Shown: positions 1 through 64,000 of the stretch, one piece after another
How positions within the stretch are numbered: the first letter of the stretch is position 1
Layout of the letters: every line of letters starts with the position of its first letter
Assembly: GCA_022843905.1 (NCBI GenBank)
Contig: JALHMT010000001.1
Coordinates: forward strand, 265,610 to 329,609
From: Rubrivivax sp.
GTDB lineage: Bacteria > Pseudomonadota > Gammaproteobacteria > Burkholderiales > Burkholderiaceae_C
Length of the DNA: 64,000 bases
Direction of reading: 5' to 3'
Translations under genes and position numbers: made by a program
Notes under the pieces: generated by a model
Databases searched by the model: none
Told to the model about the DNA's origin: nothing
Seen by the model: the letters and a program-made list of their open reading frames with translations, nothing else

Positions 1-248
1 ATCCAGGCGATGGGGTAGCCCACCACGGACACCAGGACCGCCACGCTCAGACCCGAGACCAGGCCGATCTGCAGGTCGCTCAGCTGCAGCTGCTGGCGTA
101 TGGTCTCGACCTGCAGCGTGAAGACCGGACGGTCCATCACCACGTACAGCCCCACCAGGATCAGCACCGCGAGGCCCCACCAGGCGGACGCTGGCGCCCG
201 GGGCGTCGCCGGGGGCTCGGCGGCGGTGGGCGCGGGGGCTGCAGGCAT
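1..248 (-). CDS. MFS transporter, N-terminal part (truncated by window edge)
   Basis: Reverse-strand translation MPAAPAPTAAEPPATPRAPASAWWGLAVLILVGLYVVMDRPVFTLQVETIRQQLQLSDLQIGLVSGLSVAVLVSVVGYPIAW; resembles TM1-TM2 of spinster-like MFS proteins. Confidence 0.6.
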   Translation of the reverse strand, partial: MPAAPAPTAAEPPATPRAPASAWWGLAVLILVGLYVVMDRPVFTLQVETIRQQLQLSDLQIGLVSGLSVAVLVSVVGYPIAW

Positions 249-372
249 GAGGCTGTCCTGGGTGCCGGGTCGGTCAGACCGGGGGCGAGCTGCGGTCGGC
301 GGCGCGGCCCAGCCGATGCAGGCGGGCGTGCGCCACCGCCAGTGCGCCAGGGGCCGGCGTGGCGTTCACGGG

Positions 373-1269
373 TCAGCCGCGCCGCATCGTGAAGCGGATG
401 CCGCGCGCGATGCCGGCCGGCGGCACCATGTTGTGGTCGTCGCCGTCGTGCACCAGGGCCTCGACCGCGAAACCCGCGTTCTGCAGAACCGCCAGGCGTT
501 GCCCCAGTTCGACCGTGTTGGGCACCATGCGGCACTCTTCGATCATGTTGCGGAAGACCTCCTCGCTGGCCGGCACGCCGGGCGCGAAGCGCAGGGTCGA
601 TTCCAGCCCGCCCACGGTGATGAGCGCACGCGCGTTCACCTGGCCGGCCCGCACCCGGTCGGCGAAGGCCGCTTCGTGCTGCAGCACCGCCGCGTCGTTC
701 CACCAGATCGACGGACTGATGGCCACGAACTGCTGGAACGACGTGGTGCGTCGGAACAGCGCGTGCAGCGTCGTCAGGCCGCCCAGCGAGTGGCCCATCA
801 GCACCTGGTCGCCGCGGTCGATGTTCACCAGCGCCTCGACCCGCGGCTTGACCTCGTCTTCGACGACACGGAGATAGTCGTCCATGCCGCCATAACCGTC
901 GGGAGGCGGGGGCATGCTCGCCATGAAGCCCTGCTGCAGCCGCTCGGGTGCGATCGGCGTGGTCAGGTCGATCATGCGGCGCTGCAGCGCCTCGGTGACG
1001 CTGTCGGTGGGGTAGCCGATGCCTACCACCACGGGGTCGACCACGTCGGGCCAGCAGGCCTGGATGCGTGCGGTGTCCACGGCGATGCCGAAGTGCAGGT
1101 TGCCGTCGATGAGGTAGACCACGGCGTGTCCCTGCGCAGGCGTCGGCCGGCGCGTGGGCACCGAGACGAACAGGCGGTAGTCGCGGCCGTTGACCTGGGA
1201 CCGGAAGTCGATGACCTCGGCGTTCAGGGCCATCTCGCTGGTGGGGCGGGCAGGCGTGGGTGCAGGCAT
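373..1269 (-). CDS. alpha/beta hydrolase, putative esterase (Fes/IroE-like)
   Basis: GHSLGG nucleophile elbow, C-terminal HDGDDHN histidine region; start chosen at MPAPTPARP. Confidence 0.75.
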   Translation of the reverse strand: MPAPTPARPTSEMALNAEVIDFRSQVNGRDYRLFVSVPTRRPTPAQGHAVVYLIDGNLHFGIAVDTARIQACWPDVVDPVVVGIGYPTDSVTEALQRRMIDLTTPIAPERLQQGFMASMPPPPDGYGGMDDYLRVVEDEVKPRVEALVNIDRGDQVLMGHSLGGLTTLHALFRRTTSFQQFVAISPSIWWNDAAVLQHEAAFADRVRAGQVNARALITVGGLESTLRFAPGVPASEEVFRNMIEECRMVPNTVELGQRLAVLQNAGFAVEALVHDGDDHNMVPPAGIARGIRFTMRRG

Positions 1270-1297
1270 GGAAGGGTTCCGTCGAAGTGGAAGTGAA

Positions 1298-2284
1298 TCA
1301 GCCCCACAGGGCCGGCGTGGGCGGCTGCAGGAAGCCGCCGATGAACTGCATGGCATGGGCGCGGTCGTCGCACTGCAGCAGCGGGCCGTCGAGGTCGGCC
1401 CAGCGCGACTGCTGCGCCAGCAGGTGGGCCGGCGCCATGCCCAGCGAGGTGCCGCACATGTTGCCCACCATGAGATCGAAGCCCAGCTCGCGGGCCTCGC
1501 GTGCGAGCGCCAGGGCCTCGGTGAGGCCGCCGGTCTTGTCCAGCTTGATGTTCACGGCCTGGTAGCGGCCCACCAGGGCGGGCAGCGAACGCCGGTCGGT
1601 GCAGGACTCGTCGGCGGCCAGTGGAATGGGCCAGGTGCGGCCGGCCAGCGCGGCATCGTCGCCGCGCGGCAGCGGCTGCTCGACCAGTTCCACGCCGAAG
1701 GCCGGCAACTCGGGCATCAGCCGCGCCAGCAGTGCGGCCGACCAGGACTGGTTGGCGTCGACGATCAGGCGCGCCTCGGGCCGTTCTTCGCGCAAGGCCT
1801 GCAGCAGCGCCAGGTGTCGGGCCGCATCGACCTTCAGCTTGACCAGCGGGAAGCCGCGCGAGGCGCGGGCGCGGCGGCGCACCTCGTCGGGGGTGCCCAG
1901 ACCGATGGTGAAGGTGGACAGCACGGGTTGCAGCCCGGCCAGGCCCGCTGCAGCCCAGGCCGGTTGGCCCTGCTGCTTGGCGCGCAGGTCCCACAGCGCG
2001 CAGTCCAGTGCGTTGCGTGCGCCGCCGGGGGGCAGCAGTCCCAGCAGGTCTTCGCCGCACAGATCGTCGCCAAGCTTCGGCGCCACGGCTTCGATCTGGC
2101 GCGCCATGGTCTGCACGGTCTCGCCTTCGTAGTCCACACCCGCGGCTTCGGCATGACCCGATCGGCCCCGGTCGTCGGTCAGGGTGACGTGGATCAGCGG
2201 CAGCCGGTGCATGACCTCGCGCGCGATTTCGAAGGGTTCGTTCAGAGCCCAGGACTCGCAGGCCACCTTGACGGCCAGCGTCAT
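1298..2284 (-). CDS. dgcA: Enolase-superfamily dipeptide epimerase / N-acetyl-D-glutamate racemase (DgcA-like)
   Basis: VKLKVD, VDANQSW, VEQPL, ADES and NIKLDKTGG motifs of dipeptide epimerases; overlaps the upstream DUF1611 gene by 4 bp. Confidence 0.75.
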   Translation of the reverse strand: MTLAVKVACESWALNEPFEIAREVMHRLPLIHVTLTDDRGRSGHAEAAGVDYEGETVQTMARQIEAVAPKLGDDLCGEDLLGLLPPGGARNALDCALWDLRAKQQGQPAWAAAGLAGLQPVLSTFTIGLGTPDEVRRRARASRGFPLVKLKVDAARHLALLQALREERPEARLIVDANQSWSAALLARLMPELPAFGVELVEQPLPRGDDAALAGRTWPIPLAADESCTDRRSLPALVGRYQAVNIKLDKTGGLTEALALAREARELGFDLMVGNMCGTSLGMAPAHLLAQQSRWADLDGPLLQCDDRAHAMQFIGGFLQPPTPALWG

Positions 2285-3285
2285 GCCAGCAGCGTCTGCG
2301 CGATGGCGTCGACCCCACCGCGCAGGGGGTCGCAGACGGGCAGGCCCAGGTCGGCGATGACCTGCTCGCGGTAGGCGGCCCAGGCGGCATCGCCCAGCGT
2401 CGACGAGTTGATCGCCACGCCCACGCATCTCACGGCCGGATTGGTCAGCCGGGCCGCTTCGACGTAGCGGCGGATGGCTTCGTGCAGCGTCGGCAGCGGG
2501 ATGTGCGGGTAGTCCTCGATCGTGGTGCGCGAGGGATCGTGGCACAGCACGATGGCGTCGGGCTGCGAGCCGTGCAGCAGGCCCAGCGTGACCCCCGCGA
2601 AGGCCGGGTGGAACAGCGCGCCCTGGCCTTCGATGACGTCCCAGTGGTCGGGCTCGTTGGCCGGCGACAGCGTCTCGGCGGCGCCGGCGATGAAGTCGGC
2701 CACCACGGCGTCGATGGCCACGCCTTCGCCGGCGATCATGATGCCGGTCTGACCCGTGGCGCGGAAGCTGGCCTTCACGCCGCGGGCCCGCAGCGCGCGC
2801 GTCAGCGCCAGCGCGGTGTACTTCTTGCCCAGCGCGCAGTCGGTGCCCACGGTCAGCACGCGTTGGCCGCCGCGGCGCAGGCCGGTGCCGGTGGGAAAGG
2901 ACCGGTCGGAATGGCGCACGTTGATCAGCCGTGCTCCCGTGCGCGCCGCCGCGGCGGCCAGCGCGGGGTGCTGCTCCAGGCGTGTGTGCAGCCCGCTGAC
3001 GATGTCCAGCCCCGCATCCAGCGCCTGCACCAGCGTCGGTATCCACCGCTCTGGCAAGGTGCCGCCGACCGCGGCCACGCCGATCAGCAGCGAGCCGGCA
3101 CCGCGTGCCGCCGCATCGGCAGGCGACAGCACCGGCAGGTCCAGGCTCACCGTCCCGGCGGGCAGGGCCCACTGGCCGATCACGTCGTCGGGGCACCAGT
3201 CACGCAGGCCGAAGCCGGTCTTGGCATCCGACTTGAGCGTGACTTCGCCCAGGAAAATGAGGTAGGGCTTGCGAAGCAGCGGCAT
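2281..3285 (-). CDS. dgcN: DUF1611 family protein (D-glutamate N-acetyltransferase DgcN-like)
   Basis: VGTDCALGKKYTALAL P-loop-like motif, RATGQTGIMIAGEGVAIDAVVADF; adjacency with dgcA-type epimerase. Confidence 0.75.
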   Translation of the reverse strand: MPLLRKPYLIFLGEVTLKSDAKTGFGLRDWCPDDVIGQWALPAGTVSLDLPVLSPADAAARGAGSLLIGVAAVGGTLPERWIPTLVQALDAGLDIVSGLHTRLEQHPALAAAAARTGARLINVRHSDRSFPTGTGLRRGGQRVLTVGTDCALGKKYTALALTRALRARGVKASFRATGQTGIMIAGEGVAIDAVVADFIAGAAETLSPANEPDHWDVIEGQGALFHPAFAGVTLGLLHGSQPDAIVLCHDPSRTTIEDYPHIPLPTLHEAIRRYVEAARLTNPAVRCVGVAINSSTLGDAAWAAYREQVIADLGLPVCDPLRGGVDAIAQTLLA

Positions 3286-3311
3286 GGAGTGGATATTATT
3301 TCATCCACTCC
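3286..3311. promoter_or_regulatory. Inverted repeat GGAGTGGAT-N8-ATCCACTCC immediately upstream of dgcN-like gene
   Basis: Perfect 9-bp arms with an AT-rich centre (ATTATTTC), directly abutting the start codon at 3285. Confidence 0.55.
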
Positions 3312-3386
3312 GATCGGTAAAGCACGCGCGCCCGACGGCGCGCCGGAGTTCTGCGAGCAGCCCGGGAGGTGGTCCGCGCGCAGCCC

Positions 3387-4052
3387 CTACAGCGGCGGCG
3401 TGTTGGCGCTGACCACCACCGCCTCGCCGTCGCCGACGTTCCTGAAGCGGTGGGGCAGGCGGCTGGAGAAGAGATAGCCGTCGCCCGGGCCGAGCACGCG
3501 CGTGTTGCCGCCCACCGTGACCTCCACCTGGCCCTGGATCACCACGCCCCCCTCGTCGCCCTGGTGGCTGTAAGGCTGCGCCGCGGTCTCGGCGCCGGGC
3601 GCATAGCGCTCCAGCAGCACCTGCAGCGGGCGGCCCTTCAGGTTGGTGCCGACCTGGCGCAGCGAGATGCCGCCGCCGCCCACTTCCATCAGTTCGTGAT
3701 GCTGGAAGAACATCTGTGTCTCGCTGCCCGGATCCAGCGAGAAGAACTCCGACAGCGTCATCGGCAGGCTGTCCAGGATCTTGCGCAGCGAGCCGACCGA
3801 AGGCGAGATGGTCTCCTTCTCGATGCATCCGATGGTGCCGTGATTGAGCCCGGCGCGCCGTGCCAGTTCGCGCTGCGACAGGCCGTGCACCTCGCGCACG
3901 TAGCGCAGGCGGGCGCCCAGTCCGAACGACGGTTCGGTGTCCGCCGGGCTGGCTGACGCGGCCGCCGCCAGCGCGCCGCCGGCAGCCGCGCCAGCCGGCG
4001 CGCGAGGCGTGGTCTTGCGGGGAGCTGGGAGGGGCTTGGTCTTCGTGGGCAT
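3387..4052 (-). CDS. XRE family transcriptional regulator with C-terminal cupin domain
   Basis: N-terminal HTH (LGARLRYVREVHGLSQRELARRAGLNHGTIGCIEKETISPSVGSLRKIL) and cupin (GDEGGVVIQGQVEVTVGGNTRVLGPGDGYLFSSRLPHRFRN). Confidence 0.85.
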   Translation of the reverse strand: MPTKTKPLPAPRKTTPRAPAGAAAGGALAAAASASPADTEPSFGLGARLRYVREVHGLSQRELARRAGLNHGTIGCIEKETISPSVGSLRKILDSLPMTLSEFFSLDPGSETQMFFQHHELMEVGGGGISLRQVGTNLKGRPLQVLLERYAPGAETAAQPYSHQGDEGGVVIQGQVEVTVGGNTRVLGPGDGYLFSSRLPHRFRNVGDGEAVVVSANTPPL

Positions 4053-4107
4053 GGGGCGCTGGGGGCGGCAACGGCTGGTGGGTAGTTTAACGACCACCCC
4101 CCACGCC

Positions 4108-4136
4108 TTGATGCCGGCCTGGCCGCTGGATAGGAT
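4108..4136 (+). promoter_or_regulatory. Candidate sigma70 promoter for the serine hydrolase gene (TTGATG-N17-TAGGAT)
   Basis: TTGATG at 4108-4113, 17-bp spacer, TAGGAT(AAT) at 4131-4136, 24 bp before the ATG at 4160. Confidence 0.4.
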
Positions 4137-4159
4137 AATGAACAAACACGAAGGCGACC

Positions 4160-5470
4160 ATGGATCCACTCGAACCTCTGTCCCCGCGGCAGGCTGACTG
4201 GCTGGCCGACCAGGCCGGGGCCTTGGCCGTGCCCGGCCTGGCGCTGTCGCTGGTGGCGCCGGGCCGCCGGTCGCTGTTCACCTGGGGCGTCGAAGCGGCC
4301 GGGTCGAACCGCGCCGTGAGCGACGACACCTGGTTCTCGGTCGCCTCGCTGGGCAAGCACGTCACGGCCTGCGCCGTGCAAGACCTGGCGCGCCAGGGCC
4401 GGCTCGGGCTGGACGATCGCATCGAAGCGCACCTGACCGACCTGCCGCCGGCCTGGGCCGGGCGCAGCGTGCGCAGCTTGCTGACGCACACCAGCGGCCT
4501 GCCCGAGTACCTGTCCTACACCGGCTCCGAACCCGTGCCCGAGGACGGGGCAGACTTCATGCGCCTGTATGGCCAGCTCGTGCCGGCCTTCGACGAAGGG
4601 GAGGGCTGGATCTACACGAACACGAACTACATCCTGCTGGGCCTGCTCGTGGCCCGGGCCTCGGGTCGCAGCTACGGGGCGGCCGTGCAGTCGCTGTTCG
4701 ACCGCGCCGTCTGCCCGGGCGCCACGGTGGCCAGCCCGGCCTGGACACGTCAGGCCAACGCGCAGGGCCTGGGGGCGCATGCGCGCGACGCCGCCAGCGC
4801 TGCGCGCCAGGTGATCGGGGATGGTGACGTCTCGTTCACCGCGAAGGGCGCGCTTGCCTGGTTGCAGACCTTGCTGGATGCGCCTGAAGACCTGCTGGCG
4901 TCGATGGAGCCTGCGGTGCTGCGGACCGGACGCCCCGCGGCCTACGGCAGCGGCTGGTTCCTGGACAGCTTGCGCGGTGAGCGCCTGGGCCATCACGGCG
5001 GACACTTCGATGGCTGGACCGCCATGGCCATCGTCTTGCCCGCTCGCGGCTGCGGCGTGATCGTGATGTGCAACCTGGCCCCCGGGAACACACGCGCCGT
5101 GCGCCATCTGGCCTCGCAGGCCCTGGAGGCCTGGGCGCCGGGGTCGACGCCGCTGTCCCTGAACCCCATGCATGACGATGCGCCCGGACTGACGGCGACG
5201 GCCCGCGCGCAGCTCTTCCGGCAAGGCGACACGCTGGACCGATCCTGCTTCGCCGACGAACTGCTGCGCGTGGCCGCGCACGGCAGCGCGGTGCGCGGCG
5301 TGCCCAATCTGTGGACCGGCACCGAACCCCTGGGCTTCGAACTGGTGGAGCAGCAGGTGCAACCCGGCTACCGCATGCGCCGCTACCGCACGACCTATGC
5401 GGATCGCACCGAACACCTGCTGGTGGGCACCACGCCGCAGGACAGGATCTACTGGGCCTGGCCGATGTGA
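4160..5470 (+). CDS. Serine hydrolase, beta-lactamase/D-aminopeptidase family (class C-like)
   Basis: SVASLGKH (SxxK), YTNTNY (YxN) and HHGGHFDGW (HxG) motifs. Confidence 0.85.
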   Translation: MDPLEPLSPRQADWLADQAGALAVPGLALSLVAPGRRSLFTWGVEAAGSNRAVSDDTWFSVASLGKHVTACAVQDLARQGRLGLDDRIEAHLTDLPPAWAGRSVRSLLTHTSGLPEYLSYTGSEPVPEDGADFMRLYGQLVPAFDEGEGWIYTNTNYILLGLLVARASGRSYGAAVQSLFDRAVCPGATVASPAWTRQANAQGLGAHARDAASAARQVIGDGDVSFTAKGALAWLQTLLDAPEDLLASMEPAVLRTGRPAAYGSGWFLDSLRGERLGHHGGHFDGWTAMAIVLPARGCGVIVMCNLAPGNTRAVRHLASQALEAWAPGSTPLSLNPMHDDAPGLTATARAQLFRQGDTLDRSCFADELLRVAAHGSAVRGVPNLWTGTEPLGFELVEQQVQPGYRMRRYRTTYADRTEHLLVGTTPQDRIYWAWPM

Positions 5471-5498
5471 AGCTGCGGCGCTCCGGCCGTCCGCCCGA

Positions 5499-6656
5499 TC
5501 AGCGCAGCGTCTGCATCAGCCCCATCAGCAAGCGCGTGCGCGGCACGATGCTGCTGATGTACAGGCGCTCTTCCAGGGTGTGGCCGCCATCGCCGTCGAC
5601 GCCCAGGCCGTCCAGCGTGGGGGCGATGGCCGCCGTGAAGTTGCCGTCGCTGCCGCCGCCGGTCTTCAGGTCGACGAGGTCGAAGCCGATGTCGGCAGCC
5701 AGCGCACGCGCGTGTTCGTACAGCGCCGCGATGCCAGGCGTCTTTTCGTAGCCGGGCCGGTTGATGCCGCCTTCGATGCTGAGCGTGACGCCAGGCACTC
5801 GGGGCTGCAGGCCGCGGATGCGGCGCACGATCTCTTCGCCGATCTCGGGGTTGGGCATGCGCACGTCGACCTCGACGCTCGCGCGGTCTGGCACGACGTT
5901 GGAGCGCGTGCCGCCGCGCACCAGGCCGACGCTGACCGTGAGCTCGCGCGAATAGTCGGTCATGGCCTCCAGCGCCAGCACCTGGTGCGCGATCTCGTGG
6001 ATGGCGCTGCGGCCCAGGTGGTGTTCAACGCCGGCATGGGCAGCCACGCCGTGGGCCGTGACCGTGAACTGTGCGATGCCCTTGCGCGCGGTGACGATCT
6101 TGCCGCCCGAGCGCGCCGGTTCGGTGACGAGCACGAACTTCGCCCGCCGCGCCTCGCGCTCGATGTGCTCGCGCGAGGTGCCGCTGCCCATCTCCTCGTC
6201 GCTGACCATCAGGTGCCGCACCGGCAGGTGCGTGCGCAGGCCCTCTCGGTGGATCTGCCGCAGCGCGGCCAGGGCCAGGTAGGTGCCGCCCTTCATGTCC
6301 TCGGCGCCGGGACCGTAGGCGCGGTCGCCGTCGATGCGGAAGGGCAGCGGCCCGGCCAGCGTGCCGATGGCGTGCACGGTGTCGATGTGGCTGAGCACCA
6401 GCACGCCCGGCCCCGCGGCGGCCTGCGGCGGGCAATGGCGGTCGTCGACGGCCAGCAGATGGTCGCCGAAGCCGTCACGGCCGGGAATGCGTTCCACGCG
6501 CGCGCCGATGGCCTCGTAGTCCTGCTGCACGCGGGCCGCCATGCGCGCCATGGCCTCGGGCACGTCGGTGGGACTCTCGATCTCGATCCAGGCGCGGATG
6601 CCGGCCAGGATCTCGTCCACGTCGAGGGCGGGCGCAGTTGACAACATGGACTTCAT
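5499..6656 (-). CDS. M20 family metallopeptidase / amidohydrolase (ArgE/CPG2-like)
   Basis: LSHIDTVHAIG, GAEDMKGGTYLAL, SDEEMGS and GGGSDGNF motifs of M20 peptidases. Confidence 0.85.
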   Translation of the reverse strand: MKSMLSTAPALDVDEILAGIRAWIEIESPTDVPEAMARMAARVQQDYEAIGARVERIPGRDGFGDHLLAVDDRHCPPQAAAGPGVLVLSHIDTVHAIGTLAGPLPFRIDGDRAYGPGAEDMKGGTYLALAALRQIHREGLRTHLPVRHLMVSDEEMGSGTSREHIEREARRAKFVLVTEPARSGGKIVTARKGIAQFTVTAHGVAAHAGVEHHLGRSAIHEIAHQVLALEAMTDYSRELTVSVGLVRGGTRSNVVPDRASVEVDVRMPNPEIGEEIVRRIRGLQPRVPGVTLSIEGGINRPGYEKTPGIAALYEHARALAADIGFDLVDLKTGGGSDGNFTAAIAPTLDGLGVDGDGGHTLEERLYISSIVPRTRLLMGLMQTLR

Positions 6657-6683
6657 GGAATGAAAGGGGTGAATGTCCGGAGA

Positions 6684-6707
6684 ACTGTCCGGGGAACGCT
6701 GGACAGT
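6684..6707. promoter_or_regulatory. Inverted repeat ACTGTCC-N10-GGACAGT, candidate operator upstream of the M20 gene
   Basis: Perfect 7-bp arms, overlapping a TATACT -10-like box on the minus strand. Confidence 0.45.
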
Positions 6708-6734
6708 ATATTAACCAGACTGCAGGACCCCGCC

Positions 6735-7628
6735 TCAACCCCGCGGCGCGATGCGCACCGTCACCCCCGCGGCCTTCAGCGCCGCGGCCAGCGGCGCCGG
6801 CGGGGCGGCATCGGTGATGACCATGTGAATCTCCTGCAGCGTGCAGGCCTGGGCCAGCGAACGCTGGCCGAACTTGCTGGCGTCGCACAGCAGGATGACC
6901 TGATCGGCCCGTTCGATGTACACGCGCTTGACCTGCGTGTCCTCGGGCGACGAATCGAAGCCGCCCTGCTCGGTCAGTCCGGCCACGCCGATGAAGGCCT
7001 TGCTGAACCAGTGCTGCGCCGTCTGCGCCAGCGCCGTCTGTCCGCACAGCGACAGCTCCTGGGCGCGCACGATGCCGCCCGGCATCAGCACCTCGCAGCG
7101 CGTGCCGGCCAGCAGCGCTGCCAGCCGCAGGTGGTTGGTGAAGACGCGCAGGCCCGGGCCCTTGGCCAGTTCGCGCCCCAGCGCCAACACCGTGCTGCCG
7201 ACGTCCAGCGCCACGTTGTCCTGCGGCCCCAGCAGCGCGGCGGCGCTGCGCGCGATGGCCTGCTTTGCGGCGTTCTGGCGGCGCCGGCGCGTGTCGTACT
7301 GCAGCTCGCGCGTCTCGGCCTCGGCGCCCTCGCGGGTGGCTGAAGCGACCGGCGCCGGCACGGCCGCGCCGTGCGAGCGCACCAGGCGGCCCTGCGCGCT
7401 CAGCACGTCGAGGTCGCGCCGTGCGCTCATCTGCGAGACGCCGAAGCGCTCGGCGATCTGCGCCACGCCGACGAAACCTTCCTGCCCCATCATCTCCAGG
7501 ATGCGCTGCTGGCGCGCCGCGGCCGGCAGGCGCTCGGTGCGCTCGGGCACCGGCGAGCGCGGGGGCTTGCGCGCGGGCTTGGCTGCGGACTTGGGCCGGA
7601 TGGAGGCGGAGGCAGGTCGCACGGCCAT
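6735..7628 (-). CDS. DeoR/GlpR family transcriptional regulator
   Basis: N-terminal HTH RQQRILEMMGQEGFVGVAQIAERFGVSQMSARRDLDVLSAQGRLVRSHGAA and DeoRC sensor domain. Confidence 0.85.
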   Translation of the reverse strand: MAVRPASASIRPKSAAKPARKPPRSPVPERTERLPAAARQQRILEMMGQEGFVGVAQIAERFGVSQMSARRDLDVLSAQGRLVRSHGAAVPAPVASATREGAEAETRELQYDTRRRRQNAAKQAIARSAAALLGPQDNVALDVGSTVLALGRELAKGPGLRVFTNHLRLAALLAGTRCEVLMPGGIVRAQELSLCGQTALAQTAQHWFSKAFIGVAGLTEQGGFDSSPEDTQVKRVYIERADQVILLCDASKFGQRSLAQACTLQEIHMVITDAAPPAPLAAALKAAGVTVRIAPRG

Positions 7629-7638
7629 GGCAGGCAGC

Positions 7639-8403
7639 TCAGTGGATGGTGGACAGGAAAGCCTTCAGCCGCGCCGGCGCCTCGTCGCCGAAGAAGCGGG
7701 CCGGCGGCGCATCGTGCTTGATGAGGCCGTCTTCCATCAACACCACGCGGTGCGCCACCTGGCGCGCGAAACCCATCTCGTGGGTGACGATGATCATGGT
7801 CATGCCGCTGGCTGCCAGCTCCGAGATGACGGCCAGCACCTCGCCGGTGGTCTCGGGGTCCAGCGCGCTGGTCGGCTCGTCGAACAGCATCAGCTCGGGC
7901 CGCATGGCCAGCGCACGCGCAATGGCCGCGCGCTGCTGCTGCCCGCCCGAGAGCTTCATCGGGTAGGCGTCGGCCTTGTGGGACAGGCCCACGCGCTCCA
8001 GCAGCGCCAGGGCGCGTTCGCGCACCTGGGCCGGCGCCTCGCCCAGCACCTTGACGGGTGCTTCCATCACGTTCTGCAGCACGGTCATGTGCCAGAACAG
8101 GTTGAACTGCTGGAACACCATGCCGATGCGGCGCCGCTGCGCCACCACCTGGCTGGTCGGCAGCGGCAGCAGGCGCTGGCCGGCCTCGCGGTAGCCGATG
8201 AGTTCGTCGCCGACGTACAGCCGGCCGCCCTGGTAGGTCTCCAGCTGGTTGATGCAGCGCAGGAAGGTGCTCTTGCCCGAGCCCGATGGGCCGATGATGC
8301 ACAGCACCTCGCCGCGCGCGACCTCCAGGCTCACGCCCTTGAGCACCTCGGTCGGCCCGAAGAACTTGCGCACCTCGACGGCACGCACCAGGGCACTGCT
8401 CAT
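7639..8403 (-). CDS. Amino acid ABC transporter ATP-binding protein (GlnQ/HisP-like)
   Basis: Walker A GPSGSGKS, signature LSGGQQQR, Walker B LMLFDEPTSALDPE. Confidence 0.9.
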   Translation of the reverse strand: MSSALVRAVEVRKFFGPTEVLKGVSLEVARGEVLCIIGPSGSGKSTFLRCINQLETYQGGRLYVGDELIGYREAGQRLLPLPTSQVVAQRRRIGMVFQQFNLFWHMTVLQNVMEAPVKVLGEAPAQVRERALALLERVGLSHKADAYPMKLSGGQQQRAAIARALAMRPELMLFDEPTSALDPETTGEVLAVISELAASGMTMIIVTHEMGFARQVAHRVVLMEDGLIKHDAPPARFFGDEAPARLKAFLSTIH

Positions 8404-9185
8404 GAACGCCGCTCCACGGTGGAAGCGCGCGGCTTCAGGTAGTACAGCAGGCTCTGCCACCAGCCCCGCACCGATTCGTCGAGCTCGTGCGCGCGCAGCC
8501 GGGTCTCGATGACGCCCTGGATGACGTTCCAGATGGCCGTCAGCAGCAGGTAGTTCAGCGCCACCACGCTGAGCAGCTCGAAGGTCTTGAAGGTCGTCGC
8601 CGACAGGCTCTCGGTGATCTGGAAGATCTCCTGCACGCCGATCACGCTGGCCAGCGAGGTGGTCTTGAGCATGTGGTTGAAGTCGTTGCCCAGCGGCGGC
8701 ACGATGACCCGCGTGGCCTGCGGGATCACGATGCGCCAGGTCACCAGCCAGGGCCCCATGCCCAGCGAGCGCGCGGCTTCGATCTGGCCGCGCGCCACCG
8801 CCTGGATGCCGTTGCGCACGATTTCGGCCATGTAGGCCCCTTCGTGGATGGCCAGGCCCACCACCGCGGCCTGGAACGACGCGGTCAGCTTGAAGCCGGC
8901 GATGTTCAGGTCGCTGAAGCGGAACAGGCCCGCCGCCGCCATGCCCGAGAACAGCATCACCAGCAGCACCAGCACCGGGATGCCGCGGATGAGCCAGACG
9001 TAGAAGCCGCAGGCCGCCCGGATCACGGCGTAGCGCGACAGCCGGCCGAAGCCCACCACCAGGCCGATCAGCAGCCCCAGCGCCATGGCCAGCACCGCCA
9101 TCGCGATGGTGCGGCCCAGGGCGGCCATGTAGGGCTCGCCCGGGTCGACGATGCGGCTGAAGAAGTAGGCCCAGTCAAAGCTCAT
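8400..9185 (-). CDS. Amino acid ABC transporter permease (HisM/GlnP family)
   Basis: Hydrophobic protein with EAARSLGMGPWLVTWRIVIPQA EAA loop; overlaps the ATPase gene by 4 bp. Confidence 0.88.
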   Translation of the reverse strand: MSFDWAYFFSRIVDPGEPYMAALGRTIAMAVLAMALGLLIGLVVGFGRLSRYAVIRAACGFYVWLIRGIPVLVLLVMLFSGMAAAGLFRFSDLNIAGFKLTASFQAAVVGLAIHEGAYMAEIVRNGIQAVARGQIEAARSLGMGPWLVTWRIVIPQATRVIVPPLGNDFNHMLKTTSLASVIGVQEIFQITESLSATTFKTFELLSVVALNYLLLTAIWNVIQGVIETRLRAHELDESVRGWWQSLLYYLKPRASTVERRS

Positions 9186-9204
9186 GACAGCGCGCCTGTG
9201 CCGA

Positions 9205-10053
9205 TCAGAGCTCCATCCCTTGCATGTTCCACTTCTCGATCATGGCCTTGTAGGTGCCGTCGGCGACGATGCCGTCGAGTGCGGTCTTGATGGCGCTGGT
9301 CAGCTCGCCATTGCCCTTGCGCACGCCGATGCCGGTGCCGATCAGGCCGAAGGGGCTGCCCTTGGGCTTGAAGTCGTTGGGCCGCAGGCGCACGTAGTAG
9401 GCGCCGGCGGTCGACGTCGTGCCCACGGCGTCGACCTGGCTGGTGGCCAGTTGCTGGAAGGTGTCGGTGGTGGTGGGCAGCACCACCAGGTTGATCTCGG
9501 GCTTGCCGGCTTCCTTGAGCTTCTTGTTGGCTTCCATCGCCAGGTTGTGGATGGTGGTGCCGTTGGGCACCGCCACCTTGCGGCCCGACAGGTCTTCCAG
9601 CGAGGTGCCTGGGCTGTTGTCGGCGCGGCGCACGACGATCTGCTGGCCGGTGCGCGAGAAGGGCACCATGTCGATGATCTCCAGCCGCTCGGGGCGGATG
9701 AACAGCTCCTGCATCAGCGCGTCGCACTGCTGCGCCTGCAGCGCCGGGATGAGGCCGGGGAACTTCAGCTGCACCCAGCTCACCTTGAGGCCCATGCGGC
9801 TGGCGATCTCGGTGCCCAGCTCGACCTCGAAGCCGATCGGCTGCTGCTTCTCGTCGTAGTAGGCGCGCGGCGGGTTGTCGATGGTGGCGCAGTAGGTGAT
9901 GCTGCCCTTGGCGGCCAGCGCGGCGGGGGCCGCCACGCGCTTGGCCGCGGGTTGTGCCAGCGCGGGAAGGGCCAGTGACAGGCCCAGGGCCAGGACCAGC
10001 GCCAGGCGGCGCGCCACGGGTTGGGGAAGGCGGTCGGTCGAGAGAGGCTTCAT
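9205..10053 (-). CDS. ABC transporter substrate-binding protein, polar amino acid type
   Basis: Signal peptide RRLALVLALGLSLALPALAQ; SBP_bac_3-like body (GFEVELGTEIASRMGLKVSWVQ). Confidence 0.85.
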   Translation of the reverse strand: MKPLSTDRLPQPVARRLALVLALGLSLALPALAQPAAKRVAAPAALAAKGSITYCATIDNPPRAYYDEKQQPIGFEVELGTEIASRMGLKVSWVQLKFPGLIPALQAQQCDALMQELFIRPERLEIIDMVPFSRTGQQIVVRRADNSPGTSLEDLSGRKVAVPNGTTIHNLAMEANKKLKEAGKPEINLVVLPTTTDTFQQLATSQVDAVGTTSTAGAYYVRLRPNDFKPKGSPFGLIGTGIGVRKGNGELTSAIKTALDGIVADGTYKAMIEKWNMQGMEL

Positions 10054-10113
10054 GCGGGGCTCCAGGAGGTTGAGGGACGGGGGCGGGGCAGGGGACGGGA
10101 AGGGGACGGCGCG

Positions 10114-10905
10114 TCAGTCCATGTACGCGCCGCCGTTGACGGCGATCGATTCACCGGTGATGAAGCCGGCGTCGGGCGACAGCAGGAAGGCCACGACGCG
10201 GGCCACGTCATCGGGCTGCTCCAGGCGGCCCATCGGCGTGTCGGCGATCCACTGCGCGCGCACGGCGTCGGGCGTGCTGCCGCGCAGCTCGGCCTCCCAG
10301 GCCAGCTCGCGCACCTGCATGGGCGTGGCCACGAAACCCGGGCAGACGGCGTTGACGCGGATCTGCTGCGGCGCCAGTTCCAGTGCCATCGCCTGCGTCA
10401 GCCCGACCACGCCGAACTTGCTGGCCACGTAGTCGGCCAGGAAGGGCGCGCGGCCCTGCTTGCCGGCCATCGAGGCCACGTTGACGATGACGCCGCCGCG
10501 GCCGCTGGCCGCCATCGCGCGCGCCGCGGCCTGTCCGGCGAAGAACAGGCCCTTGAGGTTGACGTCGAGCGTGAAGTCGTACTGCGCCTCGTCGATGTCC
10601 AGGAAGCGCGCCATGCGCGAGACGCCGGCGTTGGAGACCCAGCCGTCGAGCCGGCCCCAGCGCTGCAGCACCTGCTGCACCACGGCCTGCGACATCGCGG
10701 GTTGCGTCACGTCCAGCGCCAGGGCAGCGGCGTCGGGCAAGGTGGCGGCCAGCGCCTGTGCGGCAGCGAGGTCGACATCGGTCACCACCACGCGGTGCCC
10801 GCGCTGCGCCAGCAGGCCGCAGATGGCCGCCCCGATGCCCGAGGCACCGCCGGTGACCACGGTCACCGCCAGGGCGGCGGCATCGGGTTGGGGAACCGGG
10901 GTCAT
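10114..10905 (-). CDS. SDR family oxidoreductase
   Basis: VTGGASGIG cofactor motif, NAG, YVASK active site, C-terminal VNGGAYMD. Confidence 0.88.
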   Translation of the reverse strand: MTPVPQPDAAALAVTVVTGGASGIGAAICGLLAQRGHRVVVTDVDLAAAQALAATLPDAAALALDVTQPAMSQAVVQQVLQRWGRLDGWVSNAGVSRMARFLDIDEAQYDFTLDVNLKGLFFAGQAAARAMAASGRGGVIVNVASMAGKQGRAPFLADYVASKFGVVGLTQAMALELAPQQIRVNAVCPGFVATPMQVRELAWEAELRGSTPDAVRAQWIADTPMGRLEQPDDVARVVAFLLSPDAGFITGESIAVNGGAYMD

Positions 10906-11615
10906 GGCTGCTCCTGAGAGGATCGAAGAGGGGTCGATGGGGAGCCGGTCTGCGCCTGCCACCACGGCAGCATGTCGTGCAGGCTGCCCAGGGCCAGGTC
11001 GGCGCCACGTTGCCAGCCGGCCAGGTCGCCGGGGCCCGCCAGCAGCAGCACGCGAAGACCGGCGGCGCGGGCGGATTGCAGACCGCTGGCGCTGTCTTCC
11101 ACCGCCACCACCTGCGAAGGCGGCAGGGCCAGCGCAGCGGCGGCGCGTTGGTAGGGCTCGGGGTGCGGCTTGGCCTGCACCACGTCGTCGAGCGTGATCA
11201 CGAAGCGCATCAGCTCGAAGGCACCGATGGCCCGCAGGTTGGCCTCGACGATGGCGCGTTCGGAGTTCGATACCGCGCCCATCGGCACGCCGCGGCCGGC
11301 CAGGGTCGTCAAGACTTCTTCGGCGCCCCGCATGGGTCGCAGCAGGTGCGCGCCCGCCCGGTAGTGCTCGGCCACGCCGTGGCGGAAGGCCCGCTCGCGC
11401 TGCGCGTCGGCGGTGCCCAGCGCGCTGCCGAAACGCGGCGCCAGCAGGCGCCACACCTCGTGGATGCCGATGCCGACGAAGGGCGCGGGCCCGAACTCCG
11501 ACAGGTCCACGGCATGCGCGGCGCACACCGCCTGCAAGGCCTGCAGGTGCAGCGGCTCGCTGTCGACCAGCGTGCCGTCGACGTCCCAGGCCACGGCGGC
11601 GGGGGCGCTGTTCAT
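10902..11615 (-). CDS. HAD family hydrolase (phosphatase-like)
   Basis: DVDGTLVDSE motif I, SNSE motif II, KPHPEPY and EDSASGLQSARAAG motifs. Confidence 0.87.
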   Translation of the reverse strand: MNSAPAAVAWDVDGTLVDSEPLHLQALQAVCAAHAVDLSEFGPAPFVGIGIHEVWRLLAPRFGSALGTADAQRERAFRHGVAEHYRAGAHLLRPMRGAEEVLTTLAGRGVPMGAVSNSERAIVEANLRAIGAFELMRFVITLDDVVQAKPHPEPYQRAAAALALPPSQVVAVEDSASGLQSARAAGLRVLLLAGPGDLAGWQRGADLALGSLHDMLPWWQAQTGSPSTPLRSSQEQP

Positions 11616-13120
11616 GCGGCGGCCCCGGCGGCCTGGAACCAGGGCTTCAGGCTGGCGTAGAGCGCGCGGTACTCGCGGTAGGCGCGGTCGCTGGCGTCGC
11701 GGTGCGCGGCCAGCGGCTCCACCACCGCGCCCGCGCTGACGAAGGCCGACACGCCCGCCCAGTCGTCGGCCAGCCCGGTGCCCATGGCCGCCATCCAGGC
11801 CGCGCCCAGGCAGGAGCCCGGATGGCCCTGCAGGCGCTGCACGGGGCGGTCGAGCACGTCGGCGACGATCTGCAGCCACAGTCCGCTGGCGGCGCCGCCG
11901 TCGGACGCCAGCACGCGCGTGGCCGGCATGCCCAGTTCGGCGAAGACCTCGACGTGGTGGCGCACGCCGAAGGCCACGCCTTCGAGCAGGCTGCGCCACA
12001 GGTGCTGCGGTCCGTGATGCAGGCCCAGCCCGGTGAAGGTGCCGCGCGCCAGCGGGTCGTGCACGGGCGTCTTCTCGCCCAGGAAGTAGGGCAGGGCGCG
12101 CACGCCTTCGCTGCCCGGCGCCACGCCGGCGGCCCAGGCGTCCAGCGCCTGGTGGCGGGTGCCGTGCCCGGCCATCGGCGCGGCGTGGCCGAAGTGCTCG
12201 GCGAACCAGTTCAGCAGCGAGCCCGAGCAGGCCATGCAGCCGTTGGGCATGAACAGGCCGGGCACGGCGTGGTGGTCGAGGAAGATGCGCGGGTCGGGCC
12301 GGGCCACGGGGCTGGCCAGCAGGATGTCGCAGGCGCCGCCCAGCTTGACCAGCAGGTCGCCCGGCGCCTGCACGCCGGCGCCCCAGGCCGAGGCCACGTG
12401 ATCGGCCAGGCCCGCCACCACCGGCGTGCCGGGGGCCAGGCCGGTGGCCGCCGCGGCTTCGGCGCTGACGCTGCCCACCACCTCCTGGCTGCGCGCCAGC
12501 GGTGGCAGCTGGCCCGGCGACAGCCCGGCCAGGGCCACCAGGTCGTCGGCCACCGAACCACTGGCCAGGTCGACGAAGCCGCCTTCCAGCGCCCAGTTCT
12601 GCTCGATGCGGCGGGCACCGCTGAGCCGCCAGTTGATGTAGTCGTAGCTGCCGAACACGGTGGCGATGGCACCGAACACCGCCGGCTCGTGCCGATGCAG
12701 CCAGCGCAGCTTGGCCGCCACCAGCTGCTGGTTGATGCCGTTGCCGGTGCGCCGCGTGAAGGCCGCCTCGTCGCACTCGGCACGCAGTTCGTTCACCTCG
12801 GCATGGCAGCGCGCGTCGCTCTGCTGGATGCTGGGGCGCAGCAGCCGGCCCTGGGCGTCCAGCAGCACCACCGCGGGCACCATGCCGGTCACACCCACCG
12901 CCTTCACGTCGGCGGCGGCCACGCCGGCACGGGCCAGCAGTTCGGGCACCAGCTCGCAGACGTTGGCCCACCACTGGCCCGGGTCTTCTTCGGCCCAGCC
13001 GGCGTGGCGGTGGCTCAGTGTCACCGGCCGGCTGGCCGTGGCCAGCGTCGTGCCGGGCAGTCGGATCAGCAGGCCGATGGTCGACGTGGTGCCGATGTCC
13101 AGGCCGATCACGCAGGTCAT
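11612..13120 (-). CDS. FGGY family carbohydrate kinase (xylulokinase-like)
   Basis: N-terminal GLDIGTTSTIG, GVTGMVPAVVLLD, GLADHVASAWGAG, ASDGGAASGLWLQIVADVL. Confidence 0.87.
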   Translation of the reverse strand: MTCVIGLDIGTTSTIGLLIRLPGTTLATASRPVTLSHRHAGWAEEDPGQWWANVCELVPELLARAGVAAADVKAVGVTGMVPAVVLLDAQGRLLRPSIQQSDARCHAEVNELRAECDEAAFTRRTGNGINQQLVAAKLRWLHRHEPAVFGAIATVFGSYDYINWRLSGARRIEQNWALEGGFVDLASGSVADDLVALAGLSPGQLPPLARSQEVVGSVSAEAAAATGLAPGTPVVAGLADHVASAWGAGVQAPGDLLVKLGGACDILLASPVARPDPRIFLDHHAVPGLFMPNGCMACSGSLLNWFAEHFGHAAPMAGHGTRHQALDAWAAGVAPGSEGVRALPYFLGEKTPVHDPLARGTFTGLGLHHGPQHLWRSLLEGVAFGVRHHVEVFAELGMPATRVLASDGGAASGLWLQIVADVLDRPVQRLQGHPGSCLGAAWMAAMGTGLADDWAGVSAFVSAGAVVEPLAAHRDASDRAYREYRALYASLKPWFQAAGAAA

Positions 13121-13166
13121 CGCGGGCTGCTCGGTTCGAGGCTCGGGTCGCTGTGCAGCGGGCTGT

Positions 13167-13973
13167 TCAGCGCAGCCGGTTCACGGCATCCATGAAGCGC
13201 TTGACGCGGTCGCCGTCGACGGCGTTCCAGGTCACGCCGTCGACCTTGAAGTGCGTGCCGACGATGCAGCCGTCGGCCACCGAGAGGATCTGCGCCACGC
13301 TGTCGAGCGTGACACCGGTGTTGGCCAGCACGGGCACGCGGCCCTGCAGCGCTTCGGCCACCTTGCGCAGGTCGGACTGGTCGACGCCCTGGCCGGTGAG
13401 CGGGCCCGAGACCAGCACCGCGTCGGCCAGCGACGAGAACACCGCGCTGCGCGCGCGCAGCTCGATCGGTCGGCGGTCCAGCGTGTCGGCGAACTCGGCG
13501 TTGATGTTGAACATCAGCTTGAGCTGGCGGTTGCCGAGGTTGCTGCGCAGGCGCAGCGCGGTGGCGGCGTCGGGCTGCCACAGGCCCATGTCGGAGGCGA
13601 ACAGGCCGGTGAAGATCTCGCGCACGAAGGACGCGCCGGTGGCCGTGGCGATGGCCACGCTGGCGGCCGGATCCCACAGCCAGTTCACGCCGAAAGGCAC
13701 CTTCAGCATCGGCTTGACGGCCATCACCACCGCGGTCATGGCGGCCACGCCCTCGGGCGGCGCCTTCAGCTGGTAGGGGCGGTCGTTCTCGTTGCCGAAC
13801 ATGATGGCGTCGACACCGCCGGCCTGCAGGCGCTCGATGTCGTGCACCACGCCCTGCACCAGCTTGTCCATGCCGCCGTCGGCGTCGTACAGCGGTGCGC
13901 CGGGCAGGGCGCCGATGTGCGCCATCGCGATGACGGCCTTGCGACGCTCGCCCAGGAAATCGAACACCATCAA
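13167..13973 (-). CDS. BtpA/SgcQ family protein
   Basis: AVIAMAHIGALPGAPLYDADGGMDKLVQGVVHDIERLQAGGVDAIMFGNENDRPY typical BtpA N-terminus. Confidence 0.82.
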   Translation of the reverse strand: MMVFDFLGERRKAVIAMAHIGALPGAPLYDADGGMDKLVQGVVHDIERLQAGGVDAIMFGNENDRPYQLKAPPEGVAAMTAVVMAVKPMLKVPFGVNWLWDPAASVAIATATGASFVREIFTGLFASDMGLWQPDAATALRLRSNLGNRQLKLMFNINAEFADTLDRRPIELRARSAVFSSLADAVLVSGPLTGQGVDQSDLRKVAEALQGRVPVLANTGVTLDSVAQILSVADGCIVGTHFKVDGVTWNAVDGDRVKRFMDAVNRLR

Positions 13974-14093
13974 AGTCTCCCAACTTGCGCCACAAACGCA
14001 CAGATTCGCACAAAGCCGACGGTAGCACCGCCATCGCCCCCTGGCAATGGGGTGTGCGGGGAGGAGGATCGGAAGCGGCCGGGGCCGCGCGCT

Positions 14094-14954
14094 TCAGCGG
14101 GCCCCGACCACGGGCCGGCCCAGCTTGACCTGCAACTCGGCCGGCGCACTGGCGCGCGCCAGGAAGGCGGACGCCGCCTGCGGGTCGTAGAACTTCAGCC
14201 CGGCTTCGCGGATGGCCGCATCGGGCACCTTGGCCAGCGGCGTGTAGGGCGGGTGGTGGTGCACCAGGGTCGGGTCGTTGCGCGCGGCGTTGTAGCAGTT
14301 GATGACGGTCCAGCGCCGGTTCGGGCTGCGGTTCTGGTCGGAGCGGTGCAGCGTGTTGCAGTGGAAGAAGACCACGTCGCCGGGCTCCATCACGCAGTGC
14401 ACCCGCTCCAGCCGTTGCAGCGCCATGTCGACGCGCTTCAGGTCGGCGCCCACCTGCTCGCCTTCGAGCAGACCGTGCTCGATGCGGCCCATCAGGTGCG
14501 AGCCGCGCAGCACCTGCAGGCAGCCGTTGTCGGCCGTGCAGCGGTCCAGCGCGGTCATGGCCGAGGCCATCAGCGGAAACAGGCAGCCGTTGTGGTACCA
14601 GTAGCCGTAGTCCTGGTGCCATTCCCAGGCACCGCCCTCGTAGGGCTCCTTGGCGGTGAGCTTGGAGTGGTAGTGGTAGACCTCGCCGCCCAGCAGGTCC
14701 TCCATCGTGTCGACCATCTTGTGGCAACGCGCCGCCAGGCCGTAGACGCTGTCGCCGGGGTGGTTCCAGCTCACCATGCGCGTCACGGCGCCCTGGGCAT
14801 CGGCGCGGTCGTAGACGTGGCTGCGCACCGTCGGGTCGGTCTCCATCGCCTCGCGCAGCAGTTGCGTCTCCACGGGGTCGTAGAAGCCGCGCACCATGAC
14901 GTAGCCGTCACGGTCGTAGGCGGCGCGCTGTTCGGTGTCGAGGATGCTGGGCAT
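14094..14954 (-). CDS. Phytanoyl-CoA dioxygenase (PhyH) family, Fe(II)/2-oxoglutarate oxygenase
   Basis: WHQDYGYWYH (HxD), distal GDVVFFHCNTLHRSDQN...RR (H...R) facial triad and 2OG-binding Arg. Confidence 0.82.
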   Translation of the reverse strand: MPSILDTEQRAAYDRDGYVMVRGFYDPVETQLLREAMETDPTVRSHVYDRADAQGAVTRMVSWNHPGDSVYGLAARCHKMVDTMEDLLGGEVYHYHSKLTAKEPYEGGAWEWHQDYGYWYHNGCLFPLMASAMTALDRCTADNGCLQVLRGSHLMGRIEHGLLEGEQVGADLKRVDMALQRLERVHCVMEPGDVVFFHCNTLHRSDQNRSPNRRWTVINCYNAARNDPTLVHHHPPYTPLAKVPDAAIREAGLKFYDPQAASAFLARASAPAELQVKLGRPVVGAR

Positions 14955-15379
14955 GGGGTCTCGTCAGAAGTTTCCGGTGTCCCGGATTCCATCGGCAATC
15001 GCAGGGCCGTTGCAGGGTGGGAACCCTTGGTTCGGCCAGTCGCCACCCGGGACAGGAGGCGGTCCGTGCGACATCGAAACGCTGGCGTTGCAGCTCTCCT
15101 CCAGGGTCGCGACGTCGTCGACGGCATGCTGGAACCTGTTGTTCGCGGCCGTGATGCAACGCGCGCGGCTGGAAGTACGGGGCCGGCCGTCGGGCGTCGC
15201 CGTGGGCCGCCCATCGCGGCCCGAGCGCGTGCTTTCGCGTCGGTTGCTTCACGCAGCGCTGTGCAGGGAGCTTGCCGCGCACAGCGTTCGCTAGCGAACA
15301 GACCGCGTCGCGGCGGCAGCGCAGGCTCGACGTCAGCACGTCATCGGCGTGCGCCAGAGCGCAACGGCAAGGACACCCC

Positions 15380-16429
15380 ATGAGCAGTTTCACGATGGCG
15401 CGCACCATGCAGGCCGCCCAGGTCGAGCAGTTCGGCCAGCCGCTGGTGCTCAGGGAAGTGCCGGTGCCCCGGCCAGGCCCCGGCCAGATCCTGGTGAAGA
15501 CCGAGGCCTGCGGCGTGTGCCATACCGATCTGCACGCCGCGTCGGGCGACTGGCCGCTGAAGCCGCCGCTCCCCTTCACGCCCGGCCACGAAGGCATCGG
15601 CATCGTGGTGGCGCTGGGCAGCGGCGTCAGCGCGGTGAAGGAAGGCGAGCGTGTCGGCGTGCCCTGGCTGTACTCGGCTTGCGGGCACTGCGAGTTCTGC
15701 CTGGCCGCGCAGGAGCCGGTGTGCGGGCAAGCGCAGTTCGGCGGCTACACCCGCGATGGCGGCTTTGCCGAGTACATCGTTGCCGACCCCGACTACGTGG
15801 CCCATATCCCGGCGGGCCTTTCGCCGCAGGAGGCGGCACCGCTGATCTGCGCCGGCATCACCTCGTACAAGGGCTTGAAGGAGACACAGGCGCGGCCCGG
15901 CGAGTGGGTGGTGGTCTCGGGCGTGGGCGGACTGGGGCACCTGGGCGTGCAGTACGCCAGGGCGATGGGCCTGCAGGTCTGCGCCGTCGACATCGACGAC
16001 GGCAAGCTGGCCCACGCCACGCGGCTGGGTGCCGATGCGGTGGTCAACGCCCGGGGCGACGACCCGGTGGCCGAGGTGATGAAGATCACCGGCGGCGGTG
16101 CGCACGGCGTGCTCATCACCGCGCCCTCGCTGCCGGCCTTCCGCCAGGGCGTGGGCATGACGCGCAAGCACGGCAGCTGCGTGCTGGTGGGCATCCCGCC
16201 GGGCGAGTTCCCGACGCCGCTGTTCGATGTGGTGGCGCGATGCATCACGATCCGCGGCTCCTTCGTCGGCAACCGCCGCGACATGGCCGAGGCGCTGGCC
16301 TTCGCCGCGGCAGGCCGCGTCAAGGCCGGGATCGAACTGCAGCCGCTGTCGGCCATCAACGAGGTGTTCCGGCGCCTGGCGCGGGGCGAAGTGCCTTCGC
16401 GCGTGGTGCTCGACTTCGCGGGCGGCTGA
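15380..16429 (+). CDS. Zinc-dependent alcohol dehydrogenase (AdhP-like)
   Basis: CGVCHTDLHA, GHEGIGIV, structural Zn cluster CGHCEFC...C, VSGVGGLGHLGVQYA. Confidence 0.9.
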   Translation: MSSFTMARTMQAAQVEQFGQPLVLREVPVPRPGPGQILVKTEACGVCHTDLHAASGDWPLKPPLPFTPGHEGIGIVVALGSGVSAVKEGERVGVPWLYSACGHCEFCLAAQEPVCGQAQFGGYTRDGGFAEYIVADPDYVAHIPAGLSPQEAAPLICAGITSYKGLKETQARPGEWVVVSGVGGLGHLGVQYARAMGLQVCAVDIDDGKLAHATRLGADAVVNARGDDPVAEVMKITGGGAHGVLITAPSLPAFRQGVGMTRKHGSCVLVGIPPGEFPTPLFDVVARCITIRGSFVGNRRDMAEALAFAAAGRVKAGIELQPLSAINEVFRRLARGEVPSRVVLDFAGG

Positions 16430-17856
16430 TGCGGCGGGCCACCGCTGCAACGCTGTTCAGCGGCCTGGTCTGCGGCTGCGCCGTGCCGCTGCCGCCGGGC
16501 CCGGCCCCGCAGGCGATCGAACTGCCCGCCGCCTGGTCGGCCGACCCGGCGGCTTTCACCGCCGGTGCCGCCAGGCTGGACGATGAGGCGCTGAGGTCCT
16601 GGTGGCGACGCTTCGGCGACGCGCAACTCGACGACTGGCAGCAGCGCGCGCTGAGCGGCAACGCGCGCATCCAGCTCGCGCAGGCCGCCTGGCTGCAGGC
16701 GCGTGCGCAGCGCGACGCCGCCATCGCAGCGCTGTCGCCGACGCTGGACGCCAGCGTTTCGGCGCAACGCGGCCGGGCCGGCGGGCAGAGCACCGGCAAC
16801 CGACTGGAGAGCGGTCTGCAGGGCCGCTGGGCGCCCGACGTCTTCGGGGCGCAGCGCTCGGCCGTCGACGCGGCCGAGGCCGCCGTGGCCGCCGGCGCCG
16901 CCACACTGGGCGACACCCAGGTGCAGGTGGCCGCCGAAGTGACGCTGGCCTGGCTGCAACTGCGCGGCACGATGGCGCGCCAGGTCATCGCGCGCGAGAA
17001 CCTGGCCAGCCAGCAGGAGACGCTGCAGATCACCGACTGGCGCCACCAGGCCGGGCTGGTCAGCCTGCTGGCGCTGGAGCAGGCGCGGGCCGCCGTGGCG
17101 CAGACCGAGGCGCTGCTGCCCGCGTTGCTGACGCTCGTGCAGCAGCGTCGCCACGCGCTGGCCGTGCTGGCCGGTCTGCCGCCCGCGGCCCTGGCGTTGC
17201 CCGAGATCGAAGCGAGCGACCTGGTTCGCCAACCCCAGGCATTGGCCGACACCTTCGTGCCCGACGCGCCGGCCGATACGCTGCGGCGTCGCGCCGACGT
17301 GCGTGCGGCCGAGTACGAGGTGGCCGCGGCGCTGGCGCTGGTGGACCAGGCCGAAGCGCTGCGCCGACCCTCCTTCAGCATCGGCGGCTCGCTCGGGCTG
17401 AGCGCCGTCACGCTGGGGGCGATGACGCAGGGCGCTTCGGTGGTCGCCAGCCTGCTCGGCGGCATCAGCCTGCCGATCTTCGACGGCGGTGCCGGGCGTG
17501 CGCAGGTGCTGGCGCAGCAGGCGGCGCTGGCGCAGGCGCAGCAGCGCCACCGGGCCGCCGTGCTGGGCGCCCTGCAGCAGGTGGAAGACGCCCTGGTCGC
17601 GCTGCGCGGCGACCGCCTGCGGCTGCAGAGCCTGAGCGCCGCGGCGGCGGCGGCGGCCCGTGCCGCCGATCTGGCGCGCCTGCAGTTCGGCAGCGGCCTG
17701 GTGGACTTCCAGACCGTGCTGGAGACGCAGCGCACGCAGTTCAGCACACAGGACGCCGTGGTCGGTGCCGCCACCGACATCGGCATCGACCACGTCAACC
17801 TCTTCAAGGCGCTGGGCGGCGGCTGGCGCCCGCTGCCCATCACCGACCTGCCATGA
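16429..17856 (+). CDS. Efflux transporter outer membrane factor lipoprotein (NodT family)
   Basis: Lipobox LVCGC, WWRRFGDAQLDDW, TolC-like repeats; start overlaps preceding stop (TGATG). Confidence 0.87.
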   Translation: MRRATAATLFSGLVCGCAVPLPPGPAPQAIELPAAWSADPAAFTAGAARLDDEALRSWWRRFGDAQLDDWQQRALSGNARIQLAQAAWLQARAQRDAAIAALSPTLDASVSAQRGRAGGQSTGNRLESGLQGRWAPDVFGAQRSAVDAAEAAVAAGAATLGDTQVQVAAEVTLAWLQLRGTMARQVIARENLASQQETLQITDWRHQAGLVSLLALEQARAAVAQTEALLPALLTLVQQRRHALAVLAGLPPAALALPEIEASDLVRQPQALADTFVPDAPADTLRRRADVRAAEYEVAAALALVDQAEALRRPSFSIGGSLGLSAVTLGAMTQGASVVASLLGGISLPIFDGGAGRAQVLAQQAALAQAQQRHRAAVLGALQQVEDALVALRGDRLRLQSLSAAAAAAARAADLARLQFGSGLVDFQTVLETQRTQFSTQDAVVGAATDIGIDHVNLFKALGGGWRPLPITDLP

Positions 17857-19150
17857 CTGCACCGATGCCCCCGCAGACCCCGACACCTTCGGCCGACGTG
17901 GCCGCGTTGCTCGACGAGCCCCCCGCCCGACGCTGGTTCCTGCGGCCGACGGTGTGGGCCGCCGCGGCGCTGCTGCTGGTGGCCGTCGCAGGCGGCGCCT
18001 GGTGGTGGACCAGCCGCGCAGCCCAGGACGCACCCGTCTACACGACCCAGGCCGCCACGCGCGGCGACGTCACGCTCACCGTCACCGCCAACGGCACGGT
18101 GCAGCCCACGCGCACCATCAACATCGGCAGCGAGCTCTCCGGCACGGTGCTGAAGGTCAACGTCGACGTCAACGACGTCATCGCCAAGGGCCAGGTGCTG
18201 GTGGTGCTGGACACCGCCAAGCTGCGTGACCAGATCCTGCGGTCGCAGGCGGCGCTGACGGCGGCGCAGGCCAAGGCGGCGCAGACGGCGGCCACCATCG
18301 CCGAAGCACGCGCCGCCCTGGGGCGGCTGGAGGAGGTGGCGCGGCTGTCGGGCGGCAAGGTGCCGTCGAAGGCCGAACTCGACGGCGGACGTGCCGCGCT
18401 GGCGCGCGCCCTGGCCGACGACGGCAGTGCACGCGCCGGCATCAGCGACGCGCGCGCTGCGCTGTCCACCGACCAGATCAACCTGTCGAAGGCATCCATC
18501 ACGGCGCCGGGCAGCGGCGTGGTGCTCACGCGCAGCGTCGACCCGGGCAATGCCGTGGCAGCCTCGCTGCAGGCGGTGACCTTGTTCACCGTGGCCGAAG
18601 ACCTGTCCAGGCTGCGGCTGTGGGTCTATGTCGACGAGGCCGATGTCGGCGCGGTGAAGGTCGGCCAGCAGGCCACCTTCACGGTCAGCGCGTATCTGGG
18701 CCGGCCCTTCCCGGCGCGCATCACGCGGGTCGGCTTCGGCTCGACCATCACCGACAACGTGGTGACCTATCTGACGTATCTGGACGTCGACAACGCCGAC
18801 CTCGCGCTGCGCCCCGGCATGACCGCCACCGCCACCATCGTGGCCATGCAGCGCAGCGACGTGCTGCGGGTGCCCAACGCCGCGCTGCGCTACGTGCCCA
18901 GCGTGCCGGCCGAAGCGGCGAAGAAGGGCGTCACCTCGGGGCTGATCATGGGCCCGCCGCGCGCTGCGAAACGCCCGGCGGCCAGCGACGCCAGCACCGC
19001 TGGCGCGAAGCAGCTGTACGTGCTGCGCGACGGCGCGCCGGTGCGCGTGGCCGTCACCCCGGGCATCAGCGATGGACGCCAGACCGAGATCACCGGCGGC
19101 GAGCTCGAGGCGGGCATGCTGGTCATCACCGGCCAGAAGACGGCTGTGAA

Positions 19151-19154
<4 letters not shown>
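17853..19154 (+). CDS. Periplasmic adaptor subunit, HlyD/MacA family
   Basis: TM anchor, NGTVQPTRTINIGSELSGTVLKVNVDVNDVIAKGQVLVVLD lipoyl motif; followed by MacB-type genes. Confidence 0.88.
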
Positions 19155-21108
<1,954 letters not shown>

Positions 21109-21226
21109 GGTACGGGCTCGCCGCAGGCTGTGTCGCCATCGGCGGGCAAGTCCCGATGGGGGCCGCGGCCACGCGGCAGGAAGATGGCGCTTCGCCGCAC
21201 CTCTGACTGCGGCTCTGGAACGCGCC

Positions 21227-22342
21227 ATGACCCCGCCCGCCGCCCCTGTTTCGCTGCCGCCGCTCCACATCCGCGACCTGCGCCTGCGCGGCGTGCACGT
21301 GCCCTTGCGCCTGCCGCTGCAGACCAGCAGCGGCACGGTGATGCTCGCGCCGCTGGCGCTGATCGACCTGCTCACCGACGAGGGCGTGACGGGCAGCACC
21401 TATCTCTTCTGCTACACGCCGCTGGCACTGAAGCCGGTGCTGCAGACGCTGGCCAACCTGCTGCCGCTGATCCGTGGCGATGCCGTCTCGCCGTTCGACC
21501 TCGACCGCAAGCTGCAACGCCAGTTCCGCCTGCTGGGTGCGAAGGGCGTGGTCGGCATGGCGCTGGCCGGCCTCGACATGGCGGCCTGGGATGCCCTGGC
21601 GCGCGCGCAGGGCGTGCCGCTGGTGCGGCTGCTGGGCGGCGCGCCCCGTGCGATCCCGGCGTACAACAGCTGCGGGCTGGGTCTGATCGGCCCCGCGCGG
21701 GCGGCCGCCGAGGCCGAGTCGCTCGCCGCGCCCGGCTTCCCGGCCATCAAGGTGCGGCTGGGTTACGCCGACGCCCGTGCCGACGTCGAGGTGGTGCGCG
21801 CCGTGCGTCGCAGCGTGGGCGACGGCGTGCTGCTCATGTCCGACTACAACCAGGGACTGTCGGTGGCCGAGGCGCGGCTGCGGCTGCACGCGCTGCGCGA
21901 CGAGGGCCTGCACTGGGTCGAGGAACCCACGCTGGCCGACGACCATGCCGGCCACGCCGAGATCCGCCGCAAGACGGCGCTGCGCATCCAGATGGGCGAG
22001 AACTGGTGGGGTCCGCACGAGATGTCGCGCTGCATCGCCACCGGGGCTTCCGACCTCTGCATGCCCGACGCGATGAAGATCGGCGGCGTCACCGGCTGGC
22101 AACGCGCCGCCGCGCTGGCCGATGCCGCAGGGCTGCCCATGTCCAGCCACCTGTTCCCCGAGGTCAGCGCGCACCTGCTGGCCGTCACGCCCACCTGCGA
22201 CTGGCTGGAATACGTCGACTGGGCCGAGCCCGTGCTGCAGCAGCCGCTGCAGGTGGTGGCCGGCCAGGCCACGATGAACGATCGCCCGGGCAGCGGCATC
22301 GAGTGGAACGAAGAAGCGGTCGAGCGACTGCTGGTGAACTGA
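21227..22342 (+). CDS. Mandelate racemase-like enolase superfamily protein
   Basis: IKVRLG, SDYNQ, WVEEPT, MGENWWGP, MPDAMKIGGVTGW, SSHLFPEVSAHLLA, as in mandelate racemase. Confidence 0.82.
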   Translation: MTPPAAPVSLPPLHIRDLRLRGVHVPLRLPLQTSSGTVMLAPLALIDLLTDEGVTGSTYLFCYTPLALKPVLQTLANLLPLIRGDAVSPFDLDRKLQRQFRLLGAKGVVGMALAGLDMAAWDALARAQGVPLVRLLGGAPRAIPAYNSCGLGLIGPARAAAEAESLAAPGFPAIKVRLGYADARADVEVVRAVRRSVGDGVLLMSDYNQGLSVAEARLRLHALRDEGLHWVEEPTLADDHAGHAEIRRKTALRIQMGENWWGPHEMSRCIATGASDLCMPDAMKIGGVTGWQRAAALADAAGLPMSSHLFPEVSAHLLAVTPTCDWLEYVDWAEPVLQQPLQVVAGQATMNDRPGSGIEWNEEAVERLLVN

Positions 22343-22351
22343 GCCGGCCGC

Positions 22352-25045
22352 TCAGGCGGACGGCCATGTCCGCTGCGCGCGTTCGATCGCCACGTCGTCG
22401 CTGACGGCGCCGGCTTCGTCCTGCAGGCGCGCCAGCCGCCCGGCGTCCATCGCGCCCCGCAGCCGGGACCACAGGTCGTCCATCGAGCGCCGGATGTAGG
22501 TGCCCGGCGCGAACTCGCCACCGGTGCGCTGCGGCGCATCGAAACGCGCCAGCAGCAGGGCGGCCAGGTCGTGCTGTTCTTCGTGCACCGCCAGCCAGGC
22601 CAGCGGCAGCAGCAGCATGCCGCGCCGACCGGCGCTGGTCAGGATGTCCTGCACTTCGGGCAGCACCTGGCGCGTGCCTGCCGTGTCGCCGCTCTGCGCC
22701 AGCATCATGGTCCAGATGCCCAGCCGGTTGGCGTTCTGGCGCAGCCGCCCGGCGGCCCGGATCTCGGCCAGCACCGCCCGGCCGACCTCGATGGCGCGTG
22801 CCGGGTGGCCGGTGTCGTGTTCGGCCAGCATCAGGCCGATGGCCGCGCTCCAGGACTCCCAGACCGCGCCCAGCGCCCTGCAGCGCGCCAGCTCCTGCCG
22901 GTTGAAGTCGAGATAGGGCTCGAAGCGCCCCTGCAGCCGCTCCTCGTAGGCGCGTGCGCTGCGCCCGAAACGCCGCAGCAGGTCGCTGGCGCCGGACGGC
23001 AGCAGGTCCTCCATCAACGCGATGCATGCGCTGCGGTCGGCCTGCGGTTCGGCGCGGCACATCAGCGTGTGCTGAAGATACAGCGCGTAGGACTGGCGCA
23101 CGGCGTCGCCCGCCTCGGCGAACGCGGCCACCGCTCGACGCGCCGCGGCCAGGCCCTCGCTGGCGGGCAGCACCATGCCGATGCCTGCCAGGTGGGCCAG
23201 CGCCAGGTCGACGCCGGCACGCTGCACCGCGTCGGCCTGTGGCCCGGCAGCAGCCAGCGCGGCACGACACCATCGAAGACCTTCTGACGCGTGACCGGCA
23301 CGGTGCCACAGCAGACCCGTGTGGCCGACCAGCGCGAACAGCGCCTGCAGCGCCTCGCCGCGCGAGGCGCCCGACGCCGCGTCTTCGGAAGGGCCCTCCA
23401 GACGCCCCAGCGCGTGCGCCAGCGCCGCGCGCAGGTTGTCCATCTCCGCGACGTGCAGCGTCACCCATGCCAGCGCCGGGTCGCCCAGCGCACGCCCATC
23501 GGCACGCTGCCAGTAGCGGGTGGCGGCTCGCAGGTGGCGGTCGCGGCAGGCCTGCACCTCGCCGGCCTCGATCAGGCGTTCCTGGGCGTAGTCCTGCAGG
23601 CTCTGCAGCAGGCCGAAGCGGCGCTCGGCGGTCTGTGCGTCGGGCGCCAGCACCATCGACTTCTCGACCAGCGCGTCGAGTGCGTCCAGCACCGCCCATT
23701 CGTCGAGCTCGGCGTCGGCGCACACCGCTTGTGCCGCGTCCAGCGTGAAGCCGCCGCGGAACACCGCCAGCCGGCGGAACACGCGCTGCTGCGCGTCGGT
23801 CAGCAGCGCATGGCTCCAGTCCAGCGTGGCGCGCAGGGTGCGCTGGTGCGGGGCTGCAGTGCGGGTGCCGCGTGTCAGCAACTGCAGGCGCGGTGCGGTG
23901 TCGCCATCGACATCGCGCGCCAGTTGGGCGGCCAGGCCTTCGAGGCCCAGCGTGGGTACACGCGCAGCGGCCAGTTCCAATGCCAGCGGCAGGCCGTCGA
24001 GCGCGCGGCACAACTGCGCGGCCGGCCCCTGCTGCGCGGTGGCGAGCACGAAGCCGGGCAGACGCGCAGCCACGCGGTCGACGAACAGCCGCAGCGCGCC
24101 GCAGGCCATCAACCTGGTCACTTCGGCTTCGTCGCCCGGCGCCGGCACGGTCAGGGGCCCGAGTCGGTAGACCTGCTCGCCGGGCAGCTGCAGCGGTTCG
24201 CGGCTGGTCACCAGGCAACGCAGTCCCGGCACGCGCGACTGCAGGCGTGACAGCACCGGCGCCAGCGCGCTCAGCAGGTGCTCGGCGTTGTCGATGACCA
24301 GGAGCAGCGACAGGCCCGCCATGGCCTGCGCCAGCGCGTCGGCATCGCGCCCCGCCGCCTCCGCCAGGTGCAGGGCATGCGCCAAGGCGGCGCACAGGGT
24401 CGCGGCCGTGGTGTCGGCGGCGTCGAGCGGCGCCAGTTCGATGAGCCAGCTGCCGTCGGCCCGTTCCCCGGACGCTTGCAGGGCCTGTTGCGAGGCCAGC
24501 ACCAGGGCCAGGAAGGTCTTGCCCACGCCGGCGGCGCCCACCAGCGTGACGAGGCGATGCGCGCGGGTCAGCATGTCCAGCGCCTGCAGGTCGGCTTCGC
24601 GCCCGATGGCCGCTGGCAGGGTCGCCGGCAGGTTGCCCGCGCGCCGGGCGAAGGGGCCCTGCGCGCCGGCGGACGCGGATCCGGGCGCCGCCAGCGCCGG
24701 CAGCACATCGCCCACGAACCGATAGCCCCGACCCTGCACCGTCTGCACCCAGCGCGGTGCACGTGCGTCGTCGCCCAGGGCAGCGCGCAGTTCGCTGACC
24801 ACCGTCTTCACCGCGCCTTCGCTGACGAAACGACGGCCCCAGACGTTGTCCAGCAGTGCGTCCTTCAGCACCAGCTCGCCCGGCCGCTGCACCAGGAAGC
24901 TCAGCAGCGCGAAGGACTTCGGCGTCAGCTCGACCACCCGGCCGGCGCGTGTCAACCGCGCATTGCCGACCTCGAGCACGAAGTCACCGAAGCGCAGCGG
25001 ACCCGACGGCGATCCCGGTGGCGACGGCGGGGAGGCGGCGGACAT
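22352..25045 (-). CDS. Large transcriptional regulator: OmpR-type winged helix DNA-binding domain plus STAND ATPase
   Basis: N-terminal FGDFVLEVGNARLTRAGRVVELTPKSFALLSFLVQRPGELVLKDALLDNVWG...; VGAAGVGKTFLALVLASQ P-loop; LLVIDNAEHLL. Confidence 0.85.
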   Translation of the reverse strand: MSAASPPSPPGSPSGPLRFGDFVLEVGNARLTRAGRVVELTPKSFALLSFLVQRPGELVLKDALLDNVWGRRFVSEGAVKTVVSELRAALGDDARAPRWVQTVQGRGYRFVGDVLPALAAPGSASAGAQGPFARRAGNLPATLPAAIGREADLQALDMLTRAHRLVTLVGAAGVGKTFLALVLASQQALQASGERADGSWLIELAPLDAADTTAATLCAALAHALHLAEAAGRDADALAQAMAGLSLLLVIDNAEHLLSALAPVLSRLQSRVPGLRCLVTSREPLQLPGEQVYRLGPLTVPAPGDEAEVTRLMACGALRLFVDRVAARLPGFVLATAQQGPAAQLCRALDGLPLALELAAARVPTLGLEGLAAQLARDVDGDTAPRLQLLTRGTRTAAPHQRTLRATLDWSHALLTDAQQRVFRRLAVFRGGFTLDAAQAVCADAELDEWAVLDALDALVEKSMVLAPDAQTAERRFGLLQSLQDYAQERLIEAGEVQACRDRHLRAATRYWQRADGRALGDPALAWVTLHVAEMDNLRAALAHALGRLEGPSEDAASGASRGEALQALFALVGHTGLLWHRAGHASEGLRWCRAALAAAGPQADAVQRAGVDLALAHLAGIGMVLPASEGLAAARRAVAAFAEAGDAVRQSYALYLQHTLMCRAEPQADRSACIALMEDLLPSGASDLLRRFGRSARAYEERLQGRFEPYLDFNRQELARCRALGAVWESWSAAIGLMLAEHDTGHPARAIEVGRAVLAEIRAAGRLRQNANRLGIWTMMLAQSGDTAGTRQVLPEVQDILTSAGRRGMLLLPLAWLAVHEEQHDLAALLLARFDAPQRTGGEFAPGTYIRRSMDDLWSRLRGAMDAGRLARLQDEAGAVSDDVAIERAQRTWPSA

Positions 25046-25109
25046 GGCGCGATTCTGGTCCAGCGCCCGAGCGCTTGCCAGTCTGTCGACGACGGCTTTG
25101 CGTCGGCTT

Positions 25110-25162
25110 TCGAACCGACGAAATGCCGACGCCGTCCTGACGACAGGCGGGTGTCGGTTGCC
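25110..25162. promoter_or_regulatory. Conserved element A: three 11-bp-period direct repeats (CCGAC/CCGAC/CTGAC on + strand), ~85% identical to 28215-28267
   Basis: CCGAC at 25115-25119 and 25126-25130, CTGAC at 25137-25141; 45/53 positions identical to the 28215-28267 element. Confidence 0.7.
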
Positions 25163-25218
25163 GTCGGCCCGCGTGGCCGCGGGGCTTGCAGCGCTTGCCC
25201 GGCGCCTTCCAGCGCTCC

Positions 25219-28035
25219 TTACGCGGCGCTCTCGGCCAGCGCCATGGCCACCGCTTCAGCAGCGGACAGGGCCTCGCCCTCGCGCCGCAAGGCGTCCCAG
25301 CGCGCAGCGCAGACACGGCCCTTGACGAGTCGGCGCACGCGGCGTTGCTGCTCTGCGTCGAAGCGATCGGCACGGCCCACGTGGGTCTGGGCGGTCTTGG
25401 CGGCGTAGGCCTGCAGCCGCACCGCGGCTTCCGACCGGCGCAGGTGGGCCAGCACGCGCGGCAGATCGCGCAGCGAGCGCGTCAGCTCCACCAGCGCCAT
25501 GCCGTCCCGGGCCAGCTGGATCGATTCGTGCAGGGCGGCCGCCGCCTCTTGCCATCGCCTGAGCGCGCTCAAGGCCTTGCCTCGCACCTGCAGCGCCTGG
25601 CTCAGGCGACGGGTGTCGCCGAGCTGCCGGGCAGTGGCAATCACCTCGTCGGCGCGCGCCAGCGCTTCCGGGTAGCGGCCGGCCTCCTGCACGACCAGGG
25701 CGACGAAGTAGCGTCCGGCGTTGATCGTGTGCCGATTGCCCAGCCGCTCCCAGATGGCCAGCGCCTGCCGGTAGAGGGCTTCGCCCTGGGCCAGGTCGCG
25801 CCGGTGCGCGTAGGCGATGGCGGCGCGAAGCACGGTGAGCCGGGCCAGCACCTGGGTTTCCTGTGCAGCGCGGGCCCCTGCCTCGGCCTCGTCGATGAGC
25901 GGCTCCAGCCAGGGTGCATAGCCCTCCAGCAGCCAGTGCAGCCGAGCCTTGACGTACAGCGCCCGGGCGCGCAGGCCGGGCTCGTCGGGCACCTGCTCGG
26001 CCCCCAGTTCGGCATGGCGACGCGCCGGCTCGCTCCTCGCGACGCTGAACAGCAGCTGCGCGAGCTGCGTGTGGCCGCGGCTGCGCAGCTCGACGTCCTC
26101 GCATCGAAACACGGCCTGCTCGAGGTAGGCCAGCGAATCGGGGCCGAGCACCAGGTCGTCGTGGGCACGGCCCAGCGCCAGCACGATGCGCAAGGCGTTG
26201 CTGACGTCGCCGTCGGTCAGTGCGCTGTGCAGTGCCGTCGACAGGTTGCTCAGCTCCGCACGCAGCGCCGGCAGCGAAGGGGTGCTCGGCAAGGCCTCGG
26301 CCCACTCCAGCATCCAGGCGCGGTGCGCAGCGCGCAGCCCGGCCTCGGCACCCGTGGTGCCTGACTGGCGCAGGTCGAGGACGGCGAACTCGCGGATCGG
26401 TTCATACATGAAGAAGCGCATCTCGCCGTCCGGCCCTTCGGCGGCGCGCAGCATCGAGCAGGCCACCAGGGCGTCGAGCCCCAGTGCGGCCTTCAGCGGC
26501 GAGACGCCGCGCACTGCCGCGGCCGCCTGCAGGGTGCAGCCTCCGCCGAAGACGGTCAGAGCGTGCATCAGGCCTCTTTCTTCATCGCTGAGCAGCTCCC
26601 AGCTCCAGCGGATGACGCGCTCCATCGATGCATGCCGTGCGTCGCGTGCGCCCCGCGGGCCGCTGCGCACCAGCAGCTCCAGCCGCGGCGCATCGCCTGC
26701 CTGAAGCAGTTCGAGGATGCGTGCCGGTGCCAGGCTGCGCACACGCGAGGCGGCCAGCTCGATGGCCAGCGGCAGCCCCTCGAGTGCGTGCACCAGGTCC
26801 AGCACGGCGGCCTTGTTCGGCTCGCCGAGGTGGAAGCTGCTGCGCGTCTGCTGTGCACGGTCGACGAACAGCGCCACGGCCGGGTTGCGCAGCACCTCGA
26901 TCAGGGCCAGCGGGCTGCCGCGTGCCGGCAGCGCAAGGGCCGGGACCGTCAGCGCGCGTTCACCGTCCACACCCAGTGCGCGCCGCGAGGTGACGAGCAG
27001 GTGCAGCTGCGGCAGCGCCCCTGCCAGCCGGGCCACGATGTCGGCGGCCTGTTCGACGAGCTGTTCGAAGTTGTCCAGCACGAGCAGCATCGCGTGCCCG
27101 TGCAGCGCCTGCACGAGGGTGTCGAGGTCGTCTGCGGCGCCGGGCGCCGCCGTGGCGTTGCTGCGTTGGCCTTGCGCCGAGGCGCCGAGCGCTTCGGCCA
27201 CGGCTTCGACGACTTGGGCCCGGGTCTCGCAGGTCACCAGCGAGACGAAGGCGACTCGATCCACGCCAGGCAGGGCCCGGGCCAGTTCCACGGCCAGTCG
27301 GGTCTTGCCCGAGCCGCCCGGGCCCAGCAAGGTGACCAGCCGATGCTCGGCCAGCTGCGCCAGCCACGCCGCCCGCTCCGCCTCGGGCAGGAAGTGCCGC
27401 GTGAGATAGACCGGCAGCGCCGCCCGCTGGTCGGTGGCGGCGGGCGCAGGCACAGGCGCGGGCACGGACGATGCTGACGGCATGCTGGCCGCGGCGGCAG
27501 GCGCCGGCGGCGTCAGCCGCGTGCTCAGGGTCTCCAGGCGCTGCCGTTCGGCCAGCACCCACTCGTCGAAGAAGCCCGGCAGCAGTTCACCGCGGTACAG
27601 GGCGAGCGCCTGGGTGGCGCGGCCGTGGCGCGCCAGGTGCTCGAACTCCAGAACGTCGCAGGCGATCGCGCCGCGCACCAGGCGCACGTCGTGGCGGTCC
27701 GCCAGCAGGACGGGGGAGGGCACGGCACCTGGGGGCTCGAGCACGGAGCGCAGCACCGACAGCGCTTGCCGCAGGCGGTTGCGACTGACCTGCGCATCGA
27801 CACCCGGCCACAGCAGCTCGACCAGTTCCTCGCGCGGGTGGTTGCGGTCCGGTGCGAGCGCCAGTCGTGCCAGCAGCGCCACCATCGGCCGGCTGGCCAG
27901 GCGTGTCAGGCGCTGCTGGCCGTCGTTCAGCTCGAAGGCGCCGAGAAGCCTCAGCGTCCATCGCGCCGGCGTTTGACTGCCGCGCCCTGCAACGCCGGCA
28001 TCGTCGGGAGTCGAGGGTGGTCTTGGCGCCTGCAT
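25219..28035 (-). CDS. SARP/AfsR-like regulator: winged helix, bacterial transcriptional activator domain, STAND NTPase
   Basis: WTLRLLGAFELNDGQQRLTRLASRPMVALLARLALAPDRNHPREELVELLWPGVDAQVSRNRLRQALSVLR; LLGPGGSGKTRLAVELARAL; MLLVLDNFEQL. Confidence 0.85.
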   Translation of the reverse strand: MQAPRPPSTPDDAGVAGRGSQTPARWTLRLLGAFELNDGQQRLTRLASRPMVALLARLALAPDRNHPREELVELLWPGVDAQVSRNRLRQALSVLRSVLEPPGAVPSPVLLADRHDVRLVRGAIACDVLEFEHLARHGRATQALALYRGELLPGFFDEWVLAERQRLETLSTRLTPPAPAAAASMPSASSVPAPVPAPAATDQRAALPVYLTRHFLPEAERAAWLAQLAEHRLVTLLGPGGSGKTRLAVELARALPGVDRVAFVSLVTCETRAQVVEAVAEALGASAQGQRSNATAAPGAADDLDTLVQALHGHAMLLVLDNFEQLVEQAADIVARLAGALPQLHLLVTSRRALGVDGERALTVPALALPARGSPLALIEVLRNPAVALFVDRAQQTRSSFHLGEPNKAAVLDLVHALEGLPLAIELAASRVRSLAPARILELLQAGDAPRLELLVRSGPRGARDARHASMERVIRWSWELLSDEERGLMHALTVFGGGCTLQAAAAVRGVSPLKAALGLDALVACSMLRAAEGPDGEMRFFMYEPIREFAVLDLRQSGTTGAEAGLRAAHRAWMLEWAEALPSTPSLPALRAELSNLSTALHSALTDGDVSNALRIVLALGRAHDDLVLGPDSLAYLEQAVFRCEDVELRSRGHTQLAQLLFSVARSEPARRHAELGAEQVPDEPGLRARALYVKARLHWLLEGYAPWLEPLIDEAEAGARAAQETQVLARLTVLRAAIAYAHRRDLAQGEALYRQALAIWERLGNRHTINAGRYFVALVVQEAGRYPEALARADEVIATARQLGDTRRLSQALQVRGKALSALRRWQEAAAALHESIQLARDGMALVELTRSLRDLPRVLAHLRRSEAAVRLQAYAAKTAQTHVGRADRFDAEQQRRVRRLVKGRVCAARWDALRREGEALSAAEAVAMALAESAA

Positions 28036-28214
28036 CAGCCGCAAAGGATAGCGGCAGCCGATGACAGCGCACCCTGGGCGCCGGGGCCGCGCCCGTGTGC
28101 TTCGTCGCGCTGCCCACGGTCTTCGCGGCCCCGGGCCGACGCCGCGCCGAGGTCCCGCCCGGCACGGAACCCGCGCGCCGTCCCGACTGTCGCCAACGGC
28201 CCGGCGCGATGCCG

Positions 28215-28267
28215 TCGAACCGACACAAAACCGACGCCGCCCTGACGACAGACGGGTGGCGGCTGCC
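28215..28267. promoter_or_regulatory. Conserved element B: three 11-bp-period direct repeats, matching element A
   Basis: CCGAC at 28220-28224 and 28231-28235, CTGAC at 28242-28246; lies between the SARP regulator and the globin gene. Confidence 0.7.
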
Positions 28268-28394
28268 CACACTGCGCCCTGTCGATTCCCGTGCAATCAG
28301 CAGCGCCAGCCGCTGCAGGAGGTCTCATGAAGTCCCTTCGATCCGCCCTGCGGCTGCGCCGCTCTCCCGGCTCCACCGCCACAGGAGGTCCGCG

Positions 28395-28880
28395 ATGACG
28401 CCGGCCCGCGTGCAGCTGGTGCGCGACACCTGGGCGCTGGTGCTGCCCATCCAGCAGCAGGCCGCAGCGCTCTTCTACGAGCGTCTGTTCCAGATCGCAC
28501 CCGAGGTGCAGCCTCTGTTCAGGGGCGACAAGGTCGAGCAGGGCGCCAAGCTGATGGCAGCCCTGAACACGCTGGTGCTGAGCCTGGGCCGCATGGAGCA
28601 GATGCTGCCGATGGCCCGCGAGCTGGCCATCCGCCACGTCGCCTGGGGCGTGCAGCCCGCGCATTACGAGCAGGTCGGACAGGCCCTGCTGTGGACGCTG
28701 CGAAAGGGCCTGGGCGATGCGGCCACGCCCGAGGTCATGTCAGGCTGGGCCGAGGCCTACGGCGAACTGTCGGGCGCGATGAAGGCGGCAGCATACGGCG
28801 ACGCACCGCCGTCCGCGACGGCGGCGGCCCACGCGAAAGTGCATCGATCCTCCGAGGCCGAGTCTGGAGAACGCTCATGA
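28395..28880 (+). CDS. Globin family protein (single-domain bacterial haemoglobin)
   Basis: VQLVRDTWALVLPIQQQAAALFYERLFQIAPEVQPLFRGD; RHVAWGVQPAHYEQVGQALLWTLRKGLG (proximal His region). Confidence 0.85.
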   Translation: MTPARVQLVRDTWALVLPIQQQAAALFYERLFQIAPEVQPLFRGDKVEQGAKLMAALNTLVLSLGRMEQMLPMARELAIRHVAWGVQPAHYEQVGQALLWTLRKGLGDAATPEVMSGWAEAYGELSGAMKAAAYGDAPPSATAAAHAKVHRSSEAESGERS

Positions 28881-28977
28881 GCACAGCCCACGGCGCGGCG
28901 CTGGCGCTGTCCAGCCGGATCCGGCCCTGGCCCTGCTGGCCTGCCGCCGCTGCCGCCCGGCGACGCAGGGGGGGCCG

Positions 28978-29256
28978 ATGAACGGCCTGGGCGCCGTGCG
29001 CCTGCTGCAGGGGCTGGGCCTGCATGCCGTGGCCGAGTGGATGCTGCGCCGGCGATTGCGCCGCGCTGTCGATCGCGACCTGGATCGCCTGCACTACCTG
29101 CTCGCGCTGAGCCTGGATGCGCAGGGCCGCCGGCGCGAGGCCGCCGCCTGTTACGCGCGGGCGATGGACGGTGCGCTGGCGCCCTTGCTCGACGCGCAGC
29201 ACGCCAGGGCTGACCCCGCCCAGGGCACGCAGACGCTGCAGCGGCGGGCATACTAG
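28978..29256 (+). CDS. Hypothetical protein (92 aa)
   Basis: Complete ORF in line with the globin strand, good codon structure; no family recognised. Confidence 0.5.
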   Translation: MNGLGAVRLLQGLGLHAVAEWMLRRRLRRAVDRDLDRLHYLLALSLDAQGRRREAAACYARAMDGALAPLLDAQHARADPAQGTQTLQRRAY

Positions 29257-29302
29257 GCGCCCCCGGCCCGGCCGGGCTTACCAGCCACGGTCCCCTATTG
29301 GC

Positions 29303-30007
29303 ATGCAGCTTTCGCAGATCCTCTTCACCCAGGGCTTCGGCACCCGGCGCGAGTGCGCCGGGCTCGTCGCGCTGGGAGCGGTCAGGGTCGGCGGCGAGGT
29401 GGTGGACGATCCGGCCGCCGACTTCGCGCCGGCCGGCCTGGTGCTCACCATCGACGGCGTCGACTGGCCGGTGCACGCCAAGGCCGTGGTGCTGCTGCAC
29501 AAGCCCGCGGGCTACGAGTGTTCGGCCCGGCCCAAGCACTGGCCCAGCATCCTGTCGCTGCTGCCCAGCCCCCTGCGCACGCGCGGCCTGCAGCCGGTGG
29601 GCCGGCTCGACCAGGACACCACCGGCGCGCTGCTGCTCACCGACGATGGCGCCTTGATCCACCGCCTGACGCATCCGAAGCGCCATGTGGCCAAGGTTTA
29701 CGAGGTCGGCACCGCACGCCCGGTGGAGCCGGCCCAGGTCGAACGGCTGCTGGCCGGCGTGGTGCTCGACGACGACCCGGCGCCAGTGCGCGCCGCCGCT
29801 GCCGAGGCCACCGGTGAATGTGCGCTGCGGCTGGTGCTCACCGAAGGCAAGTACCACCAAGTCAAGCGCATGCTGGCGGCGGTGGGCAATCACGTCGAGA
29901 CCCTGCACCGCAGCCGCATCGGGCCGATCGAACTGCCGACCGGACTGAAGCCGGGGCAGTGGTGCTGGATCGACCCGGCGCTGGCCGAGCCCGGTGCGGG
30001 CGGCTGA
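29303..30007 (+). CDS. rsuA: Pseudouridine synthase, RsuA family (16S rRNA)
   Basis: S4-like N-terminus, VVLLHKPAGYECS, GRLDQDTTGALLLTDDG, KVYEV, EGKYHQVKRMLAAVGNHVETLHRSRIGP. Confidence 0.9.
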   Translation: MQLSQILFTQGFGTRRECAGLVALGAVRVGGEVVDDPAADFAPAGLVLTIDGVDWPVHAKAVVLLHKPAGYECSARPKHWPSILSLLPSPLRTRGLQPVGRLDQDTTGALLLTDDGALIHRLTHPKRHVAKVYEVGTARPVEPAQVERLLAGVVLDDDPAPVRAAAAEATGECALRLVLTEGKYHQVKRMLAAVGNHVETLHRSRIGPIELPTGLKPGQWCWIDPALAEPGAGG

Positions 30008-30235
30008 CCGGCACGGCCGGCAGCGTCAGCCGCTGCGTGGGGGCGGGCCTTCGTCCAGCAGGTGGGCGGCTACCGCAGCCCGGGTTGCGAGGTGATCGTG
30101 CACCTGCCCAAGCTGTTCCGCCCGCCGCTGACCGTCCGCCAAGGTCCGGCGCCCCGGCGATGAGACGAGGCGACAGCCAAGGTCCGTATCATCTTCGGAT
30201 GCGATGGAACTGCTGGGGCCGGCACGCAGGCCGTG

Positions 30236-30811
30236 ATGCCGATGTCGGCCGGCGCTGAAGACGACGAACTGCTGGTGCAGCGCTGCCAGCGCGGTGACGC
30301 CGCGGCGTGGACGGTGCTGGTGGAGCGCTACCAGCGTCTGGTGTATGCCGTGGCCTGCCGGGCCGGGCTTGACGAACATGCCGCGGCCGACGTCTTCCAG
30401 ACGGTGTTCTCGCGCCTGGTCGAGCACCTGACCCGCATCCGCCAGGCCGACCGCCTGCAGGCCTGGATCGTCACCACCGCCAAGCGGGAGACGCTGGCGC
30501 AGCTGCGGCGCCTGAAGCGCACCACCTCGCTGACGCCCTTGTCCGAGGGCGACGATGCCGAGGAATTCGACGTGGCCGACGACTCGCCGATCGCCGAAGC
30601 CGCGCTCGAGGAGCTGCAGCAGCTGCACCTGCTGCGCCAGGGCCTGGAACGCCTGGACGCGCGCTGCCGCGACCTGCTGCTGCTGGTGTTCCGCGAAGAC
30701 GGCGATGCGCTGCCCTACGACGAGGTGGCGCGCCGCCTGGGCATGCCGGTGGGCAGCATCGGGCCGACCCGCTCGCGCTGCCTGGGCAAGCTGCGCAGCC
30801 TGGTCGGCTGA
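30236..30811 (+). CDS. RNA polymerase sigma factor, ECF-type sigma-70 family
   Basis: WTVLVERYQRLVYAVACRAGLDEHAAADVFQTVFSRLVEHL...WIVTTAKRETLAQLRR (region 2) and LPYDEVARRLGMPVGSIGPTRSRCLGKLR (region 4). Confidence 0.88.
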   Translation: MPMSAGAEDDELLVQRCQRGDAAAWTVLVERYQRLVYAVACRAGLDEHAAADVFQTVFSRLVEHLTRIRQADRLQAWIVTTAKRETLAQLRRLKRTTSLTPLSEGDDAEEFDVADDSPIAEAALEELQQLHLLRQGLERLDARCRDLLLLVFREDGDALPYDEVARRLGMPVGSIGPTRSRCLGKLRSLVG

Positions 30812-30854
30812 ACGTCGGCGCCTCGGCCGGCGCGACAAATTGTCGCCCGGGCAT

Positions 30855-30883
30855 GTATCTGGCCCGGCCGCGCCGGCTCTGTC
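30855..30883 (+). promoter_or_regulatory. Candidate ECF-type promoter P1: GTATCTGGC-N13-CTCTGTC
   Basis: Identical boxes and spacing to 31519-31547; 25 bp before the ATG at 30909. Confidence 0.65.
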
Positions 30884-30908
30884 GGGCACAGCCCCCACCC
30901 GGCCCGTC

Positions 30909-31427
30909 ATGAAGCCCCTCCACCTCAGCAGCGACATCGAGTTCGACCGCCTGGCCGGCCAGGCGATCCGCCTGCCCGATGCGCCGCACCGCCTGGTGCG
31001 GCATGCGGTGGGCTTGTGGGCTGCCCGGCCGGCCGCCAACGGTCTGCGCGCCGGGGCCGATCGCCTGCGCCGTTGCATCGTCGCCACCCTCAGCTTCGAC
31101 AGCGCGGCCACCAGCGGCCTCGCGCTGGGCATGCGCGGCGGCGCCGACGCGGCCCGGCAACTGGTCTGCAGCACGCCGGTCTGCGACATCGACCTGCGCG
31201 TGGCCGCGTCGGCCGGCAGCTTCCACATCAGCGGCCAGGTGCTGGGCTGCGAGCCCGGCGCCGAGCTGCTGCTGGTGGCCAGCGGCCCGCAGGGCCTCGA
31301 GCGCTTCGCCACCGTCGATGCCCTGGGCGAGTTCCGCCTCGCCGATCTGGCCCGCGGCTGCCATCGCTTGACCCTGCGCGGCCCAGGCGACGACATCGTG
31401 CTGCCCACGATCGAGCTCGGCGCCTGA
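30909..31427 (+). CDS. Hypothetical protein downstream of the sigma factor (172 aa)
   Basis: Complete ORF; C-terminal half looks like a small beta-rich regulatory-like domain (GSFHISGQVLGCEPGAELLLVASGPQGLERFATVDALGEFRLADLARGCHRLTLRG). Confidence 0.7.
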   Translation: MKPLHLSSDIEFDRLAGQAIRLPDAPHRLVRHAVGLWAARPAANGLRAGADRLRRCIVATLSFDSAATSGLALGMRGGADAARQLVCSTPVCDIDLRVAASAGSFHISGQVLGCEPGAELLLVASGPQGLERFATVDALGEFRLADLARGCHRLTLRGPGDDIVLPTIELGA

Positions 31428-31518
31428 TCCTGAGCACCCAGTCCGGCGCGCCGCCCGGCGGCGCCCTCGGCCCGTTCCTGTCCATCGTCCCGTGACTCGC
31501 TAACTTTCAAAATGTGAC

Positions 31519-31547
31519 GTATCTGGCATCTGCCTCGCCGCTCTGTC
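31519..31547 (+). promoter_or_regulatory. Candidate ECF-type promoter P2: GTATCTGGC-N13-CTCTGTC, upstream of the EPS operon
   Basis: Same boxes and same 13-bp spacer as P1; 32 bp before the ATG at 31580. Confidence 0.65.
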
Positions 31548-31579
31548 CTTCGTGACAACGCCATGACAAGGCAGCCCCG

Positions 31580-32905
31580 ATGAAACGCGTCCTGATCTAC
31601 TCGCACGACACCTTCGGCCTCGGCAACATCCGCCGCATGCTGGAGGTCGCGCGCCACCTGGTGAGCAGCTCGCCCGAGGTCTCGGTGCTGGTGATCACCG
31701 GTTCGCCGATGCTGCATGCCTTCCGCATCCCGGCCGGCATCGACTACGTCAAACTGCCCTGCCTGTCGCGCAACGTCGAAGGCCGCTACGCCGCGCGCTC
31801 GCTCGACCTGTCGCTCGAAGCCACCGTGCGCCTGCGCGCCAACATCATCCGCAGCGCCATCGCCGACTTCGAGCCCGACGTCGTGGTGGTCGACAAGAAG
31901 CCCTTCGGCGTGGAGGACGAGCTCAGCGGTGCGCTCGAGGCGCTGCCCGGTTCGCTGCACCGGCCGAAGATGGTGCTGCTGCTGCGCGACATCCTCGACA
32001 GCCCCGAGGCCACGCGCCGCGTGTGGCGCAAGAACGGTTACTTCGAAGCCATCACCACCTACTACGACCAGGTGCTGGTGGTGGGCAGCCCCGAGGTCTT
32101 CGACCTGCGCAGCGAATACGACTTCCCGCCGTTCGCGGCGGCGAAGGTGCGCTTCTGCGGCTACATCGCCCGCGAGTCCGGCCGCCAGGGCCGCGACGCA
32201 CTGCGGCGGCAGCTCGGCGTGGGCGAATCGCAGCCTCTGGTGCTGGTCACCCCGGGCGGCGGCGAGGACGGCTTCGGTCTCGTCGACAACGCGCTGCGTG
32301 CGCTGGCGTCGATGCCGGCGGCGCTGCGCCCGCGCACCCACATCGTCTGCGGGCCCGAGATGGCCGAGGCACAACGCCAGCACGTCGCCGCGGCTGCCGC
32401 CGCCTTGCCCGGTGTCACGCACCAGGACTTCTGCGACGACATGATGGGCATGCAGTCGGCCGCGGACGTGGTGCTGGCCATGGGCGGCTACAACACGGTG
32501 TGCGAGCTGCTGAGCTGCGGTCGGCGCGCGCTGATCGTGCCGCGCATCAGGCCCGGTCAGGAGCAGAACATCCGCGCCGAGCGCATGGCCGCGCTGGGCC
32601 TGCTGGCCATGCTGCACCCCGACCGGCTCACGCCGTGTGCACTGGCGCACGCGCTGCTGGAGCAGGTGGCCGCGTGGCGACAGGGCATCCCGCTGCCTCG
32701 CCTGCGCACGTTGCACGGGCTGGAGCAGGCCACCGCCGCCTTGTGCGAACTGATGGACCTGGCCTTGCCGCGACAGGTGGCGCCGGTGCAGATCGCCGTG
32801 CCGCTGGCTGCCGCGCCGATCGCTGCGGCCCGGGGCGTACGCCGCGCGGCGCGTGTGCGCGTGATGAACGGCCGCGGCTTCACCGAAGCACGGGTGGCCG
32901 CATGA
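31580..32905 (+). CDS. Glycosyltransferase, MurG-like (COG4671-type)
   Basis: MKRVLIYSHDTFGLGNIRRMLEVARHLV; LVLVTPGGGEDGFGLVDNALRAL; MGGYNTVCELLSCGRRALIVPR. Confidence 0.85.
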   Translation: MKRVLIYSHDTFGLGNIRRMLEVARHLVSSSPEVSVLVITGSPMLHAFRIPAGIDYVKLPCLSRNVEGRYAARSLDLSLEATVRLRANIIRSAIADFEPDVVVVDKKPFGVEDELSGALEALPGSLHRPKMVLLLRDILDSPEATRRVWRKNGYFEAITTYYDQVLVVGSPEVFDLRSEYDFPPFAAAKVRFCGYIARESGRQGRDALRRQLGVGESQPLVLVTPGGGEDGFGLVDNALRALASMPAALRPRTHIVCGPEMAEAQRQHVAAAAAALPGVTHQDFCDDMMGMQSAADVVLAMGGYNTVCELLSCGRRALIVPRIRPGQEQNIRAERMAALGLLAMLHPDRLTPCALAHALLEQVAAWRQGIPLPRLRTLHGLEQATAALCELMDLALPRQVAPVQIAVPLAAAPIAAARGVRRAARVRVMNGRGFTEARVAA

Positions 32906-34152
32906 ACGGCCACCACGACGTGAGCCGCCCCCTGGGCATGCTGGTCAAGACCTGGCCCAAGCTGTCGGAGACCTTCATTCTCGAAGAGGTGCTGGGCCTG
33001 GAGCGCCAGGGCGTGAAGCTGGCGATGTATGCGCTGGAAGCGCCCAGCGACGACGTGCGCCACGGTGCCGTCGACCGCGTGCGCGCGCCGGTCAGCCACG
33101 TGCCGCCAGCCCGGCTGCGCCATGCCCCGGCCTTCCTGCTGCGTCACCTGCAGCTGCTGGTGAGCGAGCCGCTGGCCTGGGGTCGCACCCTGTCGGCCGC
33201 GCTGCGCCGCGGACGGTCCGGCCGCATCGACTTCCTGCGCGCCGGCTGGCTGGCCGTGCAGATGCAGCGCGACGGCGTGGCGCACCTGCACAGCCACTTC
33301 ATCAGCGCACCGGCCGACATCGCCGAGCTGGCCGCGGCGCTGGCGTGCCAGCCGTTCTCGATCTCGGCCCACGCCAAGGACATCTACACCTCGAAGCCGC
33401 AGGACCTCAAGCGCAAGATGATGGGCGCGCAGTTCACCGTGAGCTGCACCGAGTTCAACGTGCAGACGCTGCGCGAGATCGCGCCGCAGGCCGTGGTGCA
33501 GCGCATGTACCACGGCATCGACCACCAGGTCTTCCACCCGCTGCGCCGCGAGCCGTCACCCGGCGAGTTGCCGCTGCTGCTGGCCGTGGGCCGCCTGCGC
33601 GCCAAGAAGGGCCTGGACACCCTGATCGAGGCCTGTGCCCTTCTGCAGCAGCGCGGTGTGCCCTTCCGATGCGAGATCGTGGGCTACGGCGAAGAGCGCG
33701 ACCGCCTGGAAGCGCACATCGTGCAGCGCGGGCTGGTCGGCCGCATCGTGCTGCCGGGCAAGCTCACACGCGAACAGGTGATCGCCCGCTACGCACGCAC
33801 GGCGGTCTTCGTGCAGCCCTCGCGCATCACCGCCGATGGCGACCGCGACGGCATCCCCAACGTGCTGCTGGAGGCCCTGGCGATGGCGCTGCCGGTGGTC
33901 GCCACGCGCGTCTCGGGCATTCCGGAGGTGGTGCGGCACCAGCACAACGGCCTGCTGGTCGAGCCCGACGACCCCGCCGCCCTGGCCGACCAGATCGCCT
34001 GGCTGCTGGTGCACCGCGAAGAGGCGGCGATGTTCGGCCGGGTGGGCCGCGCCACCGTCATCGACGCTTTCGACAACGACCGCAATCTGCAGGTGCTGAC
34101 GCGCCTGCTGGAGCATTCCCATGAACACTGCACGCACTGCGCCGCGGCCTGA
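32902..34152 (+). CDS. Glycosyltransferase family 4
   Basis: KLSETFILEEVLGLERQG; SAHAKDIY; AVGRLRAKKGLDTLIEACALL; EALAMALPVVATRVSGIPEVV. Confidence 0.9.
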   Translation: MNGHHDVSRPLGMLVKTWPKLSETFILEEVLGLERQGVKLAMYALEAPSDDVRHGAVDRVRAPVSHVPPARLRHAPAFLLRHLQLLVSEPLAWGRTLSAALRRGRSGRIDFLRAGWLAVQMQRDGVAHLHSHFISAPADIAELAAALACQPFSISAHAKDIYTSKPQDLKRKMMGAQFTVSCTEFNVQTLREIAPQAVVQRMYHGIDHQVFHPLRREPSPGELPLLLAVGRLRAKKGLDTLIEACALLQQRGVPFRCEIVGYGEERDRLEAHIVQRGLVGRIVLPGKLTREQVIARYARTAVFVQPSRITADGDRDGIPNVLLEALAMALPVVATRVSGIPEVVRHQHNGLLVEPDDPAALADQIAWLLVHREEAAMFGRVGRATVIDAFDNDRNLQVLTRLLEHSHEHCTHCAAA

Positions 34153-35527
34153 GGCGCCGATGCGCGCTCCGAACGATGCGCTGCCGCGCGTCGCCTACGT
34201 GATGAACGGCTTTCCGCGCCTGTCGGAGACCTTCATCGCCCACGAGATCCACCAGCTCGAACGGCTGGGCCTGGGGCTGCGCCTGTTCTCGGTGAAGCGC
34301 GAGGACGAGCCGCACGTGCACCCGGTGGTGTCGCAGATCGCCGCGCCGCTGGCCTACCTGCCCGACGCCAGCTCGCTGTCTGGCACGGCGCTGTCGCGCT
34401 GGCTGGTCGACAACGTGCCCACCTTCTGGCCCGCGCACGCCGAGCTGCTGCGCCGCCACCCGCTGCGCTGGGTGCGCACGCTGGCCAGTGCCGCGGCGCT
34501 GGCCTGGCGCCACCGCAAGACCGAAGACGGCAGCTTGCGGCTGCGCAAGGTCTTCCTGAAGGAGTTCCTGCAGGCCGGCCACATCGCGGCCGCGGTGCTG
34601 CGTGCCGGCGACGTGGGCCACCTGCACGGCCACTTCTGCCATGGCGTGGCCACCATCACCTGGATGGCCAGCCGCCTGACCGGCCTGCCGTTCAGCTTCA
34701 CCGCGCACGCCAAGGACATCTACCAGGCCGAGCTCAATCCCGGCCGGCTGCTCGAACGAAAGATGGGCGCGGCGCGCTTCGTGGCCACCTGCACCTGCGC
34801 CAATGCCGAGGTGCTGAGCGCGCGCCACCCGCGGCCCTGCGAGGTGCACACCATCTATCACGGGCTGGACACCGACGTGTTCGCGCCCAGCCGCCAGGCC
34901 TGGCCTGCCGTGCCGGTGCTGCTGTCGGTGGGCCGCTTCGTCGAGAAGAAGGGCTTCGATGTGCTGGTCGCCGCCTGCGCTGCGCTGCGCTCGCGCGGAC
35001 TGCCGTTCCGCTGCGTCATCGTCGGTGAAGGTGGCCCGGCGCTGGCCGGCATCGAGGCCCAGGTCGCCGCTGCGGGCCTGCAGGACGTGGTCGAGCTGCG
35101 CGGGCCGATGACGCAGGACGCGCTGCGCGAGGTCTACCGCCAGGCGCACGTCTTCGCCTTGCCCTGCCAGGTGATGGAAGACGGCGACCGCGACGGCTTT
35201 CCCAACGTGCTGGCCGAGGCCATGGCCATGGGCATCCCGGTGGTCAGCACGCGCATCTCGGGCATCCCCGAGATGATCGACGACGGCCACCACGGCCTGC
35301 TCGTGGAAAGCCGCGACGTCGCGTCGCTGGCCGACGCGCTGAGCCGCCTGCTGACCGACACCACGCTGCACGCGCGCCTGTCGCTGGCCGCCCGCGAGCG
35401 CATCTGCGAACGCTTCGACTCCCGCCGCACCACGGTGGCGCTGCGCGACCTCTTCGTGCAGCAGCTGCAGGCGCGCGCACAGCGCCCGGCGGCCCCCCTG
35501 CGCGCGGCCGGCGAGGCACGGGCATGA
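34121..35527 (+). CDS. Glycosyltransferase family 4 (tandem paralogue of the preceding gene)
   Basis: RLSETFIAHEIHQLERLGLGLR; FTAHAKDIYQAE; SVGRFVEKKGFDVLVAACAAL; EAMAMGIPVVSTRISGIPEMI; start could be the internal ATG at 34160. Confidence 0.88.
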   Translation: MNTARTAPRPEAPMRAPNDALPRVAYVMNGFPRLSETFIAHEIHQLERLGLGLRLFSVKREDEPHVHPVVSQIAAPLAYLPDASSLSGTALSRWLVDNVPTFWPAHAELLRRHPLRWVRTLASAAALAWRHRKTEDGSLRLRKVFLKEFLQAGHIAAAVLRAGDVGHLHGHFCHGVATITWMASRLTGLPFSFTAHAKDIYQAELNPGRLLERKMGAARFVATCTCANAEVLSARHPRPCEVHTIYHGLDTDVFAPSRQAWPAVPVLLSVGRFVEKKGFDVLVAACAALRSRGLPFRCVIVGEGGPALAGIEAQVAAAGLQDVVELRGPMTQDALREVYRQAHVFALPCQVMEDGDRDGFPNVLAEAMAMGIPVVSTRISGIPEMIDDGHHGLLVESRDVASLADALSRLLTDTTLHARLSLAARERICERFDSRRTTVALRDLFVQQLQARAQRPAAPLRAAGEARA

Positions 35528-37599
35528 CGCTGTCTCCCTGCGCCGCGCCGACGCCTGTCGAGGCCTCGGCCCCGCAGCCCTCGATCTTCCAGCCGTTCTG
35601 GGCGGCGATGAACGATCGCCAGCTGCTGGAGCACTACCGCGGCGTGCGCGGCGTGCACTTCGACGCCGTGGTCGACGCCGAAGAGACCCGGCGCGAGCGC
35701 ATCGACGGTATCGTCGATGGGGACTTCCAGTTCAACGGCGAGACCCATTGCCTGGGCGGGCAGGTCGACTGGCTGAACAACCCCAGCCGCGACGTCGAGT
35801 GGCACATCCTGCTGCACAAGTTCTACTACGCCGTGGGCCTGGCGCAGCAATGGCAGCGCAGCGGGGACGCGCGCTACGTGCAGCGCTGGGCCGAGCTGAT
35901 CGACAGCTGGATCTCGGTCACGCCGCCGGGCTTCATCGCGGCCGACGTCACCGGCCGCCGCGTGCAGAACTGGATCTACAGCCTGCAGGGCCTGGTGCTG
36001 CAGCGTGCCGGTGCGCCGGTGGAGGCCGGCTTCTTCCGCCGCCTGCTGACTTCGCTGCACGGGCAGGTGGAGTTCCTGTGCGCCAACCTCACGCCCAAGC
36101 GCAACCACCGCACGCTCGAACTGCTCGCCATCTTCCTGGCAGGCGTGGTGTTCCCCGAGATGCAGCGCGCGGCGCACTGGCGCCGCTTCGCGTTGGCCGA
36201 GACGCTGGCCAACGTGCAGGCCGACCTGCTGACCGACGGCGTGCATTGCGAGCTGTCGTCCGACTACCACTGCCTGGCGCTGCGCAACTGGTTGCAGGTG
36301 CGCCAGCTCGCGGCGCGCAACGGCATGACGGTGCCGGCCGAGATGGACGCCGCATTGCAGCGTGCCTTCGATTTCGCCCTGCACGTGCACCGGCCCGATG
36401 GCGTGGCGCCCAGCCTGTCGGACGGCGACGCCCGCAGCTATCTGCCGCTGCTGGCGCTGGGTGCCGAGGTGTACGGTCGCGAGGACCTGCGATTCGTGGC
36501 CACGGCCGGCCGTGAAGGCCAGGCACCGGCGCATCGTGTGGCGCACTTCCTTCAGAGCGGCTACCACGTGCTGCGCAGCGGCTGGGAGCGCGCGCCGCAC
36601 TTTGCCGATGCGCAGTGGGTGGTGTTCGACTGCGGCCCGCTGGGTGAGGGCAACCACGGCCACCTGGACGCGCTGAGCTTCGAGCTGGCGGCCTTCGGCC
36701 GACCGCTGCTGGTCGACCCCGGCCGCTACACCTACAGCGAGGCCGGCGACGTCAACTGGCGCGTTCACTTTCGCGGCACGGCGGCGCACAACACCGTGGG
36801 TGTCGACGGCCTGCAGCAGACGCGCTATGCCCCGAAGCCGATCAAGGAGCCTTCGCGCCATGCGCAGGGCAGCGTGCGTCACAAGATCGGCGGGCCCGGC
36901 CCCGAGACCACGCTGATCGAATCGGCCAGCTCGCCGCACCTGGACCTGCTGCACGGCCGCGCCGTCTGCCGCCGGCCGGCGCAGGAGTACGACGCGGTGC
37001 ACGAACGCTGCATCGTCTTCGTCGACCAGAGCTACTGGATCGTCAGCGACCGGCTGCGGTCTTCCGAAGATCACCGCTACGCGCTGCACTTCCAGCTGAC
37101 GGCGGCGGCGCAAGGGCGCACCTCGCTGCGGCTGGACGCCGCCCCCGGGCTGGACAGCCCGGGCCTGTCGCTGGCGCTGGCGCCATGCGCCGGCCTGCAG
37201 GTCGAACTGGCGGACAGCTGGGTCTCCACGCTGTACGGCCAGAAGGACCCGGCGCCGCAGCTGCGCTGCACACTGCAGGGCCGGCATGTCGGCTTCGACA
37301 CGGTGCTGTTGCCTTCGCGCGGCGCAGCCCCGCGGGTGAACGTCGAACGGACGTCCGGCACGGCGCTGCGCATCACCGTCGAAGGACGGCCGGGACACGA
37401 CACGTGGCTCCATGGGCACGACCCCGAGGCTGTGTCCATCGAAGGCATCGACTTCCGCGGCCGCTGGCTGCTGCTCCGCCATGCGCCCGACGGCACGCTG
37501 CTGCATGCCACCACGCACGCCGGCGCGGTGCTCGACCAGCGCTGCACAGCCGTTCCGGTGACGCACGTGGCGGCGCGCTTCGGGGCCGGTGAGCGGTGA
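35524..37599 (+). CDS. Heparinase II/III family protein
   Basis: Alpha-toroid N-terminus with LNNPSRDVEWHILLHKFYY, NHRTLELLAIFLAGVVFPE; C-terminal DCGPLGEGNHGHLDALSFELAAFGRPLLVDPGRYTY and RGTAAHNTVGVDG typical of Hepar_II_III. Confidence 0.88.
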   Translation: MTLSPCAAPTPVEASAPQPSIFQPFWAAMNDRQLLEHYRGVRGVHFDAVVDAEETRRERIDGIVDGDFQFNGETHCLGGQVDWLNNPSRDVEWHILLHKFYYAVGLAQQWQRSGDARYVQRWAELIDSWISVTPPGFIAADVTGRRVQNWIYSLQGLVLQRAGAPVEAGFFRRLLTSLHGQVEFLCANLTPKRNHRTLELLAIFLAGVVFPEMQRAAHWRRFALAETLANVQADLLTDGVHCELSSDYHCLALRNWLQVRQLAARNGMTVPAEMDAALQRAFDFALHVHRPDGVAPSLSDGDARSYLPLLALGAEVYGREDLRFVATAGREGQAPAHRVAHFLQSGYHVLRSGWERAPHFADAQWVVFDCGPLGEGNHGHLDALSFELAAFGRPLLVDPGRYTYSEAGDVNWRVHFRGTAAHNTVGVDGLQQTRYAPKPIKEPSRHAQGSVRHKIGGPGPETTLIESASSPHLDLLHGRAVCRRPAQEYDAVHERCIVFVDQSYWIVSDRLRSSEDHRYALHFQLTAAAQGRTSLRLDAAPGLDSPGLSLALAPCAGLQVELADSWVSTLYGQKDPAPQLRCTLQGRHVGFDTVLLPSRGAAPRVNVERTSGTALRITVEGRPGHDTWLHGHDPEAVSIEGIDFRGRWLLLRHAPDGTLLHATTHAGAVLDQRCTAVPVTHVAARFGAGER

Positions 37600-38984
37600 T
37601 GACGATCGCCCGCCCCGCGCCGCCGCTGCCCGTCGACGCCCAGCTGCCCCAGATGCGTCGGGCGCTGGATGCCGAGGCCATGGCGACTGTCTTCACGGAC
37701 CTCGTCGACCCCGACCACGGCGTGCCGACGTGCGAAGTCGACCGCGTGAAGTACCGCCCCGGTCACAACCTGTCGGTCGCGTACAGGCTGCTCTGGCCCG
37801 ATGGCGCCCCGTTGCGCGAGCAGCGCGTGTCGGCGCGCTTCTGCACGCACGGCGAGTCGGCGCGCCGACACGCCAAGGCGGCGACCCGGCCCCTGCAGGC
37901 CTCGCCCGCGGGCCCGGCGCTGAGCCACTGCCCGTCTCTCGGGATGGTGGCGCATTGGTGGCCCAACGACCGCCGGCTGGCCGCCGCTGCCGTGCTGCAC
38001 GACGAGGCTGCGCTGCGCGACCGGTGGCTGCCCGAGGTGGTGTCGGCGCTGGGCTTCGATGACGACCGGCTCGTCGGGCACCGCCTGCAGATCGTTCAGC
38101 TGATGCCCGAGCGGCGCGTCACCTCGCGGGTGTCCCTGGATGTCGACCACGGCGCGGGCGTCCTGCGCACCCACGTCGTGTACGCCAAGTCCGATGCCGC
38201 GCTGCGCGGCGCCACCACGCAGGCCGTGATGCAGGCGCTGCGAGGCAGCCCGGCAGCGCGCGACGGCAGCTTGCTCACGCCGCTGCCTCTGTTGTGGCAA
38301 CCGGGCAGCGGCCTGCACTGGCAACAGGCGCTGCCGGGCCGCACCCTGCTCGACGACGAGCCCCTCGTCGGCGCGGCCACCGCCGGACGCGTGGGTGCGC
38401 TGGTGGCGGCACTGCACGGCACCACGCCGCCCGGCCTGCCGGCCGTGCAGCGGGACGACCTGCTGCAACGCCTGCAGGCCGTGCGCGCGCTGCTCGAGCA
38501 GGTGGAGCCGGCCTGGGCCTGGCGCAGCCTGCCGGTGCTGCGGGCGCTGGAAGACGGCCTGCCCGCTGCCGGCGAAGGCGCGCCCGTCACCCTGCACGGC
38601 GACCTGCATCCCGGCAACGTCCTTCGCCATGAAAGGCAACTTGCGATGATCGATCTGGACGACGTGCACCGTGGTCCGGCCTGGCTGGACCTCGGCGACT
38701 GGTGCGCCGATGCCGTCTATCGTGCGCTGCTCGGCGGCCGCACGGCGGCCAGCGCCGGCGCGGTGAACCAGGCCTTCTGCGGGGGCTACTTCTCTGGCGG
38801 CGGAGCGCCGCTGGCTCCCTCGCGCCTGGCCTGGGCCACCGCGTGGCAGCTGGTCTGCCGACGGGTGCAGCGTTGCATCGTCAACCTGAAGCCGGGCCGC
38901 TATGCCCTGGTGCCGGCGCTGCTGGCCGCGGCGCAAGGGCTGCTCGCCGGGCACCGCCGGGTCGTGGCGGAGGTGGGCGCATGA
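37596..38984 (+). CDS. Phosphotransferase, aminoglycoside phosphotransferase (APH)-like kinase
   Basis: C-terminal VTLHGDLHPGNVLRHERQLAMIDLDDVHRGPAWLDLGDW catalytic loop. Confidence 0.83.
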   Translation: MMTIARPAPPLPVDAQLPQMRRALDAEAMATVFTDLVDPDHGVPTCEVDRVKYRPGHNLSVAYRLLWPDGAPLREQRVSARFCTHGESARRHAKAATRPLQASPAGPALSHCPSLGMVAHWWPNDRRLAAAAVLHDEAALRDRWLPEVVSALGFDDDRLVGHRLQIVQLMPERRVTSRVSLDVDHGAGVLRTHVVYAKSDAALRGATTQAVMQALRGSPAARDGSLLTPLPLLWQPGSGLHWQQALPGRTLLDDEPLVGAATAGRVGALVAALHGTTPPGLPAVQRDDLLQRLQAVRALLEQVEPAWAWRSLPVLRALEDGLPAAGEGAPVTLHGDLHPGNVLRHERQLAMIDLDDVHRGPAWLDLGDWCADAVYRALLGGRTAASAGAVNQAFCGGYFSGGGAPLAPSRLAWATAWQLVCRRVQRCIVNLKPGRYALVPALLAAAQGLLAGHRRVVAEVGA

Positions 38985-40345
38985 ACCGGGCCGACGTGCC
39001 GGAAAGCACCGTGGCCGGCGATGGGCTGCCGCTGACCGACCTGCAGGTCGCACTGCAGCAGGGTATGCCCGGCTTCGCCGACGGCACGCTGGTCATCGAC
39101 TCGCTGCGCGTGGTGAAGATGCGCCGCAGCAGCTCGAAGCGGCGCGATCCGCACCCCTACACCGTGTGCCTGGACATTGCCCTGCACGAGGCCGCGGGCG
39201 GGCGCCGGCACGGCCTGCGGCTGTACGGCAAGGCCTGTCGCGACGGCGCCAGCGTGGCGCTCTTCGACGCCGCCCGGCAAGCGCCCCTGGCGCCCGTCGA
39301 GGGCGGGCCGGCCCTGGCGCACCTGCCCGCGCTGGACATGGTGCTGTGGGGCTGGCCCAACGACCCCGGCCTGTCGCAGCTGCCGGTCTTGCTGGACCCG
39401 GTCACGCTGTGGCCCGCGCTGCCGGCGGCCGTGCGCGAAGGCGCCGTGCGCGTGCTGTCGGTGCAGGCCTTGCGCTACGAGCCGGAGGTGCGCGCCACCT
39501 TGCGCTGCGTGCTGGAGCAGGCCGACGGCAGCCGCCGCGAGGTCTTCGGCAAGACCTTCCGCGACGGGCGCGCCGGGCTGCTGCTGCAGCGCTTCCGGTA
39601 CTTCGCGGAACTGTCCCGGCGCGATCCCTCCGCGCCCCTCGTGGCCGAGCCGCTGGACGCCCATGCCGGCACACACTGCCTGTGGCAGGCCGCGGCACCG
39701 GGCCGTCCGCTGACGTCCTTGGAAGGTGAAGAAGCAGGGACCGTGTTCGCGCGGCTGGGCACGGCGCTGGCGCATCTGCATGGCGCGCCGCTGCCCACCA
39801 CCAGCAAGCGAACGGTGTCGCACTGGCTCACCGAGGTGGGTCGCCGCGCGAAGAAGATCTCGCGGGTGCAGCCGCAGCTCGGCGAGCGCGCCTACGCGCT
39901 GGCCGACCGGCTCGCGGCCCTGGCTCAAGCCCTGCCGCCAACAGGCACGGCGCTGATCCATGGTGACTTCCACCCCGACCAGGTGTGGGCGCACGACGGC
40001 CGCCCGCTGCTCTTCGACTTCGACGAGTTCGCCATCGGCGATCCGATGGAGGACCTGGCCGAATTCGTCGTGAAGCTGCACGAGGCCGGCGGCGGCGCGC
40101 GACCGGCGCTGCACGGGGCCGCCTGCGAAGCAGCGCTGCTCGGCGCTTACCGCGCTGCTGCGCCCGAGCGCTGGCACGCCGGCTGGCTGGGCTGGCACCG
40201 TTCTGTGCAGGCCTTGCTGCAGGCCAGCCGTTCCTTCGTCTTCCAGGCCCCGGGATGGCCCGAGGCCATGTCCCGCTGGCTGAGCGCCGCCGAGGACGCT
40301 GCCGCCGCCCTGGCCCTCACCCTGGACGAGGAGACCCCGGCATGA
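38981..40345 (+). CDS. Phosphotransferase, APH-like kinase (second copy)
   Basis: ALIHGDFHPDQVWAHDGRPLLFDFDEFAIGDPMEDLAEFV catalytic loop; overlaps previous gene by 4 bp. Confidence 0.83.
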   Translation: MNRADVPESTVAGDGLPLTDLQVALQQGMPGFADGTLVIDSLRVVKMRRSSSKRRDPHPYTVCLDIALHEAAGGRRHGLRLYGKACRDGASVALFDAARQAPLAPVEGGPALAHLPALDMVLWGWPNDPGLSQLPVLLDPVTLWPALPAAVREGAVRVLSVQALRYEPEVRATLRCVLEQADGSRREVFGKTFRDGRAGLLLQRFRYFAELSRRDPSAPLVAEPLDAHAGTHCLWQAAAPGRPLTSLEGEEAGTVFARLGTALAHLHGAPLPTTSKRTVSHWLTEVGRRAKKISRVQPQLGERAYALADRLAALAQALPPTGTALIHGDFHPDQVWAHDGRPLLFDFDEFAIGDPMEDLAEFVVKLHEAGGGARPALHGAACEAALLGAYRAAAPERWHAGWLGWHRSVQALLQASRSFVFQAPGWPEAMSRWLSAAEDAAAALALTLDEETPA

Positions 40346-42141
40346 CGCGCCACCCGGCCCCGGGCGCACGGCTGAGGGCCGTCGTGGTCGGCTGCCTGAA
40401 GGAGCAGCGGCTGCAGCTCCTGCTGGCCTCGCTCGCCCTGGTGGGCGTGGTGCTGGCCGAACTGGTGGCGCCCTGGCCGCTGAAGATCATCTTCGACCAC
40501 GTGCTGCTGGGCCAGCCGCTGCCCACCTCGCTGCGCGCGCTGCAGCCGCTGCTCGACCTCGGCGCAGGGCCGGCGCTCGGCGCGATGGCCGCGGCCATCG
40601 CCGTCATCGCGCTGGCGGTGGGGTCGCTGTCCTACCTGCAGCTCTACACCACGGCGCAGGTCGGTCACCGCATCACCTGGCGCTTGCGTAGCGCGCTGTT
40701 CTCGCATCTGCAGCGCCTGTCGCTGGCCTACCACCGGCACCAGCGCAGCGGCGAGATGCTGACCAAGGTGGCCAGCGACACCAACCTGCTGCGCGACCTC
40801 TTCGCCGAATGGCTGCTCACGCTGGCGCGCCACGCGCTCACGATGGTGGCGATGCTGGCGGTGATGTTCATGCTGAACTGGCAGCTGGCGCTGGTGGTCG
40901 CCGTGACGCTGCCGCCGCTGCTGGGCGTCATGTTCCTGCTGAACAGGCGCGTCAAGGCCTCGGTGCGCGAGCAGCGCAAGAACGACGGCCGCATGGCCTC
41001 GCGCCTGAACGAGGTGCTGTCGTCCATCGCGCTGGTGCAGGCCTTCGGCAGGCAGCAGCACGAAGAAGGGCGCTTCCAGGCCGAGATCGAGGCCAACTAC
41101 CGCAGCGGCATGCGCAGCGCGCGCTCGTCGGGCGCCATCGTGCGGGCCATCGCGGTGATCAGCGCCGCGGGCACCGCCATCACCGTGCTGCTGGGCGCGC
41201 GCGAGGTGCTGGCCGGGCGCCTCTCGCCCGGCGAGCTGCTGATCTTCATGGCCTACGTGGCCAGCCTCTACAAGCCCGTGCGCGACCTCGGCCGGCTGTC
41301 GGCCAAGTTCTCGCGCGCCTCGGTGAGCCTGCAGCGCGTGGGCGAGATCCTCGACACCGAGCCCGACGCCGACGACGAGCCCGATGCCGTCGATCTGCCG
41401 CGCCCGGCCGGCGAGATCGTCTTCGAGAACGTCTCGTTCGGCTATGCCGCCGGCAAGCCGGTGCTGCAGGACGTCAACCTGCGCATCGCCGCCGGTGAGC
41501 GGGTGGCGCTGATCGGCCCCTCGGGCGCCGGCAAGTCGACGCTGGTGAACCTGCTGCTGCGCCTTTACGAGCCCGACCAGGGGCGCATCCTGATCGACGG
41601 CATCGACATCCGCCGCTACCGCCGCGAGAGCCTGCGCCGCGAGATCGGCGTGGTGCCGCAGGACCACATGCTGTTCGCCGTGTCGGTGCGCGAGAACATC
41701 GCCTACGGCCGGCCCGACGCGCCGATCGAAGCCGTCGAACGCGCCGCGCAGCTGGCCCGTGCGCACGAGTTCATCGTCGACCTGCCGCAGGGCTACGACA
41801 CCGAGCTGGCCGAGCGCGCCGCCAACCTCAGCGGCGGCCAGCGCCAGCGCCTGTGCCTGGCGCGCGCCTTCGTCAAGGAGCCGGCGGTGCTGGTGATGGA
41901 CGAGCCCACGGCCGCCGTCGACACCGAGTCGGCGCGCCTCATCCACGACGCCGTGGCGCACGCACACCGCCACCGCACGCTGCTGGTCATCACGCACGAC
42001 CACGCCGACCTGTCGCGCTACGACCGCGTGATCCGCCTGGGCGAGGGCGGTGTCGCCGAGCGGCCCGTGCCGCTGCCCGGGGCCGCGCAGCGCACTCCGT
42101 CCACTGCCCCGCTGAGCCTCGTGGAGCCGCGCCATGCATGA
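40342..42141 (+). CDS. ABC transporter, fused permease/ATP-binding protein (MsbA/LipidA-exporter type)
   Basis: Six-TM domain then GPSGAGKSTLVNLLLRLYEPDQG, LSGGQRQRLCLARAFVKEPAVLVMDEPTAAVD. Confidence 0.9.
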   Translation: MTRHPAPGARLRAVVVGCLKEQRLQLLLASLALVGVVLAELVAPWPLKIIFDHVLLGQPLPTSLRALQPLLDLGAGPALGAMAAAIAVIALAVGSLSYLQLYTTAQVGHRITWRLRSALFSHLQRLSLAYHRHQRSGEMLTKVASDTNLLRDLFAEWLLTLARHALTMVAMLAVMFMLNWQLALVVAVTLPPLLGVMFLLNRRVKASVREQRKNDGRMASRLNEVLSSIALVQAFGRQQHEEGRFQAEIEANYRSGMRSARSSGAIVRAIAVISAAGTAITVLLGAREVLAGRLSPGELLIFMAYVASLYKPVRDLGRLSAKFSRASVSLQRVGEILDTEPDADDEPDAVDLPRPAGEIVFENVSFGYAAGKPVLQDVNLRIAAGERVALIGPSGAGKSTLVNLLLRLYEPDQGRILIDGIDIRRYRRESLRREIGVVPQDHMLFAVSVRENIAYGRPDAPIEAVERAAQLARAHEFIVDLPQGYDTELAERAANLSGGQRQRLCLARAFVKEPAVLVMDEPTAAVDTESARLIHDAVAHAHRHRTLLVITHDHADLSRYDRVIRLGEGGVAERPVPLPGAAQRTPSTAPLSLVEPRHA

Positions 42142-43330
42142 CGCCGTCGAATCCCGTCCGACAATGCTGTTCTATTGCCAGCACTCGCTGGGCATCGGCC
42201 ACCTCACGCGCAGCTTCGCGCTCGCCGCGGCCCTGGTGTCGCGCTTCCGCGTGGTCTTCCTCAACGGCGGGCGGCTGCCGTCGGGCGTGCCGGTGCCCGC
42301 CGGCATCGAACTGATCGACCTGCCGCCGCTGGGCATGGACGACGGCCACACGGTGGTCAGCCGCGATGCGAAGCACGACGTGGCCGCGGCGCGTGCCGAG
42401 CGCCGCCGACTCATCGCGCTGGCGGTCGAGCAGACGCGGCCGGCGGTGCTGCTGGTGGAGCTGTTCCCCTTCGGCCGCAAGAAGTTCGCCGACGAGATCC
42501 TGCCGATGATCCGTGCCGCGCGGCGCCAGCCGGGCACGCCGGCGCGGGTGGTGTGCAGCCTGCGCGACATCCTGGTCGACGCGCGCCCCGACCAGCAGCA
42601 CCACGACGACCGCGCGCGCTGGCTCTGCGAACGCTACTTCGATGCCGTGCTGGTGCACGCCGATGCTGCGTTCGCACGGCTGGAGGACAGCTTCCACCCG
42701 TCCCGCGCGATGCGCACGCCGGTGCACTACACCGGCTTCGTGGTGCCGCAGCGCGCCGCGGCGACGCCCGAAGCGCGCGGTGATCACCTGCTGGTCTCTG
42801 CCGGCGGCGGCATCGTCGGCGCGCCCTTGTTCGAGGCCGCGCTGGCCGCGCGCGCGCTGATGAAGCAGCCGCTGCCGCTGCGCATCGTGGCCGGCCCCTT
42901 CCTGCCCGAGGCGCACTGGCAGGCGCTGCAGCAAAGGGTCGAAGGCCTGCCAGACGTCACCCTCGTGCGCCACGTGCCAGACATGGTGGCCGAGATGCGG
43001 CGCGCGCGGTGCTCGCTGAGCCAGTGCGGCTACAACACCGCGCTCGACCTCGTGGTGGCCGGGGTGCCCGCGCTTGTGGTGCCCTATGCCACGGTGACCG
43101 AGAACGAACAGGCGCAGCGCGCCGAGCGCCTGGCGGCTGCCGGCGCCTTGCTGCAGCTGCCGGCGTCCGATCTGTCGCCGCCGGCCCTGGCGGCCCGGCT
43201 CGACGCCCTGCAGGCCTTCGAGCCGCGCGCCGCGGCGCTGGCGCTGGACGGTGCGGCGCGCACCGCCTGCACGCTGGCGCAGCTGGCCGCGTCCACCTCC
43301 CCCGAGACCCTTCAGCTGGAGCCGGCATGA
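42134..43330 (+). CDS. Glycosyltransferase, MurG-like (COG4671-type), second copy
   Basis: MLFYCQHSLGIGHLTRSFALAAALV; LLVSAGGGIVGAPLFEAAL; SQCGYNTALDLVVAGVPALVVPY. Confidence 0.85.
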   Translation: MHDAVESRPTMLFYCQHSLGIGHLTRSFALAAALVSRFRVVFLNGGRLPSGVPVPAGIELIDLPPLGMDDGHTVVSRDAKHDVAAARAERRRLIALAVEQTRPAVLLVELFPFGRKKFADEILPMIRAARRQPGTPARVVCSLRDILVDARPDQQHHDDRARWLCERYFDAVLVHADAAFARLEDSFHPSRAMRTPVHYTGFVVPQRAAATPEARGDHLLVSAGGGIVGAPLFEAALAARALMKQPLPLRIVAGPFLPEAHWQALQQRVEGLPDVTLVRHVPDMVAEMRRARCSLSQCGYNTALDLVVAGVPALVVPYATVTENEQAQRAERLAAAGALLQLPASDLSPPALAARLDALQAFEPRAAALALDGAARTACTLAQLAASTSPETLQLEPA

Positions 43331-44091
43331 CCGATGCCCTGACCCCCGTGCTGCGCGCGCTGGACGCACGCCGCGCGCCCCTGACGATGTTCCTGCGCGA
43401 CGACGACGCCGGCTGGGAAACGCCGCGCTTGATGGCCCTGATCGACGTGACGCAGGCCGCCGGCGCAGCGATCGACCTGGCGGTGATCCCGCAGGCCACC
43501 GGCGAGGCGCTGGCCGAGACGCTGTGCGCCCGCATCGATGCCGCGCCCGGCTCGATCGGCGTGCACCAGCACGGCTTCGCGCACCTGAACCACGAGACCC
43601 TGGGCCGCCGTTGCGAGTTCGGCAGCGCGCGTTCGGTGTCGATGCAGCGGCACGACCTGCGCCAGGGCCGCACGCGCCTGCGCACGATGTTCGGCCACCG
43701 GCTCGACGACTTCTTCACGCCGCCCTGGAACCGCTGCTCGGCGGCCACGCCTGCGGTGCTGGCAGAACTCGGCTTCACCCTGCTGTCGCGCGACCGCACG
43801 GCTGCGCCGCAAAACGTCCTTCCCGAGTTGAACGTGACGCTCGACTGGTGCAAGCACAGCCGCGACGACGGCCGGGATCTGGGCCCCGTGTGGCAGACGC
43901 TGGCCGAGGCCGTGCAGCAGCACGCCGACGGCGATGCGCCACTGGGCCTGATGCTGCACCACGGTCCGATGACCGCCGCCGACCTCGATGGGCTGCGCGG
44001 CCTGCTGCGGACGCTGCAGGACCACGGTGGCGTGCGCTGGCAGGCCATGCGCGACCTCGTGCCGCAGCGCAGCGTGGCGGGAGTGCACTGA
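43327..44091 (+). CDS. Polysaccharide deacetylase-like protein
   Basis: FLRDDDAGWE metal-binding Asp motif, GVHQHGFAHLNH His motif, FFTPPWNRCSAATPAVLAELGF. Confidence 0.8.
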   Translation: MTDALTPVLRALDARRAPLTMFLRDDDAGWETPRLMALIDVTQAAGAAIDLAVIPQATGEALAETLCARIDAAPGSIGVHQHGFAHLNHETLGRRCEFGSARSVSMQRHDLRQGRTRLRTMFGHRLDDFFTPPWNRCSAATPAVLAELGFTLLSRDRTAAPQNVLPELNVTLDWCKHSRDDGRDLGPVWQTLAEAVQQHADGDAPLGLMLHHGPMTAADLDGLRGLLRTLQDHGGVRWQAMRDLVPQRSVAGVH

Positions 44092-45527
44092 TGCGATACC
44101 GCCGATGGGCCCCGCTGCTGGGGGCCGTGGTGTCCGCGGTCTGCCTGCCTGCAGGGGCGCAGCAGGCCCTGCCGGAGGCGCCGGCCGTGCCCGCCGAGCG
44201 CCGTGTCGACGAGCGTCGCTCCGACCGGCCGTTCACCGTACCCCTGCTCGGGCGGCCGCTGCAGCTCACCGGCAGCTGGGAAGCCACGGCCGAGCACCGC
44301 GGCAACTTCGACCTCGACGACGCGCGGGCGCGCAACCGTCGTGTCATCGAGCACGAAGTGAAGCTCGAGGCGCGCTGGCTGCTGCAGCCCGACCTCACGG
44401 CTTTCGTGCAGGCCGTCGGGCTGCACGAGGCACGGCGCACCCAGGGCACGGCAGGAACCCAGCGCGCGCGCGCACTGGAGCGCGGCCAGACCTGGTTGCG
44501 CTGGGACCGTCTGGCCGGCACCGCGGCCAGCCTGCAGCTGGGACGGGTGGCCCTGATCGACCGCCGCTCTTGGTGGTGGGACGAGGATCTCGACGCCGTG
44601 CGCGCCACCTGGGAGCAGGGCCCCTGGCGTGTGGACAGCGGCGTGGCGCGCGAGCTGTCCCGCGTCTCGTCTGCCGAGACCGGCATCGTGCCCGAGCAGC
44701 GCGGCATCACGCGCTGGTTCGGCCAGGCCGGCTGGCGCTGGGCGCCGCGCCACACGCTGGAACTCTTCTGGCTGCATGCCCGCGACGGCTCGGGTGCCCC
44801 GGCTGTCGGAGCGCCGGCCAACGCCGCGGCGCTGGACGATCCGCTGGACCTGCAGGGCCGCTGGCACGGCCTGCGCGCCAGCGGCTCGGTACGGCCGGAG
44901 GTGGGGGCGGCCTGGCAGATCAACTACTGGGCCGACCTGGCCGCGCTGCGCGGCCGCGAGACCGAGACGCGCTTCGCCGCGGCCACGGCCGTCGCCGCCG
45001 CACGGGCCACGGCCAGCACCAGCCGCCGCGTCAAGGGCCGGGCCTACGACATCGGCAGCACCTTCGTGTGGCGTGCCGCGCCCTTGCGGCCGTCGTTCAC
45101 CCTCGCGCTGGCGCGCGGCTCGGCCGACTTCCGCCAGACCGGCTTGCAGGAGAACAAGGCGCGGCTGGGCGGCGTGAAGCGCCTGCGCTACTACGGCGAA
45201 CTGCTGCAGCCCGAGTTGCACAACCTGCGCGTCAGCACGCTGGGCGCCGGCCTGCGCTTCCTGCAGAACAGTTCCGTCGAACTGCTGTGGCACGGCTACC
45301 GGCAGCCCACGCCGTCGGCCTTGCTCAGTGGCTCGAAGCTGTCGCAGGCGCCGGCCGGCCTGGATGGTCGGCTGGGCCGCGAGATCGACCTGCTGATCGC
45401 CTTGCGCGAATGGCAGCACGTCGAGTTCACGCTGCGGCTGTCGCGCTTCCAGCCCGGCACGGCCTTCGCGCCCGACCGCCGCGATGTCGCCCACGGCATC
45501 GAGTTCGGCGCCACCTTGAACTTCTGA
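44091..45527 (+). CDS. Alginate-export (AlgE)-like outer membrane beta-barrel protein
   Basis: Signal peptide; VEARWLLQPDLTAFVQAVGLHEARRT..., WLRWDRLAGTAASLQLGRVALIDRRSWWWDEDLDAVRATWEQG; C-terminal aromatic (NF) typical of OMPs. Confidence 0.8.
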   Translation: MRYRRWAPLLGAVVSAVCLPAGAQQALPEAPAVPAERRVDERRSDRPFTVPLLGRPLQLTGSWEATAEHRGNFDLDDARARNRRVIEHEVKLEARWLLQPDLTAFVQAVGLHEARRTQGTAGTQRARALERGQTWLRWDRLAGTAASLQLGRVALIDRRSWWWDEDLDAVRATWEQGPWRVDSGVARELSRVSSAETGIVPEQRGITRWFGQAGWRWAPRHTLELFWLHARDGSGAPAVGAPANAAALDDPLDLQGRWHGLRASGSVRPEVGAAWQINYWADLAALRGRETETRFAAATAVAAARATASTSRRVKGRAYDIGSTFVWRAAPLRPSFTLALARGSADFRQTGLQENKARLGGVKRLRYYGELLQPELHNLRVSTLGAGLRFLQNSSVELLWHGYRQPTPSALLSGSKLSQAPAGLDGRLGREIDLLIALREWQHVEFTLRLSRFQPGTAFAPDRRDVAHGIEFGATLNF

Positions 45528-45695
45528 ACGCCGCTTCTTGCGTCGTCCGAGTTCCTCGGCTGCCTGGACGTGGTGACGCGCCGCCAGGTGCAGCGGGCCT
45601 GGGCAGGGCCTGAACGGATCCCTGGTGGCGCCGCAGGCGCGCACTTGCGGAGCCATCGGCTACGATGTTGCGTCACAGCAATCCAAGGATGCACG

Positions 45696-46697
45696 ATGCG
45701 AATCGATCGACGAGTGGTTCTGGCCCGTCTGGCTCAGCTGGGCGCCGTGGCGTGTGCGCCCGGCGCGCTGTCCATCGCCCAGGCGCAGGGCAGCGCGCGG
45801 CCGGTGCGCCTTCTGGTCGGCTTCACGCCCGGCGGGCCCAACGACATCCTGGCGCGCATCATCGCGCCGCGGCTGGGTCAGGCGCTGGGCCAGAACGTCA
45901 TCGTCGAGAACAAGCCGGGCGTGGCCGGCAGCATTGCCAGCACCGAGGTGGCGCGCGCCGCCGGTGACGGCTACACGCTGCTGCTGGGCTCGGCCGGCCC
46001 CAACGCCATCAGCCCGGCCGTCTACCCCAACTTCCCGTTCGACCCCATCAAGGACATCGCCCCGGTCAGCATGGTCGCGCAGGTGCCCAGCGCGCTGGTG
46101 GTGCGGCCCGACCTGCCGGTGAATTCGGTGGTCGAACTGGTGGCCTATGCGAAGAAGAACCCGGGCAAGCTCACCTTCGCCTCGTCGGGCAGCGGCACCA
46201 CGCTGCACCTGTCGGGCGAGCTCTTCAAGCAGCAGGCGGAAGTGTTCATCCTGCACATTCCCTACCGCGGCACGGCGCCCGCCACGCAGGACGTGGCGGC
46301 GGGCAACGTCGACATGATGTTCGGCGCGCTGCCCAGCGTGATGCCGCTGGTGCGAGCCGGCCGGCTGCGCGCGCTGGCCGTCACGCCGCCGCGGCGCTCG
46401 CGCACCTTCACCGAACTGCCCACCGTGGCCGAGGCCGGGGCATCGGTGGGGCTGGGCCGCTACGACGTGAGCCCCTGGTTCGGTGTCTTCGCGCCGGGCT
46501 CCACGCCGGCGGCGGTGCAGGACCGCATCGCGGTGGCGGTGCGCGAGACCGTGGCCGACCCTGCGGTGGCCGAACAACTGGCCAAGCAGGGCGCCGAGGC
46601 GCTCACCAACACGCCGGCCGAGTTCCGCGCGCTGCTGCAGGCCGAGATCAACAAGTGGGCGGCCGTCGTGAAGTTCGCCAAGGTCAAGGTCGACTGA
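45696..46697 (+). CDS. Bug family tripartite tricarboxylate transporter substrate-binding protein
   Basis: RLLVGFTPGGPNDILARIIAPRLGQALGQNVIVENKPGVAGSIASTEVARAAGDGYTLLLG. Confidence 0.92.
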   Translation: MRIDRRVVLARLAQLGAVACAPGALSIAQAQGSARPVRLLVGFTPGGPNDILARIIAPRLGQALGQNVIVENKPGVAGSIASTEVARAAGDGYTLLLGSAGPNAISPAVYPNFPFDPIKDIAPVSMVAQVPSALVVRPDLPVNSVVELVAYAKKNPGKLTFASSGSGTTLHLSGELFKQQAEVFILHIPYRGTAPATQDVAAGNVDMMFGALPSVMPLVRAGRLRALAVTPPRRSRTFTELPTVAEAGASVGLGRYDVSPWFGVFAPGSTPAAVQDRIAVAVRETVADPAVAEQLAKQGAEALTNTPAEFRALLQAEINKWAAVVKFAKVKVD

Positions 46698-46923
46698 ACG
46701 CCCATGCGGGCGTGAGCCGCGTCGGGCCCACTCCGGCCCACGGCAAGGCGCGCGGCGACCGATGAAGGGCGCAAGAGGGCGTAGGACTTTGTGAGGTCTG
46801 TCCGAAAGCGTTCCAGGCGCGACGGGGGCGGGGTGCCGCAGGACACACATCAGGTTGCATGCGCAAGGCCGCCGGGCCCCACCCTGTGCGCTGTCCTGCC
46901 GATGAAGCCACCGCCCGCTGCCG

Positions 46924-47616
46924 ATGTTCAACCGTTCCCGACCCGTTTCCTTCAATCCCTACGGCCGCAAGCCGTCGCGCTGGCGCTGGGCGCGCTGGAT
47001 CGTGCTGCCGCTGGCCCTGATGCTGGCAGGAGCGGCCGCCGTCATCGTGGCGCAGGAACGTTACCTGCCGCCGCGTCTGAGCGTCGAAGCCTCGTCGCGT
47101 CTGCAGCAGGACAGGGATGCCGCGCGCAGCGAAGCGCAGCGGCTGGCGGCCGAGTTGTCGCAGACCCAGGGCCGGCTGAGCGGTGCCACATCCGAGAACC
47201 AGGCGCTGGCCAGGGACCTGGCGGCCCAGAAGGCGGCGGTCGAGCAGTTGCAGGGCGACCTCGCCTCGGTGGTGGCCGCCTTGCCGCCCGACCCGCGCAG
47301 CGGTGTCGTCGAGGTGCGCGCGGCGCGCTTCGCGGCCAGTGGCGGCATGCTGGCCTACGATGTCGTGCTGACGCGCGACAAGGCCGGCAAACGGCCCCTG
47401 ACGGGCACGATGCAGCTGGTGGTGACCGGTGAATCGGCCCGGAGCGGACCGACCACGGTGACCATGAAGCCGATCGCCTTGTCGATGGGGCAGCACGAGA
47501 TCGTGCGCGGCAGCCAGCCCCTGCCCGAAGGCTTCACGCCGCAGCAGACCACGGTGCGCGTGCTCGATCGCCAGGCCGGTCAGGTGCTGGGCATGCGGCA
47601 GCTGCTGGTTCGATGA
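46924..47616 (+). CDS. Hypothetical membrane-anchored coiled-coil protein
   Basis: Single N-terminal TM, Gln/Glu-rich coiled coil, C-terminal beta-rich domain. Confidence 0.75.
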   Translation: MFNRSRPVSFNPYGRKPSRWRWARWIVLPLALMLAGAAAVIVAQERYLPPRLSVEASSRLQQDRDAARSEAQRLAAELSQTQGRLSGATSENQALARDLAAQKAAVEQLQGDLASVVAALPPDPRSGVVEVRAARFAASGGMLAYDVVLTRDKAGKRPLTGTMQLVVTGESARSGPTTVTMKPIALSMGQHEIVRGSQPLPEGFTPQQTTVRVLDRQAGQVLGMRQLLVR

Positions 47617-48230
47617 GCGCGCCGGCGTTTCGGGGGGCCTTCGATGGTCCGCGCCGGCTGCTGCTTGCCGGGGCCCTGGGCACGCTCGCAGGGTGCGGGA
47701 CGGCGCCGCCCGCCCGGGCTCCGGCATCGGACCCGCTGCCCCGGACGGCGCCGGCGCCAGCCGACTCATCGCCGGCGTCCGGCCCAGGCCGGGCCGGGCA
47801 GCGTCAGGCGCCCGACAAGGCAGGCGCCGAGCAGCGCACGGCGCTGGCCGAGGCGCTGGCCACCGAGCAGCGCTGGCTGCAGAGCTGGTTCAAGGGCACG
47901 CCGGTGCTCATCGCGCAGCGGGGCGACGGCACGCTGGCCGTCGACGTACCGCGCGAGTTCTGCTTCGATGCCGGCGGCAGCGGTGTCAAGCCGGCGCTGG
48001 CCGCCGTGCTCGACAAGGTGGCCCAGAGCCTGCGCCGGCGGCCGGCCGCGCATGTGGCGGTGCTGGCGGCGCCGGGCGATGCCGGCGGCTCGCCGGCCCT
48101 GGCCCTGCAGCGGGCCGCGCAGGTGCACCGGCACCTGCGAGAACGCGGCGTGCCGGCGGCCAGGCTGGCGTCGCCCGAGGCGACACGTGCCGCGGCCGTG
48201 CAGCTGCGCATCGGGCTGCCGCTGGACTGA
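47613..48230 (+). CDS. Putative OmpA-like lipoprotein
   Basis: Lipobox GTLAGCG; C-terminal region with LDKVAQSLRRRPAAHVAVLAAPGD and HRHLRERGVPAARL resembling OmpA-like domain; overlaps upstream gene by 4 bp. Confidence 0.65.
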   Translation: MSAPAFRGAFDGPRRLLLAGALGTLAGCGTAPPARAPASDPLPRTAPAPADSSPASGPGRAGQRQAPDKAGAEQRTALAEALATEQRWLQSWFKGTPVLIAQRGDGTLAVDVPREFCFDAGGSGVKPALAAVLDKVAQSLRRRPAAHVAVLAAPGDAGGSPALALQRAAQVHRHLRERGVPAARLASPEATRAAAVQLRIGLPLD

Positions 48231-48273
48231 GCTCCGCCGTCCTACACTGGGTGACCTCCCGAGGACGCCCTGC

Positions 48274-48915
48274 ATGGACATCGACTTCAATGCCATCACC
48301 GCCTACCAGCGCTACAAGCTGATGGCCAGCCTGATCGTGCCGCGACCCATCGCGCTGATCACCACCGTCAACGCCGCCGGCGTCATCAACGCTGCGCCCT
48401 TCAGCCTGTTCAACATGCTGGGCGAGGACCCGCCCATCGTGATGGTCAGCATCAACCGCAGCCACGGTGGCCACATGAAGGACACGGCGGTCAACATCCT
48501 GGCCAACGGCGAGTTCGTCGTGCACCTGACCGACGAGGCGATGGCCGAGAAGATGCACCGCTGCGGCGACGTGCTGCCGCACGACCAGAGCGAGCTGGTG
48601 CATGCCGGCCTCACCCCTTTGCCCGCGCGCACCGTCAAGCCGGCGCGCATCGCCGAGGCGCCGGTGGCTTTCGAATGCGTGCTGCACGAGAAGCTGGAGA
48701 CCGACAGCCGCTACATCTTCATCGGCCGCGTCACCTGGCTGACGGTGCGCGACGGCCTGGTCGACACCGAGAGCTGGCGCGTGCGGCTGCAGGACTACCA
48801 CCCGGTGGGCCGTTTCGGCGCCAGCTTCTACGTCAGGACCGGCGAGCGTTTCGCCATCGCCAACCCGGGGGCGAGCGAGGCCGAGCAGCGCAGCACGGCG
48901 ATCGACGAGATCTGA
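48274..48915 (+). CDS. Flavin reductase family protein (FMN-binding split barrel)
   Basis: ASLIVPRPIALITTVNAAGVINAAPFSLFNMLGEDPPIVMVSI. Confidence 0.88.
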   Translation: MDIDFNAITAYQRYKLMASLIVPRPIALITTVNAAGVINAAPFSLFNMLGEDPPIVMVSINRSHGGHMKDTAVNILANGEFVVHLTDEAMAEKMHRCGDVLPHDQSELVHAGLTPLPARTVKPARIAEAPVAFECVLHEKLETDSRYIFIGRVTWLTVRDGLVDTESWRVRLQDYHPVGRFGASFYVRTGERFAIANPGASEAEQRSTAIDEI

Positions 48916-48957
48916 ACGCTGGGGTCGGCCGCGCAACGGCCGGCGCCATACTCGGCC

Positions 48958-50658
48958 ATGTTGATCGAGACCCTGGGCACCGCGCGCGACCTCGGCCGCC
49001 TGCATCAGATTGCCGGCGTGCTCATCCGCCACGGCCTGGGCGACGCCGTGCACCGGCTGGGCCTGGCCGACGCGCTGGAGCGCGCCGGGCAGGCGCTGCA
49101 CCGCGAGCACGCGGCCGATCTCGCGAAGCTGGAACCGCCGGTGCAGGTGCGTCGCGCGCTGGAGGAACTGGGGCCCACCTTCGTCAAGCTGGGCCAGATC
49201 CTGGCCGGTCGCGCCGACCTGTTCGGCCCGGAATGGATCGCCGAGTTCGGCCGCCTGCACAGCCGCGTGCCGCCGGTGCCGCAGGACGAGCTGATGGCGC
49301 AGTTGCGCGAAGACCTGGGCGGCGAGCCCGGGGCCGTGTTCGCGCGTTTCGATGACCAGCCCCTGGCCGCGGCGAGCATCGCGCAGGTGCACCGGGCCAC
49401 GCTGAAGGACGGCACCGAGGTGGTGGTGAAGGTGCGCCGCCCGCACATCGTGGAGACCATCGAGGCCGACCTGCGCCTGCTGGCCCGCCTGGCGCAGCGT
49501 GCCGAAGCCGACTGGCCGGCACTGAGGCCCTACCGGCCGCGCCTGCTGGTGCGCCAGTTCGCACGCTCGCTGCGGCGCGAGCTGGACCTGGGCGCCGAGT
49601 GCCGCAACGCCGAGCGCATCGCGGCCAACCTGGCCGGGCTGCCGCACGTCGTCATCCCTCGCGTGCACTGGCCCTTCACGGGGGAGAGGGTCAACGTGCA
49701 GGACTACGTGGGCGGCGTGCCCGGCGACCAGCCGGCGCGTTTCGACGCGGCCGGCCTGGACCGCCCGCTGCTGGCGCGCCGCGGGGCGCAGGCGGTGCTG
49801 AAGATGATCGTCGAAGACGGCTTCTTCCATGCCGACCCGCACCCCGGCAACGTCTTCTACCTCAGCGAAGACCGCGTGGCCTTCATCGACTTCGGCATGG
49901 TCGGCCGCCTGTCGCAGCGGCGCCGCGAGGAGCTGCTGACGCTGCTGCTGGGCCTGGTGGAGCGCCGCCCGCGCGCCGTGGCCGAGGTGCTGCTGGACTG
50001 GACCGGCGACGCCGCAGCGGCCCAGCCGGCCACGCTGGAGGACGAAATCGAGGCCTTCGTCGACCAGTACCACGGCGCATCGCTGGGCCAGCTCAACCTG
50101 GGGCAGATGCTGCTGGAGGTGACGGCCATCCTGCGCGAGCACCGGCTGGCGTTGCCGGTCGATCTGGCGCTGCTGGTCAAGGCCTTCATCACGCTGGAAG
50201 GCATGGGCCGCGGGCTGGACCCCGGTTTCCGCATGGCCGAAGAGGCGCTGCCGCTGCTGCGCCAGGTTCTGCGTGCGCGCTACGAGCCTCGCACGCTGGC
50301 CCTGCGCGGCTGGAGCGGGTTGCGCGAGCTGCTGTCCGAGGCCGGCCGCCTGCCGCACGACCTGGGGCAGCTGCTGCGCCGGGCGCGCCAGGGTCGCGTG
50401 CAGGTGGCCATCGACATCGCCCACCTCAAGCGCGTGGGCGACCAGATCGACCGCGCCGCCAACCGCCTGGCCATGTCGCTGGTGGTGGCCGCGCTGATCA
50501 TCGGCTCGTCCATCGTGATGACGGTGGGCGGTGGCCCCACGATGCTGGGCCTGCCGGCCTTCGGGCTGCTGGGCTTCGCCGGCGCGGTGGCCGGGGCGAT
50601 CTGGCTGTTGCGCTCGATGCGCAGCGATCGCCTGAAGAATGACGACGAGGGGCGCTGA
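48958..50658 (+). CDS. ABC1/UbiB family protein kinase-like protein
   Basis: [83 protein letters not shown]-terminal TM pair. Confidence 0.9.
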
Positions 50659-50741
50659 ACGCACTGCGCCGCGCGCTCCACAGGGTTTGGCGGGGCCTGG
50701 CCCGCAGTGGTGACGTCCCGCAGGGCACGATCGGAGCACGG

Positions 50742-51683
50742 ATGGAATACAAGGACTACTACGCGATCCTCGGCGTGCCCCGCGATGCGTCGGCCGAAGA
50801 CATCAAGCGCGCCTACCGCAAGCTGGCGCGCAAGTTCCACCCCGACGTCAGCAAGCTGCCCGATGCCGAGCTGCGCTTCAAGGAAGTCAACGAAGCCAAC
50901 GAGGTGCTGCAGGATGCCGAGAAGCGTGCCGCGTACGACGCCCTGGGCAGCGCGGGCGCGGGGCGCGGCGCCGGCGGCTTCAGCCCGCCGCCGGGCTGGG
51001 ACGCCGGCTTCGAGTTCCGTGGCGGCGGTGCGGGCGGCGGCTTCGGCGAGCACAGCGACTTCTTCGAGGCCTTGTTCGGCCGCCATGCCGGCGGCCGCGG
51101 GCGCGCAGCGCCGCGCGAGCGCGGTGAAGACCACCGTGCCAAGGTGATGATCGAGCTGGAAGATGCCATCGCCGGTGGCCGCCGCCAGGTGAACCTGCGC
51201 GTGCCGGTGGTCGATGCGCAGGGTCGCACGGTGCTGAGCACGCGTCAGCTCGAGATCAACATCCCGCCCGGCATGCTGCCGGGCCAGCAGATGCGCCTGG
51301 CCGGGCAGGGGGCGCCGGGACGCGGAGGCGCGCCGGCAGGCGACCTGCTGCTGGAAATCGTGTTGAAGCCGCATCCGCTGTACCGCGTCGATGGCCACGA
51401 TCTGCGTTTCGACCTCCCGGTGGCGCCCTGGGAGGCCGCGCTGGGGGCCGAGGTCGATGCGCCGACGCCGCAGGGCACCGTGCGCCTGACCGTGCCCGCG
51501 GGATCGGCCCAGGGCCGCAGCCTGCGGCTGAAGGGCCGGGGCCTGCCGGGCAAGCCACCCGGCGACCTCTACGCCGAACTGCGCATCGTGCTGCCGCCGG
51601 CCGACAGCGAAGCCGCGAAGCGCCTGTACCGCGAGATGGCCGAGACCCTGGGCTTCGATCCGCGTGCGGCGATGAAGGGCTGA
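50742..51683 (+). CDS. DnaJ C-terminal domain protein, CbpA-like co-chaperone (no zinc-finger)
   Basis: J domain [33 protein letters not shown] region and DnaJ_C domain without CxxCxGxG repeats. Confidence 0.9.
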
Positions 51684-51867
51684 GCCCTTTCGGCGCGGCC
51701 TGCGGCCGCTTTGGGCGACGCCGCTGGACCTGGCCGCCACGGCCGACGTGGTGCGGCAGCGTCTGCAGCTCTCCGATGCCATGCGCCTGGCCGTGTTCGG
51801 CAAGAGCCGTTGAGCCACTCCGCCGGACCGATGGTGTCGGCCCGGCTTTCAGGCCACCTGAGCCGTC

Positions 51868-52629
51868 CTACAGGCTGGACGTGATGCCGCCGTCCACGTA
51901 CAGGATGTGGCCGTTGACGAAGCTCGACGCGTCGGAGGCCAGGAAGATCGCGGCGCCGCCGAGCTCTTCCACCTCGCCCCAGCGACCGGCCGGCGTGCGG
52001 CCCGACAGCCAGGCCGTGAACGCGGTGTCGGCCACCAGCGCCTGCGTCAGTTCGGTCTTGAAGTAGCCCGGCCCGAGGCCGTTGACCTGGATGCCGTGCT
52101 TGCCCAGGTCGATGGCCATGCCCTTGGTGAGCATCTTCACCGCGCCCTTGGTGGCGGCATAGGGCGCGATGCCGGGGCGGCCGAGCTCGCTCTGCACCGA
52201 GCAGATGTTGATGATCTTGCCGCGGCCGCGCGGGATCATGCGCTGCGCCACCGCGCGACCGACGAAGAACACGCTGTCGATGTTGGTGGTGGTGATCTTG
52301 TGCCAGGCGTCGGTGGGGAACTCGGCGAAGGCGCCGCGGTGCTGCATGCCGGCGTTGTTGACCAGGATGTCGATGGCACCGATGTCGGCCTCGATCTTCG
52401 CCACGCCGGCGTCCACCGCATCGGCGTCGGTCACGTCGAAGGCCGCAGCAGCGACATTCCAGCCTTGTGCCGCGAGCGCGGCACGGGCCTGTTCCAGCCG
52501 CGCGGCGTCGCGTGCGTTGATCACCACGCGCGCACCGGCCGAGGCCAGCGCGCCGGCGAGCGCGTAGCCGATGCCCTTGCTGGCACCGGTGATGAGGGCC
52601 GTGCGGCCGCTGAGGTCGAAGAGTTTCAT
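51868..52629 (-). CDS. SDR oxidoreductase, gluconate 5-dehydrogenase-like
   Basis: LFDLSGRTALITGASKGIG, NNAGMQHR, YAATKGAV, C-terminal YVDGGITSSL. Confidence 0.87.
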   Translation of the reverse strand: MKLFDLSGRTALITGASKGIGYALAGALASAGARVVINARDAARLEQARAALAAQGWNVAAAAFDVTDADAVDAGVAKIEADIGAIDILVNNAGMQHRGAFAEFPTDAWHKITTTNIDSVFFVGRAVAQRMIPRGRGKIINICSVQSELGRPGIAPYAATKGAVKMLTKGMAIDLGKHGIQVNGLGPGYFKTELTQALVADTAFTAWLSGRTPAGRWGEVEELGGAAIFLASDASSFVNGHILYVDGGITSSL

Positions 52630-52777
52630 GGTGTGGGGTTCGGAACGGTGCGGCATGGTGTGGGCGCGCCCGGCGCCGGTCAAGAGCCGGCGTGGCAGTG
52701 ATATCCCCGATGGTGCCGACCTCGGGGCCGGCGATGCAGCCTGCACAATGCGACGACCCCACAAAGACGGAGCCCCC

Positions 52778-53854
52778 ATGGACGAAGGAAGACCGCTGCG
52801 CCTGCGCTGCCTGTGCCTGGTGATCAACGCGCCCGACGACCTGCAGGTCGTCGAGCAGGACGCCGGTGAACTCGGCGAAGGCCAGGTGCTCGTGCAGGTC
52901 GGCTTCGGCGGCATCTGCGGCAGCGACCTGCACTACTTCCACCAGGGCGGCTTCGGCACCGTGCGGATCAAGCGGCCGATGATCCTGGGCCACGAGGTGG
53001 CGGGCACCGTCAGCGCCGTGGCCCCGGGCGTCACCAAGGTCAGGCCGGGCGACCGCGTGGCGGTGAACCCGAGCCGGCCCTGCAGCCGCTGCAAGTACTG
53101 CCTGGAAGGCCTGCCCAACCAGTGCCTGGACATGCGCTTCTACGGCAGCGCCATGCGCGACCCGCACGTCGAAGGCGCCTTCCGCAACCTGCTGGTGTGC
53201 GACGCCGTGCAGTGCGAGGTGGTGGCCCCCGGCGTGCCGCTGGAACTGGCGGCGCTGGCCGAGCCGTTTTCGGTGGGCCTGCACGGCGTCTCGCGCGCCG
53301 GGCCGCTGCTGGGCAAGCGCGTGCTGGTGTCGGGCTGCGGTCCCATCGGCACGCTGGCCATCGCCGCGGCGCGTGTGCACGGCGCGGCCGAGATCGTGGC
53401 GGTGGACGTCACCGACGAGACCCTGGTCGTGGCGCGCGCGATGGGCGCGCACCTCACCATCAACGTCGCCAAGGACAGCGGCTGGGTGCAGCGCTACGCC
53501 ACCGACAAGGGCACGTTCGACGTCATGCTCGAATGTTCGGGCAACGAACGTGCGCTGCGCGCGGGGCTGGAGGTGATGCGCCCGCGCGGCGTGGTGGTGC
53601 AGCTGGGCCTGGGCGGCGACGTCAGCATCCCGCAGAACATGGTGGTGGGCAAGGAGCTGAGCATCTGCGGCAGCTTCCGCTTCCACGCCGAGTTCGCGCT
53701 GGCCGTGCGCCTCATCAACGAAGGCCGCGTCGACCTGCGGCCGGTGGTCACGCGCAGCTTCCCGCTGTCGCAGGCGCGCGAGGCCTTCGAGCTGGCCAGC
53801 GACCGCACCAAGGCGATGAAGGTGCTGCTGGACTTCGCGGCCCAACCCGCCTGA
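52778..53854 (+). CDS. L-idonate 5-dehydrogenase-like zinc dehydrogenase
   Basis: GFGGICGSDLHYFHQGGFGTVRIKRPMILGHEVAGTV; CSRCKYCLEGLPNQC; VSGCGPIGTLAIAAA. Confidence 0.85.
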   Translation: MDEGRPLRLRCLCLVINAPDDLQVVEQDAGELGEGQVLVQVGFGGICGSDLHYFHQGGFGTVRIKRPMILGHEVAGTVSAVAPGVTKVRPGDRVAVNPSRPCSRCKYCLEGLPNQCLDMRFYGSAMRDPHVEGAFRNLLVCDAVQCEVVAPGVPLELAALAEPFSVGLHGVSRAGPLLGKRVLVSGCGPIGTLAIAAARVHGAAEIVAVDVTDETLVVARAMGAHLTINVAKDSGWVQRYATDKGTFDVMLECSGNERALRAGLEVMRPRGVVVQLGLGGDVSIPQNMVVGKELSICGSFRFHAEFALAVRLINEGRVDLRPVVTRSFPLSQAREAFELASDRTKAMKVLLDFAAQPA

Positions 53855-53919
53855 GCCGCCGTGCGGAGACGATCTGCCGATCCGGCCGGCGGCCGGGTGC
53901 AGCGACAGGAAGAAAGAGG

Positions 53920-54864
53920 ATGACGATGACTTCAGTTCCCGCCCCCGGCCGGATCGTCGTGCTGGGCACCGGCATCATGGCCGGCGGCATCGCGGCCGGC
54001 TTCGTGGCCGCCGGCCGGCCGGTCACCGTGCTCGGGCGCGACCTCGCGCGCGCCCAGGCCACGCTGGCCTCGGCCCTCGCGCTCGCAGGCCCGGTGGCGC
54101 AGGCCTCGCCTGTCGCGGCGGCCCACCGCACGGGGCTGCTGGACAGCCCGCAGGACTGGGCCGGCGTGGCCTGGGTCATCGAGACCGTGGCCGAAGACCT
54201 GGCGCTGAAGCAGCGCCTGTTCGCGGGGCTCGACACCGAGGTGCCGCCCGGGGTGCCCATCGGCAGCAACAGCTCGAGCTATCCGATCAGCCGCATCGCC
54301 GCCGGATTGACCACGCGCTCGCGCATGTTCAACGCGCACTACTTCATGCCGGCCCACCTGGTGCCGCTGGTGGAGGTGGCGATGGGCCCCGACTCCGACC
54401 CGGCGCTGGCCGAGGCCGTGTGCGAGCTGTACCGCGGCATCGGCAAGATGCCGGTGCTGCTGCGGCGCGACATTCCCGGATTCCTGGGCAACCGCATCCA
54501 GCACGCGCTGATGCGCGAGGCCCTGGCGCTGATCGACAGCGGCATCGCCTCGCCCGAAGACGTCGACACCGCCGTGCGCTACAGCTTCGGCTTCCGCTAC
54601 GCTGCGGCCGGCCCCATCCTGCAGAAGGAACTTTCGGGCTGGGACACGCTGATGCGCGCGGCCGAGGAGATCTATCCCTCGTTGTCGAACAGCAGCACGG
54701 TGGCGGCCTGCGTGACCGAGCGCGTGGCCAGCGGGCGCACCGGCATGAAGGCCGGCGAAGGCTTTCGCCGCTGGACGCCCGAGGAGGTGAAGGCCGAGCG
54801 CGCTGCGTACGAGCAGCGCTTGCGCGCCGCCTTCGAGGTGCTGGGCCTCGGCGGGCCGGCCTGA
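53920..54864 (+). CDS. 3-hydroxyacyl-CoA dehydrogenase family protein
   Basis: VVLGTGIMAGGIAAGF, FNAHYFMPAHLVPLVEV, IPGFLGNRIQHALMREALALIDSGIASPEDVD. Confidence 0.87.
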   Translation: MTMTSVPAPGRIVVLGTGIMAGGIAAGFVAAGRPVTVLGRDLARAQATLASALALAGPVAQASPVAAAHRTGLLDSPQDWAGVAWVIETVAEDLALKQRLFAGLDTEVPPGVPIGSNSSSYPISRIAAGLTTRSRMFNAHYFMPAHLVPLVEVAMGPDSDPALAEAVCELYRGIGKMPVLLRRDIPGFLGNRIQHALMREALALIDSGIASPEDVDTAVRYSFGFRYAAAGPILQKELSGWDTLMRAAEEIYPSLSNSSTVAACVTERVASGRTGMKAGEGFRRWTPEEVKAERAAYEQRLRAAFEVLGLGGPA

Positions 54865-54983
54865 TCCGGCCGGCGCCGGGCCGGGGTGGGCCCACGTCTC
54901 CGACGCGGCGCTCCCCCCAGCCATAGGGATGGGCGGCCCGTGGCCGCGGGCTTAGCGTCACCGGATCACTCCGGAGACGATCC

Positions 54984-55898
54984 ATGGCCCTTCCTGGCAA
55001 CCCGATCGGCGGCTCCGTGGGCTTCGGCGGCAAGAACCGCCAGGCCGACGTGCTGCTGGTCCAGAAGCTGCTCAACGCCGTTCCCAGGGCCCGCGGCGGC
55101 CCCTTGTCGGCGCTCTCGGTCGACGGCTTGTGCGGCCCCATGACAGGCGGTGCGATCAAGCGCTTCCAGGGCAGCAACGGCTGCGTCAACGACGGCCGCA
55201 TCGACGTCGGCGGCAAGACGCAGCAGGTGCTGCTGCAGATGCTGGAGGCGCTGGGCGCGCTGGCTGCGCTGCTGGGCGGCGCCGCGCCGTCCGCACCGAA
55301 TGGCGGGGCCGCCGGCAACGGCAGCTTGTCGCCCCTGCGCGCCGACATCAGGAAGTGGGCGCTGATCGGCGCCCACGGTCCCCACGGCGACGTCGGCGGC
55401 AGCGCGCCGAAGGGCATCGTCAGCGATCTGCACACCACCACCGAGACGCTGTCCTGGGGCGGCACGCGCACCATCCGCAAGGGCTGGCGCAACTACAAGG
55501 CCTTCTTCGACGAGGCCGTGGCCGGCTGGACCGAAGGGCACTGGAAGGCGCCGGGTTACCTCGACGGGGTGAAGGTGCCGGGCAAGCGCGTGCCGCAGGG
55601 CGGCGGCAAGGGTGTGTCGTGGTGCGGCATCTTCGCCACCTGGTGCTGGGTCAAGGCCGGCAAGCAGACCGAGTGGATCGTCGGTGTCGGACCTTCGATG
55701 AGCCAGCGCGTGGCCGGCAACGACGGCATCCAGGTGGGCGACATCTGCGTGCAGAAGGGCGCCGAGGTGCATCACTTCGTGGCCATCGACGTCGAGGGCG
55801 ACGTCATCCAGGGCGTGAACGGCAACTCCGACTTCCAGAGCATCCTGGTCAAGCCGATGCAGCGATCGACGGTGCTGTATTTCTACCGGCCGGAGTGA
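54984..55898 (+). CDS. Peptidoglycan-binding-like plus CHAP/NlpC-like cysteine amidase protein (no obvious signal peptide)
   Basis: N-terminal DVLLVQKLLNAV...SVDGLCGPMTGGAIKRFQ; C-terminal GVSWCGIFATWCWVKAG (Cys) and VGDICVQKGAEVHHFVAIDV (His). Confidence 0.65.
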   Translation: MALPGNPIGGSVGFGGKNRQADVLLVQKLLNAVPRARGGPLSALSVDGLCGPMTGGAIKRFQGSNGCVNDGRIDVGGKTQQVLLQMLEALGALAALLGGAAPSAPNGGAAGNGSLSPLRADIRKWALIGAHGPHGDVGGSAPKGIVSDLHTTTETLSWGGTRTIRKGWRNYKAFFDEAVAGWTEGHWKAPGYLDGVKVPGKRVPQGGGKGVSWCGIFATWCWVKAGKQTEWIVGVGPSMSQRVAGNDGIQVGDICVQKGAEVHHFVAIDVEGDVIQGVNGNSDFQSILVKPMQRSTVLYFYRPE

Positions 55899-55919
55899 GC
55901 GGTCGTCCTGCTTCATCTC

Positions 55920-56090
55920 CCACTCTCTCACTCCCTCTCCCCGCTTGCGGGGAGAGGGCTGGGGTGAGGGGTGAGGTGAGGGATGCTGGCGGCCCGCGGC
56001 GCCTTGCGATTCCCACCCTCACCCCAGCCCTCTCCCGCCCTGCGGGAGAGGGAGTGAAGCCGCCGTGCGGGAGAGGGTGAGAAGTCGAAC
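55920..56090. repeat. REP-like palindromic elements (CCCTCTCCCCGCTTGCGGGGAGAGGGCTGGGGTGAGG and inverted copies)
   Basis: Two opposed GGGAGAGGGCTGGGGTGAGG-type units plus a partial third between 54984 gene and hutF. Confidence 0.85.
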
Positions 56091-56101
56091 CGGCGGGGTG
56101 C

Positions 56102-57484
56102 TCAATCGGCCAGCGAGAGCATGGCCTGCCGATAGCTGTCGGCCAGGCGCCTTTCCTGCGTGTGCCGGCCGCCCTGCAGCACGAAACGCCCGGCCACCAT
56201 CACGTCGCTGAAGGGCGAGGCTGCGCCGGCGAACACCAGGGCATCCAGCAGATGGTCGGCTGCGACGCCGCGAAGCGCCGGTTCGTCGGCATCGATCACC
56301 AGCAGGTCGGCACGCGCGCCGGGCTCGAAGCCCCAGCGCGTGAAGCCGGCCGCAGCCGCTCCACCCTGCAGCGTGCGCTCGAACAGGCGCGCCGCGCTGC
56401 TCGGTTCGCCGCCTGCCGGGTCGGCCGCCACGTTGCGGCGGCGGTGCAACAGGCGCTGGCCGTACTCCAGCCAGCGCAGCTCTTCCGGCCAGGCGCGTTG
56501 CACCTGGCTGTCGCTGCCGATGCTCAGCGGCACGCCCGCGGCCAGCCAGCCCGGCAGGTCGGCCAGGCCATCGCCCAGGTTGGCCTCGGTGCCGGGGCAG
56601 ATCACCACGCCGGCGCCGGTACGCGCCACGGCCTGGACTTCGCCCGGCACGCTGTGCGTGGCATGCACGAGCTGCCAGCGGGCGTCCATCGCCACGTTCT
56701 TCGTCAGCCATTCGATGGGGCGCTGGCCGGTGGCCTTCAGGCAGTCGTCGACCTCGCCGGTCTGCTCGGCGACGTGGATGTGCACGGGATGATCACCCGC
56801 GCCGTCGGCCACTGCGCGGATCGACTCCGCACGCGCCGCGCGCAGCGAATGCAGCGCCACGCCCGAGGACAGCAGCGGCCGGCGCGCGCCGTTCACGGCA
56901 GCCTGCAGCGCCAGCACGTCGGCGGCGCTGGTGGCGAAGCGCCGCTGGTCATCGCGCAGCGCCGGCTGCGTGAAGCCGGCGCGTTCGTACAGCACCGGCA
57001 GCAGCATGAGGCCCATGCCGGCGTCCTGCGCGGCGTCGGCCAGCGCCCAGCTCAGCGTGGCGGGGTCGACGTAGCGCGCGCCGTCGGGCGCGTGCTGCAG
57101 GTAGTGGAACTCGCAGACCTGCGTGTAGCCGCCCTGCAGCAGTTCCATGTAGAGGTGCGCGGCCACGGCACGCAGTTGCGCGGGCGTGATGCGCAGCGCC
57201 ACGCGGTACATGCGGTCGCGCCAGGACCAGAAGTCGTCGTGCTCGCCGCTGCGGGTCTCGGCCAGGCCCACGAACGCGCGCTGGAAGGCGTGGCTGTGCG
57301 CGTCCACCAGGCCCGGCAGCACCGGGCCGGTCAGGGCCGTGGCTTGTTCTGGGCAGGGCTGGTCGGGCGTGACCTGCTGCCAGTGGCCCATGGCGTCCAC
57401 CTGCAGCACCACGCGCTCGCGCCAGCGGCCGGCGATCCAGGCGCGTGGCGCCCAGAGCAGCGCAGGAGCGCTGTCAGCGCGCAT
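56102..57484 (-). CDS. hutF: Formimidoylglutamate deiminase
   Basis: Amidohydrolase: GLVDAHSHAFQRAF, HIHVAEQTGEVDDCLKATGQRPIEWL, HATHSVPGEVQAVARTGAGVVICPGTEANLGDG. Confidence 0.92.
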   Translation of the reverse strand: MRADSAPALLWAPRAWIAGRWRERVVLQVDAMGHWQQVTPDQPCPEQATALTGPVLPGLVDAHSHAFQRAFVGLAETRSGEHDDFWSWRDRMYRVALRITPAQLRAVAAHLYMELLQGGYTQVCEFHYLQHAPDGARYVDPATLSWALADAAQDAGMGLMLLPVLYERAGFTQPALRDDQRRFATSAADVLALQAAVNGARRPLLSSGVALHSLRAARAESIRAVADGAGDHPVHIHVAEQTGEVDDCLKATGQRPIEWLTKNVAMDARWQLVHATHSVPGEVQAVARTGAGVVICPGTEANLGDGLADLPGWLAAGVPLSIGSDSQVQRAWPEELRWLEYGQRLLHRRRNVAADPAGGEPSSAARLFERTLQGGAAAAGFTRWGFEPGARADLLVIDADEPALRGVAADHLLDALVFAGAASPFSDVMVAGRFVLQGGRHTQERRLADSYRQAMLSLAD

Positions 57485-58277
57485 CCGGCGTCCAGTGGAT
57501 CATGGCCTCGATCATCGAGCGCAGCACCGGCGTGACGGCCGCGGCGCGCTCGTCGCTCCAGCGGAAGGGGCGGTCTTCTTCCATGTAGGCGCGCCAGCAC
57601 ATCTCGAGCTGCACGGCGTGCAGGTGCTCGGCCGGGCGGCCGTAGCGGCGCGTGATGTGGCCGCCCTTGAAGCGGCCGTTCAGCACGTGGCTGTAGCGCG
57701 GCTCGGCCTCGAACACGGCCTTCACGCGTTGCGCCAGGCCGGGGTCGCAGCTGGCCCCGTTGACCGTGCCCAGGTTCATGTGCGGCAGCTCGCCGTCGAA
57801 CAGCCAGGGCAGTTCGCTCTTGATGCTGTGCGCGTCGAACAGCACGGCGTGGCCGTGGCGCGCCTGGATGCGTGCCAGCTCCTGCTGCAGGTTGTGGTGG
57901 TAGGGCGTCCAGAAGGTGGCCACGCGCTCGCGGATCTCGGTCTCGTCGGGGGCCTGGCCGGGCAGGTACAGCGGCTCGCCGGTGAAGAAGCGCGTGGGGC
58001 ACAGTTCGGTGTTGTTCTGGCCGGCGTACATCGGCGTGTTTTCGCTGGGCCGGTTCAGGTCGACGACGTATCTGCTGTGCGTGGGCACGATCAGGCTGGC
58101 GCCCAGGTCTTCGACGAAGGCGTAGAGGCGGTCTAGGAACCAGTCGGTGTCCTCGGTCTCCATCGCGCGCGGCACGAGGCGCGTGCGCAGGCCGTCGGGG
58201 ATGTGCGTGCCGACGTGCGGCATGCTCACCAGCAGCGGCGTGCTGCCTTGCTTGAGGTGGAACAACGGGTACTTCAT
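57474..58277 (-). CDS. hutG: N-formylglutamate deformylase
   Basis: [56 protein letters not shown]; hut context. Confidence 0.92.
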
Positions 58278-59482
58278 CGGGGGATCTCCACGCCGGCCAC
58301 GAAGACCCGGCGGCAGGGGTTGTGGCCGAAACGGTAGGCCAGCTCGCGCGGGTGGTCGACGTCCCACACCGCCAGGTCGGCACGCTGGCCCGGCACCAGG
58401 GTACCGCGGTCGTGCAGACCCAGCGCGCGCGCGCCGTTCACCGTGACGCCGCGGAAGGCTTCTTCCGGCGTCAGCCTGAAGAAGGTGCAGGCCATGTTGA
58501 GCATCAGCAGCAGCGACAGGGCGGGCGACGAGCCGGGGTTGTGGTCGCTGGCCAGCGCGATGGGCACGCCGGCCTCACGCAAGGCGGTCACGGGCGGCAG
58601 CTTGGTTTCGCGCAGGAAGTAGTAGGCCCCCGGCAGCAGCACGGCCACGGTGCCGGCCGCCTTCATCGCGGCAATGCCCTCGGCCGACAGGTGCTCCAGG
58701 TGGTCGCAGCTCAGGGCCTGGTATCGAGCGGCCAGCGCCGTGCCGCCGAGGTCGCTGAGCTGCTCGGCGTGCAGCTTCACCGGCAGCCCCAGGGCGCGCG
58801 CCGCGTCGAACACGCGCTGCGTCTGCGCGACACTGAAGCCGATGCCCTCGCAGAAGGCGTCGACGGCATCGACCAGCCCGGCCGCCTGCTGGCCCGGCAG
58901 CCAGCGGCAGACGGCGTCGATGTAGTCGTCGGTGCGACCCTCGAACTCCGGTGGCAGCGCGTGCGCGCCCAGCGAGGTGGTGCGCACCGTCAGCGGCAGC
59001 TCGGTACCCAGGCGGCGGGCGACGGCCAGGCAGCGTGCCTCGTGCGCTTCCGACAGGCCATAGCCCGACTTGATCTCCAGCGTGGTGACGCCTTCGGCCA
59101 TCAGCGCGCGGGCGCGTGGCAGGGCCAGCCGGTAGAGCTCGTCGTCGCCGGCCGCGCGCGTGGCGGCCACGGTGGAGCGGATGCCGCCGCCGGCCCGGGC
59201 GATCTGCTCGTAGCTCGCACCTTGCAGGCGGAGCTCGAACTCCGCCGCGCGGTGACCGCCATAGACCAGGTGCGTGTGGCAGTCGACCAGGCCCGGCGTG
59301 AGCAGGGCGCCTTGCAGGTCGATCTCGCGATCGGCCTGCGGGTCGGGTGGCAGTGAGGCGTCGTCACCCACCCAGCGCAGCGTGTCGCCTTCGACCAGCA
59401 GCGCGCCGTCTTCGATCCAGCCCCAGGCTTCGGGGCCTTGCAGCGTGGCCAGGCGGGCGTGGCGGATCAATGTGCGGGTCAT
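58274..59482 (-). CDS. hutI: Imidazolonepropionase
   Basis: [71 protein letters not shown]. Confidence 0.95.
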
Positions 59483-60048
59483 CAGGCCTCCAGGCTCAGC
59501 CACCAGGCGCGCCCGCTGCTGGCGTGATGCAGGGTCCAGCCCGGCGCGGCGGCGTCGTCGGTCCACAGCAGCGTGCCGGCGGCCACGGGTTCGGTGACGC
59601 CTTCGCACTCGAGCATCACCGCGCTCGCGGCGTACAGGCCGCGCCAGCGGGCCCCGCCGTCCTGTGTGCCGCCGGGCAGGGCGCGTGCCATGCGGGCGCT
59701 GCCGGCCTCGCGCATCGACATGAAGTTGAGGTCGCGTGTCGGTCCTTCGACCAGCTGGCAGTCGGGCGCGGCCTCGCCATCGAAGTGCAGCGGCTCGTCG
59801 CCCGGCACCAGCGTGCGGGTGCCTCGCGGCAGTTGCAGCCGCACGCCTTCGCCGGACAGCACCGTGAACCAGCGCGAGACACCCGGGAAGGGCGAGAAGG
59901 GCCCCGAGCGGTCGATGGTGGCCACGCTCACGCGCACGGCCCAGGCCGCGGCCGACGGCCAGGCCAGCAGTTCGTGCGTGACGCCGCCGCCATTGCGCCA
60001 GGGCTGGGCCGGCACGTCCTGCAGGTGCACCGTGTGGCCGAGATTCAT
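59482..60048 (-). CDS. hutD: HutD family protein
   Basis: [46 protein letters not shown]. Confidence 0.9.
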
Positions 60049-60908
60049 GGGGCGTGCTCCACCATCAAGGGAAACAAGGGGTGGTCCATCACCGCCCCTG
60101 CGGGCAATTGGTCGGCCAGGCCCGGAAAGTCGGGCGAGGTCTTCCACGACCGTGGCGCATGGCGCGCGTCGTCGCCCAGGAAGCGCACCGAGAACACACG
60201 GCGCCGCCGGTCGCCGTCGACGCCGGCCGAGGCGTGCAGCGCCAGCATTTGGAAGGCGATGGCGTCGCCGGGCTCCAGCGCCCAGCCCAGGATGGACCGG
60301 CTGGCGCGCGTGGCATCGATGTCCGGCAGTTCGGCCAGGCTGCCCTCGGGGAACCAGCGCGCCTCGTTCGTCATGAAGGTGCGCGGCATCAGCCAGGGGC
60401 CCAGGTGCGTGCCGGCCACGAATTCCAGCGTGGAGTGCCGCCGCACCGGGTCCACCGGGATCCAGAAGCTGACGTTCTGGCGGCCGTCGACGTTGTAGTA
60501 GGGCTGGTCCTGGTGCCAGGGCGTGGGCTGGCGCGTGCCGGGCTCCTTGGTGAGCATGTGGTCGTGATACAGGCGCACGCTGCGACTGCGCATCAGGCGC
60601 GCGGCGGTCTCGGCCAGGGCCGATTCGAAGATGACGCGGCGGTAGTCGCGGTTGCCCTGCCAGTTGCAGAAGTCCTCGATGAAGAAGCCCGGGTCGTCGG
60701 GCCGGCTGGCGACGATGGCGCGCGGGCTGGGCGCCGCCAGGTTGGCGTCGATGCCGTGGCGCAGCGTGTCCACCTCCTCGGGCGTGAGCAGCCCGCGCAG
60801 GCAGACCGCGCCGTCGCGAGCGAAGGCCTCGACGGTGGCATCGTCGGCCACCCGGAAGGCATGAGCGGATCGTCGGGGATCGGGCGCGGGGCGGGGCAAG
60901 GGGCTCAC
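60045..60908 (-). CDS. PhyH family Fe(II)/2-oxoglutarate dioxygenase inside the hut operon
   Basis: [22 protein letters not shown] (HxD), [28 protein letters not shown] (H...R); GTG start; ATGA overlap with hutD. Confidence 0.82.
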
Positions 60909-60915
60909 GTTGTCC

Positions 60916-61638
60916 TCACGGTTGGAACTCGCCCTGGAGGACGTAGTGGGTGCCGGGATGCACCAGCCGCGCCAGCGTGATGGCGGCATCGCGCGTGAAG
61001 GTGCGGCGGGTCATCACCAGGCAGGGGGCGTCGGGGGCCAGCTGCAGCAGCCTGGCCTCTTCGTGCGTGGGCCGCGCCGCTTCGATCGAATACTGGGCGC
61101 GCCACAGCGCGGTGGTCTCGAACAGCACCTGGGTCGGCGTGGTCCTGGTGAAGTCGAACGCCAGATAGTCCGGGCTGCAGGCGGGGTTGACGTAGCGGTC
61201 CTCGCACTGCAGCGGCACGCCGTTCTCGTGATGCACGATGAGGGTGTGGAACACCTGCGCGCCCGCCGCCAGGCCCAGCTGTTCGGCCAGCGCCGGTGCG
61301 GCCCGCTCGGCGCGCTTGACGTGCACCACCGCATGGTGCACGTGGCCGCGCGAGGTGATCTCCTCGTGCAGGTCGCGCAGGGTCAGGCTCGACGACACCC
61401 GGTGCAGCCTCGCCGCGAACGTGCCCACGCCCTGCGTGCGATCGACCAGGCCTTCGGCCTGCAGCTCCTTGAGCGCGCGGTTGACGGTCATGCGGCTGAC
61501 GCCGAACTGCGCCACCAGCTCGGCTTCCGACGGCATCAGTGCGCCCGGCGCCCAGCGACCGGCGGCCAGTCCCTCCTTCAGGTGCTGCTTGACGCGTGCA
61601 TACGGTGCCGGGGCGTCGGGCGGAGACAGGAGGGCCAT
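60916..61638 (-). CDS. hutC: GntR-family histidine utilisation repressor
   Basis: GALMPSEAELVAQFGVSRMTVNRALKELQAEGLVDRTQGVGTF; UTRA domain; divergent from hutU. Confidence 0.9.
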   Translation of the reverse strand: MALLSPPDAPAPYARVKQHLKEGLAAGRWAPGALMPSEAELVAQFGVSRMTVNRALKELQAEGLVDRTQGVGTFAARLHRVSSSLTLRDLHEEITSRGHVHHAVVHVKRAERAAPALAEQLGLAAGAQVFHTLIVHHENGVPLQCEDRYVNPACSPDYLAFDFTRTTPTQVLFETTALWRAQYSIEAARPTHEEARLLQLAPDAPCLVMTRRTFTRDAAITLARLVHPGTHYVLQGEFQP

Positions 61639-61660
61639 GCGGGAGATCCTACTTGCAGGG

Positions 61661-61676
61661 ACTTGTCTAGACAAGT
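61661..61676. promoter_or_regulatory. 16-bp perfect palindrome ACTTGTCTAGACAAGT, candidate HutC operator
   Basis: Perfect dyad between divergent hutC (start 61638) and hutU (start 61745). Confidence 0.75.
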
Positions 61677-61744
61677 AGCATGCGCGTCGATTCGTCCCGC
61701 CGCGCCCCCGTTCGATCGCCACCGAACCTGCCCAGGAGCCCGTC

Positions 61745-63436
61745 ATGACCGACCTGTCCACCGCCCGTCGCATCGCCCAGCCCCGTCCCGTGCGCTCGCC
61801 GCGCGGCAGCCAGATCAGCTGCGCCAACTGGCTCATCGAAGCCGCCTACCGCATGCTGCAGAACAACCTCGACCCCGAGGTGGCCGAAAACCCCGAAGCG
61901 CTGGTGGTCTACGGCGGCATCGGCAAGGCGGCTCGCAACTGGGAGTGCTTCGAGGCCCTGCTCGAAAGCCTCAAGGCCCTGAAGCCCGACGAGACGCTGC
62001 TGGTGCAGAGCGGCAAGCCGGTGGGCGTGTTCCGCACCCACGAAGACGCGCCGCGTGTGCTGCTGGCCAACAGCAACCTGGTGCCGAAATGGGCGACCTG
62101 GGAGCACTTCGCCGAGCTCGACCGCAAGGGCCTGATGATGTATGGCCAAATGACGGCCGGCAGCTGGATCTACATCGGCAGCCAGGGCATCGTGCAGGGC
62201 ACCTACGAAACCTTCGTCGAGGCGGCGCGCCAGCACTTCGGCGGCGAGGCCGGCGGTCGCTGGATCCTCACCGCCGGCCTGGGCGGCATGGGCGGCGCGC
62301 AGCCGCTGGCCGCCACCTTCGCTGGCTTCTGCAGCCTGAACATCGAGTGCCAGCAGAGCCGCATCGATTTCCGCCTGCGCAGCCGCTACCTCGACGAGCA
62401 GGCCACCAGTCTCGACGACGCGCTGGCCCGCATCGCGCGCTACACGGCCGAGAAGAAGGCCGTCTCCATCGGCCTGCTGGGCAACGCCGCCGAGATCCTG
62501 CCCGAGATGGTGCGGCGTGGCGTGCGGCCCGACCTGGTGACCGACCAGACCAGCGCGCACGACCTCGTCAACGGCTACCTGCCCGCCGGCTGGAGCGTGG
62601 AGCGTTGGCGCAGCGCGCAGGCCGACGCTTCGCTGCACGCCGCGCTGCGCGAAGCCGCCGCGAACAGCTGCGCCGTGCACGTGCAGGCCATGCTCGACTT
62701 CCAGAGCATGGGCGTGCCCACGGTGGACTACGGCAACAACATCCGCCAGGTGGCGCTGGACGCCGGCGTCAAGAACGCCTTCGACTTCCCCGGCTTCGTG
62801 CCCGCCTACGTGCGGCCGCTGTTCTGCCGAGGCAAGGGCCCCTTCCGCTGGGTGGCGCTGAGCGGCGATCCGGAAGACATCCGCAGGACCGACGCCAAGA
62901 TGAAGGAGCTGTTCCCCGAGGACGCGCACCTGCACCGCTGGCTGGACATGGCCGGCGAGCGCATCGCCTTCCAGGGCCTGCCGGCGCGCATCTGCTGGAT
63001 CGGCCTGGGCGAGCGCCACCGCGCGGGTCTGGCCTTCAATGAGATGGTGAAGAGCGGCGAACTGAAGGCGCCCATCGTCATCGGCCGCGACCACCTGGAC
63101 AGCGGCAGCGTGGCCAGCCCGAACCGCGAGACCGAATCGATGAAGGACGGCAGCGACGCCGTGAGCGACTGGCCGCTGCTCAACGCGTTGCTCAACACCG
63201 CCGGCGGCGCCACGTGGGTGAGCCTGCACCACGGCGGCGGCGTCGGCATGGGCTATTCGCAGCACAGCGGCGTGGTCATCGTCTGCGACGGCACCGACGC
63301 GGCCGCGAAGCGCATCGAACGCGTGCTATGGAACGACCCCGGCACCGGCGTGATGCGCCATGCCGATGCGGGCTATGAGGACGCCGTGGCCTGCGCGAAG
63401 GAGCAGGGTCTGAAGCTGCCGATGGTGGGCCTGTGA
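61745..63436 (+). CDS. hutU: Urocanate hydratase
   Basis: [80 protein letters not shown]. Confidence 0.97.
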
Positions 63437-63453
63437 CGGGCACGGTGGTGGAC

Positions 63454-63560
63454 GCCGCCCTCACCCCTGCCCTCTCCCGCGAGCGGGAGAGGGTGGAGAC
63501 CCGCCGCTGCGCCTCGCTCCCTCTCCCGCAAGCGGGAGAGGGCTGGGGTGAGGGCGGCGG
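63454..63560. repeat. Large REP/BIME-like inverted repeat between hutU and hutH
   Basis: Outer arms CGCCGCCCTCACCCCtGCCCTCTCCCGC and GCGGGAGAGGGCtGGGGTGAGGGCGGCG, plus two internal small hairpins. Confidence 0.88.
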
Positions 63561-63590
63561 CACAGCCCTCGCCGCCTGGAGGGCCCCCTG

Positions 63591-64000
63591 ATGCTGCTGC
63601 GCCCGGGCCAACTGACGCTGGACGAGCTGCAGGCCATCCACGCCGCACACGACCGCCCGCAGCCGCTGGTGATGGACCCGCAGGCGCTGCCAGGCATCCT
63701 GGCCAGCGCCGAGGTGGTGCGCCGTGCCGCCGAAGGCCAGGCCGCCGTCTATGGCGTCAACACCGGCTTCGGCAAGCTGGCCAGCACGCGCATCAGCGAA
63801 TCCGATCTGGCCACGCTGCAGTGGAACCTGATCCGCAGCCACAGCGTGGGGGTGGGCGAGCCGCTGCCGCCGGCCGTGCTGCGGCTGATGCTGGCGCTGA
63901 AGGCGGCCAGCCTGGCGCGCGGGCACTCGGGCGTGCGGCCGGTGGTCATCGACACGCTGCTGGCCGTGCACAACGCGGGCCTCGTGCCCTGGGTGCCCAG
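63591..64000 (+). CDS. hutH: Histidine ammonia-lyase, N-terminal part (truncated by window edge)
   Basis: PGQLTLDELQAIH, YGVNTGFGKLASTRIS, LQWNLIRSHSVGVGEPLP, RGHSGVRPVVIDTLLAVHNAGLVPWVP. Confidence 0.95.
   Translation, partial: MLLRPGQLTLDELQAIHAAHDRPQPLVMDPQALPGILASAEVVRRAAEGQAAVYGVNTGFGKLASTRISESDLATLQWNLIRSHSVGVGEPLPPAVLRLMLALKAASLARGHSGVRPVVIDTLLAVHNAGLVPWVP

Follow-up and report, generated by a model that had tools for sequence, protein, structure and literature searches.

Transcription factors with OmpR-type winged-helix domains bind direct repeats with an 11-bp pitch (PMC4832192, PMC10936776). PhoP binds 7-bp direct repeats separated by a 4-bp spacer, which gives the 11-bp pitch (PMC4832192). 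The operator of AfsR lies across a poor −35, in a promoter whose −10, CACTGT, is suboptimal, and the main PimR operator consists of three direct repeats of 11-bp pitch (PMC10936776, PMC5930380). In SARP promoters, the 3′ repeat lies 8 bp from the −10, and an OmpR-type domain with NOD and TPR activates across a poor −35 (PMC10936776). In the STAND class, the NOD ATPase passes from the ADP form to the ATP form and multimerizes (PMC6468293).

Two regulators, reg1 and reg2, and a globin are encoded in the window, the whole 64,000-nucleotide stretch of DNA that was analyzed (Table 1). A repeat search of the window recovered the 53-nt pair described in an earlier note, 25110–25162 and 28215–28267, which is identical at 45/53 positions (85%) with a spacing of 3105. 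The note had also reported CCGAC, CCGAC, and CTGAC at 11-bp steps in both copies, and a pattern scan confirmed this; CCGACN6CCGACN6CTGAC occurs in the window with zero mismatches just at 25115 (+) and 28220 (+). With up to 2 mismatches, the triple repeat has 4 window matches against 0.42 expected, and the extended pattern CCGACN6CCGACN6CTGACGACAG has 2 window matches and 0 in 100 shuffles. Coordinates place the copies relative to the genes as the note had them: 25110–25162 lies 65–117 bp upstream of the reg1 ATG (25045), and 28215–28267 lies 180–232 bp upstream of the reg2 ATG (28035), with the globin ATG (28395) about 128 bp downstream of it.

Comparative genomics defined a full element, CYGAC-N6-CYGAC-N6-CTGACGAC-N19-ACACTGC. 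Its second conserved block, ACACTGC (once AGACTGC), emerged from comparing sites found by the repeats alone and starts exactly 19 nt past CTGACGAC in seven of those eight sites: window 28220, the C22 site of the same genome, two in G013, two in G060, and one in G014. The exception is 25115. All 25 aligned sites have A at the second and T at the last position of the hexamer; the first seven of these sites were chosen independently of the second block and the later ones partly on it. The variants TAnnCT or TAnnTT occur in Azohydromonas and Pseudomonas. An invariant A and T are the signature of a sigma70 −10 and are as expected of an activator-dependent sigma70 promoter. The units run head to tail with the 11-bp pitch of OmpR-type operators, three per site but five at G000:C22; they begin about −60, −49, and −38 relative to the putative −10, and the last overlaps the −35 region. 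The full element is, as predicted from these alignments, a direct-repeat operator whose end extends into the −35 region, followed by a sigma70-like −10. Of the window pair, only the 28220 copy carries the downstream ACACTGC, at a distance fixed in relatives, and it is a complete putative promoter element facing the globin. The 25115 copy lacks a −10 and falls short of a complete element of this kind.

Table 1. Coordinates of regulators, operator copies, and associated features (window positions unless a locus is given)
Feature	Coordinates	Strand	Description
reg1	22352–25045	−	897 aa; OmpR-type winged helix (Trans_reg_C) and STAND ATPase (AAA_22, NACHT-like); candidate cognate DNA-binding protein
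Putative reg1 −10 CAGAAT	25052–25057	−	6 nt before ATG (leaderless type); similar in orthologs
Duplicated segment, copy 1	25066–25162		homologous to 28170–28267
Operator copy 1	25115–25146	+	units CCGACGAAATG CCGACGCCGTC CTGACGACAG(G); TCGGCCC in place of ACACTGC; upstream of reg1
reg2	25219–28035	−	938 aa; SARP-like N-terminus (weak Trans_reg_C match), AAA_22/NB-ARC, TPR; between copies; probably an insertion, not the cognate regulator
Duplicated segment, copy 2	28170–28267		homologous to 25066–25162
Operator copy 2	28220–28251	+	three 11-bp units CCGACACAAAA CCGACGCCGCC CTGACGACAG(A), reading toward globin; conserved beside reg1 orthologs
Putative sigma70 −10 CACACT	28268–28273	+	within CACACTGC; conserved N19 after CTGACGAC
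23-codon ORF	28327–28398	+	MKSLRSALRLRRSPGSTATGGPR, then stop; ATGA overlap with globin
Single-domain globin	28395–28880	+	161 aa; downstream of complete element; best NCBIfam match is globin part of flavohemoprotein
~70-aa family members	L129:11600–11815 (+), L128:11275–11481 (+), L245:13571–13804 (+), L247 near 7966, L130:8923–9123 (−)		beside regulators, downstream of element
~70-aa family members, continued	L154:7602–7883 (−), L164:10973–11185 (+), L165:6882–7094 (−)		beside regulators, downstream of element

The window's own genome (G000, Rubrivivax clade, 7.4 Mb) holds three exact copies of the triple repeat, the window pair and G000:C22:79667, where five in-phase units (CCGAC four times, then CTGACGAC) overlap the end of the upstream ORF. 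Among 81 genus genomes, the triple repeat with zero mismatches was found only in G000, G013, and G060; those of G013 and G060 directly flank reg1 orthologs with 53% and 49% identity. The full element with at most 1 mismatch was found in these genomes only in G000 (2), G013 (2), G060 (2), and G014 (1), and all five sites outside G000 adjoin reg1 orthologs, that of G014 being 41% identical. Allowing up to 3 mismatches raised the number to 14, compared with 2 for the reversed pattern. Of the sites gained in this way, two of the three in G011 and those in G054 and G027 are likewise found immediately upstream of genes for Trans_reg_C regulators; two of these regulators are 64–65% identical over part of the winged helix. 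A wider contig scan found variants of the element beside reg1 homologs in Inhella, Aquabacterium humicola, Caldimonas caldifontis, Azohydromonas, and Pseudomonas. Degenerate repeats occur at the reg1 orthologs of G067 and Betaproteobacteria bacterium 338R (the latter judged by eye), and many of the more distant Trans_reg_C–STAND homologs lack a site of this kind. With 2 mismatches allowed, a GACCG-extended consensus gave zero matches in 399 genomes sampled across the order; this pattern also misfits the window's sites, so that only its strict form can be called rare. On a genome-wide scale, the 19-bp two-unit pattern lacks specificity: with up to 2 mismatches it has 767 matches and its control 691. 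A perfect 7-bp tandem array, (ACGACTG)n, was met in the motif search at G000:C105:3356–3402.

The reg1 protein matches Trans_reg_C at residues 35–110 (E = 1.4e-20), the winged helix expected for an OmpR-type operator, and residues ~18–113 match Trans_reg_C and CadC/OmpR/PhoB models. AAA_22 scored above cutoff, with NACHT and nSTAND1 sub-threshold, in keeping with a STAND ATPase. The −10-like hexamers CAGAAT, CACAAT, or TACAGT stand 6–7 nt before the reg1 start codon in the window, G027, G013, G060, G011, and G054 (loci L243, L129, L128, L138, and L235), which suggests that reg1 genes are transcribed leaderless. The repeat closest to the −10 of the reg1 ortholog in G013 and G060 is 15–16 bp upstream of that −10 and covers the −35 region. 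Binding of reg1 at this position could influence its own expression, which makes autoregulation plausible. The corresponding gap in the window is 57 bp; gaps range from 15 to 57 bp, and phasing was not relied on.

G027, G014, and Aquabacterium humicola also have the order reg1, site, then globin. The globin is first after the site in A. humicola and follows an exported protein in G014. G027 has the closest reg1 ortholog (56%), split over two contigs. The site there lies ahead of a gene for a PEP-CTERM-like exported protein, and the stop codon of this gene and the globin start overlap in an ATGA. The window has the 23-codon ORF in place of that protein, and this ORF may be a gene remnant. The downstream site of G060 is followed by an operon that encodes the globin, two PEP-CTERM proteins, and a beta-lactamase-family protein. 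A homolog of this last protein occurs in G013, as does a PEP-CTERM protein. Two exported-protein ORFs without a Pfam or NCBIfam match lie 56 bp past the five-unit C22 element (L134:781–2837). In several genomes, the regulator-adjacent site faces a ~70-aa protein (GxLEHVLSGRRxxFxSxxELLxxL), mostly divergent from the Trans_reg_C–STAND regulator. No Pfam or NCBIfam model matches the members tested, and the window does not encode one. Targets vary between species, and a common physiological signal is not evident. At L161, L162, L163, L164, and L166 (Mitsuaria, Azohydromonas, Pseudomonas), related elements lie ahead of ORFs for outer-membrane efflux-type lipoproteins, judged NodT-like by eye.

The repeat blocks are very probably binding sites of one neighboring switch protein. 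Because the element is found at reg1 orthologs and is absent at reg2 homologs, the predicted operator is that of reg1, not one common to two regulators. We consider it likely that the blocks are tandem reg1 binding sites, that ATP-switched reg1 activates the globin, and that copy 1 either tunes reg1 or is a relic. With inducer present, reg1 would go to its ATP form, multimerize, and bind head to tail and cooperatively to the 11-bp-spaced CYGAC units. At 28220, the CACACT −10 follows the overlapped −35 after a long, poor spacer; at so weak a promoter reg1 would be an activator, and bound reg1 would recruit RNA polymerase to transcribe the globin. The 25115 copy would tune the CAGAAT promoter of reg1 or be left over from the insertion of reg2. 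It counts against this reading that the globin site in the window is 3 kb from reg1, with reg2 in between, that the repeats are degenerate at two reg1 orthologs and missing at many distant homologs, and that the targets vary between species.

The earlier note had proposed an 11-bp-phased OmpR-type operator shared by both regulators that may also control the globin. Phylogenetic footprinting supports such an operator at the globin; the sharing is not supported, as the element tracks reg1 orthologs only. A cross-regulatory circuit, in which both regulators or reg2 bind a shared element, would fit the presence of one copy upstream of each regulator and the OmpR/SARP-like N-termini of both. However, the triple repeat at up to 2 mismatches is absent from 27 reg2-homolog upstream regions, including that of the 76–81% ortholog in G038, which rules out a common operator as the main reading. 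Moreover, reg1 orthologs have repeats with no reg2 ortholog nearby, the −10 of the 28220 copy faces away from reg2, and reg2 has a conserved start-proximal TATCCT separate from the repeat element, the stretch around it being the only part common to the reg2 upstream regions of the window and G038. We regard a cross-regulatory circuit as unlikely. Recognition by some other, unlinked transcription factor, with reg1 merely one target, would account for the C22 site and two sites in G004, all far from any reg1 ortholog. It is decidedly unlikely given that the sites with at most 1 mismatch outside the window's genome adjoin reg1 orthologs, on either side of the gene, and that the element is missing from most genomes of the genus in which reg1 has no close ortholog. 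Two alike blocks near each other could also belong to a dispersed mobile or structural repeat with no regulatory role, the outcome that the note had named as fatal to its proposal if found in many unrelated intergenic regions. Just three exact copies in 7.4 Mb rule this out, and cross-genus conservation with invariant spacing to the −10 likewise makes it most improbable.

The pair could, finally, be mainly a duplication scar: the entry of reg2, for example by single-crossover integration, would have duplicated ~100 bp, and copy 1 would now be functionless. Gapped local alignment extends the homology to ~97 bp (25066–25162 / 28170–28267), and laxer scoring gives 126 versus a shuffle maximum of 94. 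This homology takes in flank and spacer sequence for which other sites show no conservation, so the pair is a segmental duplication of ~100 bp in which the repeat units were kept. The closest reg2 ortholog, in G038, has different neighbor genes, and G027 has reg1, site, exported protein, and globin without reg2. Reg2 is probably an insertion into the reg1–globin intergenic region with a ~100-bp duplication, which would account for the presence of a −10 at only one of the two copies. The 25115 copy, at the ancestral position beside reg1, may be autoregulatory or a relic. A mere scar is possible but somewhat doubtful, in that the units of copy 1 are all intact though its flank has diverged, which suggests retained binding. 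A scar would account for how the pair arose but not for what the element does, and it is compatible with activation of the globin by reg1, so the two readings are not exclusive.

Regulators combining a winged helix with a STAND ATPase are numerous in these genomes, and a sequence-defined operator with fixed promoter geometry makes one of them directly testable. This operator connects a globin with PEP-CTERM-type exported proteins and with an unnamed family of small proteins. In the literature searched, no described proteobacterial wHTH–STAND operator or regulon and no PEP-CTERM/globin regulator was found. We tentatively propose an undescribed regulon type of Burkholderiales, with variants in Pseudomonas, in which a wHTH–STAND regulator with its own operator class (−60/−49/−38; CTGACG 20 bp from the −10) would control a globin, PEP-CTERM/exported proteins, and the ~70-aa divergent family. 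If this is true, the ~70-aa protein could be a partner or modulator of the regulator.

The SARP and SARP-LAL regulators with NOD and TPR, AfsR and PimR, resemble reg1 in the fusion of an OmpR-type winged helix to a STAND/NOD ATPase and in their direct-repeat operators of 11-bp pitch. Their promoters differ in geometry: the 3′ repeat lies 8 bp from the −10 in SARP promoters, whereas here the distance in all sites is 15 bp (11-mer unit) to 21 bp (CTGAC core), so the site is not classed as a SARP operator. Nor does reg1 or reg2 pair an OmpR-type domain with BTAD, which gave no Pfam match in either; reg1 has an OmpR/CadC-like Trans_reg_C, and its candidate targets are not antibiotic clusters. OmpR/PhoB response regulators and CadC-type wHTH activators supply the models for the reg1 DNA-binding domain, but reg1 has a STAND ATPase and no receiver or membrane domain, and the repeat sequence (here CYGAC) differs. 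MalT-type STAND activators with TPR sensors would share with reg1 the NOD ATPase switch, a likeness drawn from the class mechanism. MalT has a LuxR-type C-terminal HTH, whereas the winged helix of reg1 is N-terminal. Reg1, the element, and the regulon seem undescribed, and the kind of site is already known, that of OmpR/SARP-type direct repeats.
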